A stretch of DNA of 64,000 nt. Origin: Faecalicatena orotica. GTDB taxonomy: Bacteria; Bacillota; Clostridia; Lachnospirales; Lachnospiraceae. Every line of letters starts with the position of its first letter. Position 1 is the stretch's first letter. Location: contig NZ_QGDL01000001.1 of NCBI RefSeq assembly GCF_003149245.1, positions 585,089 through 649,088 of the forward strand, written 5' to 3'. The notes below the pieces were generated by a model, which had not been told where the DNA came from, searched no databases, and worked only from the letters and a program-made list of their open reading frames with translations. Made by a program: the position numbers and the translations under genes. Positions 1 through 64,000 of the stretch are shown here, piece after piece.

Positions 1-29
1 TATATGTTGACAAATAAGAGGATGCTGTT

Positions 30-293
30 ATGAAGATAAAGATCAGGACAACGGGATTTCATTTATCCATTCCCGTCCCCATCGGCATGGCCGGGTTCGT
101 TATCAGGGTGATCCCTGAACACGTCTTTCTGGAAATGAATAGGAATATACCCGAACCTTATTCCGGTTTGGTTACAAAAGAGAATGTGCGGATGATTCTG
201 GAAGAATGTCAGGATATTCTTAAAGAGAATAAAGGGCTTGAGGTGGTGCATGTGGAGGCTGCTGACGGAACCTTTGTGTCCATACGAATATAG
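30..293 (+). CDS. small conserved-looking hypothetical protein (87 aa)
   Basis: I cannot assign a function. The 87-residue protein has a short hydrophobic stretch near residues 10-30 (IPVPIGMAGFVIRVIPE) and then a charged, helical-looking half ending in a strand-like VHVEAADGTFVSIRI. It has no signal peptide, metal motif or nucleotide motif. An AGAGGATG ribosome binding site precedes the ATG. A reading frame open from base 1 ends in TGA at 31-33, overlapping this ATG as ATGA, so the gene is probably the translationally coupled last gene of an operon that begins before the window. It converges on oleate hydratase, with a shared terminator between them. Confidence 0.7.
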   Translation: MKIKIRTTGFHLSIPVPIGMAGFVIRVIPEHVFLEMNRNIPEPYSGLVTKENVRMILEECQDILKENKGLEVVHVEAADGTFVSIRI

Positions 294-334
294 AAAGTAT
301 GAGACGTACTTTCCTCGTATGAAACAAGAATAAT

Positions 335-371
335 AGAGGGAGATCTGCTAATTAAAGCATGGTCTCCCTCT
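335..371. terminator. hairpin between convergent genes
   Basis: A perfect 9-bp stem (335-343 with 363-371) lies between the end of the small plus-strand gene and the end of the minus-strand oleate hydratase gene. Extra pairing is possible inside the loop (TGCT/AGCA) and outside it (ACAAG/CTTGT). Its place between convergent stop codons suggests a bidirectional terminator, although the T-tract on the plus side is short. Confidence 0.6.
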
Positions 372-385
372 CCTTGTTCACATGG

Positions 386-2359
386 CTACATATTCTCTTT
401 CAGTACATCATGGTCTCTTAACAGCTTCTCTATAACGGTTCCCTTAACAAGACCGATCAAAGGCTTTTTCAATACATTAAGCGGTCCAGGCAGTTCGATC
501 TCGAGCGGGGATTTTCCATCCATCAGTTTTACGGAACTGTCGAGCAGTTCACGGATATCATACACACTTCCCCATACTTCCGGAACGCCCCTGTCGACGC
601 CGAGCAGTCCGTATACTGCTTCCATAGCCGTTCTTACTGAGTATTCTGTTGTGAAAACAGTATCCCTCGGTGTCTCGGCAAATTGTCCGAGAAAGGCAAA
701 GTTCACACAGCCATCCGGGATGACGTCCGGCCTGTCACCTTTTGTCCTTGGCATAAAGAATGCTGTGATGTACGGCATCATGGTCGGTACACATACGGCA
801 CTGTTTTCAGCCAGATCAGGAATCAGTTCGACCGGAACACCTAAGTGGAACAGCCATTCTTCGGTAATCTCTTTTCCGGTACATTCTTTCATCGGCTTTT
901 TCACATAATCCCCGGGCACATCTGTAAATAACCCATATACCCAGACGCATACCTTCTCCGGGTCCTGATCCTTGAACTGTCCCTGTCTGTTTATTGTCCA
1001 GCTCATCAGCCATTTAGAATCCTTACAGCTTACGATACCGCCTGTAACGACTTTTCCGCTTCTCGGGTCACGTTTACAGATATTTGTAATATAAGGGATA
1101 ATCTTATCATCCAGTGTTGTAATTGTAGCGGATTCCCAGTTCGTCTTCTGGATATCAGAGCAGAACTTCTCCGGATGTCCGAAGGACGGGTCCTGTTTAG
1201 CAATGTTTTTCCAGAGGCTCCAGCATCCGCTGGTCCTTACTTCCGCGTCACCGTTCGGTGCATGATTCTGATCGCCATAAATTGTTCCCTCCGTACAGCT
1301 GCCGTTTGTCACGAATACAAGGTCATTTTCGGTCAGAAGGATTCCTTTTTCAACGCCCTTCACTTTACACTCAATAGCTGTTGCGACTTTTTTGCTGCCT
1401 TTGCAGTCAAAGATAACATTCGTCACTTCCGTGTTGAACTGGAAATCAACGCCTGCCTTTTCCAGATATCTCTGCATTGGAAGAATCAGTGATTCATACT
1501 GGTTGTATTTTGTAAATTTGAGGGCGCTGAAATCCGGCAGGCCTCCGATATGGTGGATAAATCTCTGGAAATATAATTTCATTTCCAAGGCACTGTGCCA
1601 GTTCTCGAATGCAAACATGGTCCTCCAGTACAGCCAGAATGTAGAATCAAATACTTCTTCGTCAAACACATCTTCGATCGTTTTATCGTAAAGGTCCTCG
1701 TCTTTTGTCATGAAAAGTTTCATGATCTCCATGCAGCCCTTCTGGCTTAAGTTGAACTTTCCGTCCGTATGTGCATCTTCTCCCCTGTTCACCGTTGCCC
1801 GGCACAGAGAGTAATTCGGGTCATGTTTGTTCAGCCAGTAATACTCATCTAATACGGAGACATCCGGCGTCTCGATGGAAGGGATGCTATGGAACAAATC
1901 CCACAGGCATTCGAAATGATTTTCCATCTCTCTTCCGCCCCTCATGATATAGCCGCGGGTGGAATCGTATATGCCGTCACAGGCTCCTCCTGCAATATCC
2001 ATCGCTTCCAGTATGTGAATGTGGGAGCCCTCCATCTGGCCGTCCCTCACGAGGAAACATGCTGCTGCAAGGGATGCGAGTCCGCTTCCTACGATGTACG
2101 CATTTTTTTCATCCACGCCTTCCGGCTTCTCCGGACGGGCAAATGCTTCATAGTTTCCGTTCGTATACCGGATTCCTTTACTATTTTTCTCGTCTTTTCC
2201 ACGCTCTGTATTTCGGTATTCGTTTTCCTCTAATACAGTTGCTTTTTCTTTATTTTCGTCTTTTTTATTTTCTCTTGATTTCTTTGCATATAATGCAGCT
2301 GCACCTGCACCTACTGCAATTGCAGAAGCAACACCAAATTTTGTTCCTTTTTTTGCCAT
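386..2359 (-). CDS. ohyA: oleate hydratase (myosin-cross-reactive antigen family)
   Basis: Predicted FAD-dependent hydratase that adds water to the cis-9 double bond of oleate and related unsaturated fatty acids to give 10-hydroxy acids (EC 4.2.1.53), a detoxification or biohydrogenation-type activity in gut bacteria. The dinucleotide-binding motif AYIVGSGLASLAAACFL is near residues 85-105, and the family's RGGREME motif, which carries the catalytic acid, is near residue 140. The rest matches the family along its length. The protein is 657 aa because an N-terminal extension of about 65 residues holds a small-residue hydrophobic segment (about 8-25) and then a Lys/Glu-rich linker, so it may be tethered to or associated with the membrane. 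The gene is monocistronic behind its own promoter, and a TetR regulator lies just upstream on the same strand, a plausible controller. Confidence 0.93.
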   Translation of the reverse strand: MAKKGTKFGVASAIAVGAGAAALYAKKSRENKKDENKEKATVLEENEYRNTERGKDEKNSKGIRYTNGNYEAFARPEKPEGVDEKNAYIVGSGLASLAAACFLVRDGQMEGSHIHILEAMDIAGGACDGIYDSTRGYIMRGGREMENHFECLWDLFHSIPSIETPDVSVLDEYYWLNKHDPNYSLCRATVNRGEDAHTDGKFNLSQKGCMEIMKLFMTKDEDLYDKTIEDVFDEEVFDSTFWLYWRTMFAFENWHSALEMKLYFQRFIHHIGGLPDFSALKFTKYNQYESLILPMQRYLEKAGVDFQFNTEVTNVIFDCKGSKKVATAIECKVKGVEKGILLTENDLVFVTNGSCTEGTIYGDQNHAPNGDAEVRTSGCWSLWKNIAKQDPSFGHPEKFCSDIQKTNWESATITTLDDKIIPYITNICKRDPRSGKVVTGGIVSCKDSKWLMSWTINRQGQFKDQDPEKVCVWVYGLFTDVPGDYVKKPMKECTGKEITEEWLFHLGVPVELIPDLAENSAVCVPTMMPYITAFFMPRTKGDRPDVIPDGCVNFAFLGQFAETPRDTVFTTEYSVRTAMEAVYGLLGVDRGVPEVWGSVYDIRELLDSSVKLMDGKSPLEIELPGPLNVLKKPLIGLVKGTVIEKLLRDHDVLKENM

Positions 2360-2405
2360 AGCTGTTACCGCCTTTCTGAAGTATCTTTTTCTTTGCTACA
2401 GCTAC

Positions 2406-2434
2406 ATCATAGTCCTGAAGGTTCTATCCCGCAA
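2406..2434 (-). promoter_or_regulatory. ohyA promoter
   Basis: On the minus strand TTGCGG (2429-2434) and TATGAT (2406-2411) are separated by exactly 17 bp, about 45 bp ahead of the ohyA ATG. The perfect inverted repeat at 2439-2483 abuts its upstream side. Confidence 0.6.
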
Positions 2435-2438
2435 TTTA

Positions 2439-2483
2439 CAAAACAGGGGATTTGATAAAAAACTTATCAAATCCCCTGTTTTG
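2439..2483. repeat. 20-bp perfect inverted repeat between the tetR gene and ohyA
   Basis: The arms 2439-2458 and 2464-2483 are perfectly complementary over 20 bp around a 5-nt loop. The element lies 32 bp after the end of the tetR gene and 5 bp upstream of the ohyA -35 box. As RNA it would be a strong hairpin with a GGGG/CCCC core and could terminate the tetR transcript, but the tail is not a long T-run. As DNA it could be an operator for the adjacent TetR protein. The sequence does not decide between these. Confidence 0.75.
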
Positions 2484-2514
2484 TATAATACATGTAACTG
2501 TTCGGGTTTAAGAA

Positions 2515-3075
2515 TCATGAACGGCTGCTGAAATTCTGGATAGAGTTTGCTATATTTCCTTTCAGGGTAATGCTGAGTTTATCCGTGATATCCCCATAAT
2601 CCTCCTTCATCCCGTCCTTAATCCAGTCCAGCATGATTCCCACGAACCCGTATTTGTAAAAATCTGCAATGAAGGCCATTTCCTCTTCCGTAATATCAAG
2701 CCCCGCTGACTTCTCCTCCACAACACCGATCAAAAGGCTGTGGGTCAGCTTGAACAGATAATTCTCGATCTGCTCACGGCTGAGCGTACGGTACACGTTC
2801 ATGATAAAGGGCTTATTTTCAATGACAGCCTCAAAAATCTGCTGCAATCCTTCCTGCCATGTATCATAAGTTTTCTTTCCCTGAAGCGCCCGTCTGGCAT
2901 CCTCCAGGCATACCCATTCTATCAGGTCATATATATCTTTAAAATGATAGTAAAAAGCCATGCGGCTGATTCCACAGTCATTCGTTATATCGCTGATTGT
3001 AATCTTATCCACCGGCTTTTGCAGGAGCAGTTTTTTCAAAGACGTTTCCAGTGCATATTTTGTTGTATTTGACAT
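2515..3075 (-). CDS. TetR/AcrR family transcriptional regulator
   Basis: A 186-residue protein with an N-terminal TetR helix-turn-helix: residues about 8-55 read TKYALETSLKKLLLQ, then ITISDITNDCGISRMAFYYHF. The rest is a helical ligand and dimer domain. I start it at the ATG at 3075 because a GGAAGGAG site sits just upstream; an in-frame extension of 19 residues has no such site. A 14-bp palindrome at 3121-3134 upstream is a likely autoregulatory operator. The gene precedes ohyA on the same strand, so a role in sensing fatty acids or membrane stress is plausible but is inference only. Confidence 0.88.
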   Translation of the reverse strand: MSNTTKYALETSLKKLLLQKPVDKITISDITNDCGISRMAFYYHFKDIYDLIEWVCLEDARRALQGKKTYDTWQEGLQQIFEAVIENKPFIMNVYRTLSREQIENYLFKLTHSLLIGVVEEKSAGLDITEEEMAFIADFYKYGFVGIMLDWIKDGMKEDYGDITDKLSITLKGNIANSIQNFSSRS

Positions 3076-3120
3076 GATGAACTCCTTCCTCTTGGCATCG
3101 CAAAATAGATTGCTTACCTG

Positions 3121-3134
3121 AATTGTACACAATT
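3121..3134. promoter_or_regulatory. palindromic operator candidate upstream of the tetR gene
   Basis: AATTGT-AC-ACAATT is a perfect 6+6 bp dyad around 2 bp, 46 bp ahead of the TetR start codon. Such a site near the promoter is typical of TetR autoregulation. No clear -35/-10 pair could be fixed around it. Confidence 0.45.
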
Positions 3135-3140
3135 TTTATG

Positions 3141-3162
3141 AAAAAGGAAAGAGTCCTCTCTT
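3141..3162 (-). terminator. weak terminator at the end of the ribose operon
   Basis: On the minus strand, just after the rbsB stop codon, a short stem AAGAG/CTCTT with a 4-nt loop is followed by TCCTTTTTC. The stem is short but the T-rich tail and position fit an operon end. Confidence 0.4.
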
Positions 3163-3169
3163 ACATTAT

Positions 3170-4090
3170 CTACTTAATCAATTCCACTTCTACCGGGATG
3201 GATTTTTCCACACTCTCACCGCTGATCATCTTCAATGCTGTCAATACGGCAGTCTCTCCCATAAGCTCCGGCTTCTGTGCAACCGTTGCTGCCATCTTTC
3301 CTGCCTTTACTGCTGCCACTGCATCATCAGTCGCGTCGAAACCGACTACTTTGATGTCCTTCCCGGATGCGGCGATTGCCTCTACCGCTCCGAGTGCCAT
3401 CTCATCATTGTGTGCAAATACACCCTTGATCTCACCGTCGGACTGCAGGATATTTTCCATAACGTTCATCCCCTCTGCACGGTTAAAATTTGCGGACTGG
3501 CTTGCCACAACGTCAAAATCCTGATCCGCTACCAGATGGAAACCATCTCCACGGTCAATTGTTGCGGATGCACCCGGAACGCCCTGAATCTCCGCTGCCT
3601 TCGCGCCTTCTCCAATCAGTTCCTTCAGGTACTCCGTTGCCATTTTTGCACCCTCCACGTTATCAGATGCAATCTGGCAGTCCACTTCCGCACCGTTTAC
3701 CACACGGTCCACAGAAATGACTTTGATCCCTTTTGACAGCGCGTCTTTTACGACAGGGCCCACTGCATCAGAATCTACCGGATTAACGATCAGCACGCTC
3801 ACGTTTCTGGAAATCAGATCTTCGATGTCACTTGTCTGCTTAGCCGCGTCATCTCCGGCATCTACGACAATCAGATCTGCATCTTCCTCTGCCGCTGTTT
3901 CCTTTGCCCCGTCGGAAAGGGATACGAAGAACGGGTTGTTCAGTGTGGATACGGAGAATCCGATTGCCCCGCTTCCCTCCGATACAGTTCCCGAATTATC
4001 CTCTCCGTCTATTGTGATTGCATTGCATCCTGTAGCTGTAAATAAGACTGCACATGTCAGTACTGATACCATTAATTTCTTTAATCTCAT
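3170..4090 (-). CDS. rbsB: ribose ABC transporter substrate-binding lipoprotein
   Basis: Periplasmic-binding-protein-like domain of the ribose/galactose type (type I fold), which captures D-ribose outside the cell and delivers it to RbsA/RbsC. An N-terminal lipoprotein signal (MRLKKLMVSVLTCAVLF) ends in the lipobox TATGC, so Cys becomes the lipid anchor of the mature protein, followed by an acidic linker and the core from about residue 43 (IGFSVSTLNNPFF). I chose the ATG at 4090, with AAAGGTG 7 nt upstream. An in-frame GTG at 4099 would add three residues. It is the last gene of rbsRKDACB. Confidence 0.94.
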   Translation of the reverse strand: MRLKKLMVSVLTCAVLFTATGCNAITIDGEDNSGTVSEGSGAIGFSVSTLNNPFFVSLSDGAKETAAEEDADLIVVDAGDDAAKQTSDIEDLISRNVSVLIVNPVDSDAVGPVVKDALSKGIKVISVDRVVNGAEVDCQIASDNVEGAKMATEYLKELIGEGAKAAEIQGVPGASATIDRGDGFHLVADQDFDVVASQSANFNRAEGMNVMENILQSDGEIKGVFAHNDEMALGAVEAIAASGKDIKVVGFDATDDAVAAVKAGKMAATVAQKPELMGETAVLTALKMISGESVEKSIPVEVELIK

Positions 4091-4110
4091 AACTTTCACC
4101 TTTCCTTTCT

Positions 4111-5049
4111 CTAACGCTTGCGGTCTGACAGTACGGCAACGAGGATGACAAGCCCCTTGATGACGTCCTGATAATAGGATGAAACGCCTAAGATATTCAG
4201 TCCGTTATTCAATACTGCAATGATCAGCACACCGATCAGTGTCCCGTATATTTTTCCACGTCCGCCGCTCATACTTGTTCCGCCAAGCGCTACTGCCGCG
4301 ATTGCATCCAGTTCATATCCGTCACCGAGTGTCGGCTGTGCGGAACCGAGTCTGGAGAGCAGGATCAGACCTGAAAGAGCTGCCATGAAACCAGAAATTG
4401 CATACGCTATAATTTTCGTCCTGTGAATATTGATCCCGGCGAGTTTTGCACACTTTGCATTGCTTCCGGTTGCATAGATTGCACGTCCGAAAGTTGTTTT
4501 CTGCAGCAGGATGTAAAATCCGATAAAAATAAGAAGCAGCAGGATAACTGGAATCGGAATATGGTAGAAATTCCCTTTCCCCACAACTTTCAATGTAAAA
4601 CTGTCTCCAAGGTTGGAAATCGGCTTTCCATTTGTAAAAATCATTGTCAGGCCGCGGTAAACTGTCATCGTAATTAATGTTGCAATAAACGGCTGGAGCC
4701 TTCCTTTTGTTACAAGTACACCGCTCACACAGCCGAGCAGGATCCCGATCACAAGTGCAAGGAGCATTGCCAGACCTACCGGCACGCCGCTTACGATCAT
4801 GCCTGCACACAACGCGGTCGAAAGGGCGAGCACAGAGCCGACTGAAAGGTCGATGGCATCTGTCAGGATGACACACGTCATGCCGAATGCGATCAGTCCG
4901 TTGATGGAAGACTGGCGCAGCAGGGATAAAAAGTTATTCCATGTTCTGAATTCAGGGCTTACACAGCTGATTCCCACTACAAGCAGAATCAACGCGATCA
5001 GGGCGCCCAGATCCTGGGCATGATTTAAAATTTTCTTTTTCTCATTCAT
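4111..5049 (-). CDS. rbsC: ribose ABC transporter permease
   Basis: Polytopic inner-membrane permease of the RbsC/BPD_transp_2 family that forms the ribose channel with RbsA and RbsB. Hydrophobic segments cover most of the 312 residues, and the conserved stretch near residues 205-265 (GINIHRTKIIAYAISGF, then ELDAIAAVALGGTSMSGG with the EAA-like loop) is intact. Its ATG shares one base with the rbsA stop (TAATG), so translation is coupled. The usual family length is about 310-330 aa. Confidence 0.95.
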   Translation of the reverse strand: MNEKKKILNHAQDLGALIALILLVVGISCVSPEFRTWNNFLSLLRQSSINGLIAFGMTCVILTDAIDLSVGSVLALSTALCAGMIVSGVPVGLAMLLALVIGILLGCVSGVLVTKGRLQPFIATLITMTVYRGLTMIFTNGKPISNLGDSFTLKVVGKGNFYHIPIPVILLLLIFIGFYILLQKTTFGRAIYATGSNAKCAKLAGINIHRTKIIAYAISGFMAALSGLILLSRLGSAQPTLGDGYELDAIAAVALGGTSMSGGRGKIYGTLIGVLIIAVLNNGLNILGVSSYYQDVIKGLVILVAVLSDRKR

Positions 5050-6536
5050 TAGATTGTTCCTCCTGTTGCTAACGTCATAACATTTTCCTGATTTGCTTCC
5101 TCTTTGCTTATAATTCCTCTGACAAGGCCTTCACGCACTACCATGACCCGGTCGCTCATCCCGAGAACTTCCGGCAGTTCAGAGGAAACCATGATGATCG
5201 CCACACCCTTTGCCGCCAGCTTATTAATGATTGTATAAATCTCCTTTTTTGCACCAATATCCACACCACGTGTTGGTTCATCCAGAATGAGGATTTTCGG
5301 GTCTGTATAAATCCATTTTGCAAACACAACCTTCTGCTGGTTTCCGCCGCTTAAGTTGTTACATTCGTGATCCGGTCCGAAGCATTTAATGTGGAGTTCC
5401 TCTATCGCCCTGCTCACCAGATCTGCCTCTTTTTTCTTCTTTAAAAATACTTTCCGGCTGGATACTTTATCCAGATTGGCAAGTGCAACGTTTGTCTGAA
5501 TGCTTTCTTCCAGCATCAGACCTTCTGTCTTTCTGTCCTCCGTGATAAATCCAATTCCGTATTTCATTGCCTGCATAGGTGATTTAATCTGTACTTCTCT
5601 GCCTTCAATCAGGATATGTCCGCTGTCATAGGAGAGGTTTCCGAATATTGCCTGCATAATCTCCGTACGCCCGGCGCCCATGAGTCCTGATACCCCAAGC
5701 ACTTCACCCGCACGGACTGAAAAGCTTACGTTCTGGAAAATGCCCTCTTTTGTAAGGCCTTCCACACTAAGTATTTCTTCTTTTATTTCACAGCTTCGTG
5801 CAGGATAGCGCTCCCCGATCTCACGCCCGATCATCATCTTGACAATCTCATTCATGTTTGTATCCGGGATGTTCTTCGTTCCCACATAGGTTCCGTCCCG
5901 CAGCACGGAGATACGGTCGCAGAGTTCAAAAATCTCTTCCATACGGTGGGATATGTAAACGATGGAAACGCCTGATTTCCGAAGCCCCTGAATGACTTCA
6001 AAAAGCACCGCTGTCTCGCTCTGAGTAAGTGCTGCCGTCGGCTCATCCATAATAATAACTTTGGCATCCACCATCAGTGCTTTGCAGATCTCTATCATCT
6101 GCTGCTGTCCGACAGACAGATTGGACATCGTTTCTGCCGGGGAGATGGATACTCCCAGCCTGTTCAATGCTTCCTCCGCCTTTTTCCTCATTGCTTTGGA
6201 ATCACAGAGGCCGAATCTTCCTTTGATCTCCTTCCCCATGAAAAGGTTTTCCTCCACAGTCAGATCAAACAGCACGTTTAATTCCTGATGGATAAATACG
6301 ATTCCGTCCTTCTCCGCTTCCTGAGGATTCCTGTAGTGGACCTCTTTCCCATCCACATACACTTCCCCGGCATCCTTTGTATATACGCCGGTCAGTATCT
6401 TCATCAGTGTGGATTTTCCGGCGCCATTTTCCCCCATCAGCGCATGGACTTCCCCGTCACCTAAGACAAATCCGGCATCTTTCAGAACCTGGTTAGATCC
6501 GAAAGCTTTGTCAATTCCTTTCATTTCTATCTGCAT
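5049..6536 (-). CDS. rbsA: ribose ABC transporter ATP-binding protein (two ATPase domains)
   Basis: Fused double ATPase (495 aa) that powers ribose import. The first half has Walker A GENGAGKST (about 36-44), the signature LSVGQQQ and Walker B VIIMDEPT. The second half has a degenerate Walker A (GLMGAGRTE), the signature LSGGNQQKVV and Walker B ILILDEPTRGVD, the usual asymmetry of RbsA/MglA proteins. An AGGAGGA ribosome binding site precedes the ATG. It lies 38 bp after rbsD and overlaps rbsC by one base. Confidence 0.96.
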   Translation of the reverse strand: MQIEMKGIDKAFGSNQVLKDAGFVLGDGEVHALMGENGAGKSTLMKILTGVYTKDAGEVYVDGKEVHYRNPQEAEKDGIVFIHQELNVLFDLTVEENLFMGKEIKGRFGLCDSKAMRKKAEEALNRLGVSISPAETMSNLSVGQQQMIEICKALMVDAKVIIMDEPTAALTQSETAVLFEVIQGLRKSGVSIVYISHRMEEIFELCDRISVLRDGTYVGTKNIPDTNMNEIVKMMIGREIGERYPARSCEIKEEILSVEGLTKEGIFQNVSFSVRAGEVLGVSGLMGAGRTEIMQAIFGNLSYDSGHILIEGREVQIKSPMQAMKYGIGFITEDRKTEGLMLEESIQTNVALANLDKVSSRKVFLKKKKEADLVSRAIEELHIKCFGPDHECNNLSGGNQQKVVFAKWIYTDPKILILDEPTRGVDIGAKKEIYTIINKLAAKGVAIIMVSSELPEVLGMSDRVMVVREGLVRGIISKEEANQENVMTLATGGTI

Positions 6537-6574
6537 ACTTCTTCCTCCTAAAGGTCCTCCGCATCCGGCTGCTG

Positions 6575-6982
6575 TTAAAACAGGCAGGCTGACTGCAGGA
6601 TGATATTTGCATATGGTGTTGTCTCTCCGGTCCTGATCACGGCCTTACATGATTTTGTTCTTTTTTTCAGTTCTTCATGAGAAACAAACTCTGTTTTGAA
6701 ACCGGTTTCAAAAGTGGCAGATAATGACTGTATTTCATTCAAAACCTCTGGATTCTTTTCTTTGATTTCTTCCGCAAGTACTATTTTTTCAATCTTCATG
6801 TCTGCGGACACAGCTTTGAGCACATCCATAAAAGACGGCATGCCTTTTACAAGTGCCAGATCAATACGTTCCGTCTCCTCCGGAACCGGAAGTCCGCAGT
6901 CCCCGACTGCAATCGTATCTGTATGCCCCATATAGGAGAGCACCCTTGAAATATCTGCGTTTAATATTCCTGATTTTTTCAT
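6575..6982 (-). CDS. rbsD: D-ribose pyranase
   Basis: Small cytoplasmic RbsD/FucU-family mutarotase that interconverts beta-pyranose and furanose forms of D-ribose so that ribokinase can use it. The catalytic His lies in the GHTD motif near residue 20, followed by the family signature AVGDCGLPVP, and the C-terminus carries RTGETTPYANIIL. I start it at the ATG at 6982, preceded by AAAGGAGG; the adjacent GTG at 6985 is possible. A 20-bp palindrome that matches the promoter operator is embedded in the coding sequence, at FETGFK. Confidence 0.95.
   Translation of the reverse strand: MKKSGILNADISRVLSYMGHTDTIAVGDCGLPVPEETERIDLALVKGMPSFMDVLKAVSADMKIEKIVLAEEIKEKNPEVLNEIQSLSATFETGFKTEFVSHEELKKRTKSCKAVIRTGETTPYANIILQSACLF
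6694..6713. promoter_or_regulatory. intragenic RbsR operator-like palindrome in rbsD
   Basis: A perfect 20-bp palindrome centred on GAAACCGGTTTC lies inside rbsD. The same GAAAC-GTTTC half-sites form the promoter operator at 8973-8988 and a site in rbsR at 8798-8809. Palindromes of this form are typical LacI-family operators. Codon constraint could create it by chance, so binding is inferred. Confidence 0.5.
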
Positions 6983-7005
6983 CACTTTTCCTCCTTTCTT
7001 TCCTT

Positions 7006-7896
7006 CTATATCCTGTTAAGCTCTGCCGTTACTTCTTCGAATGTCGGCATGCCGCCCTGTGCCCCAAATTTTTCTGTAGAAAGGCTCGCTGCAATATTTC
7101 CAAATCTCAGAGCGTCTTTTACACTCTCACCTTTTGCAATCTGTACGGTAAATGCCCCGTTCAATGTATCTCCGGCACCTGTTGTGTCTACAACTTCCGC
7201 CCTGCGTGCAGGAACCAGCAGTACTTTTCCTTCTGCAAGGCACATGCTGACACCTTTTGCCCCCTGGGTGATGAGAAGTTTCTCCGGATATTTCTGAAGA
7301 AGTTCTTCTGTCGGAATTTCTTCGCCGAAAATAATCTTTGCCTCATGCTCATTCGGAGTCAGATAGGTAACCAGATCAACGATCTCCTTTTTCACCGGTC
7401 TTGCTGGTCCCGGATTGAGCACTACCTTTACATTGTTTTCGTGACAGAGGCGGATAACATATTCATTTGTCTCCTGCGGTATCTCATGCTGCAGGACTAC
7501 GACCTCAGACTGGAGCAGTTCCTCTTTGATACTATCCACATATGCTTTATCCACACAATCATTCGCTCCAGCCACCACGATGATCGTGTTATCATTCTCC
7601 CCGACCGTAATCAGGGCAATCCCCGTCGGTACACCGTCCACAGCACGGATATTGTTTGTCTTAACCCCCATGTCCTTCAGATTCTGAACCAGTTCTTTCC
7701 CTGCACTGTCATTCCCGACGCACCCGAACATTTCCACATCCGCGCCCAGCTTCGCCATCGCCACTGCCTGATTCGCCCCTTTCCCTCCGGGAATATACTT
7801 TAAATCCTCCCCTTTGAGAGTCTCACCCTTGAGCGGAATCCGTTCCGCTTTTACTGTCATATCCATATTGATGCTGCCTACCACTGAAATCTTCAT
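7006..7896 (-). CDS. rbsK: ribokinase
   Basis: PfkB-family kinase that phosphorylates D-ribose to ribose-5-phosphate with ATP. Residues about 35-45 show the substrate motif GGKGANQAVA; near residue 225-245 the PfkB signature VDTTGAGDTLNGAF holds the catalytic Asp and anion hole. 296 aa is within the normal range (about 300). GGGAGGAAAT precedes the ATG. It is the second gene of the rbs operon, 40 bp after rbsR. Confidence 0.96.
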   Translation of the reverse strand: MKISVVGSINMDMTVKAERIPLKGETLKGEDLKYIPGGKGANQAVAMAKLGADVEMFGCVGNDSAGKELVQNLKDMGVKTNNIRAVDGVPTGIALITVGENDNTIIVVAGANDCVDKAYVDSIKEELLQSEVVVLQHEIPQETNEYVIRLCHENNVKVVLNPGPARPVKKEIVDLVTYLTPNEHEAKIIFGEEIPTEELLQKYPEKLLITQGAKGVSMCLAEGKVLLVPARRAEVVDTTGAGDTLNGAFTVQIAKGESVKDALRFGNIAASLSTEKFGAQGGMPTFEEVTAELNRI

Positions 7897-7936
7897 ACCA
7901 TTTCCTCCCTGCTTATGTTACTTAGGCCTGGTCCTT

Positions 7937-8932
7937 TCAGGCCTTAGTTACCTTGTTTCTCGTTGTTTCCCGCTGAATCAGTTTGACTTCAAAGATGTTT
8001 TTCTGAGGTACTTCTTTTCCTTCGATATGGTCAATCAGGATCTGGGCCGCCTTTGATCCCATCTCTGTGATTGGCTGGGCTATCGTCGTGAGTTCGGGGG
8101 TCATCAGCCTGCTCATGATGATATTATCAAACCCGATCAGCTGGATATCCTCAGGGACCCTTTTCCCATGTCTTGTCAGTATCTTGTAGGCCGAGATTGC
8201 AGCCATGTCATTCGCAGCGATGATTCCGTCTGCATCTGGATATTCCCTCAGAATTTGTTCTGTACTCCTCAATCCGTCTTCATAATCATACAGACAGTCC
8301 ACAAATTGTACTTTTACATGCTTTTCCCTGCATATGTCCAGATATCCTTTATACCGGTCCCTGCCGCTGGACAGATTCTGTGGTCCGCGCATTGCCACGA
8401 TGTTCCTGCAGCCGGCGTCCAGCATGTGTTCCATGCCCATGCGGCCTCCCTCATAGTTATCGGAAATGATGCTTGCCACCTCATTTTTATGCCTTACCGC
8501 ACGGTCCAGTACAACAACCGGAATCCTGGCATCCGCTATCTGGTCGAATATCTCCTCCTCATTCGTCAAAAGGATGATTCCGTCCGCATTCATCCTCCCC
8601 AGAAGTTCAATGCTGTTCTTTTCTTTTTCAAGGTTATCGTTGGAACTGCAAAGTGTAAGCCTGTAACCGCGCTCATATGCTTCTCCCTCGATTGCCTTTG
8701 CCATCTCATTGAAGAATGGGTTCTCGATATTCGGCACGATCACACCGATCAGGTGGGCCGATTTCTTATATAAGGTCCTTGCAGCTTCATTTGGTTTGAA
8801 ACCGGTTTCCTGTATAACCTGCTGTACACGCTGTTTTTTTACTTCATCCACATTTGCCGTGCCGTTCATTACTCTTGATACAGTCGCCGGAGAAACACCG
8901 GCCAGCTTTGCAACATCTCTTATACTAATCAT
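7937..8932 (-). CDS. rbsR: LacI-family ribose operon repressor
   Basis: N-terminal LacI helix-turn-helix (residues about 2-50: IRDVAKLAGVSPATVSRVMNG) with the hinge helix ETGFKPNEAARTL, then a sugar-binding core of the periplasmic-binding-protein fold that would bind ribose as inducer. The 331-residue length is standard. GGAGTGA lies upstream of the ATG. As the first gene of rbsRKDACB with an operator just after its -10 box, it very probably autoregulates and represses the whole operon. Confidence 0.95.
   Translation of the reverse strand: MISIRDVAKLAGVSPATVSRVMNGTANVDEVKKQRVQQVIQETGFKPNEAARTLYKKSAHLIGVIVPNIENPFFNEMAKAIEGEAYERGYRLTLCSSNDNLEKEKNSIELLGRMNADGIILLTNEEEIFDQIADARIPVVVLDRAVRHKNEVASIISDNYEGGRMGMEHMLDAGCRNIVAMRGPQNLSSGRDRYKGYLDICREKHVKVQFVDCLYDYEDGLRSTEQILREYPDADGIIAANDMAAISAYKILTRHGKRVPEDIQLIGFDNIIMSRLMTPELTTIAQPITEMGSKAAQILIDHIEGKEVPQKNIFEVKLIQRETTRNKVTKA
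8798..8809. promoter_or_regulatory. intragenic RbsR operator-like site in rbsR
   Basis: GAAACCGGTTTC is a perfect 12-bp palindrome in the rbsR hinge-coding region, 164 bp downstream of the promoter operator. ETGFK is strongly conserved in LacI proteins, so this copy may be only a codon coincidence, but it would also be well placed for repression by looping. Confidence 0.35.
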
Positions 8933-8972
8933 TCAAGTCACTCCATTCATCACTTCATGTGTATTTTACCTT

Positions 8973-9027
8973 TTGAAACCCGTTTCAAGCCTGATTTCAT
9001 TATATGTTTTGTATATTATTTTGTCAA
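8973..9027 (-). promoter_or_regulatory. rbs operon promoter and main operator
   Basis: The minus strand carries TTGACA (9022-9027) and TATAAT (8999-9004) with a 17-bp spacer, an exact consensus promoter. Ten bases after the -10, at 8973-8988, lies TTGAAACCCGTTTCAA (plus-strand reading), symmetric at 7 of 8 positions per half. A repressor there would sit on the start site. RbsR is the obvious binder. The sites agree with catabolite-type LacI operators, so CcpA input is also possible. Confidence 0.85.
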
Positions 9028-9175
9028 TCCATTTTACATCATTCATATTTTTTTGGATGTTTTGTATATTTTTAAGCATATTTACCGACTGAAACCTCCT
9101 CAGGATTTAGTCAAAACATACAATACTCAGACTTATCACAAGTCCAGATACCGTATCTCATCCTCAGTAAATTAA

Positions 9176-9211
9176 ATATGCATGCCATCGCGATCTGCGG
9201 GACATGCATAT
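9176..9211 (-). terminator. hairpin after the chemoreceptor gene
   Basis: A perfect 9-bp stem (9176-9184 with 9203-9211) around an 18-nt loop lies 20 bp after the stop codon of the minus-strand chemoreceptor gene and is followed by TTAATTT. The rest of 9028-9230 shows no gene. Confidence 0.5.
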
Positions 9212-9230
9212 CCTTTCATTGCCGGTTCGG

Positions 9231-10907
9231 CTACTCTACTTCAAAATGGCTTACTAATTCCATTAACAGCTGTGCCTGACTGGCCAGTTCTTCGCTTGCC
9301 GCAGCACTTTCTTCCACCGTAGCAGAATTCGTTTGTATAACATCTGCGATCTGATTAATGCTCTCCCTGATCTGCCTGATGGAGACTGCCTGGTTTTCAG
9401 AGGCTGTTGTAATATGGCTTACAGATTTATTTACCTCCCCAACCCCCTTTACCACTTCTGTCAGTGACCGGTCCATCTCACTTGCCAGTTCCTTTCCCTT
9501 TTTAGCAGACTGGATACAATTTTCAATTAGCACCCTGCTGCTTTTTGATGCATCAGATGTCTTTGCAGCCAGACTGCGTACCTCATTTGCAACTACGGAA
9601 AACCCCTTGCCTGCCGCGCCGGCACGTGCTGCTTCCACACCCGCATTTAATGCCAGAATATTAGTCTGGAAAGCAATGTCTTCAATAGTTTTGATAATTG
9701 CCCTAACCTCATTGGAACTCCTGCTGATATTCCGGACAGCGTCCATCATATCCTGCATATGCTCCCCGCTTACTACAGCATCACTTCCGACAAGGGCTGC
9801 TCTTTGATTGGCCCTTGCAGCATTTTTCGCATTCTCTTCAACCTTATCAGATAAATCATTGATCGAGTTGGATATCTCTTCCGATAATGCCGCCTGCTCA
9901 GATGCTCCCTGAGCCTGAATCTGAGCACTCGAAGCAATCTGCTCGGATCCGGAAGAAACCTGGTTGGAAGACTGCTGAATCTGACATATTGTCTCACTTA
10001 AGTCACCCTTGATCTTTTGAATGGAATACAGAACCTGCTCCAGATCTCCCACGTAGTATTCTTCCGCACTGCTTTGTATCTGGAAATTCCCTGAAGCCAT
10101 TTCATTTAACAGATTGGATTCATCCTGAACGATTCTGGCCAACAAATTCATTACATACCGCATGTCATCTGCCAGTTTCCCAAACTCATCCTCCGATTGA
10201 TATTCGATTTTAATATCGGAAAACTCTCCTCTGGACAACTTCTGTGCAGCAGTCTCCAATTCTTCAACAGGCTTTGTGATTCCACGTGTAATGTAGACAG
10301 CAAAAACTATGCTGATGGCGACACTCATGCAGCCTAAAACCAGTATCACTATTACCGTATTCCGCTGCCTGTCTTTCAGCGCGCTGATTAACTGTTCCCC
10401 TTTCTGATTGCCATTCTCAATTAAGCTGTTTAACTCCACCTTCGCCTTATTAATCACAACACGATTATTTTTTTCCATATATGCAGCTGCTTCATCATTT
10501 CTATTTTCGGCGGCCAGCGCAAGAACATGCTCCCTCATGGGTTCCAGTTCTGTAAATGCTTCTTCAAGCCGCTTTACAATCTGTTCGTCACCCAGAAAAT
10601 GTTCTTCTATCACCGGTAACTGCTCCTTTATGGCGGCAGATGCATCTTTCGCATTCTGCTTTGCATCCTCTATAATCTCAGGATCGGTATTTGACATAGT
10701 CCGGTAAACTGCCTTCTGCATTTTTTCAAAATTAGAATTAATGATATATGCACTTCCTTTTACGAGAAAAGGGCCCTCATAAAAGGTTTGGATCTGGTTT
10801 CCCAAACTTACAAGATTCATAATGCTGACAACCGTCCCCATAATCATCAATCCGAGTACTACCGCATAAGAAACGATTAATTTCTTCCTCACCCTCAAGT
10901 TTTTCAC
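9231..10907 (-). CDS. methyl-accepting chemotaxis protein
   Basis: Membrane chemoreceptor that signals to CheA/CheW. Order: TM1 at about residues 12-32; an extracytoplasmic four-helix-bundle sensor (about 33-183) with a long acidic helix pattern; TM2 at about 186-208 ([21 protein letters not shown]); a HAMP domain to about 262; then the cytoplasmic signalling coiled coil with the hairpin-tip sequence [19 protein letters not shown]. The start is GTG at 10907, preceded by GGAGG. It has its own promoter and terminator. Chemotaxis and flagellar genes are not in this window, and the ligand cannot be read from the sequence. Confidence 0.93.
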
Positions 10908-10935
10908 TGCAATTGCCTCCTGTGTAATATGTTCT

Positions 10936-10964
10936 ATTGTAACATATCAGGTACCCCTTATCAA
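10936..10964 (-). promoter_or_regulatory. promoter of the chemoreceptor gene
   Basis: TTGATA (10959-10964) and TACAAT (10936-10941) on the minus strand, 17 bp apart, start just upstream of the GTG start and its GGAGG site. Confidence 0.65.
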
Positions 10965-10987
10965 GGAATACAGGGAGGTCAAATGCG

Positions 10988-11902
10988 TCAAATGCCTCTT
11001 TCCTTCACCCAGATTTCCATACATGGGCATTCTGCAACATCCTTATAGTATTTTTCAGCCGAAAAGGGTTCTGTCACAATCCGGCGGTTTTTCAGCCATA
11101 TTTCGAATAAATATCTATTCGCCTGATTTAATGCTGTTGTAACAAGTTCCACGAATGATTCCGCTTCAATCCTGCATACGATATATTCACCTGCCGGCAA
11201 TAACCGCTTAACCATGCCATTCCTCCCTGCCTCTGCGTTTACGGCCCTGCCGCCTGCAAAGTAAAGAAATGTACCTGTTTCAAAGCTGGCCGAATGAGAC
11301 ATTCCAAGTTCAATACCACCATTGATTACATCTTCCGCCCCTGTTTTCTTCTCATGGAATTCACGCCACAGTTCCCCGGGGACATCGATCCCGGTACTTT
11401 CTCCGGCCGGGACCTGCCCGGCAATGCTGACCGCCTTTTCCAGTCCCAGATACGGCTCCGGCTGATGCAGGACCTGTCTCTGTATTTCCAACACGATCCC
11501 ATCTGCAATAAGCGGAACATTCTCGTCTGCCATTATATAATTCATGGAAAGCTGCGGCCGGTCAAAAGTATTCAGCATAGGCTGTGTCTTCCTGTACTCC
11601 TCCGGTGTGATCTGATAGGTCTCTCTGAAAGCTCTTGTAAAGTTCGCATGATCGGAAAAACCATAATCAAGCGCCGTATCCAGAATTTTTCTTTTTATAT
11701 CCTTTAGGTCTTCCGCAGCCCTGGCCAGACGTCTGAGTTTTATATACTCCTGGACCGTTTTTCTCACAAGACGTTTAAACAGTCTCTGATAATAAAACAG
11801 AGATAATCCGGCAATACCGGCTAATGTTTCGTTCCTTATTTCTTCTGCCAGATGTTCTTCTATATAATCCAGCGTTTTGTCCATTGTTTCCCACGTATAC
11901 AT
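10988..11902 (-). CDS. AraC-family regulator with GyrI-like effector domain
   Basis: Residues about 5-105 form a double AraC helix-turn-helix (NETLAGIAGLSLFYYQRLFKR, then ILDTALDYGFSDHANFTRAF). From about residue 120 a GyrI-like/AraC effector-binding domain follows, rich in Glu and aromatic residues, of the type found in Rob, MarA-like and multidrug-sensing regulators. AGGAGG precedes the ATG. It lies 3' of and in the same direction as the next ABC transporter operon's neighbourhood but is not overlapping it, so a link to drug or peptide efflux is only suggestive. Confidence 0.88.
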   Translation of the reverse strand: MYTWETMDKTLDYIEEHLAEEIRNETLAGIAGLSLFYYQRLFKRLVRKTVQEYIKLRRLARAAEDLKDIKRKILDTALDYGFSDHANFTRAFRETYQITPEEYRKTQPMLNTFDRPQLSMNYIMADENVPLIADGIVLEIQRQVLHQPEPYLGLEKAVSIAGQVPAGESTGIDVPGELWREFHEKKTGAEDVINGGIELGMSHSASFETGTFLYFAGGRAVNAEAGRNGMVKRLLPAGEYIVCRIEAESFVELVTTALNQANRYLFEIWLKNRRIVTEPFSAEKYYKDVAECPCMEIWVKERGI

Positions 11903-12032
11903 GATGTAATACCTCCTAAATTTATATTAATCACAGTATAGCGGAAATAATCACCCGGGGCTTGTCACACAGTGCTGTTTTCTCACATACCTTGCCGTAC
12001 AGCAGAAGTGCACACCACGGTGTGAACCGAAT

Positions 12033-13871
12033 TTACTGTTCCTCTAAGCTGCCAAGCAGCTGAAGGGGTTCCTTCTTTAAACTTTCTTTCATGCAGCAGG
12101 AAGAAATCAGTAATGCAGCGACTAACAGCCCTCCGCCTGTTCCGGCCGCCAGAACGGGGTCCGGTTCCGGCCAATAGACCTTTTCTTCTTTTGTATTCTC
12201 TGTAATCAGATTGCTGTAAGCCGTATCAAAGACCACCTCCGTATCTGCCTTTTTTGCAGCTGTTTCTGTCGCTTTCCAGCCCGCTGTACTTCCCAGAATA
12301 CTTCCAGCTGCGGCGAGTACGAGAATCCCGGTCAGAATAGATCTTGAACACTGCCGCTTCGTCCTTCCAAGCAGCCGTTCCACCGCAATACGTTCCTGCT
12401 GTCCGGTTATAAACAGGTTGGCGAAGAACAGCAGTATCATAACAGACATCACGCAGCCGCTGACCAGAAATATCCACGACATCAGCATACGGTTCTCAAT
12501 CCCTTCCTTCAGCTGGCTGTAGCCTTTATCGTAAAACGTGATCTTTAAGTCCTCAATCCCTTGCCTGTCCCATTTGTCCATGAACTCCTGTATGGTGCCG
12601 TTGGGAATCTGGAAAGATGTCGTAGCCCCTCGCATCCGGCTGAAAGCAGCGATATTATCTTTCCATGAATCTTCCGGGACCGCGTTCCAGGGGATCACTG
12701 CTTCATAGCGCCCGATCCCGTAAGAGCCGGTGCCGGTATCCTTTATCGTATAGATTCCCACGATCTCATAATCCTGTTCGTTGAATACAGAGTATATCTC
12801 TCCCTGTGCATTCAGAAATGAAAAGCTAAGTCCCCCGCCGCCTTTTCCTGAAAATGTATCTGTAGGCGCCTGTGCGTAATTTGCATAGTATAACGGTAGT
12901 GTCAGCTTATCCCCCAGAGATTTTCTAAGCAGTAAAGCCAGTGTATCCGGGATCAGGCATACCTTCTTCCCACTCTGGTATTCTTCCTCTGTGATATCAC
13001 GCCCCTCTGATATCACCACCTCGTCCCGGTAAAAGGGCATCAGAAGCTTTGTACCGTCGACCGGCTGGACAGGAATCGTATGATCATAACAATCCTGTTC
13101 CTGAGAAACTGCAAGCCAGCGTTGTCCCCGTTCTGTCTCATAGAACCCTTCCGTCACCTCATCGTATACCGGGCCTTCATTCGCTTCGTCATATACACGC
13201 TCTCCATCCAGTGTATATTGCGTTGAACAGATCCCATCGGTGATCTGGTACTCTGTGGTAAATTCATCTACTGCCTCACCGTCCGGCCTGCCGTGGACAG
13301 CCCCGATCTGGCTTAACTGCATGATATAAGTCTTTCCCGCCACAAATTCATCCGGGTCGGGGTTGGAATGTTCACAGACATAGACGACGTCGCTGCCGTT
13401 TAAATTCCCCTCCAGTACCCTTAATACCCGCATTTTTAACGAATGGTCTGCCACTGCTGTCTCCTCAGGGGTCACTTCCACTGTGATCATCCAGTCATGT
13501 CCGACTCCCTCATACAGTTCTTTTACATAAGCGCCGAAATATGGACGCTGCCGCGGTTTCAGCTGATAATCCGCCCCTTCAAAGTCCAGCACATCCTCAC
13601 TAATTCTGTCCCCATAAACAGGGCCTTTGAAATACCTGTAGGTTTTTAATCCTGCATCCCAATAAGACACGGTCCTAGAACCGACAGCCGTCTGTTCCAC
13701 AGTTCCTATTGTTGTAAAAATCTTCTCAAACTCCTGCATTCCAGTTCTGCTCATGTTCCACAGGTTTCCGCCCAGGGCCAGAAAGAATGCTGATATTCCG
13801 ATGAGAAAGAAAAACAGGAAACTTTTCAGAGGGCTTCTGAGCATCTGTTTCATGCTATAATAAAATGTCAT
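12033..13871 (-). CDS. FtsX/MacB-type ABC transporter permease
   Basis: Permease of the MacB/FtsX (type VII) class. One TM lies near residues 17-40, followed by an extracytoplasmic domain of about 430 residues rich in Asp, Glu and Tyr, then three TMs near 475-500, 530-550 and 580-600. This is a one-plus-three topology typical of mechanotransmission exporters or antimicrobial-peptide resistance pumps. I start it at ATG 13871 (GAGG, spacing 8); a GTG at 13880 is possible. It begins about 10 bp after the ATPase gene. It is the third gene of the MerR-permease/ATPase/permease operon, and pairs with the other permease to form a probable heteromeric complex. Confidence 0.88.
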   Translation of the reverse strand: MTFYYSMKQMLRSPLKSFLFFFLIGISAFFLALGGNLWNMSRTGMQEFEKIFTTIGTVEQTAVGSRTVSYWDAGLKTYRYFKGPVYGDRISEDVLDFEGADYQLKPRQRPYFGAYVKELYEGVGHDWMITVEVTPEETAVADHSLKMRVLRVLEGNLNGSDVVYVCEHSNPDPDEFVAGKTYIMQLSQIGAVHGRPDGEAVDEFTTEYQITDGICSTQYTLDGERVYDEANEGPVYDEVTEGFYETERGQRWLAVSQEQDCYDHTIPVQPVDGTKLLMPFYRDEVVISEGRDITEEEYQSGKKVCLIPDTLALLLRKSLGDKLTLPLYYANYAQAPTDTFSGKGGGGLSFSFLNAQGEIYSVFNEQDYEIVGIYTIKDTGTGSYGIGRYEAVIPWNAVPEDSWKDNIAAFSRMRGATTSFQIPNGTIQEFMDKWDRQGIEDLKITFYDKGYSQLKEGIENRMLMSWIFLVSGCVMSVMILLFFANLFITGQQERIAVERLLGRTKRQCSRSILTGILVLAAAGSILGSTAGWKATETAAKKADTEVVFDTAYSNLITENTKEEKVYWPEPDPVLAAGTGGGLLVAALLISSCCMKESLKKEPLQLLGSLEEQ

Positions 13872-13881
13872 GCCATACACC

Positions 13882-14559
13882 TCACTGTTCTTCTATTGAT
13901 ATCATTTTCCCGTCCTTCATTCTCATTTTAACGTCTGCCCCGGCCGCAATGTAGGGATTATGTGTCACAATAATGACTACATAATCTTTTTCATGCGCCA
14001 GTTTCAGCAGTAGTTCTACAATATTCTCCTCGTTCTCCGAGTCCAGATTCCCGGTTGGCTCATCAGCGAGGAGAATCTTCCCTCCTGCCGCCATTGCCCT
14101 TGCAATCGCAACTCTCTGCTGCTCACCCCCGCTCATCATCTTTGGATACTGCATCAGTTTCTTCCCGCTTAATCCTACTTCCTCCAGACATTCTACCGCT
14201 TTATCTTTTGCCGCTTTACGCGGGATTCCCTGAAGCTCCATTGGATACATGACATTTTCCCATGCAGTCAGAAGTGGAAATAAATGAAATGCCTGATATA
14301 CTACGGAGGCCTGCTTGCGCCTGTATGCATCCCGGTCGATTTCCGCCAGATTCTCTCCGTCTACAAGAATCCTGCCCTCTCCGGGCTGGTCCAGTCCTGC
14401 GAGCAGAGACAGAAATGTGCTTTTCCCGCTCCCGGATTCCCCTGTCACCGCATACATCTTCCCAGATTCAAATGTACAGGATACCTTTTTTACCGCTTCA
14501 ATCGTCTGGTATTTATTTTGATAAAAATAGCTGATATTTTCTACTTTAATTCTCTCCAT
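13882..14559 (-). CDS. ABC transporter ATP-binding protein (LolD/MacB class)
   Basis: ATPase of 225 residues with Walker A GESGSGKST (about 35-43), Q-loop near 84, signature MSGGEQQRVAIARAM and Walker B KILLADEPTGNLDS, which is the LolD/FtsE/MacB hallmark, and the H-loop VTHNPYIA. It energises the two FtsX-type permeases that flank it: upstream gene 9 bp before, downstream permease about 10 bp after. GAGAGGGA precedes the ATG. Confidence 0.94.
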   Translation of the reverse strand: MERIKVENISYFYQNKYQTIEAVKKVSCTFESGKMYAVTGESGSGKSTFLSLLAGLDQPGEGRILVDGENLAEIDRDAYRRKQASVVYQAFHLFPLLTAWENVMYPMELQGIPRKAAKDKAVECLEEVGLSGKKLMQYPKMMSGGEQQRVAIARAMAAGGKILLADEPTGNLDSENEENIVELLLKLAHEKDYVVIIVTHNPYIAAGADVKMRMKDGKMISIEEQ

Positions 14560-14568
14560 ATATCCCTC

Positions 14569-16488
14569 TCAATCTCTGTGTGATAACACAGCCGCAACGC
14601 TGAATCTTCCAAACATCCACATAGCCGCAGCCGTTCCTGCTGCATAGCAGGCCAGAAACAATACCCATACCAGCAGTGCATCCCTGATATCTGACGACCG
14701 GAATAAAAGTCCCGCCAGTGCTCCGGCCGCGCCGCCTGCTGCGGCCAGCAGAAAGTGTTCTGTAAAAAACAACAGGCTGCACCGTCTTCTGCCTGTTCCG
14801 AGTGCGCGCATAATGGCATATTCTTCCCGCCTTCCCTGCAGTAACAGGTGGGGCACGATATATCCAAGCATCACCACGACCAGGAGTACAAACGGAAGGA
14901 ACCCTTCCAGCAGCGACAGACTCTTTTTCAGACTTGTAACCGTATCTATGAAGACTGCATCATCAATTTTCAGACCGGCACCCGCAAAGGAGGCGGGTGA
15001 TCCCTGAATCACAGACTGAAGCCCCGCATCCTTCAATTCCTTTTTTAATGCATTGAGTTCCATTGGATCCTTTACAACAAAAGACAGAGAAGATGCAAAA
15101 TATGTTTTGCCGCAGTCTTCAAAAATCTGCTTTCCCATTTTGAGAGGCAGAATCACGTCCGGTACATCTGTCTCCTTATCTACATTGCTGAAATCACCGA
15201 TACCGACAACTTCCATACTCACAGTCTCAAGGGGTTCCCTTTCCAGACTGACACCTGCCATATTCTGCCGATACCGTTCCAAAGAAAAGGAAAGCGCATC
15301 TTTCATTTGTGCCTGTCTCTCTTCGGAAAATGTCGCATTCACGATACAGACATCCCTGCTCTCCTGAAACTTCTTCCAGTCCCAGCCGTCTGCCCATGCA
15401 ATATCCTCTTCTGAAAATTCTTCAACAGCATCCGTACGATTCATGCCTGTAAGCATATATAAATCGGATTCTTCCCCGCCAGAATCCTGAAGGTACCCCA
15501 GAAATTCCACTCCTTCTGCAATCTGTTTCGTATGGGAGGACCCATAGACCGTATCCAGTACCCGCTGTGGGATAAATAACCCTGACTTGAGTTCTGCACA
15601 GACGTTCCAGACCTGGGCTGATACAGTAAGTTTTTCGGGCAGCTCCTTTAGCTGCAATTTTGCGCTGTTAAGATTTCCGAGATAAAAGGACATGACCAGA
15701 ACAATCAGCAGGCTGATCACTCCATTCAGGATACTTTTCAGCCGGTGCCGCCGGATATTGACAGAAACCGTGTGCACTCCCTGAAAAAACATTCTCCTTT
15801 TTTCCGGAATCTCCCGTTCAATTTTTTCATATTTTTTTCTTTTGCAAACGATCTTCACCACAGCCTTACCTGTCTCTTCATTCCCCTCTAAGATTCTGGC
15901 CGCTGTGTAGGTAACTCCTTCCAGCGTAAATTCAGGATACATGCCCGGCTTTATCATCTGGAACTTCACGTTTTGCTCCAAGGCATACTCCCGCAGGGCT
16001 TTCTCAAACATCCCGGCCGTATTCACATCCTGTGATGCATAAAACGTAATCTTCCCCTGCTGCTCCTGAAGTGCCACATGCTTATAATCGTCCACAATTC
16101 TGGCAAATACGCCTCCGTTTTGAGACATGTTCTCCATCTTTTCCAGATAGCCATCCACATCGATCATTTCTGTTTTTTCTTTATGTATGCTCATGCAGAC
16201 CTCAACCGCCGCCTGAAGCTGTCTCTGCTGCTTCTGCAGGGCCTCCTGCTGCCGGGCAGCCGCTTCCTTAAGAGATACCTCTTCATTCAGGATACTTTCG
16301 ATTTCCTTCAACGGCATATCAAGCATCCGAAGCATCTTGATCAGTTTCAGACGCCGGACATCTTCTTTTGAATAATCTCTGTATGCATTCCCTGTCTCCC
16401 GGACCGGTTCGAGCAATCCCTGCTTTTCATAATAGCGTATGTTCTGCCTTGTGATACCAGTCAATTCTTCAACTTGTTTTGTATTCAA
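14569..16488 (-). CDS. MerR DNA-binding domain fused to FtsX-type ABC permease
   Basis: One continuous 639-residue frame joins two families that are normally separate. Residues 1-67 are a MerR winged helix (TKQVEELTGITRQNIRYYEK, then AYRDYSKEDVRRLKLIKML), and 70-120 form the dimerisation coiled coil. Residues about 120-240 are an unassigned cytoplasmic domain. A TM at about 253-272, an extracytoplasmic domain of about 250 residues, and three TMs near 527-550, 570-595 and 602-625 make a MacB/FtsX-type permease with the EYAIMRALGTGRRR loop. I start it at TTG 16488 because AAGGAGG lies 10 nt upstream; the longer frame adds a Gly-rich leader made of the ribosome binding site. First gene of the operon, behind a MerR-type promoter. 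A membrane-bound regulator that senses transporter state is inferred. Confidence 0.88.
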   Translation of the reverse strand: MNTKQVEELTGITRQNIRYYEKQGLLEPVRETGNAYRDYSKEDVRRLKLIKMLRMLDMPLKEIESILNEEVSLKEAAARQQEALQKQQRQLQAAVEVCMSIHKEKTEMIDVDGYLEKMENMSQNGGVFARIVDDYKHVALQEQQGKITFYASQDVNTAGMFEKALREYALEQNVKFQMIKPGMYPEFTLEGVTYTAARILEGNEETGKAVVKIVCKRKKYEKIEREIPEKRRMFFQGVHTVSVNIRRHRLKSILNGVISLLIVLVMSFYLGNLNSAKLQLKELPEKLTVSAQVWNVCAELKSGLFIPQRVLDTVYGSSHTKQIAEGVEFLGYLQDSGGEESDLYMLTGMNRTDAVEEFSEEDIAWADGWDWKKFQESRDVCIVNATFSEERQAQMKDALSFSLERYRQNMAGVSLEREPLETVSMEVVGIGDFSNVDKETDVPDVILPLKMGKQIFEDCGKTYFASSLSFVVKDPMELNALKKELKDAGLQSVIQGSPASFAGAGLKIDDAVFIDTVTSLKKSLSLLEGFLPFVLLVVVMLGYIVPHLLLQGRREEYAIMRALGTGRRRCSLLFFTEHFLLAAAGGAAGALAGLLFRSSDIRDALLVWVLFLACYAAGTAAAMWMFGRFSVAAVLSHRD

Positions 16489-16582
16489 AGATCCACCCCC
16501 TCCTTGTTCACCCGCCCCGGCACACACTTCCTTTTCACTGTTTATAGACGGGTTTTATACATTTGTGCTGCCTGATATGCTT

Positions 16583-16613
16583 ATTTTAAGGTGTATAGCA
16601 GGTATACAGTCAA
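16583..16613 (-). promoter_or_regulatory. MerR-type promoter of the fusion operon
   Basis: TTGACT (16608-16613) and TAAAAT (16583-16588) are 19 bp apart, the over-long spacing that MerR proteins correct by DNA distortion. The spacer holds the dyad TGTATA-N5-TATACA (16592-16608). The only MerR domain near it is encoded by the gene it drives. Confidence 0.8.
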
Positions 16614-16644
16614 GCTTTTTGAGTAATTCACTTTAAATTTACCC

Positions 16645-16681
16645 TAAAAAAGAAGCATCTGAACCTTTCAGTCCGGATGCT
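16645..16681 (-). terminator. terminator of the aldo-keto reductase gene
   Basis: The minus strand shows AGCATC (with partial extension) pairing with GATGCT, followed by TTCTTTTTT, 30 bp after the stop codon at 16711. A T-run on the plus side as well could make it bidirectional. Confidence 0.75.
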
Positions 16682-16710
16682 GTCTTTTTCATTTATAGAT
16701 CAGGTTAGTT

Positions 16711-17865
16711 TTATGCTGATGCAGGATCTCCAAATATCCGCTCAGCCTCTTCCATGTTTTTCACAACAGGCACACCGAAAGGACAGCGCTCTTCACAGCT
16801 TTTACAGCCGATGCACTCATCCCCCTTATGAAGAAGCCCGTTATAATGTGAGCGGATAGACGCAGGCACCTGCCCAGGTGTAAGACGCGCTATATCGAGA
16901 TACTTGTTGACCGCGGCGATATCTATTTCAGACGGACAGGGCTGGCAGTGCCCGCAGTAGACACAGTTTCCCTGAAAGTCATTCCTCATGGTCGAAATTA
17001 CCTGTGAATAATCTTTTTTTTCTTCATCCAGATCGAAATAGCTGACCGCAGACTCCACTTCTTCTATCGTCTGTGCCCCTATCATGACACTTCCGACAGA
17101 CGGACGTGTCAGGGCATAATGGATGCACTGCGGTACAGTAAGCGGCTGTGCGAACGGTGTATGCTCTTTCGAAATCAGCTTCCCGCCGCCAAGTGACTTC
17201 ATTACTGTGATCCCTGCCTGCTTTGCACTGCAGATCCGGTAAAGTTCTGCCCGTTTCGGATCCAGCCCCCTGTATAATTTCACCCCCATATCAGTATCCA
17301 TATGGTCAAATATGGATTCTTCCGACGGAAGCATATCGAATGCCGGGTTGATACTGAACATCATCATTTCCGGGATTCCTGTATTGATCACTTTCGCCGC
17401 TGTGACCGGATTATGTGAACTGAATCCGATATGCCTGATATCGCCCTTTTCTTTCAGACGGACCACATAATCAATAAATTCCGTCTCAAAAACATCCTGA
17501 TAGTCTTTTTCTGTATCAATAAAAAACATCATGCCAAAATCTATGTAACCGAAAATATGAAGCATATCTTCGAAATATTTATTTACCGTCGGCAGGTCAC
17601 GACTGATATCGTACTGCTGATTCACGTCAGTAGAGCCGATGTGCCCCTGAATCATGACCTGGTCCCGCCTGTTCCCGACCGCCTTTGCGATATTCTCACG
17701 TATCTCCCGGCCCGGCATGAACACGTCAAATATGTTGATACCACTGTCAATGGCTGTATTGATTACCTCACTCACCTGTTGGTACGGTTTCCCGTCAAGG
17801 TTCTCACATCCCAGACCGATAGCGCTCACCTTTTTTCCTGTCTTTCCAAGTTCATTATAGTACAT
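16711..17865 (-). CDS. ferredoxin-type aldo/keto reductase homologue
   Basis: Aldo/keto reductase barrel (residues about 1-270) followed by a 4Fe-4S region with CVYCGHCQPCPSEID and CIGCKSCEERCPFG. Such proteins are usually oxidoreductases of unknown substrate that couple to iron-sulfur electron transfer. The usual tetrad looks degenerate: the Asp of FDVFMPG is present, but the Tyr, Lys and His expected after it (Y-G, TK and H of the standard motifs) do not align. I start it at ATG 17865, 8 nt after GGAGGAA; the ATG at 17871 is too close to it. DedA lies 51 bp upstream on the same strand, so the two may be co-transcribed. Confidence 0.85.
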   Translation of the reverse strand: MYYNELGKTGKKVSAIGLGCENLDGKPYQQVSEVINTAIDSGINIFDVFMPGREIRENIAKAVGNRRDQVMIQGHIGSTDVNQQYDISRDLPTVNKYFEDMLHIFGYIDFGMMFFIDTEKDYQDVFETEFIDYVVRLKEKGDIRHIGFSSHNPVTAAKVINTGIPEMMMFSINPAFDMLPSEESIFDHMDTDMGVKLYRGLDPKRAELYRICSAKQAGITVMKSLGGGKLISKEHTPFAQPLTVPQCIHYALTRPSVGSVMIGAQTIEEVESAVSYFDLDEEKKDYSQVISTMRNDFQGNCVYCGHCQPCPSEIDIAAVNKYLDIARLTPGQVPASIRSHYNGLLHKGDECIGCKSCEERCPFGVPVVKNMEEAERIFGDPASA

Positions 17866-17916
17866 ACACATTTCCTCCTGTCCGGGCAGTTTAAACTGCC
17901 CTCAAGCTTTTGTTTT

Positions 17917-18540
17917 TTATCCCTGTTCTTTACAGGCGATTTTCTTCCACATAAACCGTATAACAAGAAACAGGGCCGCAACAATCAGTACTGCTTTGAT
18001 AAACGCTGCATATTTCCCTATGTATACGAGCACCACTTCCCATGAGGCCCCCAGAACTGCCCCCAGTGACACAAGGATAATATTCCATACTGTGCTTCCG
18101 ATTACCGTATAAACCAGAAAGACCGGCATGCCAATGCCAGCCATTCCTGCCGGGACCGAGACGAGGCTCCGGATGATCGGAACACAGCGCCCCAGCAGAA
18201 TTGCCTTTTTCCCATGTTTATCAAACCATCCAATTGTCTTTTCCACATCTTCCTTTTCAAATCCAAGTATTTTAAAAAGTCTTCCCTTCGTCAAAGTCTC
18301 CAGACGCTCCGGATTTAACGCAGTCCCTACCCAGTACAATACAATTGCACCGATTGTAGAACCAAGTGTCGAGAAGATAATCACCCCCGGCACGGTAAGC
18401 CGCGTATAGGTCGTCATGAATCCCCCGAAAGTCAGAATCACCTCCGATGGGATCGGGGGAAAGATATTTTCCACCGCGATCAGAAAGCAGACTCCCAGAT
18501 ATCCAAACTGGTTCATGATCTGAATCATTAATTCCTGCAT
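17917..18540 (-). CDS. DedA family membrane protein
   Basis: Integral membrane protein of the VTT/SNARE-associated DedA family, implicated in lipid-carrier recycling (flippase-like), membrane homeostasis and drug tolerance in other bacteria. The family motifs ENIFPPIPSE (about 24-33) and GRCVPIIRSLVSVPAGMAG (about 117-135) are present, with TMs before, between and after. 207 aa is the normal length. GGGATGAG precedes the ATG. Confidence 0.9.
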   Translation of the reverse strand: MQELMIQIMNQFGYLGVCFLIAVENIFPPIPSEVILTFGGFMTTYTRLTVPGVIIFSTLGSTIGAIVLYWVGTALNPERLETLTKGRLFKILGFEKEDVEKTIGWFDKHGKKAILLGRCVPIIRSLVSVPAGMAGIGMPVFLVYTVIGSTVWNIILVSLGAVLGASWEVVLVYIGKYAAFIKAVLIVAALFLVIRFMWKKIACKEQG

Positions 18541-18647
18541 ATACTCATCCCTGATTTACATTATTATGTATCTTAAGTATATGTGGAATTTTGAGAATCA
18601 TTCCCTGCAAATTCATTTACACCGGGATGGTTCAGCATGCTGCATTT

Positions 18648-21584
18648 TCATTCTTCTGTGCCGTAAAATGTATAGCAGTTGCGTCCGGCATCTTTTGACC
18701 GGTACAGCGCCGTGTCCGCATGTTCAAGCAGAACCCCGAGGTCAAAACCGCTTATCATGGATGTTGTAACCCCGATACTTGCTGTAATTTGTACCTGGTA
18801 TTTCCCGTTACTGTAAATACAGCGCAGTTTTTCCCTGAGCCACTCTACTTTTCTGGTCAGCGCCTCCATCGTAATATCTTTCACGAGCACACAGAATTCA
18901 TCCCCTCCGAATCTGCCCACTACATCCTGGCTTGAAAAAATGGCCTTTAATGTCTGCGCAGCATCTTTTATCGCCTTATCCCCTTCCATATGCCCAAGCA
19001 GGTCATTGATATTCTTAAAATGATCCAGATCGACAAAAAGTACGGCACACTCTTCATCCAGATTCTGCCTTAGATATTCTTTTGACTCACGGCGGAATGC
19101 TTCTTTATTATACAGTCCGGTCAGTGGATCCATTCTGGACTTCTCTGCCAGATTCTTCTTTTCTCTCATATCCCGGTCCACATCCCGGATCAGCCCCAGT
19201 ATCTCCAGCGGATTACCTTCCGAATCCAGCATAATAAACTGGCTGACACTGCACCAGAGGGCCCGTCCGTCTGCCAGCATCAGGCGCACCGTTATATTCG
19301 TATCCTCAAGTCCATCCAGCGATTTTCTAAAGTTCTCCGTAAATGCCGCCTGATCTTCCGGATGGACACGCCATATGCTTAAAATCTCGGCCGCATCCAG
19401 TCGTTTATAGGTTTGCATAAGTCTCCAGCCAAACTTCCGGCAAAAAGACTCTGAAGTTTTAATTTCCTTTTGTGCAAATTGGATCTCATAAACGATCTGC
19501 TCCGTCTTGTCAATCAGCAGCTGGTGTTTTTGCTCCTCCAGTTTTAACTGCTCTTGTATCGCAACCTCCTGTGAAATATCCATGATCACACAATACAGTT
19601 TGATCAATCCCTGCTCATCAGCAGCAAGTGTCCCATTAAATAACGCTGGAATATAGGAGCCGTCCCGCCTTCGCACACGCAGCCTTAAAGAAACGGAACC
19701 TGCATCTCCCTCATCCGCCTTCTCCATAAGTCCGGCAAGCTGTTCTTTATCATCCTCATGGACATACATCACATAGTTATCCTGCCCTGGCTGTTTCATC
19801 CTGTCTGCATCATACTCCAGAAGATTCCAGAAGCCTTCGTTTGCATAGAGAAGGTGCAGTTCCCGGTCAGGCTGGAGAATCAATACACCGCCGTTTATAT
19901 TATTTGTAATATTCTCCAGCTGCTTTTCACTGTTTCTGAGTATTTCCAGATTTTTCTTTTTTATCCGCATGGAATATGCCGCTGCACAGCCTGCTGCAGC
20001 CAGTGCCGCTATAACGGCCATACACATATATTGATAGCGGTATATAAAATCTCCCAGTGTGAACTGGTAGCGTCTCTTTGTTGTCTGGTCGATCAGTATT
20101 TTCGATATCTCATCCTCGGTTATGTTATTGATTCCTTTGTTGATCACCTTTATAAGAAGTGGATTGGATAAATCCTCATCCAATGTATCATTGCCCGATT
20201 TATAAAGCACGGGAGACAGGCTCTGTGCATCACCGATGCCTTCTGCCGCCAGAGCATTCAGGCTTTCATATCTCGGTTTCTGGAGCAGACGGTCTATGGA
20301 ATACTGGTTATGCAGCATAGCATCCGCCTCCCCGGATTTCACAGCCTCCAGACATTGTTCCGGCGTCTCATAAGTCACAATATGAAAGGACGGATATGTA
20401 TTTTTAAGAACGGTTCCGAGTGTCTGGGAGCCTGATACAATTGCCAGCGTCAACTCTTTCTCTGTATCAAATTCTGTGTCCTTTTTACAAACAACTACTT
20501 TTTTTGCCTGGAAATAGGGACTGGACAGATGCACCCCCGGACTCTTCGCATTCACACTGTTATACTCCACGCAGGCAATCAGGTCAACGCCTTTCGCCCG
20601 CAGATCTTCATAAGTAACCTGTCCGGCGGGAAGTGCCTCGTATTTGAACTTCAATCCTGTATTTGCCGCCACCCGGTCCAGGATATCCCGGGTAATTCCT
20701 GCCGTCTCACCGCTCTCCTTATCCAGATAAGATACCGGATCCGTATTCACCGGGCATCCCACAATGAGTTCCCTCATCCCCTGTGCAAATTCGATCTCTT
20801 CTTTTGTCAGAATCTCTGCATCAAATACCGGGAAATATCTACTTCTCAGTTCCTGTTCAAACTGGGGCGATTCTACATCGATCTGATACATGGCCTCGTT
20901 CAGTCCGGACATAAGAACACGGTCATTCTTATTTGCCATAAAATAATATTGGGAAGTTCCAAATCTCCCCAGCAGGCTCATCGTTTTCTGCGTGCGCATG
21001 ATATTGTCCACAAGGGCATCGATCTCACCTGCATTCAATGCCTCCACCATAGACTCAAAGTCTTTATAGTACATAATATCAGGTGTGAATTGGTGCTCAC
21101 TGGCATAAGCTGCAAATGTCTCACTGTGGATAGACCCCTTTTCTACTCCAAACGTCATATGGGAAAATGCCTCAAAGTCTTCATAAATGCATTCATTCGT
21201 ATTCAAAGCCATGACTGCACCGTACGTCTTCCCCAGTGGAAGTGAGGAAAACAGGAACTCCGCATCCCTTTCTGTCGTAAACTGTGACGGAGAAAGAAGG
21301 TCGATCTCACCATTTCTGAGTGCCTCCATTCCCTTTTCCCAACTGGCAAGCCTGACATATTCTATGTTCCACCCGGTAATCTCTGATACCCTTGAAAGAT
21401 AATCTGCCTCATAGCCTTCTACTTCCCCGTTCTCATTTTCAGCATGGTAATTTTCCAGCGGATAATATCCGACTCTGACCGTCTCTCCCGATGCCACAGC
21501 AGCATGACTGTCAAATGCAGCAGACAGGACAAAACAGAAAACCAGTAATGTCAGCAGCACCACGCTATACTTCTTCCTTTTCAA
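18648..21584 (-). CDS. diguanylate cyclase with two extracellular solute-binding domains and PAS domains
   Basis: A 978-residue membrane receptor that should make c-di-GMP. Order: N-terminal membrane anchor/signal (YSVVLLTLLVFCFVLSAAF); SBP_bac_3-like domain 1 (about 35-260); SBP_bac_3 domain 2 (about 270-505); TM near 520-545; PAS-like domain (about 560-680); second PAS with linker (about 690-815); and GGDEF (about 825-970) with GRFGGDEFCVLV intact. The inhibitory-site position five residues before GGDEF reads SSQD, not RxxD, so product inhibition may be lost. I start it at TTG 21584 after a G-rich site; GTG 21596 is an alternative. Extracellular domains probably sense amino acids or other small ligands. 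The gene is single. Confidence 0.85.
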   Translation of the reverse strand: MKRKKYSVVLLTLLVFCFVLSAAFDSHAAVASGETVRVGYYPLENYHAENENGEVEGYEADYLSRVSEITGWNIEYVRLASWEKGMEALRNGEIDLLSPSQFTTERDAEFLFSSLPLGKTYGAVMALNTNECIYEDFEAFSHMTFGVEKGSIHSETFAAYASEHQFTPDIMYYKDFESMVEALNAGEIDALVDNIMRTQKTMSLLGRFGTSQYYFMANKNDRVLMSGLNEAMYQIDVESPQFEQELRSRYFPVFDAEILTKEEIEFAQGMRELIVGCPVNTDPVSYLDKESGETAGITRDILDRVAANTGLKFKYEALPAGQVTYEDLRAKGVDLIACVEYNSVNAKSPGVHLSSPYFQAKKVVVCKKDTEFDTEKELTLAIVSGSQTLGTVLKNTYPSFHIVTYETPEQCLEAVKSGEADAMLHNQYSIDRLLQKPRYESLNALAAEGIGDAQSLSPVLYKSGNDTLDEDLSNPLLIKVINKGINNITEDEISKILIDQTTKRRYQFTLGDFIYRYQYMCMAVIAALAAAGCAAAYSMRIKKKNLEILRNSEKQLENITNNINGGVLILQPDRELHLLYANEGFWNLLEYDADRMKQPGQDNYVMYVHEDDKEQLAGLMEKADEGDAGSVSLRLRVRRRDGSYIPALFNGTLAADEQGLIKLYCVIMDISQEVAIQEQLKLEEQKHQLLIDKTEQIVYEIQFAQKEIKTSESFCRKFGWRLMQTYKRLDAAEILSIWRVHPEDQAAFTENFRKSLDGLEDTNITVRLMLADGRALWCSVSQFIMLDSEGNPLEILGLIRDVDRDMREKKNLAEKSRMDPLTGLYNKEAFRRESKEYLRQNLDEECAVLFVDLDHFKNINDLLGHMEGDKAIKDAAQTLKAIFSSQDVVGRFGGDEFCVLVKDITMEALTRKVEWLREKLRCIYSNGKYQVQITASIGVTTSMISGFDLGVLLEHADTALYRSKDAGRNCYTFYGTEE

Positions 21585-21636
21585 ATTCCCCCACACCCTT
21601 CCCGTCTTCCGCCCGGATACAAGGCATTCTGAACTC

Positions 21637-21715
21637 AAAAAATGCCCCGCAGGACTGATATTTACAATGCTTATCTATTTCCATAGTATAGCATATTTTC
21701 TGTCCTGCGGGGCAT
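21637..21715 (-). terminator. long-loop terminator between the nucleotidyltransferase and GGDEF genes
   Basis: A perfect 14-bp, GC-rich stem (21642-21655 with 21702-21715) encloses a 46-nt loop and is followed on the minus strand by TTTTTT (21637-21642). It follows the NMN-adenylyltransferase-like gene and precedes the GGDEF gene in the same direction. TATACT in the loop resembles a -10 box, so an attenuated GGDEF leader is an alternative. Confidence 0.7.
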
Positions 21716-21750
21716 GTTATTTTCCCGTGAATCTCATAAACCAATAATAT

Positions 21751-22314
21751 TTAAATCTGGTCCTCTTCTTTTAATAATCCTGAAATTCTTTCATCTATCT
21801 TATGTGTTATAATGTACTCATAGGTCGCTTCCGGTACATACTGCCGCCACTGGCAGTTTCGGCCTATCGCCTGACGGATCATTGTAGAAGATATATGCTT
21901 CGGAATGTTTTCCCACAAAACCACGACCGGGTAGCCCATTTCCTCAATCCGGTCTTTTTTGCAGTATCCCCATTCGTCCAGAATCGTGATGAAATGACAG
22001 GCATCTTCCGGCACATAGCTTTTTATAAACTTAGGTCTTTCAATAGGATATGGTATGATATCGAATTCCTCCCTTTTTACCCCCGCTTCCAGCAAAGCAT
22101 TCCTAATGATACACATCCTTTCATAATATGTGCATGGGTTTGCCGCCCGCTTCCCCCTGTTCCTGTCCGCCTTTTCCTCATGACCCGGCACGCCATCCGG
22201 GGAAGTTATACCCACCAACAGGTAACTGCACTGATCTTTTGCACTTAATACATACTGTAAATGTTCCTTATGGAAGATCTGAAATCTTCCGCATACTACT
22301 CCTGTCTCAACCAT
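21751..22314 (-). CDS. nicotinamide-nucleotide adenylyltransferase-like nucleotidyltransferase
   Basis: Small cytidylyltransferase-fold enzyme. The first strand-loop GVVCGRFQIFHKEHL (about 7-21) matches the G-x-F-x-P/I-x-H-x-x-H nucleotidyl-transfer motif, and SSTMIRQAIG (about 150-160) is the ISSTxIR motif that contacts ATP. Together these suggest NMN or nicotinate-mononucleotide adenylylation for NAD supply, or another adenylylation, but the substrate is not decided by the sequence. It has 187 residues. It lies 75 bp after the hydrogenase-like gene on the same strand and may be co-transcribed with it. Confidence 0.8.
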   Translation of the reverse strand: MVETGVVCGRFQIFHKEHLQYVLSAKDQCSYLLVGITSPDGVPGHEEKADRNRGKRAANPCTYYERMCIIRNALLEAGVKREEFDIIPYPIERPKFIKSYVPEDACHFITILDEWGYCKKDRIEEMGYPVVVLWENIPKHISSTMIRQAIGRNCQWRQYVPEATYEYIITHKIDERISGLLKEEDQI

Positions 22315-22389
22315 GATTTCCTCCTTTATTCTTCCATTAGGCTATCACATTCCCTAACCGGCCCTCCTGTATCAATGCAATATAACATT

Positions 22390-23622
22390 TTATGAAAAGT
22401 CTCTTACCAGCAGTTCACTGTTCTCAATAAAATCTTCGACTGTTGTAAATCCCAGTTTCTCCAGCATCTTCATCACATACGGGTTCTCCAGCGGTGTGGC
22501 AAACAATGCCTGGTCACCATATTCATCCACGAATCTTTTTCCTTCGTCTTTATTAAGAATGGCTTTCGGTCCGCCTACACATCCTCCGGGGCACCCCATC
22601 CCCTCGAAGAAGTTTGCATCTGTTTCCTGATTCTGTATACGGCTGATCAGCGCCCTGCAGTCCTGAATCCCGTCGGCCTGTTCTGCCCTGACTTTGATCT
22701 TTCTGTCAGGACGAAGCTGCCTCTCCGTCTCCCTCACAGCCTCACTTACCCCGCCTGTCCGGGCATAGATTCTTCCTGCACGTGATGAGTGTTCCTTTTC
22801 CTGATCTTCCAGTTCCTCCGGATGGATATCCGCCGCTTCGAAAATATCCTGTACTTCCTGAAATGTGAGGACATAATCAACAGCACCGGCAACATCCTTT
22901 TCACGGGCTTCGCTCTTTTTTGCCAGACACGGGCCGGCAAAGACAGTCACCGCATCCGGGTGGAGAAGTTTGATCATGCGTCCGCAGGCGACCATCGGTG
23001 AAACAGCACCCGGTACATGCGGCATCAATTCCTTATACATCTTCCGGATCATGGCAATCCAGACAGGACAGCAGCAGCTCGTCAGCTGGTAATCCCCTTT
23101 TTCCAAAATATGCTTATCAAATTCCAGTGCTTCTTTCAGTGTCAGAATGTCTGCAAAAAGCGCGACCTCCACCATACCTGAAAAACCGAGTGCCCGAAAA
23201 GCCGTCCTTAGCTTTCCCGGTGTAACATTTTCTGTGAACTGGCCTAAGAATGCCGGTGCTACCATCATGTAGGCAGGCCCTTTGGCCTCTCTCACTGCCT
23301 TCATGGCCGGGAGTATATCCTTTCCCGCCGAGATATTATGGTTCTCGCATGCATCTATACAGACTCCGCAGCCGGTGCAAAGGTTTGGATTGATAAACAA
23401 TTTCCCGTCACTGCCCTCTTCTATGGCATCAAAAATACAACTGTTCTGGCACGCCCTCTCATATGCACAGTCCGTACACGGTTCATCAAACAGAACCGGG
23501 GCATTTCTTTCCGGATGCAGCAGACAATCCAGATGATATGGCTCGTATTCCGGCGGCAGAGGCGCCTTCAATGATACTTTCTGCGCCAGAATATCCCGAT
23601 AAAGCTCGTCAAATGTCTTCAT
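22390..23622 (-). CDS. [FeFe]-hydrogenase-like iron-sulfur protein
   Basis: 410 residues. The N-terminal part has two 4Fe-4S motifs: CTDCAYERACQNSC near 48-62 and CTGCGVCIDACE near 83-94. The hydrogenase large-subunit C-terminal domain carries H-cluster motifs: TSCCCPVW (L1, one Cys more than the usual TSCCPxW), GPCLAKKSE (L2) and GMGCPGGCVGG (L3), so the four expected Cys are present. It could be a simple sensory or electron-bifurcating-type hydrogenase, or an iron-sulfur protein of the HydA-like family with another role. No HydE/F/G maturases are in this window. AGGAG precedes the ATG. Confidence 0.83.
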   Translation of the reverse strand: MKTFDELYRDILAQKVSLKAPLPPEYEPYHLDCLLHPERNAPVLFDEPCTDCAYERACQNSCIFDAIEEGSDGKLFINPNLCTGCGVCIDACENHNISAGKDILPAMKAVREAKGPAYMMVAPAFLGQFTENVTPGKLRTAFRALGFSGMVEVALFADILTLKEALEFDKHILEKGDYQLTSCCCPVWIAMIRKMYKELMPHVPGAVSPMVACGRMIKLLHPDAVTVFAGPCLAKKSEAREKDVAGAVDYVLTFQEVQDIFEAADIHPEELEDQEKEHSSRAGRIYARTGGVSEAVRETERQLRPDRKIKVRAEQADGIQDCRALISRIQNQETDANFFEGMGCPGGCVGGPKAILNKDEGKRFVDEYGDQALFATPLENPYVMKMLEKLGFTTVEDFIENSELLVRDFS

Positions 23623-23733
23623 TCTCAGTTCTCCTAATCTCCCAAATCAAACATATGGAATATTATGGACAACCCGACAGAAAATATTCGCAGCACACTG
23701 TATAAAGCTGTTAAATTTAAAGCGCTCATATCA

Positions 23734-24517
23734 TTATCGGCCAGCAGATAAATTCTCCAGCCTTTTTCTCAATTCTGCAATCTGTTTTGCCTGTTCATTT
23801 ATCTGCTCTGCCTGTTCATTTATCTGCTCTGCCTGTTCATTTATCTGCTCTGCCTGTTCATTTATCAATTTCTCCTGTTCTTCAATCATATATTGTACTG
23901 TATTCCTGTCCAATTCCGCCAGTTCTTTTGAATACATCTGCATCACCCTTTCAATATGCCTCCAATTCGCTATCTATAATTTTATTGTGCATGTTTTCCT
24001 TAAAGATGTCAAGAGGGATGAGTATATACTCCTGCAGCGTTTCTAATTGGAGCATGGTATCGAATACCTGCTTTGATTTATGTATATAATGTTCCTTTAG
24101 CAAATGAAATTCCTGTGTGCTCTTTTCAAAAAACACAATTGTATATACGGTTTTGATATCCCGATATGTAAATTTATTTTTCCGTTCACTTTTCACCCGC
24201 TTATACTGTCTTAACAAAGTATCCGCCGAGTAACACGCCACCCTCTGACCTGGAAATGCATAACCGATTTTCTGGATTTCGATATTCGCAAGACTTCCAT
24301 CATCTAACTCAACAAGCATATCTGTGATCAAAAGGCTCTGCTCATCTGCTATCCTCACAGAGTCATTTGGCAGGACCTGGCATATCCTTACCTTTCTTTT
24401 TAAGATCAGTGATAAGATTTCTTCTAATCTTTCCGGATGATATTCCGAACTGAATATTTCCTTGAAAAATGAATCATATAACATCTTTACCCCTCTTGCT
24501 CCGGTACAGAAGTCCAA
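23734..24517 (-). pseudogene. PD-(D/E)XK transposase-like (Rpn/transposase family) remnant
   Basis: The segment 23951-24517 encodes the middle of a PD-(D/E)XK nuclease-family transposase (LDFCTGARG, FFKEIFSSEYHPERLEE, IANIEIQKIGYAFPG-type core, KTVYTIVFFEKS), ending in a stop after SELEAY. The C-terminal tail IERVMQMYSKELAELDRNTV continues at once in another frame (23734-23946 plus a few bases), so a deletion of roughly 100 codons and a frameshift lie at the junction near 23946-23952. Upstream no ATG or GTG starts the frame, which opens after a stop near 24588; the best start is TTG 24517. The tail contains a four-copy 21-bp repeat. Decayed, probably non-functional. Confidence 0.75.
23781..23864. 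repeat. 21-bp tandem repeat, four copies
   Basis: Four head-to-tail copies of a 21-bp unit (23781-23801, 23802-23822, 23823-23843, 23844-23864). Three are identical and the first differs at two bases. In the minus frame each codes the heptad INEQAEQ, giving a coiled-coil extension. 21 bp keeps frame, so copy number could vary without disrupting the frame. Confidence 0.9.
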
Positions 24518-24836
24518 AAATTCTTCCTGCTGCTCGTCCTTTACATCATTCTTTTGTTTTTCTAATTTACGGATTTAGCTTCGAAAACAAAGCACCGAAA
24601 TAAATAGAAATCTCATGGACTGAATAAGGCCAGAATGCCATCCATTTAAGATAGATTCAGACTACCACTTTCAGAAAAAGCAGTCAATATTTACTTTCTA
24701 AAATTTAAATAATAAAGTTTAAATATTTCTAAAATCAAAAAGGAAGCCTGCAGATGATCCTGCAAGGGGAATTGGGCCCCTTGCAGGTTTATCGTACTGA
24801 CTTCCTTAATTTAGCCAATTCAGGTTATTCCAAGAA
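24518..24836. other. intergenic stretch, no gene
   Basis: This 319-base interval holds the truncated upstream end of the transposase remnant (to about 24588), an AT-rich stretch with an imperfect ATTTAAA/TTTAAAT dyad near 24702-24724, and the strong hairpin at 24731-24807. I see no RNA gene or further coding sequence. Confidence 0.6.
24731..24807 (-). terminator. terminator after the first degV gene
   Basis: A perfect 11-bp stem (24759-24769 with 24777-24787) lies within an outer 7-bp stem AAGGAAG/CTTCCTT (24740-24746 with 24801-24807), followed on the minus strand by a T-rich tail. It sits 30 bp after the degV stop codon. Confidence 0.8.
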
Positions 24837-25727
24837 CTAATGTGTCCTTTTCTCCCCCCAGAAAAACAGTGCCACCGTGCCCGGCCCTGTATGGCTTCCT
24901 ATCGTTGTTCCCACGCTGTTGATTACGACTTTCCCCTGAAGCTTTGGGAACCGTGATTCAATCATATCTGCCACTTTCCGTGCATCCTCATAACAGTCCG
25001 AGTGCGATATGAAGCACTTCTTTGAATAATCCAGACCGCCTTCTGCAAAGAGCTCCATCTTATTCACGATCTCTTTGATTACTTTTTTCTTCCCCCTGAT
25101 CTTAAACCGGGGAATCAGGCGTCCCTCATCATCCATATTTAAAAGTGGGCAGATGTCCAGAGCGGTTCCAAACCATCCTGAAACCTTCGAAATTCTTCCG
25201 CCTTTTACATAAAATGTAAGATCTGAAGAGAAAAACCAGTGATGCAGGTTGAGCCGGTTTTCTTCCACCCAGCTGTAAACCTCATCTATACCCATGCCTT
25301 CATCACGAAGATCTGCCAGCCGGTCCATAAGCAGTCCGTAACCGGAAGATGCACCGAACGAATCTACAATATAAATCTTTCGTTCCGGAAATTCCTCTTC
25401 CAGCTCCTCTTTTGCTGTCATGGCTGAATTGATAACACCCGATATCCCCGAAGACAGGCAGACATGCAGGATGTCTTTGCCCTGTTTGAGAAAACCACGG
25501 AAATACTCTATAAATTCCCCGGCATTCACCTGAGAGGTTTTCGTATCTGCCCCTTCCTTCATCTTCGTATAGAAATCTTTAAATGGCATGCTCTGTCCTA
25601 AGTCATCCGCATATTCAACGCCGTCCATATAATAGTGAAAACAGATAAATGATATATCACGGGCTTTGAAATGCTCCGGTGACAAGTCAGCAGTAGAACA
25701 ACAGCTTAATACATAATCTCCCATCAT
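24837..25727 (-). CDS. DegV family fatty-acid-binding protein
   Basis: Cytoplasmic DegV-fold protein (296 aa). The family binds fatty acids and delivers them to the FakA kinase in Gram-positives; no FakA gene is in this window. Start motif VLSCCSTADLSPEH, ligand-pocket residues near SQVNAGEFIEYF, and the C-terminal HTGPGTVALFF are all typical. GGAGAGGAAAT precedes two adjacent ATGs. It has its own TTGACA-N17-TAAGAT promoter and a strong terminator. It is a paralogue of the plus-strand DegV at 34.6 kb, only about 25% alike by eye. Confidence 0.9.
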   Translation of the reverse strand: MMGDYVLSCCSTADLSPEHFKARDISFICFHYYMDGVEYADDLGQSMPFKDFYTKMKEGADTKTSQVNAGEFIEYFRGFLKQGKDILHVCLSSGISGVINSAMTAKEELEEEFPERKIYIVDSFGASSGYGLLMDRLADLRDEGMGIDEVYSWVEENRLNLHHWFFSSDLTFYVKGGRISKVSGWFGTALDICPLLNMDDEGRLIPRFKIRGKKKVIKEIVNKMELFAEGGLDYSKKCFISHSDCYEDARKVADMIESRFPKLQGKVVINSVGTTIGSHTGPGTVALFFWGEKRTH

Positions 25728-25781
25728 ACATTTCCTCTCCTATCCTATATTTTCATGGCTAAAAGCAGCCTCATAAGTATG

Positions 25782-25830
25782 TACCCTTTGGGTATATTTT
25801 TATCTTACGCGTGTATCGTGGTTATGTCAA
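25782..25830 (-). promoter_or_regulatory. promoter and small palindrome of the first degV gene
   Basis: TTGACA (25825-25830) and TAAGAT (25802-25807) on the minus strand are 17 bp apart. Ten bases downstream lies TACCC-TTT-GGGTA (25782-25794), a 5+5 bp dyad that could be an operator at the transcript start. Confidence 0.65.
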
Positions 25831-25877
25831 CTCTTTTATATAGTTATAAATACTACGTATCAGATATCGCGTTAATG

Positions 25878-28703
25878 TCAACGAAGCTGTTCCTGCAGAA
25901 TCTCCCACAGGTAATGAATATCTACCGGCTTTGGCACGAAGGCTGTCATCCCTGCTTTTTCTGACGCTTCCACATCTTCTTTAAATGTATTGGCCGTCAT
26001 CGCTATAATCGGGACAGTACGGCTGTCCGGATGGCTGCTCTGTCGAATCTCCTCTGTGGCCCGGAGTCCGTCTTTATTCGGCATTCTGATATCCATAAGT
26101 ATTGCCTGATACCAGCCTTGAGCACTGTTTTCAAACAGATCAACCGCTTCCTGCCCGTCTGCCGCACGATCTACCTTTGCCCCTCGCAGTTCCAGCAGTT
26201 CCTTTGCAATTTCGGCATTCAGATCGTTATCCTCGGCAAGCAGAATACGGATTCCTGTAAAGTCTTCCGTTTTATCCTGAATCTCTTTTTCTGTACTATC
26301 TTTTTTCGTGCCCGCAGGGAACAAAAGTTCAAAGAAGAATCTGGATCCCTCTCCTGCTTCACTCTCCAACTTCAGCTGTCCGCCCATCGCTTCGACAATA
26401 TAACTACTGATAGGCAGTCCAAGGCCAGTTCCCTCGCTTTTTGCTGAATTATTGCCAAACTGTTCGAATGATTTAAACACCCTGCCCTGATTTTCTCTCG
26501 CAATTCCAACTCCTGTGTCACGGACTTCAAAGAAATATCTGACTTTATCCCCCTGATACCCTTTTTCCTGAATACTCAGTGTGATCATTCCACCAGCCGG
26601 GGTAAATTTGAGTGCATTCGCAAGCAGGTTCAGCAGTACCTGACGAAGCCTGACCGCATCCCCAACCAGCGTATCTGTATTTATTTTCAGGCATGGAATA
26701 AAACGTATCTCTTTCTGCTCTGCCTGAGGTTCAATCATCTGTATCATTTTGTCCGTGATATCTTTCATAGAGAACTCATCCGGCATAATTTCCATCTTTC
26801 CGTTCTCGATCTTGGACATATCGAGAATGTCATTGATGAGTGAGAGCAGATACTGGGAAGATGACCTGATCTTCTGAAGATTTTCCTCCACCGAATCCGG
26901 GATTTCGTCCTTCATACAGGTAAGGTCCGATAAGCCTATGATCGCATTCATAGGCGTCCTTATTTCGTGGCTCATCTTAGACAAAAATTCACTCTTTGCA
27001 CGGCTCTTTGCCTCTGCCCTGGCCAGTTCCCCCTCCATCATAGTTCTTCTCACCTTCGAACGGGCCGTCATAACAACGCCAATCAATATACAGAGTACAA
27101 AACTACATAAAATGAAGATAAATGCCACCGGATTCGCATAAATTAATTCCGATAAAGTAAGGGTGCTGCTTCCCATTGAAATCAGATTCTTATCTACAAT
27201 CGTATTCATATCCTTTAAAGAAATGTTATTGATTGCTTTGTCCAACACACCGAGCAGTATCTTGTCGACCGGACGGTCCATCGCCATACTCACTGCCGTA
27301 TTGTTATTCACTCTGGATATTGGTACGATATTCGTATAATGATGGTTCTGCATCTCCTGATCCAAATTTGCCGAAAGTCCGTAAACAAAATCAATCTCTC
27401 CTTTATTCACTGCTTTCAGTCCTTCATTTATCGAGTCATAATATCTGATATGTTCAACAGGGATATCGTTCGGCATTGTTCTTCCTGCAATGATCCCGCC
27501 AGTCATTCCCTGTGCCGGGTAATTTACGGACTTATTCTTAATAATAATACTATTCAGGCTTGTATACGATTTTGTAAGAGCAAGGCCCTCTGCAAAAGCA
27601 TCCTCATCTGAATCCAGATATGCCCCAAGAATATCCACCTCATCGTTATGGACCAGTTCAAGCGCCTTCTCATACGTTTCTGCATACACATATGTAAATG
27701 GAATGCCGAGGTATTCCGACATCCGTTCAAAAATATCGGGAAGAATCCCGTCATGCTCTACCATTCCATTCTCCACGCAGTAAAAAGGATGCCACATCCT
27801 TACAACCGCTACCGTGATCTCCTTTTTCTCCCTCAAATATGTAAGTTCTTCTTCCGTCAGCTGAATATCAAAATTATCCACATCCGGAAAGTTTTCTTCA
27901 TATTTATTGGCAGCAAAGCCCGGATCGGCTTCCTGAATTGCTTCCAGAGCTTCATTCATTTCTCTGAGGATATCCTTATTTTTGATCTGGGTAACAAGGT
28001 AGTATGGCTGGGCGGCAAATGATGTAACCGCCCGGAACTCCTCGTCTTTATCCCCGTCATTTCCCAGAAGCAGGTCAACATCACCATTCTTCAGAAATCT
28101 GTACAGATTATCCTCCCCCTTCAGTTCCTCCGCTGTGTAATACTTTAAGGTACAGTCCAGATTATTCTGATTCAGGAATTCATTCAGATATGCAATCTTC
28201 TCTTTCGCAGACTCATATACACCTATCGTCTTCCCGTTCATGCTTCTCAGATTATAACTCTTGATCTCTTTATCGTCTTTTCTACATAGAAGAATTGCCC
28301 TGCTGTTCCCCATGCTGTACTCAGGGTAAGCAAAATATTCTTCCAGCGACGGAGAATAAAATACACCGCCCATCAGGTCATACTCGCCGTTCAGAAATCC
28401 ATTCAATGTATCCTCTGCACTGCCCTCATAATATTTGTATTCCCAGTCTGTATATTTGGCAATCTCATTCAGATAATCAACTAACAGGCCATTATAATTG
28501 CCATTTTCATCTACCTCACTGATACCTGGTGAATCCGGAAAGGCTACTTTTATCACCCTGCTTACCGGCTGTTCTTTCTCCTGCTCTTTGCCTGACGCAA
28601 AGGTATTGATATAAAACAGATGGCTAATCAGCAGTACTGTCATAATCATTGATAACTGCCGTGTGACTCTCCCCGGCTTTAGTTTTCTCATAACCTGTCC
28701 CAT
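25878..28703 (-). CDS. hybrid sensor histidine kinase with two extracellular solute-binding domains
   Basis: 941-residue membrane sensor. Order: N-terminal anchor (about 16-36); SBP_bac_3 domain 1 (about 48-270); SBP_bac_3 domain 2 (about 290-515); TM (about 524-548); HisKA with KMSHEIRTPMNAIIG, phospho-acceptor His near 578; HATPase_c with N-box LLANALKFTPAGG, DTGVGI and GTGLGL; receiver domain (about 818-935) with acceptor Asp in LMDIRMP near 870 and the Lys of PKPVD. As in BvgS/EvgS-like sensors, ligand capture outside would gate the kinase. No separate output response regulator is adjacent, so the final target is unknown. A TTGCAA-N17-TATAAT promoter lies upstream. Confidence 0.9.
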   Translation of the reverse strand: MGQVMRKLKPGRVTRQLSMIMTVLLISHLFYINTFASGKEQEKEQPVSRVIKVAFPDSPGISEVDENGNYNGLLVDYLNEIAKYTDWEYKYYEGSAEDTLNGFLNGEYDLMGGVFYSPSLEEYFAYPEYSMGNSRAILLCRKDDKEIKSYNLRSMNGKTIGVYESAKEKIAYLNEFLNQNNLDCTLKYYTAEELKGEDNLYRFLKNGDVDLLLGNDGDKDEEFRAVTSFAAQPYYLVTQIKNKDILREMNEALEAIQEADPGFAANKYEENFPDVDNFDIQLTEEELTYLREKKEITVAVVRMWHPFYCVENGMVEHDGILPDIFERMSEYLGIPFTYVYAETYEKALELVHNDEVDILGAYLDSDEDAFAEGLALTKSYTSLNSIIIKNKSVNYPAQGMTGGIIAGRTMPNDIPVEHIRYYDSINEGLKAVNKGEIDFVYGLSANLDQEMQNHHYTNIVPISRVNNNTAVSMAMDRPVDKILLGVLDKAINNISLKDMNTIVDKNLISMGSSTLTLSELIYANPVAFIFILCSFVLCILIGVVMTARSKVRRTMMEGELARAEAKSRAKSEFLSKMSHEIRTPMNAIIGLSDLTCMKDEIPDSVEENLQKIRSSSQYLLSLINDILDMSKIENGKMEIMPDEFSMKDITDKMIQMIEPQAEQKEIRFIPCLKINTDTLVGDAVRLRQVLLNLLANALKFTPAGGMITLSIQEKGYQGDKVRYFFEVRDTGVGIARENQGRVFKSFEQFGNNSAKSEGTGLGLPISSYIVEAMGGQLKLESEAGEGSRFFFELLFPAGTKKDSTEKEIQDKTEDFTGIRILLAEDNDLNAEIAKELLELRGAKVDRAADGQEAVDLFENSAQGWYQAILMDIRMPNKDGLRATEEIRQSSHPDSRTVPIIAMTANTFKEDVEASEKAGMTAFVPKPVDIHYLWEILQEQLR

Positions 28704-28715
28704 GTATCCTCCCTT

Positions 28716-28745
28716 ATACAGGCAAAATGTACAATCTGCCTGTAT
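28716..28745. repeat. 9-bp inverted repeat in the kinase leader
   Basis: ATACAGGCA (28716-28724) and TGCCTGTAT (28737-28745) form a perfect 9-bp dyad around 12 nt, in the 5' leader of the kinase gene about 25 bp after its predicted start site. It could be an operator or a leader hairpin. Confidence 0.5.
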
Positions 28746-28771
28746 GAAACCGAATTTTTATGAATGTCTTC

Positions 28772-28800
28772 ATTATACATGATTGGCGTTTACTTTGCAA
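28772..28800 (-). promoter_or_regulatory. promoter of the double-SBP hybrid kinase gene
   Basis: TTGCAA (28795-28800) and TATAAT (28772-28777) on the minus strand, spacer 17 bp. The divergent ferritin gene starts at 28909, so its promoter must lie in 28801-28895; I see no convincing pair for it. Confidence 0.7.
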
Positions 28801-28908
28801 TTTTTGCCCATATAAAATACTGTATAACTTTTTATTCGGAATCTTATACCGCATAAAATTTCCAATTTAGAAAATACTATCCCAAGAAACATCTTTAAGG
28901 AGGCAGTT

Positions 28909-29418
28909 ATGGATAAACAAATTCTGCAGTTAATCAACAGCCAGATCAATTTTGAGTTCTTTTCATCCTATTTATATCTGGCATTTTCAAATTACTATTC
29001 AGAGGCAGATCTGGACGGCTTTGAAAACTGGTTCCGCATACAGGCCAGAGAGGAACTGGACCACGCGATACTATTGATCCAATATCTCCACAACAATGAC
29101 GAAAAAGTTGTTCTCGAGCTGGTCCCCAAGCCTGACTGTAAGCTCTCATCCCCCGCACAGCCGCTGAAAATGGCATATGACCATGAAAGACAGGTGACGG
29201 AACGCTTTAACCGTATTTATGAGGCTGCATTTAAAAAGAAAGACTTCCGGACGACCCAGGTGCTTGAATGGTTCATTAAAGAACAGGGTGAAGAAGAGAA
29301 ATCTGTCAGCGAACTGATAGCAAAAATGAAACTGTTTGGAAACGATACAAAATGTCTCTATGAACTGAATCAGGAGTTCGCCGCCAGAGTCTATACCGCC
29401 CCGTCACTGGTATTATAG
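28909..29418 (+). CDS. ftnA: ferritin (iron storage)
   Basis: Non-haem bacterial ferritin of 169 residues, which oxidises Fe(II) and stores it in a 24-mer shell. The four-helix bundle carries ferroxidase ligands: E in NFEFFSSYLYL (about 17), E and H in REELDHA (about 50-53), E in ERFNRIYEAA (about 94), and Q/E in WFIKEQGEEEK (about 126-132). AGGAGG lies 6-7 bp before the ATG. The gene is single and divergent from the double-SBP kinase. Confidence 0.95.
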   Translation: MDKQILQLINSQINFEFFSSYLYLAFSNYYSEADLDGFENWFRIQAREELDHAILLIQYLHNNDEKVVLELVPKPDCKLSSPAQPLKMAYDHERQVTERFNRIYEAAFKKKDFRTTQVLEWFIKEQGEEEKSVSELIAKMKLFGNDTKCLYELNQEFAARVYTAPSLVL

Positions 29419-29494
29419 ACGGATATATCTCCATACAGAAAAAGAGGCAGAGAATAAAACCCCGCCCCTTTCAGAAATCTTATGTATCTTCCCG

Positions 29495-31570
29495 TTATAG
29501 TTCCTCTTTGTGAAAAACCACCCGTTCCAATGTAGTCAACAGGCGCTGGTAATCTATTGGTTTGGAGATATGGTCATCCATGCCGGCTGCCAGCGCTTTT
29601 GCCACGTCTTCTGCAAACGCATTGGCAGTCAGGGCAATGATTGGTATTGTTCTGCCGTCCGGATGACTGCTTCTGCGAATCTCCCTCGCAGCCGTACAGC
29701 CGTCCATGACAGGCATCTGCAGATCCATCAGGACTGCCTTGTAAGTCCCCGGTTCTGACAGGCGGAAGTTTTCCAGCGCCTGTGCCCCATCGTCTGCACA
29801 ATCAATCTGAAACCCTGCTTCTTCCAGCAATGTTCTGGCAATCTCCTGATTCAACGCATTATCTTCAACAAGAAGAAGGCGCATCCCTTTCATTTCCTCC
29901 CTGCAGCCGGCATTTTTCACGACCGGACTGCCTTTCTTATGCTCACTGCCCTCGTCTCCCGGTTCTGTGCTTTTAGATATTCCCTTTTCCCCGTCTGCAA
30001 TCTTCAAGTTCAAAGTTACCGTAAACCTGCTGCCGCGGTTCTCTTCGCTTTCCACCTGAATATTGCCCTGCATCGCTTCTACAATCCCCTGTGCAATAGA
30101 CATGCCAAGCCCGGTTCCCTGAATATTCCGGCTCCGTACGCTCTCGGCCCGTGAGAACGGTACAAATATATAATCTTTAAAGCTTTCCGGCATTCCGATC
30201 CCATTATCCTCTACGATAAATACAAAACGCCCGTTGTCCTGCGTTCCCGCGGACAGCTCGTGCACCTCCAGCCGGATCTTCCCGCCCTTTGGCGTGTATT
30301 TGACTGCATTGTTGCACAGGTTCAGCAGTACCTGCCTGATTCTGAGTTCATCCCCCTCCAGATGGTTGTGGATGATTCCATCTATCTTGATATGGACATC
30401 CTGCTCTTTCTCAGCAGCCTCCGTCCGGATGATTGTATCTACCTCCTGAATCATCTTGTCCAGATAAAATGGTTTCTGCGCCAGCTCCACTTTCCCTTTC
30501 TCAATCTTTGACATATCCAGAACCTCGTTGATCAGCTTTAACAGATGACTGCTGGAGGAACTGATCTTCTCCAGACAGTCTCTCACTTTTTCCGGATCCT
30601 CTGCATGTGATGCTGCAATGGAGGTCATGCCGATAATCGCATTCATGGGAGTCCTGATGTCGTGTGACATCTGTGCAAGGAAGTTGCTTTTTGCTTCATT
30701 CGCCTTTTTCGCTGTCTCATATGCCGCAAGCAGGGCATTCTGGTTCTGCTCTTCCTGCCTCATCTCGTCCAGTTTCTGCTCATGGATATTCATATTGGCG
30801 AAGATTACTTTTGTAAGTACGCCATCCTTCATTTCCTCAATACTGAAACGGGCCCGCACCCACTGCGGCCCCTCCGGATAGATTCTTCTGTAATCTACAT
30901 CATATGCCGGCTGTTCCGATGACAGCATTTTCTTCAGAAATTGGGGACTGCCTGCCCGTTTCATCTTCTCCTGGTCATCCGGCCAGACATATTCCTGTAT
31001 GAATTTGTCATAATACATTTTAAGACTGCCTGCAGGGAATTCCTCCCTGCGCTGCTGGTCCTCCTGCCAGACAGCCTCCTCAATATCATGTTCCAAATCA
31101 AACACATAGACAGAATAATAACTGCTGCAAAGCTTGGTTAGTATCCCGGCTTTTCTCTCAGCCTCCTGCTTTAGCATAATAGTATCCGTTATATTCTGGT
31201 GGTATCCCCTCAGACAGACTCCGGGGCCATATCCGGCATCTCTCACGCCGCCGCACCGTACATAGATCTTCCCCCACTTCGGGTGGTTCCATGAATACTG
31301 GACTTCTGCCCTCTCATCCGCTTTCATACGCTCTACAACATCATGTACGACAGGATAGCACTCTTCTTCTATCCTGCCGTACCAGCCCTGATAGCATTCT
31401 TCCGGAGAAGGAGCCTCATCATACCCTAACAGCTCCAGCATAGAGCTGTCTGCATACATCCTTGGCGGCCTGCCTTCGTCAAGTTCAATCGCCCATAATC
31501 CAGTCTGTGCCTGACACAGCACTTCCTGTACTTTTTCAATATCTTTAAAATGTTCTAACATAACCGGCAT
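29495..31570 (-). CDS. PAS-type hybrid sensor histidine kinase
   Basis: 691 aa, no TM segment seen, so cytoplasmic. Order: PAS-like sensor (about 1-130), second PAS-like region with linker (about 145-270), HisKA with MSHDIRTPMNAIIG, HATPase_c (N-box LCNNAVKYTPKGG, DNGIGMP, GTGLGMSIA) and receiver (about 565-685: LLLVEDNALNQ, LMDLQMPVMDG, KPIDYQ). The ATG at 31570 lies 3 nt after AAGG; the ATG at 31561 (MLEHF) fits that site better, so the start may be there. No operon partner. Confidence 0.88.
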   Translation of the reverse strand: MPVMLEHFKDIEKVQEVLCQAQTGLWAIELDEGRPPRMYADSSMLELLGYDEAPSPEECYQGWYGRIEEECYPVVHDVVERMKADERAEVQYSWNHPKWGKIYVRCGGVRDAGYGPGVCLRGYHQNITDTIMLKQEAERKAGILTKLCSSYYSVYVFDLEHDIEEAVWQEDQQRREEFPAGSLKMYYDKFIQEYVWPDDQEKMKRAGSPQFLKKMLSSEQPAYDVDYRRIYPEGPQWVRARFSIEEMKDGVLTKVIFANMNIHEQKLDEMRQEEQNQNALLAAYETAKKANEAKSNFLAQMSHDIRTPMNAIIGMTSIAASHAEDPEKVRDCLEKISSSSSHLLKLINEVLDMSKIEKGKVELAQKPFYLDKMIQEVDTIIRTEAAEKEQDVHIKIDGIIHNHLEGDELRIRQVLLNLCNNAVKYTPKGGKIRLEVHELSAGTQDNGRFVFIVEDNGIGMPESFKDYIFVPFSRAESVRSRNIQGTGLGMSIAQGIVEAMQGNIQVESEENRGSRFTVTLNLKIADGEKGISKSTEPGDEGSEHKKGSPVVKNAGCREEMKGMRLLLVEDNALNQEIARTLLEEAGFQIDCADDGAQALENFRLSEPGTYKAVLMDLQMPVMDGCTAAREIRRSSHPDGRTIPIIALTANAFAEDVAKALAAGMDDHISKPIDYQRLLTTLERVVFHKEEL

Positions 31571-31644
31571 ATCCTTTCGGCTTTGGATATTTTAAAATTT
31601 ATTCTGTATCTATCTTATCATAAGCCAGGCCGGATTGCTATGCT

Positions 31645-32793
31645 TTACTCAACAGAAAATGGGATCTCCGCAATCATTCTCGGTCCACCGTTTTCATCGG
31701 GTTCCCCGTTTTTATCATACATCTGAAGTACAAAATCGTTCGCATCGGAATGGTCAAACGTTATATACCTGACCTCTGTACCGTCATCGTTCTTAATAAT
31801 CTTCTCTGACTCATCCTGTATCCTGTTTCCCTGCGCATCCATCAGAACTACTGCCGGATTCTTCGGTTCCCACTCAGCCGGAATATGAAGGACCATATGG
31901 GCATTACTCGGTGTCAGTGTAACCTCTTCCACGACAAATCCGTTGTTTTCGGCTTCCGGTTTTGCCGTCCTGTTCTGTGATGTATCGGAAGAAGCCTTGA
32001 ACTGCAGCTTCCACGAGCCTTCCACGCATTTGTATCCAACCCTTTCATAATTCTTGATCTCCTCATGATATGGTTCGTCAAACTTCTGCGCCCCCACTGC
32101 CCCGATATCCATGCTTACCGTCACATCCTCCGGGAACTTCCCTGCTTCAATATTCATGGCCGGAACTCGGACCAGGGTTACAAAAAGGCCATCCTCAGAT
32201 TTGGCGGGTGACAATGTATACGTGGAATACGTTTCCTCACCATTCACATACAGCCATGCAAAAAAAGCAATCGGGTCCCCGTCTCTGTAGCAGAGCAGGT
32301 TCAACTGGTCAGCAGCATTCAGTTCCTCATCCCCGGTCTGGAGGGACAGGGTAAAATACAAGTCATACCCGTCGCAGTATGCATCCGATACAGTCATCGT
32401 AATTCCCTGGTCCTCGGCCACATTCGTCGGGTCCTTGACTGGTTCCGAATGTTTTGCAATGTTCTCATAGGCAGTCTTATCCTTTTCCGGATAGGGATGG
32501 TTATCCCGTATTTCCTGAATCCTTCCAAATAGATCACCGAGGATCGGAATATCCTTTGCCAGCGCGGGATTTACAAAGAAAACACCTGTCAGGACAAGCA
32601 CCATGCATGCCGCCGCTGCCGCAACCCCCAGTTTTCTGTAAAGTCTCTTTTTACTCCGGCTGCGGAGCGATTTCATCCGTACCTCGTCTTTCCTGATCTT
32701 ATCGTACGCTTCGTCCAGACTGTCATTTACAATCTCAGGAATCTTGACATCTTCCTTCAGAGTCTCTTTAATACTAATATCAGAATTTCCCAT
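31645..32793 (-). CDS. anti-sigma factor-like protein, DUF4179 type
   Basis: 382-residue protein: cytoplasmic N-terminus of about 50 residues (likely the sigma-binding part), one TM at about 52-72 (KLGVAAAAACMVLVLTGVFFV), then an extracytoplasmic DUF4179-like domain and a C-terminal domain of the DUF5643 type. It lies 2 bp after the ECF sigma gene on the same strand, the standard sigma/anti-sigma order, so a membrane signal would be transmitted to the sigma factor. The start is the ATG at 32793. Confidence 0.85.
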   Translation of the reverse strand: MGNSDISIKETLKEDVKIPEIVNDSLDEAYDKIRKDEVRMKSLRSRSKKRLYRKLGVAAAAACMVLVLTGVFFVNPALAKDIPILGDLFGRIQEIRDNHPYPEKDKTAYENIAKHSEPVKDPTNVAEDQGITMTVSDAYCDGYDLYFTLSLQTGDEELNAADQLNLLCYRDGDPIAFFAWLYVNGEETYSTYTLSPAKSEDGLFVTLVRVPAMNIEAGKFPEDVTVSMDIGAVGAQKFDEPYHEEIKNYERVGYKCVEGSWKLQFKASSDTSQNRTAKPEAENNGFVVEEVTLTPSNAHMVLHIPAEWEPKNPAVVLMDAQGNRIQDESEKIIKNDDGTEVRYITFDHSDANDFVLQMYDKNGEPDENGGPRMIAEIPFSVE

Positions 32794-32795
32794 TT

Positions 32796-33374
32796 CTATA
32801 CCTCCATTCCATAGGCTGACGACGGGTTCTCTTTCAGGTAGAGCTTCTTGAAGCAGATTCTCCCTCTCGACAGTCTTGTTTTTACAGTATTCTCATTCAT
32901 ATCCAGTATGGCACCGATTTCTTTGATGCTGAATCCCTCCACATAATACAAAAGCAGGACAATGCGGTACTGTTCTTCCAGTTTATTTAAAAGTTTCAGG
33001 AATTCCCGTCCCGAAGTATCGACCTGTGCCCCCTCCAATTCCGGATGTTCTTCTATCGGTACCATCTTTCCACGCTCCTTTAATATGCGGTTACAGTGGT
33101 TAATCAAAATCCTCGTCAGCCATGTCTTAAAATACTTTGGCTCCCGCAGACCCTTAATATTCTCGTAACTGCTGAGAACGGTATCCTGGATCGCATCCGC
33201 TGCATCTGCATCGTTCTTCAGCATGCTGATGGCAATTTTATATAAAGTCTGCTTATGCTCTTCCATTAAAGTTATGAACGCTTCTTTATCACCAGACTGC
33301 GCTTTCTTTACCAGATTCGTCACCTTTGCACTCCCCCTTGTCTTCGAATCCAACAATTTGATTCTGTTTTTCAT
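32796..33374 (-). CDS. ECF-type RNA polymerase sigma factor
   Basis: Sigma-70 family, extracytoplasmic-function type. Region 2 (about 40-100) includes DAADAIQDTVLSSYENI and the -10-recognition helix, and region 4 (about 135-185) has the helix-turn-helix LYYVEGFSIKEIGAILDMNENTVKTRL. Regions 1.1 and 3 are absent, as expected. ATG start after GAGGATGC. It is co-transcribed with the anti-sigma factor, and a promoter of its own class lies upstream, suggesting autoregulation. Confidence 0.92.
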   Translation of the reverse strand: MKNRIKLLDSKTRGSAKVTNLVKKAQSGDKEAFITLMEEHKQTLYKIAISMLKNDADAADAIQDTVLSSYENIKGLREPKYFKTWLTRILINHCNRILKERGKMVPIEEHPELEGAQVDTSGREFLKLLNKLEEQYRIVLLLYYVEGFSIKEIGAILDMNENTVKTRLSRGRICFKKLYLKENPSSAYGMEV

Positions 33375-33398
33375 GCATCCTCAATCGATTGATACCTA

Positions 33399-33428
33399 TT
33401 AGATAAAAAAGAACAGCAAAAAGTTTCA
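33399..33428 (-). promoter_or_regulatory. ECF-type promoter of the sigma/anti-sigma pair
   Basis: TGAAAC (33423-33428) and TATCTAA (33399-33405) on the minus strand with a 17-bp spacer resemble the GAAAC / CGTCTAA pattern of ECF sigma promoters, rather than the sigma-A -35. It ends about 25 bp before the sigma ATG. Confidence 0.6.
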
Positions 33429-33429
33429 G

Positions 33430-33462
33430 AAAAAAAGAACACTTTTTCTAAACAAAGTGTCC
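33430..33462 (-). terminator. terminator of the XRE regulator gene
   Basis: On the minus strand GGACACTTT pairs with AAAAGTGTTC and is followed by TTTTTTTC, about 45 bp after the XRE stop codon and just before the ECF promoter. Confidence 0.8.
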
Positions 33463-33508
33463 TTCACGCCATATCCCCTGATTTTACTGTCGAACGGTAA
33501 ACTGCCCC

Positions 33509-33775
33509 CTAACCGGGCTGACTGCCGGTAAGAGGGGGATCTGCCTTTTTGGTGCAGCCTTTCCCTGACTTTTTTCTTCCGGCTATCTCATCCAGAGTCA
33601 CATCAAAAATATCTGCAATGGTTATTAGTTCATAGATATCCGGTATTCTCTTCCCAATCTCATAATTAGACAGTGTCTGTCTCTTCATGTTTAACTGCTG
33701 TGCCAGCTGTTCCTGTGTCATATTGTGTTCTTTTCTGAGAGTCCTGATATTATGCCCAATGGTATTCTTTGTCAT
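33509..33775 (-). CDS. XRE-family transcriptional regulator
   Basis: 88-residue protein that is essentially one Cro/CI helix-turn-helix (residues about 8-62: IRTLRKEHNMTQEQLAQQLNM, then RQTLSNYEIGKRIPD) followed by a short Lys/Pro-rich tail. Typical of small autonomous regulators. AGAGGTAGGA precedes the ATG. Single gene between the ECF locus and a TetR gene; target unknown. Confidence 0.85.
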   Translation of the reverse strand: MTKNTIGHNIRTLRKEHNMTQEQLAQQLNMKRQTLSNYEIGKRIPDIYELITIADIFDVTLDEIAGRKKSGKGCTKKADPPLTGSQPG

Positions 33776-33914
33776 ATTCCTACCTCTTTATTTTTACCTC
33801 ACTGATCCAAATTTACAGGAATGACAGATGCAAAAGGCGCATCTGCTGATAGACCAATCATACAGTTTTATACCGGTAATAGCAATGCATTTTTACATAT
33901 TAAAATCGTTATTT

Positions 33915-34457
33915 TCAGTTTGCAGGCTCTGCATAAATCCGGTACAGGATCCGGGCCATTTCTTCGGGTGATTCTTTCGCACCGTTCACAGACCAGGATA
34001 TATAAAGGTTATAAAGAGCGCCCGTAAATGCCTGTAGTGCATAATAGTGTTCAATTCCGTCTCCCGGCCTGTACCATGTTTCAACCACGTACCTGCCGAC
34101 GGATTCCAGAAATGTGTGGCCAAGCCCGCTCTGGAACAGGCTTTCTAAAAATAATCTGTGCTGCCGGAAATATGAAAAGCAGTGGATTAAATTTTCCAGA
34201 TCATAATAGTTTCCTTTTTGGAACAGATTTTTCACGTCATCTCTGTAATCATCCAGTATATCATCCAGATAAACAGTAAATATCTCCTCTTTCGACTGGT
34301 AGTTCCGGTAATAAGTCATTCTGGAAACGCCCGCTTTTTCTGTAAGTTCTGATACAGATACAGCGGACAATGGTTTTTCTTTTAAAAGCTGCATAAGTGC
34401 GGTGACCATACACTCTCTTGCAAGCTGGTTTGCCTGATTTTTTCTTTGCCTTTTCAT
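33915..34457 (-). CDS. TetR family transcriptional regulator
   Basis: About 180 residues. TetR-type helix-turn-helix at about 25-60 (ALMQLLKEKPLSAVSVSELT, then GVSRMTYYRNYQSKEE), then a helical ligand domain with many aromatic residues. I choose ATG 34457 (AAAGGG 9 nt upstream); an in-frame TTG at 34463 is possible. It faces away from the second degV gene across 191 bp, a layout in which it may control both. Confidence 0.85.
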   Translation of the reverse strand: MKRQRKNQANQLARECMVTALMQLLKEKPLSAVSVSELTEKAGVSRMTYYRNYQSKEEIFTVYLDDILDDYRDDVKNLFQKGNYYDLENLIHCFSYFRQHRLFLESLFQSGLGHTFLESVGRYVVETWYRPGDGIEHYYALQAFTGALYNLYISWSVNGAKESPEEMARILYRIYAEPAN

Positions 34458-34648
34458 GAACAAAACCCTTTCTTTTGTAACAGTTAACAGTTGTATGATT
34501 GAATTTAATGCTTAAAAATGTTACAATTTGTCACACTTGATTATATCCATAGAACGAATAAATAGCAAGCATATAATCTCAGCGTAACCCGCTGCTGTTT
34601 AAGCTTATTGGAAAAGCGTACTTTTAAAAAGAAGGAGGGTTTTCAACT

Positions 34649-35512
34649 ATGAAAACAGCCGTTATCACGGACAGCAACAGCGGCATTAAGAAGCAGGAAG
34701 CAAAAGAACTTGGCATTTTCCTGATTCCAATGCCTGTCATCATAGACGGAACAGTCCGTTATGAAGAAACGGATCTAACACAGGAAGAATTCTACCAGAG
34801 TCTTACCAATGGTAAAAGTGTCACTACCTCACAGCCGTCTCCGGGAGATGTCATGGACCTCTGGGATCGCGTACTTGCACAGGGCTATGACTGCCTTGTC
34901 TATATCCCGATGTCCAGCGGCCTAAGCCAGTCCTGCCACACAGCGCTGGCTCTTTCCGAAGATTATGGTGGTAAGGTCCAGGTTGTTGATAACCACAGGA
35001 TTTCTGTCACGATGAGGGAATCCGTGCTCGAAGCAAAACAGATGGCCGGTCAGGATGCTTCTGCTTTGGAAATCAAGGAATGTCTGGAGGCCAGTGCATA
35101 CCAGTCCACGATCTATCTGGCTGTTGACACTCTGGAATTCCTTTTAAAGGGCGGCAGGATTACACCTGCTGCGGCGGCACTCGGCACCGTGCTGAACATC
35201 AAGCCGATCTTAAGCATTCAGGGCGAGCGGCTGGATGCATTTGCCAAAGTCCGGGGCATGAAAAAGAGTAAAAAGAAAATCATAGAAGCGCTGAAGGATG
35301 ACCTGTCAAACCGATTCCACAATCCAGATATGGAAAAAGTCCGGATCGGGGCTGCCGGCTCCCATCTGGCTGAAGAAGAGGCTCTCGACTGGAAGCGCAC
35401 ACTGGAAGAGGCATTTCCGGGGGCATACGTGTATTACGATCCCCTCTCGCTGAGCATCGGCTGCCATACCGGCCCCGGAGCGTTCGGAGTGGGAATGAGC
35501 ATCCTCTCGTAA
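34649..35512 (+). CDS. DegV family fatty-acid-binding protein (second copy)
   Basis: 287-residue DegV-fold protein that probably carries fatty acyl chains to a lipid-phosphorylating kinase. The N-terminus (MKTAVITDSNSGIKKQEAKEL) has the TDSN motif, TSQPSPGDVM marks the pocket loop, and the C-terminus SIGCHTGPGAFGVGM closes it. AAGAAGGAGGG precedes the ATG. It faces a TetR gene and ends in a strong terminator. Confidence 0.93.
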   Translation: MKTAVITDSNSGIKKQEAKELGIFLIPMPVIIDGTVRYEETDLTQEEFYQSLTNGKSVTTSQPSPGDVMDLWDRVLAQGYDCLVYIPMSSGLSQSCHTALALSEDYGGKVQVVDNHRISVTMRESVLEAKQMAGQDASALEIKECLEASAYQSTIYLAVDTLEFLLKGGRITPAAAALGTVLNIKPILSIQGERLDAFAKVRGMKKSKKKIIEALKDDLSNRFHNPDMEKVRIGAAGSHLAEEEALDWKRTLEEAFPGAYVYYDPLSLSIGCHTGPGAFGVGMSILS

Positions 35513-35547
35513 CCGTTTCTGTAAAAGAATATTCACATCATAAAAGA

Positions 35548-35596
35548 ACTGGCCTGCACCTGTCATAACAGACATGTGCCGGACCAGTCTTTTTTT
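35548..35596 (+). terminator. terminator of the second degV gene
   Basis: A long imperfect stem (ACTGG/CCAGT ends, GCAC/GTGC and TGTC/GACA inside) around ATAACA is followed by a run of seven T. Confidence 0.8.
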
Positions 35597-35624
35597 GTAC
35601 TGTTTTCCATTTAATTTCATATTT

Positions 35625-35662
35625 TTTACAGTTTTGTACAAAAATAACTATACTGATATTAT
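35625..35662 (+). promoter_or_regulatory. promoter(s) of the purine salvage operon
   Basis: Two overlapping pairs are visible: TTGTAC (35634-35639)-N17-TATTAT (35657-35662), and TTTACA (35625-35630)-N18-TATACT (35649-35654). Either gives a transcript that starts near 35660-35670, about 220 nt ahead of the first start codon. Confidence 0.6.
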
Positions 35663-35891
35663 GATGTCGGAGTCAACTTATAAGCTGTCTTAATATCCAG
35701 TTATAATAAAATAATAGGAAAGCCCCGTATTCTCATTTTCGGAAGGATATGATATGATTAATTTAATTTCATATTGTAAATTCTTCAAGATACATTTGCA
35801 GGACGGGAAACCTGTTTAGCCGCCTTTGCGGCCGATGTATCTTTTTTATTATTCAAAAACCAAACTGGTTTCACATGAAGGAGGAACAAAC
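35663..35891 (+). promoter_or_regulatory. long structured 5' leader of the purine operon, possible riboswitch
   Basis: About 220 nt of untranslated leader. The 3' part is a three-way structure: outer stem AAGATACAT/ATGTATCTT (35787-35795 with 35835-35843), an arm CAGG/CCTG (35799-35802 with 35811-35814) and an arm GCCGC/GCGGC (35819-35823 with 35828-35832), then TTTTTT (35842-35847). The upstream part (35663-35786) also contains a possible hairpin near 35750-35775. A terminator inside the leader of a purine-uptake operon suggests conditional read-through. It does not match the purine (G-box) consensus that I know, so the ligand is unassigned. Confidence 0.6.
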
Positions 35892-37673
35892 ATGGAGAGA
35901 ACAATTGCAAACCTGAAAGAAATGATCCGTGCAGGAAGGGGGATTATCCCGGCTGATACTGTTGTGAAGGGCGGTAATCTGGTCAATGTAATGACGAGTG
36001 AGATCTACCCTGCCGATGTCGCAATCTATAAAGATATGATTGCCGCTGTCGGTGATGTGTCCGATTATACCGGACCCGGTACAAAGATCATCGACGCAGA
36101 GGGAAAGTACCTCGTGCCGGGACTTATCGACGGACATATCCACAGTGAATGCAGCAAGCTGAGCATTACAAGTTTTGCAAAGGCTGTCGTACCCTGCGGG
36201 ACAACAAGCATGATTTCTGGTCTTGACGAATACATTTCCGTATCCGGTCTGGAAGGCTTAAAGGAAGTTCTGGCTGAAGTAAAACAAAGCCCGCTGAAGG
36301 TGTTCTGGGGAGCGCCTTACAAGACGCCTTACACAATACCGGAATCTACCGTTTCTTTTAACTTCACAAAAGAAGTTCATGAAGAGGTTCAGCAGTGGCC
36401 GGAATGCTTCGGTGTGTGGGAGACAGTCCGGGAATTTCTGCAGGAAGAGGATGAGAACACACTGGGTGCCATCGAACAGGCATTCAAGAACCGTCTCCCG
36501 GTATTCGGCTGTGCACCTATGGCAAGAGGAAATGACTTAAACGGCTATCTGTGCGGCGGAGTACGTCTGGACCACGAAAGCTACGACCATGAAGAAGTGG
36601 TTGAGAAGATGAGAAAAGGAATGCACATGCTGATCCGTGAATCATCTGTTACACATTTCCTGGCCGAAAATATCCGCGCAGTGACAGAGGTAAATCCTTA
36701 CATGGCACGCCGCGTCAGCTTCTGTACCGATGATGTGACCGCAACAGATGTTTTGGAAAAGGGACACCTCGACAATGTTGTACGTCTTGCAATTGCAGCC
36801 GGTGTGGAACCGATGACAGCAATCCAGATGGGTACGATCAACAGTGCGGAAGCTTACCGCATCGATCATCTGGTAGGTTCCATCTCTCCGGGAAGAATCG
36901 CGGATATCCTGCTGGTCGACAGCCCGGAAGAATTCCATGTTGAGACAGTTATTACGAATGGGCAGCTGGTGGCACAGAATAAGAAGCTTACCTATGATCT
37001 GAAGGCTCCGGAAAGAAGCACAGTCCTCAAGAGTGAATTGAAGTGCCAGAAGACAACAAAAGCGGATTTTGAATACAGAGTAGACATGATAAACGGAACA
37101 GCAGATGTTCTGGCAATGGATGTACAGGGACCTTTCGTCCGTAAGAGAAGGGATGTTGTTCTCAATGTGGAGGACGGAATCATTCTTCCTGATCCTGAAC
37201 AGGATGTTGCCCTGGTATCTGTCCTCGAACGATTCGGGCGAAACGGCAACCGCTCCCTCGCGTTCTGCTCCGGCTGGAATTTAAAGAGAGGCGCGATGGC
37301 ATCCTCTGCCGCACCGGATGATAATAACCTGATTGTGATGGGTGTGAATCCGGAGGATATGTCCCTCGCCGTAAATTATCTGATCGAACAGGGCGGCGGA
37401 CAGGTTGTTGTCGCTGACGGCGAGATCATCGAGTTTTTGCCGCTCCCAGTAGGCGGAATTGCAAGTGATGAAGAACCGGAAGTAATTGCCGCACAGGAAA
37501 AGAAACTGAACAAAGCTGCACAGGACCTTGGCTCCACACTGCCTGAACCACTGATGTACATGTTCTTCCTGCCGATCACGGCAATCCCGGATTATGCAAT
37601 CACTGATGTCGGACCGGTAGATTATACGAACCTCACTACCTTCGATCCTGTTATAAAGCTAAACGAACAATAA
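35892..37673 (+). CDS. divergent adenine deaminase-like amidohydrolase
   Basis: 593 aa, similar along its length to adenine deaminase (COG1001), which converts adenine to hypoxanthine. The first ligand motif is LIDGHIHSE (usual FIDSHIHIES); the expected DPHEI motif is replaced by SGLDEYISVS; DGHAPG is replaced by FGCAPMARG; and CSDDR reads CTDDV. Several His ligands are therefore missing or shifted. I start it at ATG 35892 with AAGGAGG; the longer frame to 35826 lacks one. 75 bp before a second, canonical paralogue. It may act on another substrate or be a regulatory partner. Confidence 0.82.
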   Translation: MERTIANLKEMIRAGRGIIPADTVVKGGNLVNVMTSEIYPADVAIYKDMIAAVGDVSDYTGPGTKIIDAEGKYLVPGLIDGHIHSECSKLSITSFAKAVVPCGTTSMISGLDEYISVSGLEGLKEVLAEVKQSPLKVFWGAPYKTPYTIPESTVSFNFTKEVHEEVQQWPECFGVWETVREFLQEEDENTLGAIEQAFKNRLPVFGCAPMARGNDLNGYLCGGVRLDHESYDHEEVVEKMRKGMHMLIRESSVTHFLAENIRAVTEVNPYMARRVSFCTDDVTATDVLEKGHLDNVVRLAIAAGVEPMTAIQMGTINSAEAYRIDHLVGSISPGRIADILLVDSPEEFHVETVITNGQLVAQNKKLTYDLKAPERSTVLKSELKCQKTTKADFEYRVDMINGTADVLAMDVQGPFVRKRRDVVLNVEDGIILPDPEQDVALVSVLERFGRNGNRSLAFCSGWNLKRGAMASSAAPDDNNLIVMGVNPEDMSLAVNYLIEQGGGQVVVADGEIIEFLPLPVGGIASDEEPEVIAAQEKKLNKAAQDLGSTLPEPLMYMFFLPITAIPDYAITDVGPVDYTNLTTFDPVIKLNEQ

Positions 37674-37748
37674 AAGGAAATTACAAATGTAACTGTTCAT
37701 ACTCCAATGAACCGTTACATACAAGCAATATATAAGGAGGGATTTTTT

Positions 37749-39488
37749 ATGAGCAACATGAGTAAAGAAAGTCTGAAGAAACTGATTGAGGTAGCTTCCG
37801 GGAGAATGCCGGCAGATACGGTAATTAAAAACTGTAAAGTTGTGGATGTTTATAACGGCGGAATCGTTGATGGGGATATCGCCCTGTGTGACGGTTTGAT
37901 TGCAGGTGTCGGTAAATATGAAGGAAAAAAAGTCATCGACGCAGAAGGAAAATATGCCGCACCCGGATTTATTGACAGCCATATCCACATCGAATCTTCT
38001 TATGTAAGTCCGGAAGAAATCGGACGCCTTCTTGTGCCCCACGGCGGTACGACAATTATCGCCGACCCTCACGAGATTGTAAATGTATGCGGGATACGCG
38101 GGATGAACTATATGCTTGAAGCCTCCGAACAGACTGCCCTGGATATCAAATACATGCTTCCTTCCTGTGTGCCTGCAACTCCGTTCGAGCATTCAGGAGC
38201 AAATATAGACGCGGAAGCAATGAAAGAGCCTATCCGGGACGAAAGAGTCCTTGGCCTTGGCGAATATATGAACTATCCGGGACTCATCGGCGGAAGTGAA
38301 AGTGACCTTGATAAGATCATGACCGCAAAGGAAACCGGCAAGCTGATCGACGGACACAGCCCGGGAATCTCCGGAAATGACCTGAATGCCTATGCAGCCG
38401 CTCTCGTGCATACGGACCACGAATGCTCCACCGTGGAAGAAATGACAGACCGTATATCCCGCGGATTGTACGTGCTCTTAAGACAGGGCTCGGCATGCCA
38501 CAATCTGCGGCCGCTGCTCAAAGGACTCACCCCGATGAACAGCAGGCGCTGCCTGCTCTGTTCCGATGACCGCCAGCCAAAGACCATTCTCGAGCTGGGA
38601 CATCTTGACAACCATTTGAGTATCTGTGTGGAAGAAGGTGTGGATGCAATCACGGCAATCCGCATGGCAAGCTTAAATGCCGCCGAATGCTTCCGCCTGT
38701 ATGACAGGGGCGCAATCGCACCCGGCCTGCGCGCAGACATTGTCCTGCTTGACAACCTGAAGGACTTTCATGTGAAAAAAGTCTGGATCGAAGGAAAGCT
38801 GGCTGCCCAGGACGGCGAGTACCTGCTTCCGGTCGAGAAGTGTGACATCACGCCGGTCAAAGGAAGTTTTCATGTAAAAGATTTTTCAAAAGACAAATTA
38901 AAGATGCACCTAAAATCAGGCCATGTCCATGTCATCGATATCCTTCCGGGCGGAGTTGTGACCGGAAAAGGGATCGCGGATGTACAGCTGGACGAGTCCG
39001 GCGACTTTGTCAGAAATCCTGACGTGGATATCGTAAAAGTTGCCGTAGTCGAGCGCCATCAGGAAACAGGAAATGTAGCTCCGGCGCTTCTGAGAGGCTA
39101 CGGGCTAAAAGAAGGCGCTGTTGCATTATCTGTTGCCCATGATTCGCACAATATCATTGTTGTAGGTGTATCGGACGAGGATATGGTGTACGCGGTCGAA
39201 CAGCTTATTGCACAGAACGGCGGAATTATTCTTGTAAAAGACGGCGAAGTCATCGAATCCATGCCGATGCCGTTAGGCGGCCTGATGAGTGACCAGAGCG
39301 GCGAATGGGTTGACAAAAAGCTGACCCTGATTCACGATGCTGCTTATGAAAAGCTTGGAATCTGCTCAGAAGTAGAGCCTGTCATGACACTCTGCTTCAT
39401 GTCACTAGCTGTCATACCTGAACTGAAACTGACAGATATGGGATTATTTGATGTAACGAAGTTCGAATTTGTCTCCGTGGAGGCATAA
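37749..39488 (+). CDS. ade: adenine deaminase
   Basis: 579-residue metal-dependent deaminase of adenine to hypoxanthine, feeding guanine and IMP salvage. The metal-binding motifs are canonical: PGFIDSHIHIESS (about 75-87), the strand ending in IADPHEIVN (about 110-118), GHSPG (about 200) and CSDDRQPK (about 275). Lies 75 bp after its divergent paralogue and 26 bp before the NCS2 permease, in one operon. I start it at ATG 37749, with AAGGAGG 8 nt upstream. Confidence 0.95.
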   Translation: MSNMSKESLKKLIEVASGRMPADTVIKNCKVVDVYNGGIVDGDIALCDGLIAGVGKYEGKKVIDAEGKYAAPGFIDSHIHIESSYVSPEEIGRLLVPHGGTTIIADPHEIVNVCGIRGMNYMLEASEQTALDIKYMLPSCVPATPFEHSGANIDAEAMKEPIRDERVLGLGEYMNYPGLIGGSESDLDKIMTAKETGKLIDGHSPGISGNDLNAYAAALVHTDHECSTVEEMTDRISRGLYVLLRQGSACHNLRPLLKGLTPMNSRRCLLCSDDRQPKTILELGHLDNHLSICVEEGVDAITAIRMASLNAAECFRLYDRGAIAPGLRADIVLLDNLKDFHVKKVWIEGKLAAQDGEYLLPVEKCDITPVKGSFHVKDFSKDKLKMHLKSGHVHVIDILPGGVVTGKGIADVQLDESGDFVRNPDVDIVKVAVVERHQETGNVAPALLRGYGLKEGAVALSVAHDSHNIIVVGVSDEDMVYAVEQLIAQNGGIILVKDGEVIESMPMPLGGLMSDQSGEWVDKKLTLIHDAAYEKLGICSEVEPVMTLCFMSLAVIPELKLTDMGLFDVTKFEFVSVEA

Positions 39489-39514
39489 GAGGAATATGGA
39501 GGATACTTAGAGAG

Positions 39515-41080
39515 ATGGGAGAAAAAAAGGCACTCGTGCCCTTGTTTCAAAGAGGTGATTTTGGTGGAATGGCTTATTCCATCACCAATAATATTGTAAA
39601 CTACCTGATTGTTATCGCTACCTTATCCGGCGTTCTCGGCTGGCCGGATGAGATTGTATATGGCCGTGTCATTCCGGGGATGTCTATCGGGCTGATGCTC
39701 AGCGGCTTATATTATGCATTTATGGCACTGAAACTTTCCAAAAAGGAAGGCCGCCCGGATGTGACGGCACTTCCTTCCGGAGTTTCAACCCCGGCAATGT
39801 TCGTTATGCTTTATGGTGTCATCATGCCCCTTCATTATGCGCTGGAAGACCCGTACCTTGCATGGTCCGCTGCGATTGCTGCCTGCTTCATCGGCGGCGC
39901 CGTTGAATTCTGCGGTGGTGTCATCGGGCCCTGGATGAAGAAGCGTATCCCAAGGGCTGCCCTTCTTGGAACCGTAGCAGGAATCGGATTTATCTGGATG
40001 GCAACACAGGGTGTATTCGATGTATTCAGTGATCCTGTGATCGGAATGCCAATCCTGATCGTCGCTATGATCGGTGTATTCGGCGGTTACCTGTTCCCGA
40101 AGAAGATCCCGCCGCTTGTTGTCGCAATCGTGGGCGGTATCGTTTATGCTTTCTGTCTTGGAAGAACACATATCGACTTCAGCGGAATCGGCTTTTATTT
40201 CCCGAATCCGGTAAATGGGATCCAGCATCTTCTGAGCGGATTCGCAGTCGTTGCGCCTTACCTGACAATCGTGATTCCGATTGAAATATATAACTTTATT
40301 GAAACAATGGACAACGTGGAAGCCGCCAACGCAGCCGGCGATAACTACAACGTCCGCGAGGCACAGTTCGCCGATGGGATCTGTACCATGATTTCCGCCA
40401 TCTTCGGCGGGGTTGTCCCGAATACTGTATGGCTCGGGCATGCCGGACTGAAGAAAGCAAAAGCCGGTATCGGCTACTCCGTCGTTTCCGGCCTTGTACT
40501 TGGATTCGCCGGACTGCTCGGACTCTTTACTTTCTTAAGTAACCTCGTTCCACCTGCTGTCTGTGCCATCACCTATCTCTGGTGTGCGATCGTCATGGTC
40601 TGCCAGGCTTTCAAGGATTGTGACAAGAAGCACTACGCTGCTGTCGGGATTGCAATGGTTCCGCCGGTTGCGGACTATTTGTTTACACAGATCACAGGAG
40701 CAGTCGGACTTGCCGATATCTGGACAGAGACTCTTCCGATCGGATATGCAGGATATACACCGGAGGTCTCCCAGTCACTGATCGATGCAGGTGTCATGTG
40801 GAACGGCGTTGCGGCAGTAAAACCGGGGGCCATTATCATCGGTATTTTACTGGGAACCATGACGGCCTTCATTATCGATAAACAGCTGAACCGGGTGGCA
40901 GTCACGGCACTTGTCGGAGCTTTGCTCTCACTGTTTGGATTCATTCACAGTGCCGCTCTCGGAATCTATCCGAAATCTCCGTTCATGATGGGATATCTGA
41001 TTATGGCAGGCTTATGCTTTATCCTGCATCTGGGCAGGAATAAATGGTTCAAGGCGCCGGATGACTTTGATTACGTCTGA
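39515..41080 (+). CDS. NCS2 family purine/xanthine permease
   Basis: 521-residue, about 12-TM transporter of the NCS2/AzgA-like class for purine bases (proton symport). The N-terminus FGGMAYSITNNIVNYLIVI and the region KEGRPDVTALPSGVSTPAM match the family. It is the last gene of the ade-like/ade/permease operon, so adenine or hypoxanthine is the likely cargo; the exact base is inferred. A strong terminator follows. Confidence 0.88.
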   Translation: MGEKKALVPLFQRGDFGGMAYSITNNIVNYLIVIATLSGVLGWPDEIVYGRVIPGMSIGLMLSGLYYAFMALKLSKKEGRPDVTALPSGVSTPAMFVMLYGVIMPLHYALEDPYLAWSAAIAACFIGGAVEFCGGVIGPWMKKRIPRAALLGTVAGIGFIWMATQGVFDVFSDPVIGMPILIVAMIGVFGGYLFPKKIPPLVVAIVGGIVYAFCLGRTHIDFSGIGFYFPNPVNGIQHLLSGFAVVAPYLTIVIPIEIYNFIETMDNVEAANAAGDNYNVREAQFADGICTMISAIFGGVVPNTVWLGHAGLKKAKAGIGYSVVSGLVLGFAGLLGLFTFLSNLVPPAVCAITYLWCAIVMVCQAFKDCDKKHYAAVGIAMVPPVADYLFTQITGAVGLADIWTETLPIGYAGYTPEVSQSLIDAGVMWNGVAAVKPGAIIIGILLGTMTAFIIDKQLNRVAVTALVGALLSLFGFIHSAALGIYPKSPFMMGYLIMAGLCFILHLGRNKWFKAPDDFDYV

Positions 41081-41088
41081 TGTCATTA

Positions 41089-41127
41089 AAAAGAAGGATT
41101 TCATTTCCGTGAAGTCCTTCTTTTTTA
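41089..41127 (+). terminator. terminator of the purine salvage operon
   Basis: AAGAAGGATTTCA pairs with TGAAGTCCTTCTT (41091-41103 with 41110-41122), followed by TTTTTT, 11 bp after the NCS2 stop codon. Confidence 0.9.
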
Positions 41128-41195
41128 TATGTTATGATGTTGGGGTCAGCGAGCATGCATTGTATGACCTTTTGACCCTGGCATCATGTTATTGT

Positions 41196-41237
41196 TTGAC
41201 AAGTCCGGATAAGAGTACTATAATGAACATTGTTCAT
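41196..41237 (+). promoter_or_regulatory. promoter with overlapping TetR operator
   Basis: TTGACA (41196-41201) and TATAAT (41219-41224) are 17 bp apart. ATGAACA-T-TGTTCAT (41223-41237) is a perfect 7+7 bp dyad that overlaps the -10 and the start site. The TetR protein encoded 20 bp downstream is the obvious binder. Confidence 0.85.
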
Positions 41238-41255
41238 ATTAAGGAGGTGCACTGT

Positions 41256-41855
41256 ATGAATACGATTGTAACTTCACGTGAGGCCATCCTGGCCGAGAGC
41301 CGGAAACTTGTAATGGAAAAAGGAATAGATTCTGTCAGTATGCGGTCAGTTGCCGCCGCCTGCAATGTAGCTGTCGGGTCGATATACAATTATTTTCCAT
41401 CCAAGGCGGACCTGATCAGTGCGGCTGTGGAAGACGTCTGGAAAGATATTTTCCATATGTCCGGAGAGTCCATGAAGTTTGAACATTTTACAGACTGTCT
41501 TGCCTGGCTCTATGAAAGGATTCAAAAAGGATGTGAGCAGTATCCCGGATTTTTCACACTGCATTCCGTCAGTTTTGCCGCCGAGGATAAAAGCAGCGGC
41601 CGGAGGATGATGGAAAAGTATTTTGCACATATCAGACAGAACCTTCTGCATGTTTTGGCAGCAGATCCTCTTGTCCGGGAAGATGCTTTTGATGACCAGC
41701 TGAGTGCCGGGCAGTTTGTGGATATGATTTTTACCCTGCTTACTTCCCTGCTTCTCCAGAACCAGAAGTGCTGTGAACCCCTTTTGGTGGTTGCCGCACG
41801 CTGTATCTATGAATATAATATAGAATCCAGTGAAGGAGGTTTTTATGAAGATTAA
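41256..41855 (+). CDS. TetR family transcriptional regulator
   Basis: 199 residues. TetR helix-turn-helix near residues 8-52 (AILAESRKLVMEKGIDSVSM, then CNVAVGSIYNYFPSKADL), then a helical core. I start at ATG 41256 because AAGGAGGTG is directly upstream; the longer frame covers promoter and operator. It overlaps the next gene by 11 bp, so it is co-transcribed with two membrane-protein genes that it probably regulates. Confidence 0.92.
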   Translation: MNTIVTSREAILAESRKLVMEKGIDSVSMRSVAAACNVAVGSIYNYFPSKADLISAAVEDVWKDIFHMSGESMKFEHFTDCLAWLYERIQKGCEQYPGFFTLHSVSFAAEDKSSGRRMMEKYFAHIRQNLLHVLAADPLVREDAFDDQLSAGQFVDMIFTLLTSLLLQNQKCCEPLLVVAARCIYEYNIESSEGGFYED

Positions 41856-42288
41856 TAAGATAAAGCTGCTCCTGCTTGCTGCGCTTGTATGGGTAGCTGC
41901 CGGGTTTAATATCCTGCGTATCGGGATTATTTCTTACCAGAGCCATGTAACCGTTATAAATATTCTCATTTCTGCCACTGTATTCCTTGTTTTCTGGTTC
42001 ATGGTTTTTGGCAGGCTTGTAAAAAAGCACACCAGCAGGATTGTCAGCTATGAAGAAGAAAAACAGTTCTTCCTAAAGTTTTTTGATGTCAAGTCATTCC
42101 TTATCATGGCATTTATGATGACATTCGGGATAGGTCTGCGTGTGTCCGGTATCTGCCCGGATGTGTTTATCGCAGTCTTCTACTCGGGACTGGGCGCCGC
42201 CCTCACATTAGCCGGTGTCCTGTTCGGATATCATTTTATTAAGAAAGGAAAAGAAAAAAATGCAGGCTATTATGGAAACACTATTTGA
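41845..42288 (+). CDS. small membrane protein, unknown function
   Basis: 147 residues with about four TM helices: KLLLLAALVWVAAGFNIL, then INILISATVFLVFWFMVF, a third near LIMAFMMTFGIGLRVSGI and a fourth near FYSGLGAALTLAGVLFG, ending in a Lys-rich cytoplasmic tail. No known family motif. GAAGGAGG precedes the ATG at 41845. It overlaps the TetR gene before it (11 bp) and the next gene after it (29 bp). Confidence 0.75.
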   Translation: MKINKIKLLLLAALVWVAAGFNILRIGIISYQSHVTVINILISATVFLVFWFMVFGRLVKKHTSRIVSYEEEKQFFLKFFDVKSFLIMAFMMTFGIGLRVSGICPDVFIAVFYSGLGAALTLAGVLFGYHFIKKGKEKNAGYYGNTI

Positions 42289-42919
42289 TGCTGTATATCT
42301 GGTCACAGTCATTACTGTGGGGATCCTGATGATCCGGAAAAGTGCAGGGAGGAAACAGTACCTCCTGTTTGGCATTATGGCTGTCACTTTAGGTGCCGGG
42401 GATGCTTTCCATCTCGTGCCTCGGGCTTACGCACTTTGTACTGCGGGACTCGAACACTATACGGCTGCACTCGGGGTCGGAAAACTGATCACGTCTGTCA
42501 CAATGACCGTCTTTTACATTCTACTGTACTATGTATGGCGTCTGCGCTATCATGTAAAGGATCAGAAAGAGGTGACTGTGGCAGTCTTCCTTCTTTCTGC
42601 CGTCCGTATCATTCTCTGTCTGTTCCCGCAAAACAAATGGACCAGCGCCGATGCACCACTAAGCTGGGGCATCTATCGGAACATCCCGTTTGCACTGCTT
42701 GGAATCCTCGTAATCGTCCTGTTCTACAAAGCAGCAAAGGAACAGCATGACCATGCGTTCCGCTTCATGTGGCTGACGATTGTATTAAGTTTTGCGTTTT
42801 ACATTCCGGTTGTGCTGTTTGCAGACACAATCCCTGCGCTTGGAATGCTCATGATTCCAAAGACATGCGCCTATGTGTGGACCGTCCTGATCGGATACTT
42901 TGACATGAAGTCTCAGTAA
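42260..42919 (+). CDS. polytopic membrane protein, unknown function
   Basis: 219 residues with about seven hydrophobic segments (LVTVITVGILMI; QYLLFGIMAVTLGAGDAF; LITSVTMTVFYILLYYVW; VTVAVFLLSAVRIILCLF; FALLGILVIVLFY; WLTIVLSFAFYIPVVLF; CAYVWTVLIGYF). The ATG at 42260 is the best start, though the purine-rich sequence before it is only a fair ribosome binding site. I recognise no family. With the preceding gene it forms a TetR-controlled membrane-protein pair. A hairpin terminates transcription after the stop codon. Confidence 0.75.
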   Translation: MQAIMETLFDAVYLVTVITVGILMIRKSAGRKQYLLFGIMAVTLGAGDAFHLVPRAYALCTAGLEHYTAALGVGKLITSVTMTVFYILLYYVWRLRYHVKDQKEVTVAVFLLSAVRIILCLFPQNKWTSADAPLSWGIYRNIPFALLGILVIVLFYKAAKEQHDHAFRFMWLTIVLSFAFYIPVVLFADTIPALGMLMIPKTCAYVWTVLIGYFDMKSQ

Positions 42920-42954
42920 ATCTCACCCTCTGGAAAAACTCACTACATGTATAT

Positions 42955-42987
42955 ATGGCCTGCCGCTGCTTATGAACGGCAGGCCAT
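42955..42987. terminator. hairpin between convergent genes
   Basis: ATGGCCTGCCG (42955-42965) and CGGCAGGCCAT (42977-42987) are a perfect 11-bp stem with an 11-nt loop between a plus-strand gene ending at 42919 and a minus-strand gene ending at 42991. CCTTTATT follows on the plus side. Confidence 0.85.
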
Positions 42988-42990
42988 CCT

Positions 42991-43827
42991 TTATTCTGAT
43001 TCCAGACAGGCTTTGATACTTCTTAGAAACAGGGGGTTTACCGCCATATCCTTCCAACCCATTCGATTCCCTGCCGCTTCTGCCAATTCTTTCTCTGATA
43101 TCTCCGGATATTTGCAATATACATCCCGCACGCAATCCTCTAATTTTCGCAGCAATGTTTCTGCTGCAGATACTTTCTGGCTAAATTCCTGCTCTCCGTA
43201 TACACGATCCCATGCCGGACAACAATACCGGGTACCGCTGAGATTTCCCAGCCGCTCCAGCGTACTTCTGCTCTTGTCCAACTCTGTAAAAATAGGAAAC
43301 TCATCCTGTACAGGTATTGCATCTCCACAGAACAGTACCCCCTTTTCCTTCAATAGGTAAGATACAGACCCATTGGAATGTCCTTTTGAATCCAGAACCT
43401 GAAAAGTAATCCCATCTTCCAAAAAAATGCAGTCATTATCCCTTACGGTTTCATCTACAGAAACAGCTTCATTTACCAATGTATAAAAACCTGGGATCGG
43501 ACGCTCCTGAAATTGTAAATCAATATCCTCTGTCCACCTTTTTGCCTCTTCTGAGGCATACACCTTACAGCCGGAATTATTTTGAACAGCGGCTGCCCCA
43601 CCAATATGGTCCGGGTGTGCGTGTGTCAGAAAAACGGCTTTTATTTCTGTCATATCACGCCCGATATCTCTCATATACCTTTCGATGACCTTTTCACTCC
43701 CTGCCACTCCTGAATCAATCAGACAGCATGACTGACCGGTAACCAGATATACATATGCATATCTTTTCACAGTCTCTGTAATCTGAAAATCAACTCTGAT
43801 CTGATGTACATTTCTGCATACTTCCAT
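42991..43827 (-). CDS. MBL-fold metallo-hydrolase
   Basis: 278 residues of the metallo-beta-lactamase fold. The metal motif HAHPDHIGG (about 71-79) and further His/Asp residues at SKGHSNGS and CGDAIP are in place. Substrate unknown; the family includes glyoxalases, lactonases and oxidoreductases. It begins 3 bp after the DUF1330 gene and is probably co-transcribed with it under the TetR operators at 44.1 and 44.8 kb. Confidence 0.85.
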   Translation of the reverse strand: MEVCRNVHQIRVDFQITETVKRYAYVYLVTGQSCCLIDSGVAGSEKVIERYMRDIGRDMTEIKAVFLTHAHPDHIGGAAAVQNNSGCKVYASEEAKRWTEDIDLQFQERPIPGFYTLVNEAVSVDETVRDNDCIFLEDGITFQVLDSKGHSNGSVSYLLKEKGVLFCGDAIPVQDEFPIFTELDKSRSTLERLGNLSGTRYCCPAWDRVYGEQEFSQKVSAAETLLRKLEDCVRDVYCKYPEISEKELAEAAGNRMGWKDMAVNPLFLRSIKACLESE

Positions 43828-43830
43828 CTC

Positions 43831-44121
43831 TTATCCCTCCATAATAATTGCTCTTGAATCTACAGAATTCTCCCTTTTGACTGCGATTTTTCTATATTCC
43901 TCTGACTGGAAACAGGATTCAAGCTGTTCTCTCGTGTCCCACTCGATGATAATAAATCTCTCTGGCTTCCACTTACCTGTTAAAGGCTGTATCTTTTCTG
44001 TACGTACCAGATAACGCCCTTTATACTTTTCTACTATCGGTCTTACACTACGGATATAATCGTCATACTCCCCTCTTCCTTTTTGACTGTCAATATAAGT
44101 TTCAGCTACAAAATAAACCAT
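43831..44121 (-). CDS. DUF1330-like small protein
   Basis: 96 residues of the dimeric ferredoxin-like DUF1330/EthD-like class. Starts VYFVAETYIDSQKGRGEYDDY, with ERFIIIEWDTREQLESCF in the middle. Such proteins are small dimeric alpha+beta enzymes or binding proteins of unclear role. I start it at ATG 44121 (AAAGGAGGG); a longer frame up to 44193 runs across the terminator of the tetR gene. It precedes the MBL gene by 3 bp. Confidence 0.8.
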   Translation of the reverse strand: MVYFVAETYIDSQKGRGEYDDYIRSVRPIVEKYKGRYLVRTEKIQPLTGKWKPERFIIIEWDTREQLESCFQSEEYRKIAVKRENSVDSRAIIMEG

Positions 44122-44136
44122 AATACCCTCCTTTCT

Positions 44137-44156
44137 ATGCAAGTGTTCACTTGCAT
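44137..44156. promoter_or_regulatory. TetR operator ahead of the DUF1330-MBL genes
   Basis: ATGCAAGT-N4-ACTTGCAT is a perfect 8+8 bp dyad just ahead of the DUF1330 ribosome binding site. The identical arms recur at 44790-44809 at the tetR promoter. A -10-like TATAAT at 44161-44166 (minus strand) lies just upstream, but no good -35 is seen. Confidence 0.75.
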
Positions 44157-44164
44157 GGTAATTA

Positions 44165-44194
44165 TAAAAGAATGGTGCCTTTTTAAGCACCATT
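44165..44194 (-). terminator. terminator of the tetR gene
   Basis: AATGGTGC/GCACCATT (44171-44178 with 44187-44194) is an 8-bp stem with a T-rich tail on the minus strand, 5 bp after the tetR stop codon. Confidence 0.6.
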
Positions 44195-44198
44195 AGCT

Positions 44199-44771
44199 TT
44201 ACGAAATTCCCTGTACAAATACATGCACACTTTCGCGTATATACTTCTCTTTCTCAAGTTCCGTAAGCTGTTTTCCAAAGGATGCATCCAGAAAAACGAA
44301 GCCGAAATTCATAGATAAAAACATCATAGAAAGGCTCTCACAATCCACATCCGGAAGCTTTCCATCTGCCTTCATCTCCTGAAAATACCTGACCAGCACA
44401 TTCTTAAACAGCTGGGGCACTTTTAAAATTCCCTCCGATGTATCCTGATACAGCTCGGGTACGCGAAGCCCAAGTGATACCTTTACCATGCGCGGCGTCA
44501 CTTTTCTCATATATACCTCTGCAAAATGCAGCAGGTCCTTTTCCAGACTGCCCTCATACTTAAAATCTGCTTCCTTCAGACAGGGATTCCATTCCGGCAG
44601 TGTCATGGCCGAAAGCACGATCTCCTTCTTGCCCTTAAACTTCCTGAATATCGTGCATTCGTTCACCCCTGCACGGAGTGCAATGTCCTTTGTAGTCGTG
44701 GAGGGATAGCTGCGCTCCATAATCAATGACATGGCCGCATCTATGATCTTAAGCTGTGTTTCATCAAGCAT
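44199..44771 (-). CDS. TetR family transcriptional regulator
   Basis: 190 residues. Helix-turn-helix at about 8-52 (LKIIDAAMSLIMERSYPST, then GVNECTIFRKFKGKKEI). I start it at ATG 44771, with GGAAGG upstream; the ORF to 44795 lies in the operator. The two identical-arm palindromes at its own promoter and ahead of the DUF1330/MBL genes make it very likely that it represses itself and that operon. Confidence 0.9.
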   Translation of the reverse strand: MLDETQLKIIDAAMSLIMERSYPSTTTKDIALRAGVNECTIFRKFKGKKEIVLSAMTLPEWNPCLKEADFKYEGSLEKDLLHFAEVYMRKVTPRMVKVSLGLRVPELYQDTSEGILKVPQLFKNVLVRYFQEMKADGKLPDVDCESLSMMFLSMNFGFVFLDASFGKQLTELEKEKYIRESVHVFVQGIS

Positions 44772-44789
44772 AGCTGCCTTCCCCCCCTT

Positions 44790-44836
44790 ATGCAAGTACT
44801 TACTTGCATCATAGCATTTTTCTTTCTGATTGTCAA
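44790..44836 (-). promoter_or_regulatory. tetR promoter with overlapping operator
   Basis: TTGACA (44831-44836) and TATGAT (44808-44813) on the minus strand, 17-bp spacer. ATGCAAGT-ACTT-ACTTGCAT (44790-44809) overlaps the end of the -10 and the start site and shares both arms with the site at 44137-44156. Confidence 0.85.
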
Positions 44837-44921
44837 ATCAAGTACCCATTTCATCGTTATTCATATACTAATTAAGAACAAGCTGCATTTTGCCGCCTCA
44901 CGGCGGCGGATCGGAGATCTT

Positions 44922-47408
44922 ATGCCTGAAACAAAAATCCCATGCCCATACCAGGGCCCTGGTAAACAAAACCCCGTCTCCATTGGAGGCTATGATATGA
45001 TACGTTTAACCGGTGATCCGTCTGATCCCGATTACTGGAATACCTCCGGACTGACATCCGTTTATGATGCCGGACACGATAAAGGCAGCGGAGGCATCCT
45101 TACCTTTCATGACCTGCTGCGCATTTCAAAGGGGGCCATTGGTGACTGCTCTGCTACTGTCACACTAGATATCGAAGCCAGTCCCCCTGTCTACTCTTAT
45201 TATCCTCCCCACTCTCTGGATGTGGTTTTTGTACTTGACGTCACTGCCAGTATGATGTCGGGAAAAAGCAGGAAAATGGCACTGGCAAAGCGGGCGCTTA
45301 TCCAGACTATCCAATTACTCTGGGAACAAAACAAAGAAACCCGCATCACCATTGTTCCCTATGCGCGGGATGCCTACATTCCCAATCCCTTTGGCGGACT
45401 CTCATACAATTATCTGGGAACACTTTTCACATGGCGCCGTTCAACCACCAGCGGCAACTATATTGGCCAGATTCTGGGATACCGCAACGGCTCTTTTGTT
45501 TCGACTACAGATATCCCCGCCTATATGGCACAGTCTGAGCCATTAGCTGCCAGCGCCAATCTGAGCCTGTACAATTATTATAACTATTACAAAATCCAGT
45601 ATTCTGACATTTACAATGAAGATGGCTCTGCCCGGCCTGATACAGTGCTGGCGGGTTACCTCAGCACGGTCTATGCACAGAATCCATCTGCATACAACGG
45701 AAACCTTATAGAATCAGTTGCCTCCGGTGCCCCGCTTACTTCAGAGCAGCTTCCTTACAGCATGAACGACACCGGCTATGAGAATAATACGATACTGGAA
45801 AATCTGATCTGGGCCATCCCTTATGGGGAAGACACAAACACACAGGCTGGATTAAACGAAGCCTGTACACTTTTCAAAACTCCGGGATTTGCACAGTCCG
45901 ATGATATACTGCGCCGGGCTGTCATACTGATCACTGACGGGCAGGCGAACCGTTCCGTCAATCCCAGTTATCCGGATATATATGCAGCACCGGGAAGTAC
46001 GGACAGTGATTTCCTCCCCGATATTCCGGGCGGGATATGGAAATACTTCCTTTATCTTAAACAGACTGTTCCAAACCTGATTTCAGAGGTTGCCAGCCGC
46101 TCTGCCAACAATGAGGAACTGCTGCTTGCCATGCAGCGTGCCTATGAGACTGCCGTAGAAATCAAATCGCCTTCCGGCGGCAATGCTTCCCTGTTTGTCC
46201 TTGGTATCGAAATTGATGCACAGTCCCCGGGGCCGTACACAAGAGAGGACGTTCTGGATATTCTGCGTACAATTGCCACTACGGGTTCCTACCTGCATGA
46301 GGCCGCCGAAGACAGCTCACAGAATCCTATTATTGAAGAACTGAAGCGCCTTGCACGTAATCTGTTAATTCTTACCGGAAGTCTTCAGGTTACGGTCACT
46401 GATTCCATTAACACCGCACTTTTCGAATATGTTCCCGGTTCACTCCGAATCTTCGGAACGCAGGATACATTAAAATTAAAATCTGTCAGTGCCCCCAATA
46501 TTACGGACCCCTCGGACCCTGAGTATACTGTCTATCAAAAACCGGCCCTGCTGCCCGATATCAGTGACCAGAATGTCCAGGACGGTATTATTACCATAAA
46601 CCTTGGGGACCTGCCCTACGCTCCCGCTGCACCGGAAAGCAGGACCCACATCCGGCTGACCTATCATATCCGTGCAAAAGGGGCGGCCCACGGATCACAC
46701 CTGCATACAAACAAGGATTCCGAAACTGCCGTGTCCTTCCTTGAGCCAAACCATCTGACAGCCGACTCTCCACTGCTTACTTATGATAATCCGCTGCGCA
46801 CACTGCACTTCCCTACTCCTATAGTATCCTGTAACGCAGACTATACGATTGAAAAATATACCGGGACTGCCACGGATGATGTATTCTATAAATCCATTTC
46901 CGTCACAGCCTGCCAGACCGTTTATTACCGTTTTGAAGTACACAATTATACGGACTCTGATGCAGTGTTCCCGCTTCTGTATGATGTCAGAGGGGTTCAG
47001 ACCATAGAAGAGGCCCGTTCAAACCCTGACCGTCTCATCATCGCTGAAAATTTCACTGTGCCCGCCCAGAGTACGGCCGAATTTACGACCGGCTACAAAA
47101 CCTCCTGCAGTGAGGGTACTGTCTCTGATTTCGCGGTGCTGGAAACAGGAGACACTTATCTCTACGACAATGCCTCCGTGATCGTACATGATGACACTGC
47201 TTATTATACCGTAGAGTATCTGGATAAATGTACGGGACAGCGTATCTGCCCAGACCTGCTCGTTGCAGATGTGGCTGCCTGTTCAGTCATCTCAGCACAC
47301 GACCATATCCGGTGCCTCCCATGCTGGAAATTCGTCTGTGCCATACCGTATCATCTTCATTTGTGCGAAGGGGAAAATATACTGAAACTTTACTATGTTC
47401 CCTGCTAA
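44922..47408 (+). CDS. von Willebrand factor A domain protein with Cys-rich C-terminus
   Basis: 828 residues. A vWA domain runs from about residue 100 (LDVVFVLDVTASMM) to about 410, with metal-site parts DVTAS (Thr in place of the first Ser of DxSxS), a downstream Thr in TNTQAGLNEA and the Asp of ILITDGQANRS. Two or three Ig/DUF11-like beta domains follow, then a MucBP-like segment YTVEYLDKCTGQ. The last 63 residues hold eight Cys. From the ATG at 44922 (GGAG upstream; a GCCGCC/GGCGGC hairpin lies ahead of it) there is no signal peptide, no LPxTG motif and no C-terminal TM, so the export route is unclear; the longer frame to 44790 would add an N-terminal hydrophobic stretch but crosses the operator. 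Confidence 0.8.
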   Translation: MPETKIPCPYQGPGKQNPVSIGGYDMIRLTGDPSDPDYWNTSGLTSVYDAGHDKGSGGILTFHDLLRISKGAIGDCSATVTLDIEASPPVYSYYPPHSLDVVFVLDVTASMMSGKSRKMALAKRALIQTIQLLWEQNKETRITIVPYARDAYIPNPFGGLSYNYLGTLFTWRRSTTSGNYIGQILGYRNGSFVSTTDIPAYMAQSEPLAASANLSLYNYYNYYKIQYSDIYNEDGSARPDTVLAGYLSTVYAQNPSAYNGNLIESVASGAPLTSEQLPYSMNDTGYENNTILENLIWAIPYGEDTNTQAGLNEACTLFKTPGFAQSDDILRRAVILITDGQANRSVNPSYPDIYAAPGSTDSDFLPDIPGGIWKYFLYLKQTVPNLISEVASRSANNEELLLAMQRAYETAVEIKSPSGGNASLFVLGIEIDAQSPGPYTREDVLDILRTIATTGSYLHEAAEDSSQNPIIEELKRLARNLLILTGSLQVTVTDSINTALFEYVPGSLRIFGTQDTLKLKSVSAPNITDPSDPEYTVYQKPALLPDISDQNVQDGIITINLGDLPYAPAAPESRTHIRLTYHIRAKGAAHGSHLHTNKDSETAVSFLEPNHLTADSPLLTYDNPLRTLHFPTPIVSCNADYTIEKYTGTATDDVFYKSISVTACQTVYYRFEVHNYTDSDAVFPLLYDVRGVQTIEEARSNPDRLIIAENFTVPAQSTAEFTTGYKTSCSEGTVSDFAVLETGDTYLYDNASVIVHDDTAYYTVEYLDKCTGQRICPDLLVADVAACSVISAHDHIRCLPCWKFVCAIPYHLHLCEGENILKLYYVPC

Positions 47409-47425
47409 TTGCTATATCGTAACAA

Positions 47426-47446
47426 CTGCCCCCTAAACGGGGGCAG
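47426..47446. terminator. hairpin between convergent genes
   Basis: CTGCCCCC (47426-47433) and GGGGGCAG (47439-47446) pair around TAAAC, overlapping the stop codon of the minus-strand gene. It is placed between convergent genes, but T-tails are short. Confidence 0.65.
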
Positions 47447-48467
47447 ATATTCTTCCAAAATTCCGTAAAAACAACATGATATCAATAGCTTTGACACCCA
47501 TCCACCAGTTTTCACTGATTGCGAATTCCTTCGCATACTTTTCTCCCAAATTAAACCAGTTCCATGTAATATTCCAGACTCCGCCCGGATTCCTCGTCTC
47601 CACCAGATAATCCAGTTCTTTTTCCACGATCTCCTCATTTCCCTTATAGAAAGGACTTTCAGTGGACGGGATGAATTCTGACGGTCTTGGTGTATACCCG
47701 GCCCATTTCTCAGGATTTCTCTCTATCCTCTGATTCACAGCCGCAGCCATCTTTTCCATCAGGCTGCCGCATTCAAAGGAGTCTGCAAGGCCGGTTCTCA
47801 TAATCTCTCCCAACAGGGCCAGTACACCTCCGGCACCCATTTCACCTAAATCCTCTGTATCCGATACCTTTTCCAAAATCTGCTTTGTATATCCCGCAGC
47901 TTTCTGGAACAACGCAGAATCCCTGTCTGCATATCCGAGTACAAAGGCACACAGTGTTGCGGTCAGTCCTAAATCCTGCACCCGGTTGCTTTCCTCACTG
48001 TAACTCCACCAGGGTGCATGCGCATATAAATCATTGGACGGTACTGAAAAATGCCACCCTGCTTCATCACTATGTACACCGCTGTCAAGATAACGCAGAA
48101 TCCCCTGTACTACAGGATGTGCGGCCCCTTCATTATCCAAAAAACCGATCCCTCTTAAGATACCGGTAACTACTACCGCACTATACGGTGCCGATTCCGG
48201 GTTCCAAATATCAGGCTCTATGGTACTGCTAAAGCCCCCGTCTTCATTCTGATAACAGGCAAGCGCCTGAACGACCTCTTCTCTGCTCCCGCCCTCAAAA
48301 TGAAATTTCCACAGGGCCAGTTCCAGCTCCCTTGCATTTCTATGCATCCATGTGCGTACTTCCTGATACGCCTTTTGATCAAGTGTTTTCAATGCCGTTT
48401 CCTCCATTTGTCTTTTAGATATGATCATATCATACGATCTATACTCTGTATTGTAAAAAAACGACAT
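47433..48467 (-). CDS. prenyltransferase / squalene-oxidase-repeat-like alpha-toroid protein
   Basis: 344 residues with QNEDGGFSSTIEPDI (about 80) and repeated Gly/Trp-rich turns of the alpha-alpha toroid seen in terpene cyclases and prenyltransferase beta subunits. No terpene-cyclase DXDD motif or prenyl-zinc ligands are evident, so it is a fold-level assignment. I start it at ATG 48467 with AAGGA upstream. It lies 13 bp after an AraC-type gene, which may control it. Confidence 0.65.
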   Translation of the reverse strand: MSFFYNTEYRSYDMIISKRQMEETALKTLDQKAYQEVRTWMHRNARELELALWKFHFEGGSREEVVQALACYQNEDGGFSSTIEPDIWNPESAPYSAVVVTGILRGIGFLDNEGAAHPVVQGILRYLDSGVHSDEAGWHFSVPSNDLYAHAPWWSYSEESNRVQDLGLTATLCAFVLGYADRDSALFQKAAGYTKQILEKVSDTEDLGEMGAGGVLALLGEIMRTGLADSFECGSLMEKMAAAVNQRIERNPEKWAGYTPRPSEFIPSTESPFYKGNEEIVEKELDYLVETRNPGGVWNITWNWFNLGEKYAKEFAISENWWMGVKAIDIMLFLRNFGRISAPV

Positions 48468-48479
48468 TGAATTTTCCTT

Positions 48480-49334
48480 TTATCTCCAGCTTTGTGCGAT
48501 CTTTCTCGCCTCCTCCGGCGACGTCCCGTGGAACCGCCTGAACTCTTTTTGCAGGTGTGACTGGTCTGTATACCCGTACCGGTATACGGCATCCAGTATG
48601 TCGAACTGAGGGTCTGTAACCAGATTATGCCATACATTCTGGTAACGCACCAGTGTGGCAACCTTTTTCGGAGGCAGCCCGATCTTCCCTAAGAAGAGCC
48701 TTTCCAGCTTCCGCGGACTGACGCAGCAGGATTCGCAGAGTCCCCTGACTGACACGCCGCCTGAACTGTCCAGTATGTTGTGAACCGCCTGAAACAGATC
48801 GGAATTCAGTTCCATATCTGCTAATTTACGGTACAGGAACTGCTCCACCCGTGCGATTCTTTCCTTCACCGTCAGCAGATAGAAAAACGGCTCAAAAAGG
48901 GACCTCCACTCTTTTCCAAGATCATCCATATCAAGATGAAGATTCCGGGTCTCCTGAAATTCCAGATTCAGGAAAAGATGTACCGCCCAGAAATGAAACC
49001 GGATGGCAAAAACAGTTACCACGTCTGTTTCCCCTCCCTGCACGGTTGTAAAAGGTAAGTCCTGAATCCCGCACAGCATACCAGTCATCGTCTGCTTCGT
49101 ATGGTTGACTGAAAGTATGATATCCACACACGTGTCCGGAATAACCAGAACTTCTCTTCCTGCCGTCTTTGCAAGGTTCTCCCTAATTGTTCCCTCCGTA
49201 CCTGCTTCGTTTGTAGTCCAGTAACAGGCAATGTATGGCCGCAAAGGTTCCCCCGGGAGATATTCCTTATATGTATAATCCGATAAAAACGGACGCGCCG
49301 TTATAGGATGGTATATTGTATGAAAGTTCAGCAT
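48480..49334 (-). CDS. AraC-family transcriptional regulator
   Basis: 284 residues. An N-terminal cupin-like DUF6597-type region (about 25-140: PGEPLRPYIACYWTT) and a C-terminal double AraC helix-turn-helix (VRGLCESCCVSPRKLERLF near 195, then DAVYRYGYTDQSHLQKEF near 245). The next gene, a toroid-fold protein, starts 13 bp after it on the same strand, so the two form a likely operon. Confidence 0.88.
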   Translation of the reverse strand: MLNFHTIYHPITARPFLSDYTYKEYLPGEPLRPYIACYWTTNEAGTEGTIRENLAKTAGREVLVIPDTCVDIILSVNHTKQTMTGMLCGIQDLPFTTVQGGETDVVTVFAIRFHFWAVHLFLNLEFQETRNLHLDMDDLGKEWRSLFEPFFYLLTVKERIARVEQFLYRKLADMELNSDLFQAVHNILDSSGGVSVRGLCESCCVSPRKLERLFLGKIGLPPKKVATLVRYQNVWHNLVTDPQFDILDAVYRYGYTDQSHLQKEFRRFHGTSPEEARKIAQSWR

Positions 49335-49405
49335 GTATGTCTCCTCTTTATTTACGTCCGTACGGGACCTGTTCTATATCCTGCTGTCTGACTCACCCGT
49401 ATCAT

Positions 49406-52400
49406 TTACTTCCGGTCCAGATAATGATGCATGACACTAATCAGGTGGTCAACCTCAATAGGCTTCATCACATGTTCATTCATTCCCGCCTTCTTTGCAC
49501 GGTAAACATCATCTGCAAACGCATTCGCTGTCAATGCTATGATCGGAATATCTGCTGCATCCGGACGCCGCCCCTCTGCCGCTGACTTACGGATTACTTC
49601 TGTAGCTTCGTAACCGTTCAATACAGGCATCTGGATATCCATCAGGATCAGGTCATATGTTCCCGGCGGATTCGTTTCAAACAAGTCTGCGGCCTCCTGT
49701 CCGTTTGCTGCACAAACAACTTCAATCCCATACATATCCAGTAATTCCTTCACGATCTCCTGATTCAGCAGATTATCCTCCGCAAGCAGAACCCTTGTAC
49801 CCGTTTCAAATGCATATTCCATATCATCCGGCTTCTGGCTGCATGGCACACTGCCGTCCTCCGTTTCCGGCACCAGCTTAAGATAGATGGTCACTATGAA
49901 TTTTGTACCCCGGTTTATTTCGCTTTCCACCTGGATGGTGCCATTCATCATTTGCACCAGATTCCTTGTTATCGCAAGCCCCAGACCGGTTCCCTGAGTC
50001 CAGCCGACACGCGGGTCTTCCGCCCTTTCAAACGGAAGGAACAATTTTTCCTGAAACTCTTTCGTCATTCCGATTCCATCGTCTTCCACTATAATTTCAT
50101 AGCAGCCGACTCCGCTTTCACTGGATAGTTTTTCCTCCAGACAGATGCTGATATTTCCTTCCTCACCGGTATACTTCACCGCATTAGACAAAAGATTCAG
50201 AAGCACCTGCTTGACACGGGCGGCATCACCACGAACGGCATTGTGCTCCATTTTTTTTACGCTTACTGAAAAATGCTGCTTCTTTGAGCCGGCCTCTGGC
50301 TGTATAATCTGTGACACATCTTCCAGTAGTTCAGTCAGCCGTATCGGTTCCTCATTCAGACCTACATTTCCAGATTCTATTTTAGACATGTCCAGCACTT
50401 CATTGATCAATTCCAGCAGGTGCGCCCCCGACAGGCTGATTTTCTGCAGGCAGTCCTCGATTTTCTCCTGACTGCCTATATTCTTTTCCGCAATCGCTGT
50501 CATTCCCATGATCGCATTCATCGGTGTCCGGATGTCATGGCTCATTCTGGATAAGAAATCCGACTTGGCCCTGTTTGCACGGTCCAGTGAGTGATATGCT
50601 TCCTCCAGAGCGGCTTTGGCCCTTTTTTCTTCTTCATAATATTCCAGTTCCCGCTGTTTCTCTTCACTGATGTTCCTGAATGCGATGATAATCGTCCTTG
50701 GTTTTCCGTTCTCAATAGAAACCGGGTAAATTTCCAGTCTCAGCCAGAGGTCAGGATTCTGATGCCGGAATTCAACTTCCGTATGTTCATTCTTCCCTGT
50801 CAGTTTATTCAGAAGCCACTCTCTCTGGCAGATTTCTGCCACCCTGTTTAAGTCATCCTGATTGATGCTGTGCAGGATGTATTTCCTTAATCCCTCTGTA
50901 AACGAACCCCTCCGGGGAAGGATATCCCCTTCGTTCACCTCCGGCATACGGACTGCATAATAATTGTCCTGAAAAAGGTCTACATAAAACATACTGATAT
51001 AGACATCGTTGATTGCCTGCAGCGCCGACTGGTTCATATACAAACGTTCACTGTTCTCAAAAAGCTTTGACTTCATGCTGTGTATATTCTGCAGTGCCCC
51101 CACAACCCGGGCCGGCCTTCCTTCTTCCGTGATCAGCCTGCAGTTTACCCGGAACCATATAAACTTCCCTCTTTCTCCTCCCGGAGTCGTACAGCGTACA
51201 TCAAACACCTCACTGCGGCCGTGGCAGATATTGTCAAGCACCTTGGGGGCGTCATCCGGATGCACAATCTGCTCATCCAGAATGATTTCCGAATAACGGT
51301 TCAACTCATGCCGCACAACCCCGCCGCCTGCCTGTGGTTCATAGCTGATAAACGTATCGGTATCCATCAGGTACTCGAACATGACTGCCGCACTCGCCTC
51401 CATTGCCACGCGGTACAGGTCCTGTTCCCGGTTGAGCCTTTGCTGGAGGTTTTTCCGGGGTGTGATATCGACTACGGTCCTCTGTATAATAAGCTCTTTC
51501 TCAGCTGTCATCCCAACGATCATGCTCGTCCCGTCCATCCAGTGGATAGAACCGTCTTTCCACTTCACACGGTATTCAAGATCCTGCCGGTCCCCTGTCT
51601 GGTGAAGCTTTGAATAATGTGCTCTGATCTTTTGCTGGTCTTCCTCCAGAACTGCACCAAGTACGCCGTCATGCCAGTCGTTTACCCCTTCCTCTATATC
51701 ACGGTATCCCATGAGTGATACAGTTGCCTTATTAAGGGAAATGAGCTGGCTTACGCCGTCATTTCTCTGTACGAAACGAATAATCCCGCACGGTACTGTA
51801 TCATAGATACTTGTCAGAAGCTCAGTCTGCTCTCTCAGCCGCTGGGCATCCTCCTCTGTCCGGGTGATATCCAGATAGAGGCTGTTGACCATCCACCTGC
51901 CATCCACATCCTGTGCCTTTTTCCCGCTGTCCATCACCCACTTCAGACTGCCGTCCCTGCAGCGCACCCTGTAACGGGTAGAATAAGTCAGGCCGCCGTC
52001 CCTGAATGCCTCCGCACAATCGGCAAGTGCTTTATCCAGATCAGGAGGATATACTGTTCCTACCGCCGTCCCGCCTGTAACTTCCATAAATTCTTCCACC
52101 GTATATCCAAAGAGGGCCGCCGCCTCTTTGCTGACAAATGCGAAAGAATAGGTGTCATCATCATTACTGATCTTAAGCCCTCCGGCAATAGAAGACATAA
52201 TCACTTCCAGCTGGCGGTTCTGCTGTTTGATTTCCTCTTCCAATGCAGTCAGGCGTTCCTGAACATAATCAAAGGACTGCCGTCCGATTTTTTCCGGGAA
52301 AATTTCTCCTTCAACCATTTCCTGATAAGGGTTGGAACAATGAATGTGTACACACTTCATTCCATCTTCTGTATCCTGAAGTACAAAGGTAACTCTCTGA

Positions 52401-52720
52401 TGGACTTTGAGATACATCCCGGTATCCGGATTCGTCGCAATCCACATACGCCCCGATACGACATACATATTCTCAGCCGGACAAATGACCTCATATTCCT
52501 CGTCTGATATCGTGCAGTCCGGTATTCCCTCTTTAAACTCACGAAACTGCGTGATAATGTTGTCCCTCCCTGTGAGATATTCCTCTTCCCCGGCCCCGAA
52601 CCATGAAATCTGCATTGCAAAATGGTCAATAATCCATCTTGTATCGTGCTCGCAGTAATGCTTGTGCATCATTAGGCTGGCTATTCTTCTCGCTTCTTCT
52701 ATCCGCTGATTTTTATTCAT
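49406..52720 (-). CDS. multi-PAS hybrid sensor histidine kinase with SnoaL-like N-terminal domain
   Basis: 1104 residues, apparently cytoplasmic. Order: SnoaL/NTF2-like domain (about 1-135: YCEHDTRWIIDHFAMQISW) that could bind a small ligand; coiled coil; at least four PAS domains (about 165-285, 295-415, 425-550, 560-690, by linker spacing); HisKA with MSHDIRTPMNAIMG; HATPase_c (N-box LLSNAVKYTGEEG, DDGIGM, GTGLGLAI); receiver near 975-1100 (LLAEDNLLNQ, LMDIQMPVLNG, MKPIEV). No partner response regulator is nearby. AGGAG precedes the ATG. Confidence 0.88.
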   Translation of the reverse strand: MNKNQRIEEARRIASLMMHKHYCEHDTRWIIDHFAMQISWFGAGEEEYLTGRDNIITQFREFKEGIPDCTISDEEYEVICPAENMYVVSGRMWIATNPDTGMYLKVHQRVTFVLQDTEDGMKCVHIHCSNPYQEMVEGEIFPEKIGRQSFDYVQERLTALEEEIKQQNRQLEVIMSSIAGGLKISNDDDTYSFAFVSKEAAALFGYTVEEFMEVTGGTAVGTVYPPDLDKALADCAEAFRDGGLTYSTRYRVRCRDGSLKWVMDSGKKAQDVDGRWMVNSLYLDITRTEEDAQRLREQTELLTSIYDTVPCGIIRFVQRNDGVSQLISLNKATVSLMGYRDIEEGVNDWHDGVLGAVLEEDQQKIRAHYSKLHQTGDRQDLEYRVKWKDGSIHWMDGTSMIVGMTAEKELIIQRTVVDITPRKNLQQRLNREQDLYRVAMEASAAVMFEYLMDTDTFISYEPQAGGGVVRHELNRYSEIILDEQIVHPDDAPKVLDNICHGRSEVFDVRCTTPGGERGKFIWFRVNCRLITEEGRPARVVGALQNIHSMKSKLFENSERLYMNQSALQAINDVYISMFYVDLFQDNYYAVRMPEVNEGDILPRRGSFTEGLRKYILHSINQDDLNRVAEICQREWLLNKLTGKNEHTEVEFRHQNPDLWLRLEIYPVSIENGKPRTIIIAFRNISEEKQRELEYYEEEKRAKAALEEAYHSLDRANRAKSDFLSRMSHDIRTPMNAIMGMTAIAEKNIGSQEKIEDCLQKISLSGAHLLELINEVLDMSKIESGNVGLNEEPIRLTELLEDVSQIIQPEAGSKKQHFSVSVKKMEHNAVRGDAARVKQVLLNLLSNAVKYTGEEGNISICLEEKLSSESGVGCYEIIVEDDGIGMTKEFQEKLFLPFERAEDPRVGWTQGTGLGLAITRNLVQMMNGTIQVESEINRGTKFIVTIYLKLVPETEDGSVPCSQKPDDMEYAFETGTRVLLAEDNLLNQEIVKELLDMYGIEVVCAANGQEAADLFETNPPGTYDLILMDIQMPVLNGYEATEVIRKSAAEGRRPDAADIPIIALTANAFADDVYRAKKAGMNEHVMKPIEVDHLISVMHHYLDRK

Positions 52721-52841
52721 GTCTGCTGCTCCTGCCCTCTATAGACTTATGTATGCATCATTATATCATAAATACAAAACCCGCGAAATACTTCATTCCA
52801 TATTTCAGTTTACATTCCGGCGCATATGCAGGGAGAAAATA

Positions 52842-52884
52842 ATCCGGACAGCATCCTCTATGTTTCCTAGAACGCTGCCCGGAT
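52842..52884 (-). terminator. guaB terminator
   Basis: ATCCGGACAGC (52842-52852) pairs with GCTGCCCGGAT (52874-52884) with one mismatch, followed on the minus strand by TATTTTC, 38 bp after the guaB stop codon. Confidence 0.75.
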
Positions 52885-52921
52885 AAAAATGTGTATCTTA
52901 TGCTTCTGTAAGTTTTCCGCG

Positions 52922-54415
52922 TTACCTCTTGTCTCTGAGTGTCACATCATGTGCCCCGCCTTCAACAATACTTGTGGACGATACCAGTGTGATCTTCGCC
53001 TTTTCCTGAAGTTCCGGAATTGTGAGTGCACCGCAGTTGCACATCGTAGAGCGTACTTTGCTTAACGTCTGGTCGACATTGTCTTTCAGACTTCCCGCAT
53101 AAGGAACAAAGGAGTCGACTCCTTCCTCAAAGGAAAGCTTCTTATCGCCGCCCATATCGTATCTCTGCCAGTTTCTTGCCCTTGCACTTCCTTCGCCCCA
53201 GTATTCCTTCATGTAGCTTCCATTGATATTGACCCTCTTAGTCGGGCTTTCGTCAAATCTTGCAAAATATCTTCCAAGCATAACGAAGTCGGCTCCCATT
53301 GCAAGTGCCAGTGTGACATGGTAATCATGCACGATTCCGCCGTCTGAACAGATTGGTACATAGATTCCTGTCTCCTGATAATACTCGTCTCTCGCTTTTG
53401 CCACCTCGATCAGGGCCGTTGCCTGTCCCCTTCCGATTCCTTTCTGCTCACGTGTGATGCAGATTGCACCACCGCCGATTCCGACTTTTACAAAGTCCGC
53501 ACCCGCTTCTGCGAGGAAACGGAACCCATCCGCATCGACTACATTGCCGGCGCCTACTTTTACACTGTCGCCATACATCTCCCTGATATAGTCAATCGTC
53601 AGTTTCTGCCATTCTGAAAATCCTTCTGAACTATCAATACAAAGAACATCAGCCCCGGCTTCCACCAGCGCCGGAACTCTCTCTGCATAATCCCTCGTAT
53701 TGATTCCCGCTCCTACCATATATCTCTTCGAACCATCAATCAGCTCATTCTCATTCTTCTTATGGGTATCATAATCCTTGCGGAAAACCAGATATACAAG
53801 TTCCTGATTCTTGTTGACAAGAGGAAGGCAGTTGATCTTGTGTTCCCAGATGATGTCATTGGCCTCTTTCAGTGTTGTATCCTCGTCGGCGTATACAACA
53901 TTCTCAAGCTTTGTCATGAAGTCCTTTACCTTCGTATCCGCATCCATCCTGCTTACCCGGTAGTCCTTATTCGTCACGATACCCAAGAGCTTCCCGCTCG
54001 GACTTCCATCCTCCGTAACCGCTATAGTGGAATGCCCTGTACGCTCTGTGAGTTCCAGTACATCCTGAAGAGTCATCTCCGGTGAAATATTGGAATCACT
54101 TACTACAAACCCTGCACGGTAGCGCTTTACCTTTTTAATCATCTCCACCTGGTCTTCAACAGACTGTGAACCAAAGATAAATGACAAGCCGCCTTCCCTT
54201 GCAAGTGCAATTGCCAGTCTGTCGTCGGATACGGACTGCATGATTGCAGAAACCATCGGAATATTGATACTAATCGCGGGCTCCTGTCCTTTTTCGTATT
54301 TCACCAGTGGTGTCTTAAGGCTTACCTTTGCCGGAATGCACTCTGCAGATGAGTAACCCGGAATTAAAAGATATTCGCTGAAAGTCCTGGATGGTTCTTC
54401 GTAATAAAATGCCAT
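52922..54415 (-). CDS. guaB: IMP dehydrogenase
   Basis: NAD-dependent oxidation of IMP to XMP, the first committed step of guanine nucleotide synthesis. 497 residues: N-terminal barrel half, two CBS domains (about 105-225), then the catalytic part with the active-site Cys in [15 protein letters not shown] (about 305-320; the usual GSICTT-type loop reads GAICIT), the phosphate loop [10 protein letters not shown] and the flap [23 protein letters not shown] site precedes the ATG. It is co-located with, but not co-transcribed with, the ade operon. Confidence 0.95.
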
Positions 54416-54546
54416 GATAATCCTCCTTTTTTGGCTGCTGTTCTTATGATTAACATATTTTCAGAATTATATGTTCCTATCGTACCACAATCAGCGCTGA
54501 CAGAAAACCCCAAAAGTTACCAAAAAAGGAGGCTGTTTTACCAGAT

Positions 54547-55791
54547 TTATTTTGCTTTCTTTGCTTCTTTCTTAGACTCCAGCCTGCTGATGATAATGGA
54601 GCAGGCAGCATCTCCTGTGATATTGACTGTTGTCCTTCCCATATCGAAGATTCTGTCCACACCGGCAACCAGTGCAATTCCTTCCACGGGAAGTCCGACA
54701 CTCTGCAGCACCATCGCCAGCATGACCATACCTGCCCCCGGAACACCTGCCGTGCCGATAGACGCAAGAGTTGCAGTCAGCACAATCGTAACCATCTGGC
54801 CAAGCGTCAGGTTTACCCCATAACAGGTTGCGATAAATATAGCACAGACGCCCTGATAGATAGCAGTACCGTCCATGTTAATCGTAGCCCCCAGCGGGAG
54901 TACAAAGCTAGCCACATCCCGTCTTGCCCCCAGCTTCTCTGCACATTCCAGATTCAGTGGAAGTGTTCCCACAGAAGAGGCACTGGAAAAGCCCATAATC
55001 ATTGCCGGTGCCATGCCCTTAAAGAACTTCAGGGGGCTGACCCCGCCTAATGTCCTGACAGTTGTCGAATATACCACAACTGCATGGATAATGTACGCAA
55101 TATATGCCGCCAAAAGTACCATTGCCAGAGAACCCAGAATTTCCGGACCATTCACTGCCACAACCGGTGTAATCAGACAAAAAACACCGAATGGGGAAAG
55201 CTTCAGTATCATTGTCATGACTGCCATGCTCACATCTGCCAGACTGTTAATCCCTTTTGCCAGTGCCTTTCCCTTTTCCCCTGCAACGATGATTCCAAAA
55301 CCAAAAAACAACGCAATGACGATCACCTGAAGCATCGTGGCATCCGCCATCGGCTGGATGAAGTTCGACGGGAAGATATTCACAAGTGTATCCATAAAGC
55401 TGACTGAATCTGCTGCCTCATATTCGAGTCCGCTCGTCTGGAGCACATGGAATGTTCCTTTGAACACATTTGCCAGAATCAGGCCGATCACTACCGCAAA
55501 TGCAGTCGTACACATATAATACACGACTGTCTTCCATCCAATCGAACCTACCTTACGAATATCGCTCATAGAAATAACCCCCGCAATAATCGATGTCAGT
55601 ACGATAGGAACAACGATAAACTTCAGCAGGTTCAGGAAAATCGTTCCGAACGGCCTGATGTAGCTCTCCGCCCACTCTGCCTTACCGGTAAGCATGAAGA
55701 TAAGTCCTGCCACGATCCCCAGTGCCAGCCCGATAAAGATTTGCATTGCCAATGATAGCTTCTTTTGTTTCTGCATAATTCCGTCCTCCAA
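54547..55791 (-). CDS. dicarboxylate/amino-acid:cation symporter
   Basis: 414-residue SLC1-type transporter (DAACS family) for glutamate, aspartate or C4-dicarboxylates with sodium or protons. Eight TM helices and two re-entrant loops, with the family motifs FSSASSVGTLPL (HP1, about 255-266) and ATINMDGTAIYQ (TM7 NMDGT, about 290-300). The 5' promoter TTGCAT-N17-TATAAT drives it. Single gene. Confidence 0.92.
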   Translation of the reverse strand: MEDGIMQKQKKLSLAMQIFIGLALGIVAGLIFMLTGKAEWAESYIRPFGTIFLNLLKFIVVPIVLTSIIAGVISMSDIRKVGSIGWKTVVYYMCTTAFAVVIGLILANVFKGTFHVLQTSGLEYEAADSVSFMDTLVNIFPSNFIQPMADATMLQVIVIALFFGFGIIVAGEKGKALAKGINSLADVSMAVMTMILKLSPFGVFCLITPVVAVNGPEILGSLAMVLLAAYIAYIIHAVVVYSTTVRTLGGVSPLKFFKGMAPAMIMGFSSASSVGTLPLNLECAEKLGARRDVASFVLPLGATINMDGTAIYQGVCAIFIATCYGVNLTLGQMVTIVLTATLASIGTAGVPGAGMVMLAMVLQSVGLPVEGIALVAGVDRIFDMGRTTVNITGDAACSIIISRLESKKEAKKAK

Positions 55792-55813
55792 TTTATATAT
55801 ATTTTATATACAA

Positions 55814-55842
55814 ATTATAAAATATTTATAATTGTAATGCAA
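55814..55842 (-). promoter_or_regulatory. promoter of the symporter gene
   Basis: TTGCAT (55837-55842) and TATAAT (55814-55819) on the minus strand, 17-bp spacer, in a very AT-rich intergenic region. No gene is supported in 55843-56005. Confidence 0.7.
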
Positions 55843-55969
55843 TCTTTATTTTTCCAATTAATTTGTTAGATAATTCACAATGTTCTGAAATCTTTCACTT
55901 ATTTGTGAATTGTTTCGGACATATATCATATGTAAATTTGACTTCTTTAGTTTCTGCTTTATTTCTTTT

Positions 55970-56051
55970 ATCTGGTATTTTTTCGAATATCTGTTCTGTT
56001 TTTTATTGAAGTCACTGTATAAATCTGGTAAAATAGACCCAGCTACCAGAT
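55970..56051. promoter_or_regulatory. promoter and ATCTGGTA repeats ahead of the orphan membrane-protein pair
   Basis: TTGAAG (56006-56011)-N17-TAAAAT (56029-56034) is a fair plus-strand promoter. ATCTGGTA occurs at 55970-55977 and 56023-56030, and its inverse TACCAGAT at 56044-56051, so the repeats straddle the promoter and start site and may bind a regulator. Confidence 0.5.
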
Positions 56052-56078
56052 AAGACATCTTCACAAAGGAGAAACATA

Positions 56079-57218
56079 ATGAAGGACATAAAATTTTTTT
56101 TAACTAATCTCCTCTTGCCATATGAAAAAATATGGACTATATATATGGCCGCTGTTACTATTCTTGCCGGTATCTGCTTTAACATTTTTCTTGCCTTGAA
56201 ATTTCATTGGGTCATGATTCCTTCACATCCAATGTTTCCATTCTTTATAGGTACGAACTTTATGTTTCTGCTCTGTTTTCTCATTTTCATACTGGAGTCC
56301 TTTTATCAGCGCCTGCTCGTTCGTTTCTTAGCGCCATTCTACAGCCAGGTTAAAACAAATGATCTTCGTCACTTCACTTATATGGAATATCATCAGATGT
56401 TTTCACAGATATTTCCTTTGAATGACCACCTGGCAGATATTAAGAAAAGATACCTTCCTTTTTTATACTGTTCCAGATTTTTAATGATACTATTGTATCT
56501 GACCATTTTGTTTTTATGTGGGACAGCAGATTATTTTTTCAGCCGGGTCCCCGTAGTTAAGACATCTTTTTGTTATTATCATTTTTTCATTATAATTGCC
56601 CTGATCATATATTTACTTCTGATCATGCATTTAAATACTTCAAAACTTCCTGACATGCCTCAGGCAAATAAGTGGTTCTTCTTCATACTTATTGTCCTTT
56701 ATATTACAGTAAAATCAGTCTCCCTGAAACAGAATTATACATTCTTCAATGATTCGGAGCCATTTATGGTACATATCATAAATTTTACAGAAAATGCTTT
56801 ATTTCCTTTATTATTGATCTGCCTTTATTTCAATGTCACAACCTCAAAATATATCTGCTTTGATATACGGCAGAAGTTAAATCTCTATGACACTTTTATG
56901 GGGGCATATATTTCATTCTCCGACATATTGTATACCCTGGAAACAGACACAGAAACTCTTGCACTCCTTTGCCGTTACTCAGCATACAAAGATCACAAAT
57001 CAGAAACGATACACATTGCTTCAAACAAGTACCCTGACGAAAAAATGCACTGGCTTTTATCCCAGCAGGATTTACTGTTGGAATGCTGCTGTCATTTTTC
57101 CGGGGATATGCTCAGCCGTTGTCAACAGATTTTTCAAAGTCTTCCTGATTGGTCGCTTTGTCTGCTGGACGAGGATTTCCCGAATAATATGATACAGTTT
57201 TTAGAAGAAAATCGCTGA
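56079..57218 (+). CDS. polytopic membrane protein, unknown function (orphan)
   Basis: 379 residues, noticeably AT-rich and Phe/Leu-rich. About six TM segments are readable: near 20-42, 52-74, 130-150, 165-185, 200-215 and 230-250, then a cytoplasmic C-terminal domain of about 120 residues with no known motif. AAAGGAGAAA precedes the ATG. I recognise no family. It is followed by 57270-58439, separated by 51 bp, and both are without counterparts in the region. Confidence 0.7.
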   Translation: MKDIKFFLTNLLLPYEKIWTIYMAAVTILAGICFNIFLALKFHWVMIPSHPMFPFFIGTNFMFLLCFLIFILESFYQRLLVRFLAPFYSQVKTNDLRHFTYMEYHQMFSQIFPLNDHLADIKKRYLPFLYCSRFLMILLYLTILFLCGTADYFFSRVPVVKTSFCYYHFFIIIALIIYLLLIMHLNTSKLPDMPQANKWFFFILIVLYITVKSVSLKQNYTFFNDSEPFMVHIINFTENALFPLLLICLYFNVTTSKYICFDIRQKLNLYDTFMGAYISFSDILYTLETDTETLALLCRYSAYKDHKSETIHIASNKYPDEKMHWLLSQQDLLLECCCHFSGDMLSRCQQIFQSLPDWSLCLLDEDFPNNMIQFLEENR

Positions 57219-57269
57219 GCATGCAGAATTTTAGAAAAATCACCAGAATTCACAGAGTGAGGTAAAGCT

Positions 57270-58439
57270 ATGAGTACAGAAGATAACAAAATCATTCATT
57301 TTCCGGGTTCTGACCCGGAAAACGAAAAAATTACGAGTAAGAAACAATTGCTTAAATCTTTCATTCATAAACATTTATCTAAAAGTTTTATTGCATTTGT
57401 GCTGGGGACGATTTTAATACCGGCCATTGGTTTCGTTCTTGGTCCTTATTTCAGCAAGAACATTGGGCGGACAAAAATCACAGACACCTATACCCTAAAC
57501 TATACCAGCGCTGTATCATCAGCATCACTGGTCAATTATAACGAGCCAGACCATTCTTCAGTACGTGAAAAATACACATTTGCCTGTGCTGTCAGAACCT
57601 GTTTCTCCTGTAGCAAGACTTCCATAGCGCAGGCAACTGATAATACACTGAATATACTGTCAATTCATGATTACAGTGAGCCTGTGCTGAATTATCACTG
57701 TCTTGCGAACGGCAATACCGTTAATTTTTATATCGTCAATTCCGGTGATGCCGCCGGATGTCCAGAAGGCGTTACCCTATTAGCGAAACAGACAGATACC
57801 GGCAGTCCCACAGACTCTCCCGTTCTTCCCTGGGATAAAGTAGCAAAATCTGACCCTGACGCAGCATTTCCGCTCAAACCTGCCCCTGTCGAAGGCGGGG
57901 ACGGTATCAAATACTATTCATTCGAACCAAGCGACTGGGCTTTTTCATTCATGCAGGATGGCGGACAAATTGAACTGTATGGAAAAGTTGAAAACAAAAC
58001 AGAATCAGCAGAGTTATTTTTTGGAATTATGTGTTTGTATGAGGGACGCCTTATTATAGAAGGCGGCGGAGCAGGTCCCGGGGACTCAAATATCCTGAAC
58101 TATGTTTATATCCCCGTTGACCACACCAGTGCAGGCGACATTATCCCGATCCATTCTACCTTTTTAATACAGGACCGGGCCGCCGCAGATACCGTCCTGA
58201 TACCGGATAAATCCTGCAGGCTTAAATACTCCCTCACCTATAAAATAGATGGCAAAGAATTAACCGCCGGCCCCTTTACAACCACAATCCATGTCCCCCT
58301 CTATGAAAACATGAGTACACTCAACATTGCCAATTATATGAATGATGCCGGTATGGATTATTACCAGTATACATCAAATCCTGAGCTTCAGGAAAAGGTC
58401 GGCCATGATCCGGTCCGTATTGTAGAGGGATATTACTAG
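57270..58439 (+). CDS. membrane-anchored extracytoplasmic protein, unknown function (orphan)
   Basis: 389 residues: a basic/acidic N-terminus of about 35 residues, one TM near 36-60 (KSFIAFVLGTILIPAIGFVLG), then about 330 residues outside the cell with beta-rich, Cys-poor sequence and a C-terminal TITYK-like repeated pattern. No LPxTG and no enzyme motif. With the preceding six-TM protein it may form a surface pair. AGTGAGGTAAAG precedes the ATG. Confidence 0.7.
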   Translation: MSTEDNKIIHFPGSDPENEKITSKKQLLKSFIHKHLSKSFIAFVLGTILIPAIGFVLGPYFSKNIGRTKITDTYTLNYTSAVSSASLVNYNEPDHSSVREKYTFACAVRTCFSCSKTSIAQATDNTLNILSIHDYSEPVLNYHCLANGNTVNFYIVNSGDAAGCPEGVTLLAKQTDTGSPTDSPVLPWDKVAKSDPDAAFPLKPAPVEGGDGIKYYSFEPSDWAFSFMQDGGQIELYGKVENKTESAELFFGIMCLYEGRLIIEGGGAGPGDSNILNYVYIPVDHTSAGDIIPIHSTFLIQDRAAADTVLIPDKSCRLKYSLTYKIDGKELTAGPFTTTIHVPLYENMSTLNIANYMNDAGMDYYQYTSNPELQEKVGHDPVRIVEGYY

Positions 58440-58448
58440 ACATGCCTG

Positions 58449-58823
58449 CTACTTTAGCAGTGCAAATTCATAGGCTTCCCTGATCCAGCCCATCAGTTCC
58501 TGATCAATCTCATCTACATCTTCCACAATTACATGATGCGTCCACCGGTTTGGATAGGGCTCCACTGCCTGCATGATCCGCGGCGATTCCAGCCGGTGTG
58601 ACAGACCAAATGTAACGATGATACAGATTTCGGGCCATCCTTTTCTTCTTCTGACCGGAAGCGAAACAAATGCAAAGTTATACTTGTTTTTGAACGAAAT
58701 CTGGGTCTTTTTTACTTGAATCTCAATATACGCACACTCTTTCAGGATTCTTTCCTCAAATGCCTGATATATCGGCAGGGCCTGGGGCATCTTATCAAAA
58801 AACAATAAAGTATCAGCTGTCAT
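58449..58823 (-). CDS. DUF5655-like protein
   Basis: 124 residues of the DUF5655 type, of unknown function, seen in small cytoplasmic proteins that often accompany carbohydrate operons. Starts DTLLFFDKMPQALPIYQAFE; has VKKTQISFKNKYNFAFVSLP. I start it at ATG 58823 (AAAGGAG). Final gene of the sugar-alcohol operon, 22 bp after the second dehydrogenase. Confidence 0.7.
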   Translation of the reverse strand: MTADTLLFFDKMPQALPIYQAFEERILKECAYIEIQVKKTQISFKNKYNFAFVSLPVRRRKGWPEICIIVTFGLSHRLESPRIMQAVEPYPNRWTHHVIVEDVDEIDQELMGWIREAYEFALLK

Positions 58824-58845
58824 AATCGTGCTTTCTCCTTTCAGG

Positions 58846-59931
58846 TTAGTCCCTCTTCTCCTCAATTCTGCCACACAATTGACGTGCATATTTTAATATT
58901 CCCTCAAACAGAGGATCTGTTTTCTCCAACCCGCAGATCTTCTCCAATATTTCTTCATAACTGTTTTCTGCTTTGATCCTGCGCCACTCTTCCTCACCTT
59001 CCTGGTCATACACTAACATTGCCCCCGCCGTCATTTCTAAGACGGCTGTATCTTCCCCATATTTTTGAAGCAGCTTCAGCGGCCCGATGACTCTTTCGTT
59101 ACTCGTCAGTTTCCTCTGTGGTTCGCGGGCGTTGCGCGCAATGGTATCGGCGATTGTCCTGTCGCAGAATTTTGCCCGTGACAGGGCGGCGAATTCCTGC
59201 TGGTCTTTTTCATCATAGCCAAATTCGAGGCACAGGACACGGTTCGTCGCCGCATAATTCTTATCAAGCAGTTTCAGAATCTCCGGATCATTTGCCGCCT
59301 CGCCGTAATCCGTGTATCCCCGGATATATCCGAGATATGCGATCACACAGCTTGCGGCATTGTATGTAAAAAGCTTCCTTGTCAGGAAATTGCCGAAATG
59401 ATCGATTGGTTTTACCCCTTTTACCGGCGGGATATATCCATTTAACAGCTGTGCATCACACTGCAGATACGGGTAGTTCTCTGAATAGATGTCCAGACCG
59501 CCGTCACTTGTAGTCGTGCAGAATACCGTTGCTTCGCTTATACTCACATTTTCTTTTCCGATTACGCTGCGCAGGGTTTCCGAAGGCCGGGAAGCATTTT
59601 CACATGTAATGATATAGCAGGGGGTATCCTCCAGTTTTCCTCTGAGCGATTCTCCGACTGCTTCCAGATTAGAGCCGCCCACAGACACGAAGATCAGTTC
59701 CACATCTGAAAAATCAGCCTCCTCCCATGTATATGCATGATAATGGTCAACTATAAATTTGGGACGTACATCTCCAAAAAAGGTGATCTGAAAGTTTCCC
59801 TTATCGTTTAGTTCTCTGACCAGTTTTGCATCTTTATCCACAAACATGATCTCTAAATGATCCTCTGTCAACAATCTTCCCACAAATCCCCGTCCGGTTT
59901 TTCCCGCACCGATTACCGCAATTTTACTCAT
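58846..59931 (-). CDS. mannitol-1-phosphate 5-dehydrogenase-like protein (second copy)
   Basis: 361 residues of the polyol-specific long-chain dehydrogenase family (MtlD type). N-terminal Rossmann motif IGAGKTGRGFVGRL (about 6-19). The catalytic K-x4-N-x2-H motif reads KLFTYNAAS: Lys and Asn remain but the His is Ser. The 8-bp overlap with the first copy and the conserved NAREPQRKL motif show common origin. It would reduce a hexitol phosphate or related sugar acid, or act with its partner as a heteromer. Confidence 0.82.
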   Translation of the reverse strand: MSKIAVIGAGKTGRGFVGRLLTEDHLEIMFVDKDAKLVRELNDKGNFQITFFGDVRPKFIVDHYHAYTWEEADFSDVELIFVSVGGSNLEAVGESLRGKLEDTPCYIITCENASRPSETLRSVIGKENVSISEATVFCTTTSDGGLDIYSENYPYLQCDAQLLNGYIPPVKGVKPIDHFGNFLTRKLFTYNAASCVIAYLGYIRGYTDYGEAANDPEILKLLDKNYAATNRVLCLEFGYDEKDQQEFAALSRAKFCDRTIADTIARNAREPQRKLTSNERVIGPLKLLQKYGEDTAVLEMTAGAMLVYDQEGEEEWRRIKAENSYEEILEKICGLEKTDPLFEGILKYARQLCGRIEEKRD

Positions 59932-61096
59932 TGATCCATCCTCTTTCCTTCAACAGTTCTATCTTTGATTTGATCAGTCTTCCCAGCTCCCCGTCTGCAT
60001 CAAGTCCGCATACATTTACAAGCACGGCGTCTATGCCCTCTTCTTTTCTAATCCGCTCCAGTTCCCGGGCAAACGGGTCACTGTCATTTTTGTAATAGAC
60101 AGCCGCCGCAATTGCCGTCGCCAGGTGCTCCGGCACGATCCCGTATTCCTGCACAAGCCGTGCAGAACCGACAAGGCGGTCCTCCCGGCCAAGCTTTCGC
60201 AGGGGATCGCGCGCATTGCGTTCAATAAAGTCTACAATCTTGTAATCCTGCAGTTTGCGCTTTGAGGTCCGCGTGAATGCAAGCTGTTCCTCCAGCGGAA
60301 ACTGGTGTTTCTTTGACAGTGCCTGTGCCGTCTCCCTGTACACACCTTCCAGAACTTCCAGAATCCGCTCGTCGTGTGCGGCATCCGCAAGTTTATCATA
60401 CCCCAGAAGCGCACCAAGATAGGATACCGTCCCGTTTGCCGCGTTGTAGGTGTAAAACTTCCGCTCAAGAAAGCCTGTAAATTCCTCAACCAGCTTCAAG
60501 CCCTGAATATCCGGAAGTTTCCCGGCAAGCCGGGAAGCATCAACAGGCAGCTCCCAGAAATCCTGAACATTAACAATCAACGGGTCCTTCTTGAGAAGTT
60601 CCTCCTCCGATTCAATTGCCGACCGCATGATGACAGCCTCCGTAATGCCTACGTGTTCCTCCAAATAGAGTTTCGCGTCCTGGCAGATCATTTCATCCAT
60701 AGCATCCTGAAGTATCTGTGCCGGCTGTTTCCAGTTTTCACACGTAATAATATTCAAGTCTTTGCCCGTCACCGCTTTTCTCTCGATCCCTTTTGCCAGC
60801 AGTTCTGTTATGCCGCCAAGATTTTTCCCTCCCACAGCTGTAAATACACATTCTGCCTCTGCGATGGCCTCCGTGATTTTCTCCGGCTCAGAGAACTTTA
60901 GTGCCCTGACACCTTTCACGACACAATTCTTATCACTGTTTCCAAGAATGTTTACCGTGTAGCTTCCCCGCTCGTTAATCAGATCGGCCAGCGTGTCGTT
61001 ATATTCGATAAATGTAAAATCAATCCCGCTTAAATACAGCAAATGCCCGATAAATCCTCTGGCAATCTTTCCTGCTCCAAATATTACACAACTCAT
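59924..61096 (-). CDS. mannitol-1-phosphate 5-dehydrogenase-like protein (first copy)
   Basis: 390 residues. Rossmann motif FGAGKIARGFIGHL (about 5-18). The motif K-x4-N-x2-H reads KFYTYNAAN: the His is Asn. ARDPLRKL is near the end. Overlaps the second copy by 8 bp and lies 52 bp after the FGGY kinase gene in one operon. The context suggests oxidation of a phosphorylated sugar alcohol to a keto-sugar phosphate, but the altered active site leaves substrate and activity open. Confidence 0.83.
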   Translation of the reverse strand: MSCVIFGAGKIARGFIGHLLYLSGIDFTFIEYNDTLADLINERGSYTVNILGNSDKNCVVKGVRALKFSEPEKITEAIAEAECVFTAVGGKNLGGITELLAKGIERKAVTGKDLNIITCENWKQPAQILQDAMDEMICQDAKLYLEEHVGITEAVIMRSAIESEEELLKKDPLIVNVQDFWELPVDASRLAGKLPDIQGLKLVEEFTGFLERKFYTYNAANGTVSYLGALLGYDKLADAAHDERILEVLEGVYRETAQALSKKHQFPLEEQLAFTRTSKRKLQDYKIVDFIERNARDPLRKLGREDRLVGSARLVQEYGIVPEHLATAIAAAVYYKNDSDPFARELERIRKEEGIDAVLVNVCGLDADGELGRLIKSKIELLKERGWINE

Positions 61097-61113
61097 ATTT
61101 TCTCCTTTTCTGT

Positions 61114-61143
61114 TACTGTGCCCCCCTGTTGGCGTGCACAGTA
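61114..61143 (-). repeat. intercistronic hairpin
   Basis: TACTGTGC/GCACAGTA (61114-61121 with 61136-61143) is an 8-bp perfect dyad between the FGGY kinase stop and the first dehydrogenase ATG, without a T-run. It may stabilise or process the operon mRNA. Confidence 0.4.
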
Positions 61144-61148
61144 CCTCT

Positions 61149-62519
61149 TTATCTGCCGCCTGTCAGGTTTTCTTTTTCTGTAAACAGCGCTTCCAGCGAA
61201 GGATACAGCTTTTTATATAGTTCAAATCGTTTCAGTAATATATCCCGGTAAGCCCCCGTCGGATAGATCACTGTATCTGTTTTACACAGACTGTGTGCCG
61301 CATTCTCGAGATCATCAAACAATCCATTTCCCACACCTGCAAGCATAACGGCCCCCATAGCAGAGGTATCATTTTCTTTTAAGGTCCTCACAGGCATCCC
61401 GAACAACTCCGCTTTCAGCGTATTGAGCGTCAGGTTTTTCGCCGCGCCGCCTGTCACTACGAGGGCCCTGCCTTCCGCCGACAGCTGAGTGTAAATGTGA
61501 TACAGGCTGAACACAATCCCCTCCATTACTGAATAGGCCAGATGACATTTTTCACATTGTCCGCTGATACCGAAGAACACTCCTCTTGCATCCGGATTCC
61601 ATATAGGAGCCCTCTCCCCGTTCAGGTATGGCAGAAAAATTGGAGGGTTGTCCCGGATACACGTTTCAATGTCTGCCTCCGGCGAAAAGTTTTTCAGGCA
61701 GAAATCCATTGATGCCCCGCTGGATGCGGTAACCCCGTAGTGGATAAAATCTTGAAAATATGGACCGCTCACCATTTTTGTATCACGGATTATCTGTTTC
61801 GTTAATACCCCGATATGCTCACTCGTACCCGTAATATCAAACACTTCGTTTCGGACCCCCATGCCCAACAGCCCTGCAAAAAAATCATTGCATCCTATAT
61901 ATACTGGTACGCCCGGCTTGAGTCCTGTCTGCGTATTGCTGACCTCCCCCGCTTTCTCCCAAGGGTACATGACCGGAGGGAGCGCCCCTGCTTCTATCCC
62001 GGCATATGCAAGTCCCCATTCACTGTACTGTGCCGTTTCCAGATTTGCCAGCCCTCTCCACGAATACAGGTCTGTCACCCGGTTTCCGGTCAGCGCTTCA
62101 CAGAGGAAATCCTTTGGCTGGCAGACAGTTTTAAAATTTCCGTAATGCTTCTTTATGTACATCAGCCGCGGAATCGGGTAAGAATGTATCTCCGGATGGG
62201 GCATCGAGATTTCCCTGAGAAATACATCTGCCCCGATTTCTTTCCTCAGTATGTCCAGTTCTTCTTTCCCTTCCGGTGACCTCCAGCTGATAACATCCCT
62301 GCCATCCACCACATATGTCCCTACCTGTGAAGACAGTCCCACCGCGGTGACGGATGAAGCGTCTATTTTCCCGACCGCCTGATACACGGCTTTTATCCAT
62401 GACTCACATCCTGAGCCGTCATATGTTTCTTTCACCTTTCTGACGGTACCGTCTGTATACCACTGAAGCAGCTTCACAGACGACGTTCCCAGATCGATTC
62501 CAAGTATACTCTGTCTCAA
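61149..62519 (-). CDS. FGGY-family carbohydrate kinase
   Basis: 456 residues of the FGGY kinase family (xylulokinase/gluconokinase-like), which phosphorylates a sugar or sugar alcohol with ATP. Phosphate-1 motif GIDLGTSSVKLLQW (about 6-19), adenosine-side motif VVTGGAAKNLTLNTLKAE. The sequence does not fix the substrate, but its operon (polyol-type dehydrogenases) implies a polyol or ketose. Its start overlaps the ADH gene's stop by 4 bp (ATGA), coupling translation. Confidence 0.9.
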   Translation of the reverse strand: MRQSILGIDLGTSSVKLLQWYTDGTVRKVKETYDGSGCESWIKAVYQAVGKIDASSVTAVGLSSQVGTYVVDGRDVISWRSPEGKEELDILRKEIGADVFLREISMPHPEIHSYPIPRLMYIKKHYGNFKTVCQPKDFLCEALTGNRVTDLYSWRGLANLETAQYSEWGLAYAGIEAGALPPVMYPWEKAGEVSNTQTGLKPGVPVYIGCNDFFAGLLGMGVRNEVFDITGTSEHIGVLTKQIIRDTKMVSGPYFQDFIHYGVTASSGASMDFCLKNFSPEADIETCIRDNPPIFLPYLNGERAPIWNPDARGVFFGISGQCEKCHLAYSVMEGIVFSLYHIYTQLSAEGRALVVTGGAAKNLTLNTLKAELFGMPVRTLKENDTSAMGAVMLAGVGNGLFDDLENAAHSLCKTDTVIYPTGAYRDILLKRFELYKKLYPSLEALFTEKENLTGGR

Positions 62520-63529
62520 AATTGAAACACCGCCTTTATGAATCCTTTCGGCCTGCTTCTTACCATTGCAAGCCCTTCTTCAAATTCCTCCAGATTCAGC
62601 TTCTTGCTTACAAAGCTTTCTATGTCAATCAGGCCTTCGGCCATATACGAAACAGCCTTTTTATGCATGTTCCAGTTGTTTCCTGCTCCGACCACCCTGA
62701 GGTTGTTGATATGGATATCGTCCATGCGGATGCTCATCGTTTTCCCCCTGCCATATCCGGCAAGTGCAACCGTTCCACCTTTTCTTGCAATCTTGAGGCA
62801 ATTCTGTATGCAGGATTCTATCCCAGTGGCATCAATCACCACATCGGAGCCGCCCGGATGCAGTCCTTTCATGACTTCCACAACATCCTCTTTTTCCGTT
62901 TCTATGGTAGCGCAGGCTCCCAGATTTCTTGCTTCTTCCAGCCGTTTTCCGGTGGACGCACATACTACAATCCTGCGTATTCCCATCGCCTTTGCCGCAG
63001 CCAGCATACACAGGCCGATGGAACCGGCCCCCATGATCATCAGGGTATCCCCGAATTTTGCCCCTGCCTTTTCAAGCGTTCCGAGTGCCACCCCAAGAGG
63101 CTCGCACAGTGCCCCGTGGTCAAAGGACACCTGTCCGGGAAGTTCACAGAGACCATAGGCGGGCACAATCACATACTCCGCATAGGCTCCGTTTCTTCTG
63201 AATCCGATTTCCTCAAATTCGCTGCAGTATCTCCAGTTACCACTCCTGCACGCATCACATTTCAGGCAGACCACGTCATTGCTCCCGATCACACGTTTTC
63301 CGATCCATGCTTCATCCTCTGCACTTCCCACGCTGTCAACAATCCCGCTCCATTCGTGTCCCGGAATCAGGGGGTAGTTTGCCGGGATATTGCCGTCTAT
63401 CACCTCCAGATCCGTGGCGCAGATGGCCGCGGACTTTACTTTCACACGCACAAAACCGGCCGGCGGCTCTGGCTTTTCCACCTCTTTCAGTAAAACGGTT
63501 CCCGGTTTCTCAACTACAATTGCCTTCAT
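62516..63529 (-). CDS. zinc-dependent alcohol dehydrogenase (sorbitol/galactitol-dehydrogenase-like)
   Basis: 337 residues of the medium-chain dehydrogenase family. Catalytic zinc-region GHEWSG (about 57) with the structural-zinc cluster CLKCDACRSGNWRYC (about 85-99); Rossmann motif GAGSIGLCMLAAAKAMG. It would oxidise a sugar alcohol or sugar-phosphate with NAD(P). I start it at ATG 63529; the longer frame to 63607 covers the ROK gene end. It overlaps the FGGY kinase start by 4 bp. Confidence 0.9.
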   Translation of the reverse strand: MKAIVVEKPGTVLLKEVEKPEPPAGFVRVKVKSAAICATDLEVIDGNIPANYPLIPGHEWSGIVDSVGSAEDEAWIGKRVIGSNDVVCLKCDACRSGNWRYCSEFEEIGFRRNGAYAEYVIVPAYGLCELPGQVSFDHGALCEPLGVALGTLEKAGAKFGDTLMIMGAGSIGLCMLAAAKAMGIRRIVVCASTGKRLEEARNLGACATIETEKEDVVEVMKGLHPGGSDVVIDATGIESCIQNCLKIARKGGTVALAGYGRGKTMSIRMDDIHINNLRVVGAGNNWNMHKKAVSYMAEGLIDIESFVSKKLNLEEFEEGLAMVRSRPKGFIKAVFQF

Positions 63530-63543
63530 GTTTTCATTCCTCC

Positions 63544-64000
63544 TCACAATTTTATTTTCCTGACTGCCTGATTCAGTGCCATCGCTGCAGCCCCGTAACA
63601 GGCACACCCCGCATCTGTTATGGAAAATGCTGCCCTGTCATTGATCCGGGTTACAGGCTCCATAAAAAATCTTTCGCTCTCCATAAGTTCCCCGCATAGA
63701 ATGATATCCGTTATATGAAATATTTTTCGCATATTATAAATCGAAATACCAAGCTTCGTCCCCATATCCTCAAATAGTGCCTTCGCCTGCGTTTCCCCCG
63801 CACCGGCGGCTTCTATCAGGCTTTCCAGAGTTCTTCCTGAAAGCTTTTCCAAACCATTGACCGAGGCATAGGCTTCCAGACATCCCCTGTCTTTGAAGGA
63901 ATCTGTGTCCTTGTCCCATGCTGCCAGTGTATGGGCGATTTCAAAGCGTCCCGTCCCCTTCAGGATAACAGCGTCAAGCATCACTGCCATGCCGATCCCC
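63544..64000 (-). CDS. ROK-family protein, C-terminal part (cut by window edge)
   Basis: Only the C-terminal 150 or so residues are inside the window; the frame runs on past base 64000. It carries ROK-like features: GIGMAVMLDAVILKGTGRFEIAHT, then AGAGETQAKALFEDMG, and a second-lobe IILCGELMES motif. ROK proteins are sugar kinases or repressors. It precedes the ADH gene by 14 bp, so it is the first visible gene of the polyol operon. Confidence 0.75.
   Translation of the reverse strand, partial: GIGMAVMLDAVILKGTGRFEIAHTLAAWDKDTDSFKDRGCLEAYASVNGLEKLSGRTLESLIEAAGAGETQAKALFEDMGTKLGISIYNMRKIFHITDIILCGELMESERFFMEPVTRINDRAAFSITDAGCACYGAAAMALNQAVRKIKL

Follow-up and report, generated by a model that had tools for sequence, protein, structure and literature searches.

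A MerR-type head fused to an FtsX-type ABC permease in Faecalicatena orotica: a probable membrane-bound autoregulator of its own transporter operon

The fused gene, its operon and its promoter

The window, a stretch of 64,000 nucleotides from Faecalicatena orotica, carries on its minus strand an operon whose first gene encodes in one chain a MerR head, a cytoplasmic middle domain without an assigned fold (hereafter Mid) and an FtsX-type permease (Table 1). The 639 amino acids of the fused protein are read from one frame that runs without interruption from a TTG start at 16488 to the stop at 14569, just as an earlier note on this DNA had described it; GGAGGGGG lies directly 5' of the TTG, and an in-frame GTG is also available 13 codons 5' of it. 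In Pfam, MerR_1 matched residues 1-69 (E 1.2e-19) and the MerR model residues 3-39, both above cut-off, the FtsX C-terminal model matched residues 533-597 (E 2.4e-8), and the MerR-DNA-bind model reached 23.6 bits against a cut-off of 25.4. The best-scoring solved chains for the head are the MerR-type regulators 3qao and MtaN (1jbg).

Table 1. Features of the fused gene, its promoter and its operon in the window
Feature	Position	Strand	Basis
MerR-type promoter, TTGACT-19 bp-TAAAAT	16583..16613	-	sequence, pattern search
Dyad TGTATA-N5-TATACA inside the spacer, presumed operator	16592..16608	-	sequence
Fused gene: MerR head, Mid and FtsX permease, 639 aa	14569..16488	-	ORF, Pfam, homologs
MerR winged-helix DNA-binding domain, residues 1-69	16282..16488	-	Pfam MerR_1
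Presumed dimerisation helix region, residues 70-110, Cys at 98	16159..16281	-	low-confidence model
Mid, alpha/beta domain, residues 111-232, common to stand-alone MerR proteins	15793..16158	-	phmmer
FtsX-type permease part, residues 233-639: TM1, outer domain, TM2-4	14572..15792	-	Pfam, hydropathy
ABC ATPase, 225 aa, Walker A, signature and Walker B motifs	13882..14559	-	ORF, Pfam, motifs
Second FtsX permease, 615 aa, 4 TM, larger outer domain	12033..13880	-	ORF, Pfam, hydropathy

Hydropathy predicts transmembrane helices at residues 253-271, 531-549, 578-596 and 605-623, that is, one helix, then about 259 residues on the outside and then three more helices, which agrees with the four-TM permease and external domain of about 250 residues read earlier, and the topology predicted from it places the MerR head in the cytoplasm. 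The FtsX C-terminal domain, the 1+3 arrangement of helices, the outer domain and the adjacent ATPase together are those of an FtsX/MacB-type transporter. We considered an internal Met start at M233, at the joint, from which a separate permease would be made; none of the 9 other fused proteins has Met at that column; one of them (G037) has Met two residues past it, and across the fused proteins the joint holds no conserved Met.

Prediction of the whole-chain structure from three sequences gave a mean pLDDT of 48 and a pTM of 0.25, and the model was used for local helices only and not for claims about the fold. It places a helix at residues 73-102, with pLDDT falling from 70 to 36 across residues 71-100. 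Mid modelled alone reached a mean pLDDT of 68; Foldseek gave no match to it at E <= 0.001, and the best VIA-align Z score of 5.4 (Mog1, followed by SciW and others) lies within the range that is common for that tool.

The ATPase gene follows the fused gene at a distance of 9 nt and the second permease gene follows that of the ATPase at 1 nt, and Pfam, motifs and the four predicted helices agree with the earlier assignment of these two genes as the ATPase and a second FtsX permease. LolD is the model that gives the ATPase its highest score, below the cut-off of that model, and no family model that names a substrate was matched by the ATPase or by either FtsX-like permease. No histidine kinase or response regulator gene is adjacent, the two genes that flank the operon encoding an AraC-type regulator and an aldo/keto reductase. 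The AraC-type regulator (10988-11902), directly downstream of the operon and on the same strand, carries a GyrI-like effector-binding domain that scores just under the Pfam cut-off.

The promoter that the earlier note had placed upstream of the fused gene reads TTGACT-GTATACCTGCTATACACCT-TAAAAT on the minus strand, with the dyad within its 19 bp. Promoters targeted by the MerR family have a spacer of 19-20 bp that holds a dyad (PMC10189885), and the promoter in the window has this layout. A simple scan for promoters and terminators, which uses spacers of 16-18 bp and is blind to a 19-bp promoter, gave no more matches than shuffled sequence.

Recurrence of the fusion and its relatives

The full-length fusion, without internal stops, is present in at least 9 of the 397 sampled genomes of the family, its own included, and in 7 genera; these counts are lower bounds, as the searches scored a few best candidates in each genome. 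In all 8 other full-length genomes the fused gene, the ATPase and the second permease follow each other in the same order, so that the recurrent architecture with a constant operon order that the earlier note had named as support for a real system was indeed found. Among the best candidates scored, no further full-length fusion appeared in the order sample (392 genomes, E <= 1e-25) or in the class and phylum samples (291 and 199 genomes, E <= 1e-40).

Altogether ten fused genes were compared, in a comparison of loci that left out G748 and G263. One of the ten is truncated (G704, same family; L093:7489-8805): it has its promoter, the head, Mid and TM1, breaks off within the outer domain and lacks TM2-4. 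Neither the matching ATPase nor the second permease lies beside it, and a distant ABC ATPase is encoded about 1.3 kb further on, on the opposite strand. This copy could be a decaying gene, or else encode a regulator whose action does not require transport. In each of the 9 other fused proteins the head and helix (residues 1-110) are the most conserved of four segments, with 51-91% identity to the window protein, and within the close group the MerR head is 71-91% identical as against 41-54% for TM1 and the outer domain. Mid of the G037/G408 branch is 18-20% identical to that of the window protein. An unrooted tree of the MerR-Mid part separates the 10 fused rows from 17 solo rows (support 98/93), and an unrooted permease tree separates 9 fused from 6 unfused rows, though its branches are long and the support for the split is weak (74/75). 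The simplest reading of these sequences would be a single fusion event; the fused genes look like one lineage, and their conservation across genomes therefore does not stand for many independent events.

The solo rows are MerR-Mid proteins which end in two (13 proteins) or one (4 proteins) C-terminal hydrophobic helices at the place where the fusion continues into the permease, their profile matches extending to position 194-241 of the fused model. They come from 17 of 20 loci, L106 being left out for an overlapping longer frame, L122 as a near-copy of L121, and L124 for lack of a Mid match; the last, a MerR relative matching to position 194, has no predicted TM helix. No relative of either permease (Perm1 or Perm2) was found within the 9-17 kb examined around the solo loci. 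In the presumed dimerisation helix, close to where it ends, a cysteine, C98 (window 16195-16197), is kept in 26 of the 27 fused and solo rows. From these sequences, MerR with Mid is an existing type of membrane-anchored regulator, the C-terminal anchor of which seems to have been exchanged for a permease.

The fused and the solo genes share the promoter layout. In the region from 300 bases before to 60 bases after each start, the form TTGAC-19 bp-TAnnnT, which was chosen after inspecting the promoters of the fused genes, occurs at 10/10 fused and 17/17 solo genes, the start of L109 having been placed at its MerR domain, with no promoter at an earlier start. Other spacers between 15 and 22 bp gave one match in the fused set (15 bp) and three in the solo set (21 bp each). 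The rows compared are related to each other. Among control ORFs, mechanically called at >= 150 aa in the same loci, the 19-bp form occurs at 11/417; of these, 7 have a MerR head match, and the control set includes the MerR genes L122 and L124, both with a 19-bp promoter.

Searched as an exact pattern in 250 genomes of the family, the fused-gene promoter gave 21 sites and a reversed control pattern gave 0. Directly 5' of a MerR gene lie 17 of the 21 sites, 6 of them before fused genes, by construction, and 11 before other MerR genes, one of which is also in the solo set; one further site is near a contig end and three precede genes other than MerR. Predicted TM helices are found in 10 of the 11 non-fused MerR proteins, the exception being L142, a frame of 97 residues. 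The three sites before non-MerR genes are those of L131, L148 and L149, with clear dyads in L131 and L149, two sites that may be regulated in trans. Within its own genome the exact pattern matches at the window promoter alone; with up to 2 mismatches it gave 4 additional sites as against 3 for the reversed control, a difference too small to indicate further targets, and one of the weaker sites, 48 bases from another MerR match, is directed away from it.

A further group of MerR ORFs, of 462-536 aa (L099-L104), carries an RDD membrane domain in 6/6 chosen relatives, and the 19-bp promoter is found at 5/6 of these genes, being absent at L099 and present at L101 after its start was likewise moved. 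Taken as a whole, the fusion appears to belong to a larger group of membrane-bound MerR proteins, most of which are under their own MerR-type promoters.

Unfused relatives of the permease were examined at six loci (G029, G739, G328, G078, G297 and G225), and a two-component system or a RiPP cluster lies beside two of them. At G029, genes for a response regulator and a histidine kinase directly precede those for permease 1, the ATPase and permease 2, an arrangement that suggests that a dedicated sensor fits this type of transporter. At G739 (L152:6035-15973) both permeases and the ATPase stand beside two proteins that score above cut-off, a CcpM radical SAM maturase of Cys-rich peptides and a peptide-maturation protein of TIGR04066, and two that stay under the cut-offs of their models, a subtilisin-like protease and an ABC exporter. 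No two-component or RiPP partner was found among the two, two and one neighbours tested at G328, G078 and G297, respectively; at G078 an HTH_3 regulator gene lies on the other strand, and G225 is at a contig end. That the transporter serves in peptide export or in defence against peptides is a reasonable guess and no more.

A pump that may control its own promoter

These data lend good support to a membrane-bound autoregulator, and we propose that this pump of some gut Lachnospiraceae probably sets its own level with no separate sensor. The earlier note had suggested that the permease itself is a transcription factor bound to the membrane and may control its own operon, and the recurrent fusion, the operon order and the conserved promoter fit such a reading of the sequence; its account was nevertheless incomplete, as MerR with Mid pre-exists as a membrane-anchored regulator. 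The reading that we favour, with moderate confidence, is that of a membrane-tethered MerR protein, the membrane part of which is half of an FtsX-type (MacB/LolCE-like) ABC transporter, and which, gated by the state of the transporter, activates its own operon. The MerR head, at the inner face of the membrane, would pair with a second head, and the paired heads would occupy the dyad in the 19-bp spacer of their own promoter. A change in the conformation or assembly of the transporter, whether on binding of a substrate, in the ATP cycle or when it pairs with the second permease, would be the trigger, and the signal would pass via Mid to the head, which would untwist the promoter as other MerR proteins do, so that more of the whole transporter would be made. 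The fusion, the order of the operon, the predicted topology, the conserved layout of the promoter and the strongest conservation in the head are given by the sequence alone; that the head binds the promoter, that it activates in the manner of MerR and that the state of the transporter is the signal, we infer. One point is awkward for such a mechanism, namely that a MerR dimer needs two fused chains, which counts against it if the transporter is a heterodimer of Perm1 and Perm2.

It is conceivable, if rather unlikely, that the tethered protein regulates its operon without being driven by transport, its head or Mid sensing a cytoplasmic or membrane ligand and the permease being a mere anchor that fixes the ratio of regulator to transporter. 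The solo proteins, which have one or two TM helices, share the promoter layout and lack relatives of Perm1 and Perm2 in the neighbourhoods examined, point this way, and as they show MerR-Mid to be usable without this transporter, sensing of a ligand by Mid or head is possible; the relative without a predicted TM helix and the widely kept C98 are also in keeping with it. In contrast, Mid is poorly conserved in the G037/G408 branch even though the fusion and the promoter are kept there, and this low identity argues against a strict model of a Mid ligand and, equally, against a strict relay through Mid in the transport-gated mechanism that we prefer.

Cleavage is a known mode of action of membrane-bound regulators, and the stretch of about 20 residues between Mid and TM1 could offer a protease a site near the joint, from which a soluble MerR head would be released to act off the membrane; we consider such regulated release improbable. 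Far less credible still is that the chain results from a frameshift or an assembly artefact, or that its head is a non-functional remnant of the fusion. While the fused genes look like one lineage and the G704 copy is truncated, nine full-length genes are free of internal stops, no part is as conserved as the head, and all ten genes retain the promoter layout. A frameshift between two genes and absence of the fused architecture in all relatives, by either of which the earlier note had said its reading would fall, are thus contradicted, and we reject the artefact on the recurrence of the full-length frame in the family.

Relation to known systems and meaning

MerR regulators, membrane regulators of the ToxR/CadC type and flux-sensing BceAB-S modules are already known. 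The MerR regulators CueR, Mta, BmrR and AlbA are soluble, and the fused protein has the same N-terminal head, whereas the remainder of its chain is a membrane permease. With MacB, LolCDE and FtsX it shares TM1, the outer domain, three more TM helices, the FtsX C-terminal domain and an ATPase with its best, below-cut-off score against LolD, and differs from them in the added MerR head and Mid and in having two unequal permeases. The permease of BceAB-type transporters is single and large, with 10 TM helices, unlike the two separate, predicted 4-TM permeases of the operon in the window.

At its promoter the fused gene resembles AlbA, for which, in the MerR promoter layout given in PMC10189885, the operator dyad overlaps the -35 element and the spacer is 19 bp. 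In BceAB-BceS, according to a proposal in PMC10314905, the promoter of the transporter is informed of transport cycling by the transporter itself, by way of a separate kinase and response regulator, whereas here the DNA-binding head lies within the permease chain. ToxR and CadC (PMC5936718) are membrane proteins whose N-terminal DNA-binding head lies in the cytoplasm, and the fused protein likewise has an N-terminal DNA-binding head that is cytoplasmic by predicted topology; unlike it, a four-TM transporter subunit, ToxR-like proteins are bitopic, with a single TM helix and an outer sensor domain, and their winged helix belongs to another family. A MerR head and an ABC permease in one chain with its own conserved promoter was not found among the matches listed from the open-licence PMC literature, in part the best 10 of 32 and 8 of 1,481, and phrase searches of that literature for a membrane-bound MerR regulator found none.

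More tentatively, and with somewhat more doubt than belief, we suggest an undescribed class in Lachnospiraceae and some other Clostridia, consisting of MerR proteins that act on their own promoters and carry interchangeable membrane modules (a one- or two-TM anchor with Mid, other multi-TM parts, RDD, or an FtsX permease), in the FtsX version of which the cycle of the ABC transporter would mechanically twist the promoter of its own operon. If this is true, transporter, sensor and transcription factor are united in one molecule. Transport-coupled control of the Bce type requires a separate kinase and response regulator; one chain that is both half of an exporter and a MerR switch would be a minimal circuit from flux to promoter, and possibly a self-contained biosensor module. 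Beyond this, the fusion directs attention to a larger group of membrane-bound MerR proteins among common gut bacteria, whose recognisable promoter would predict their targets.
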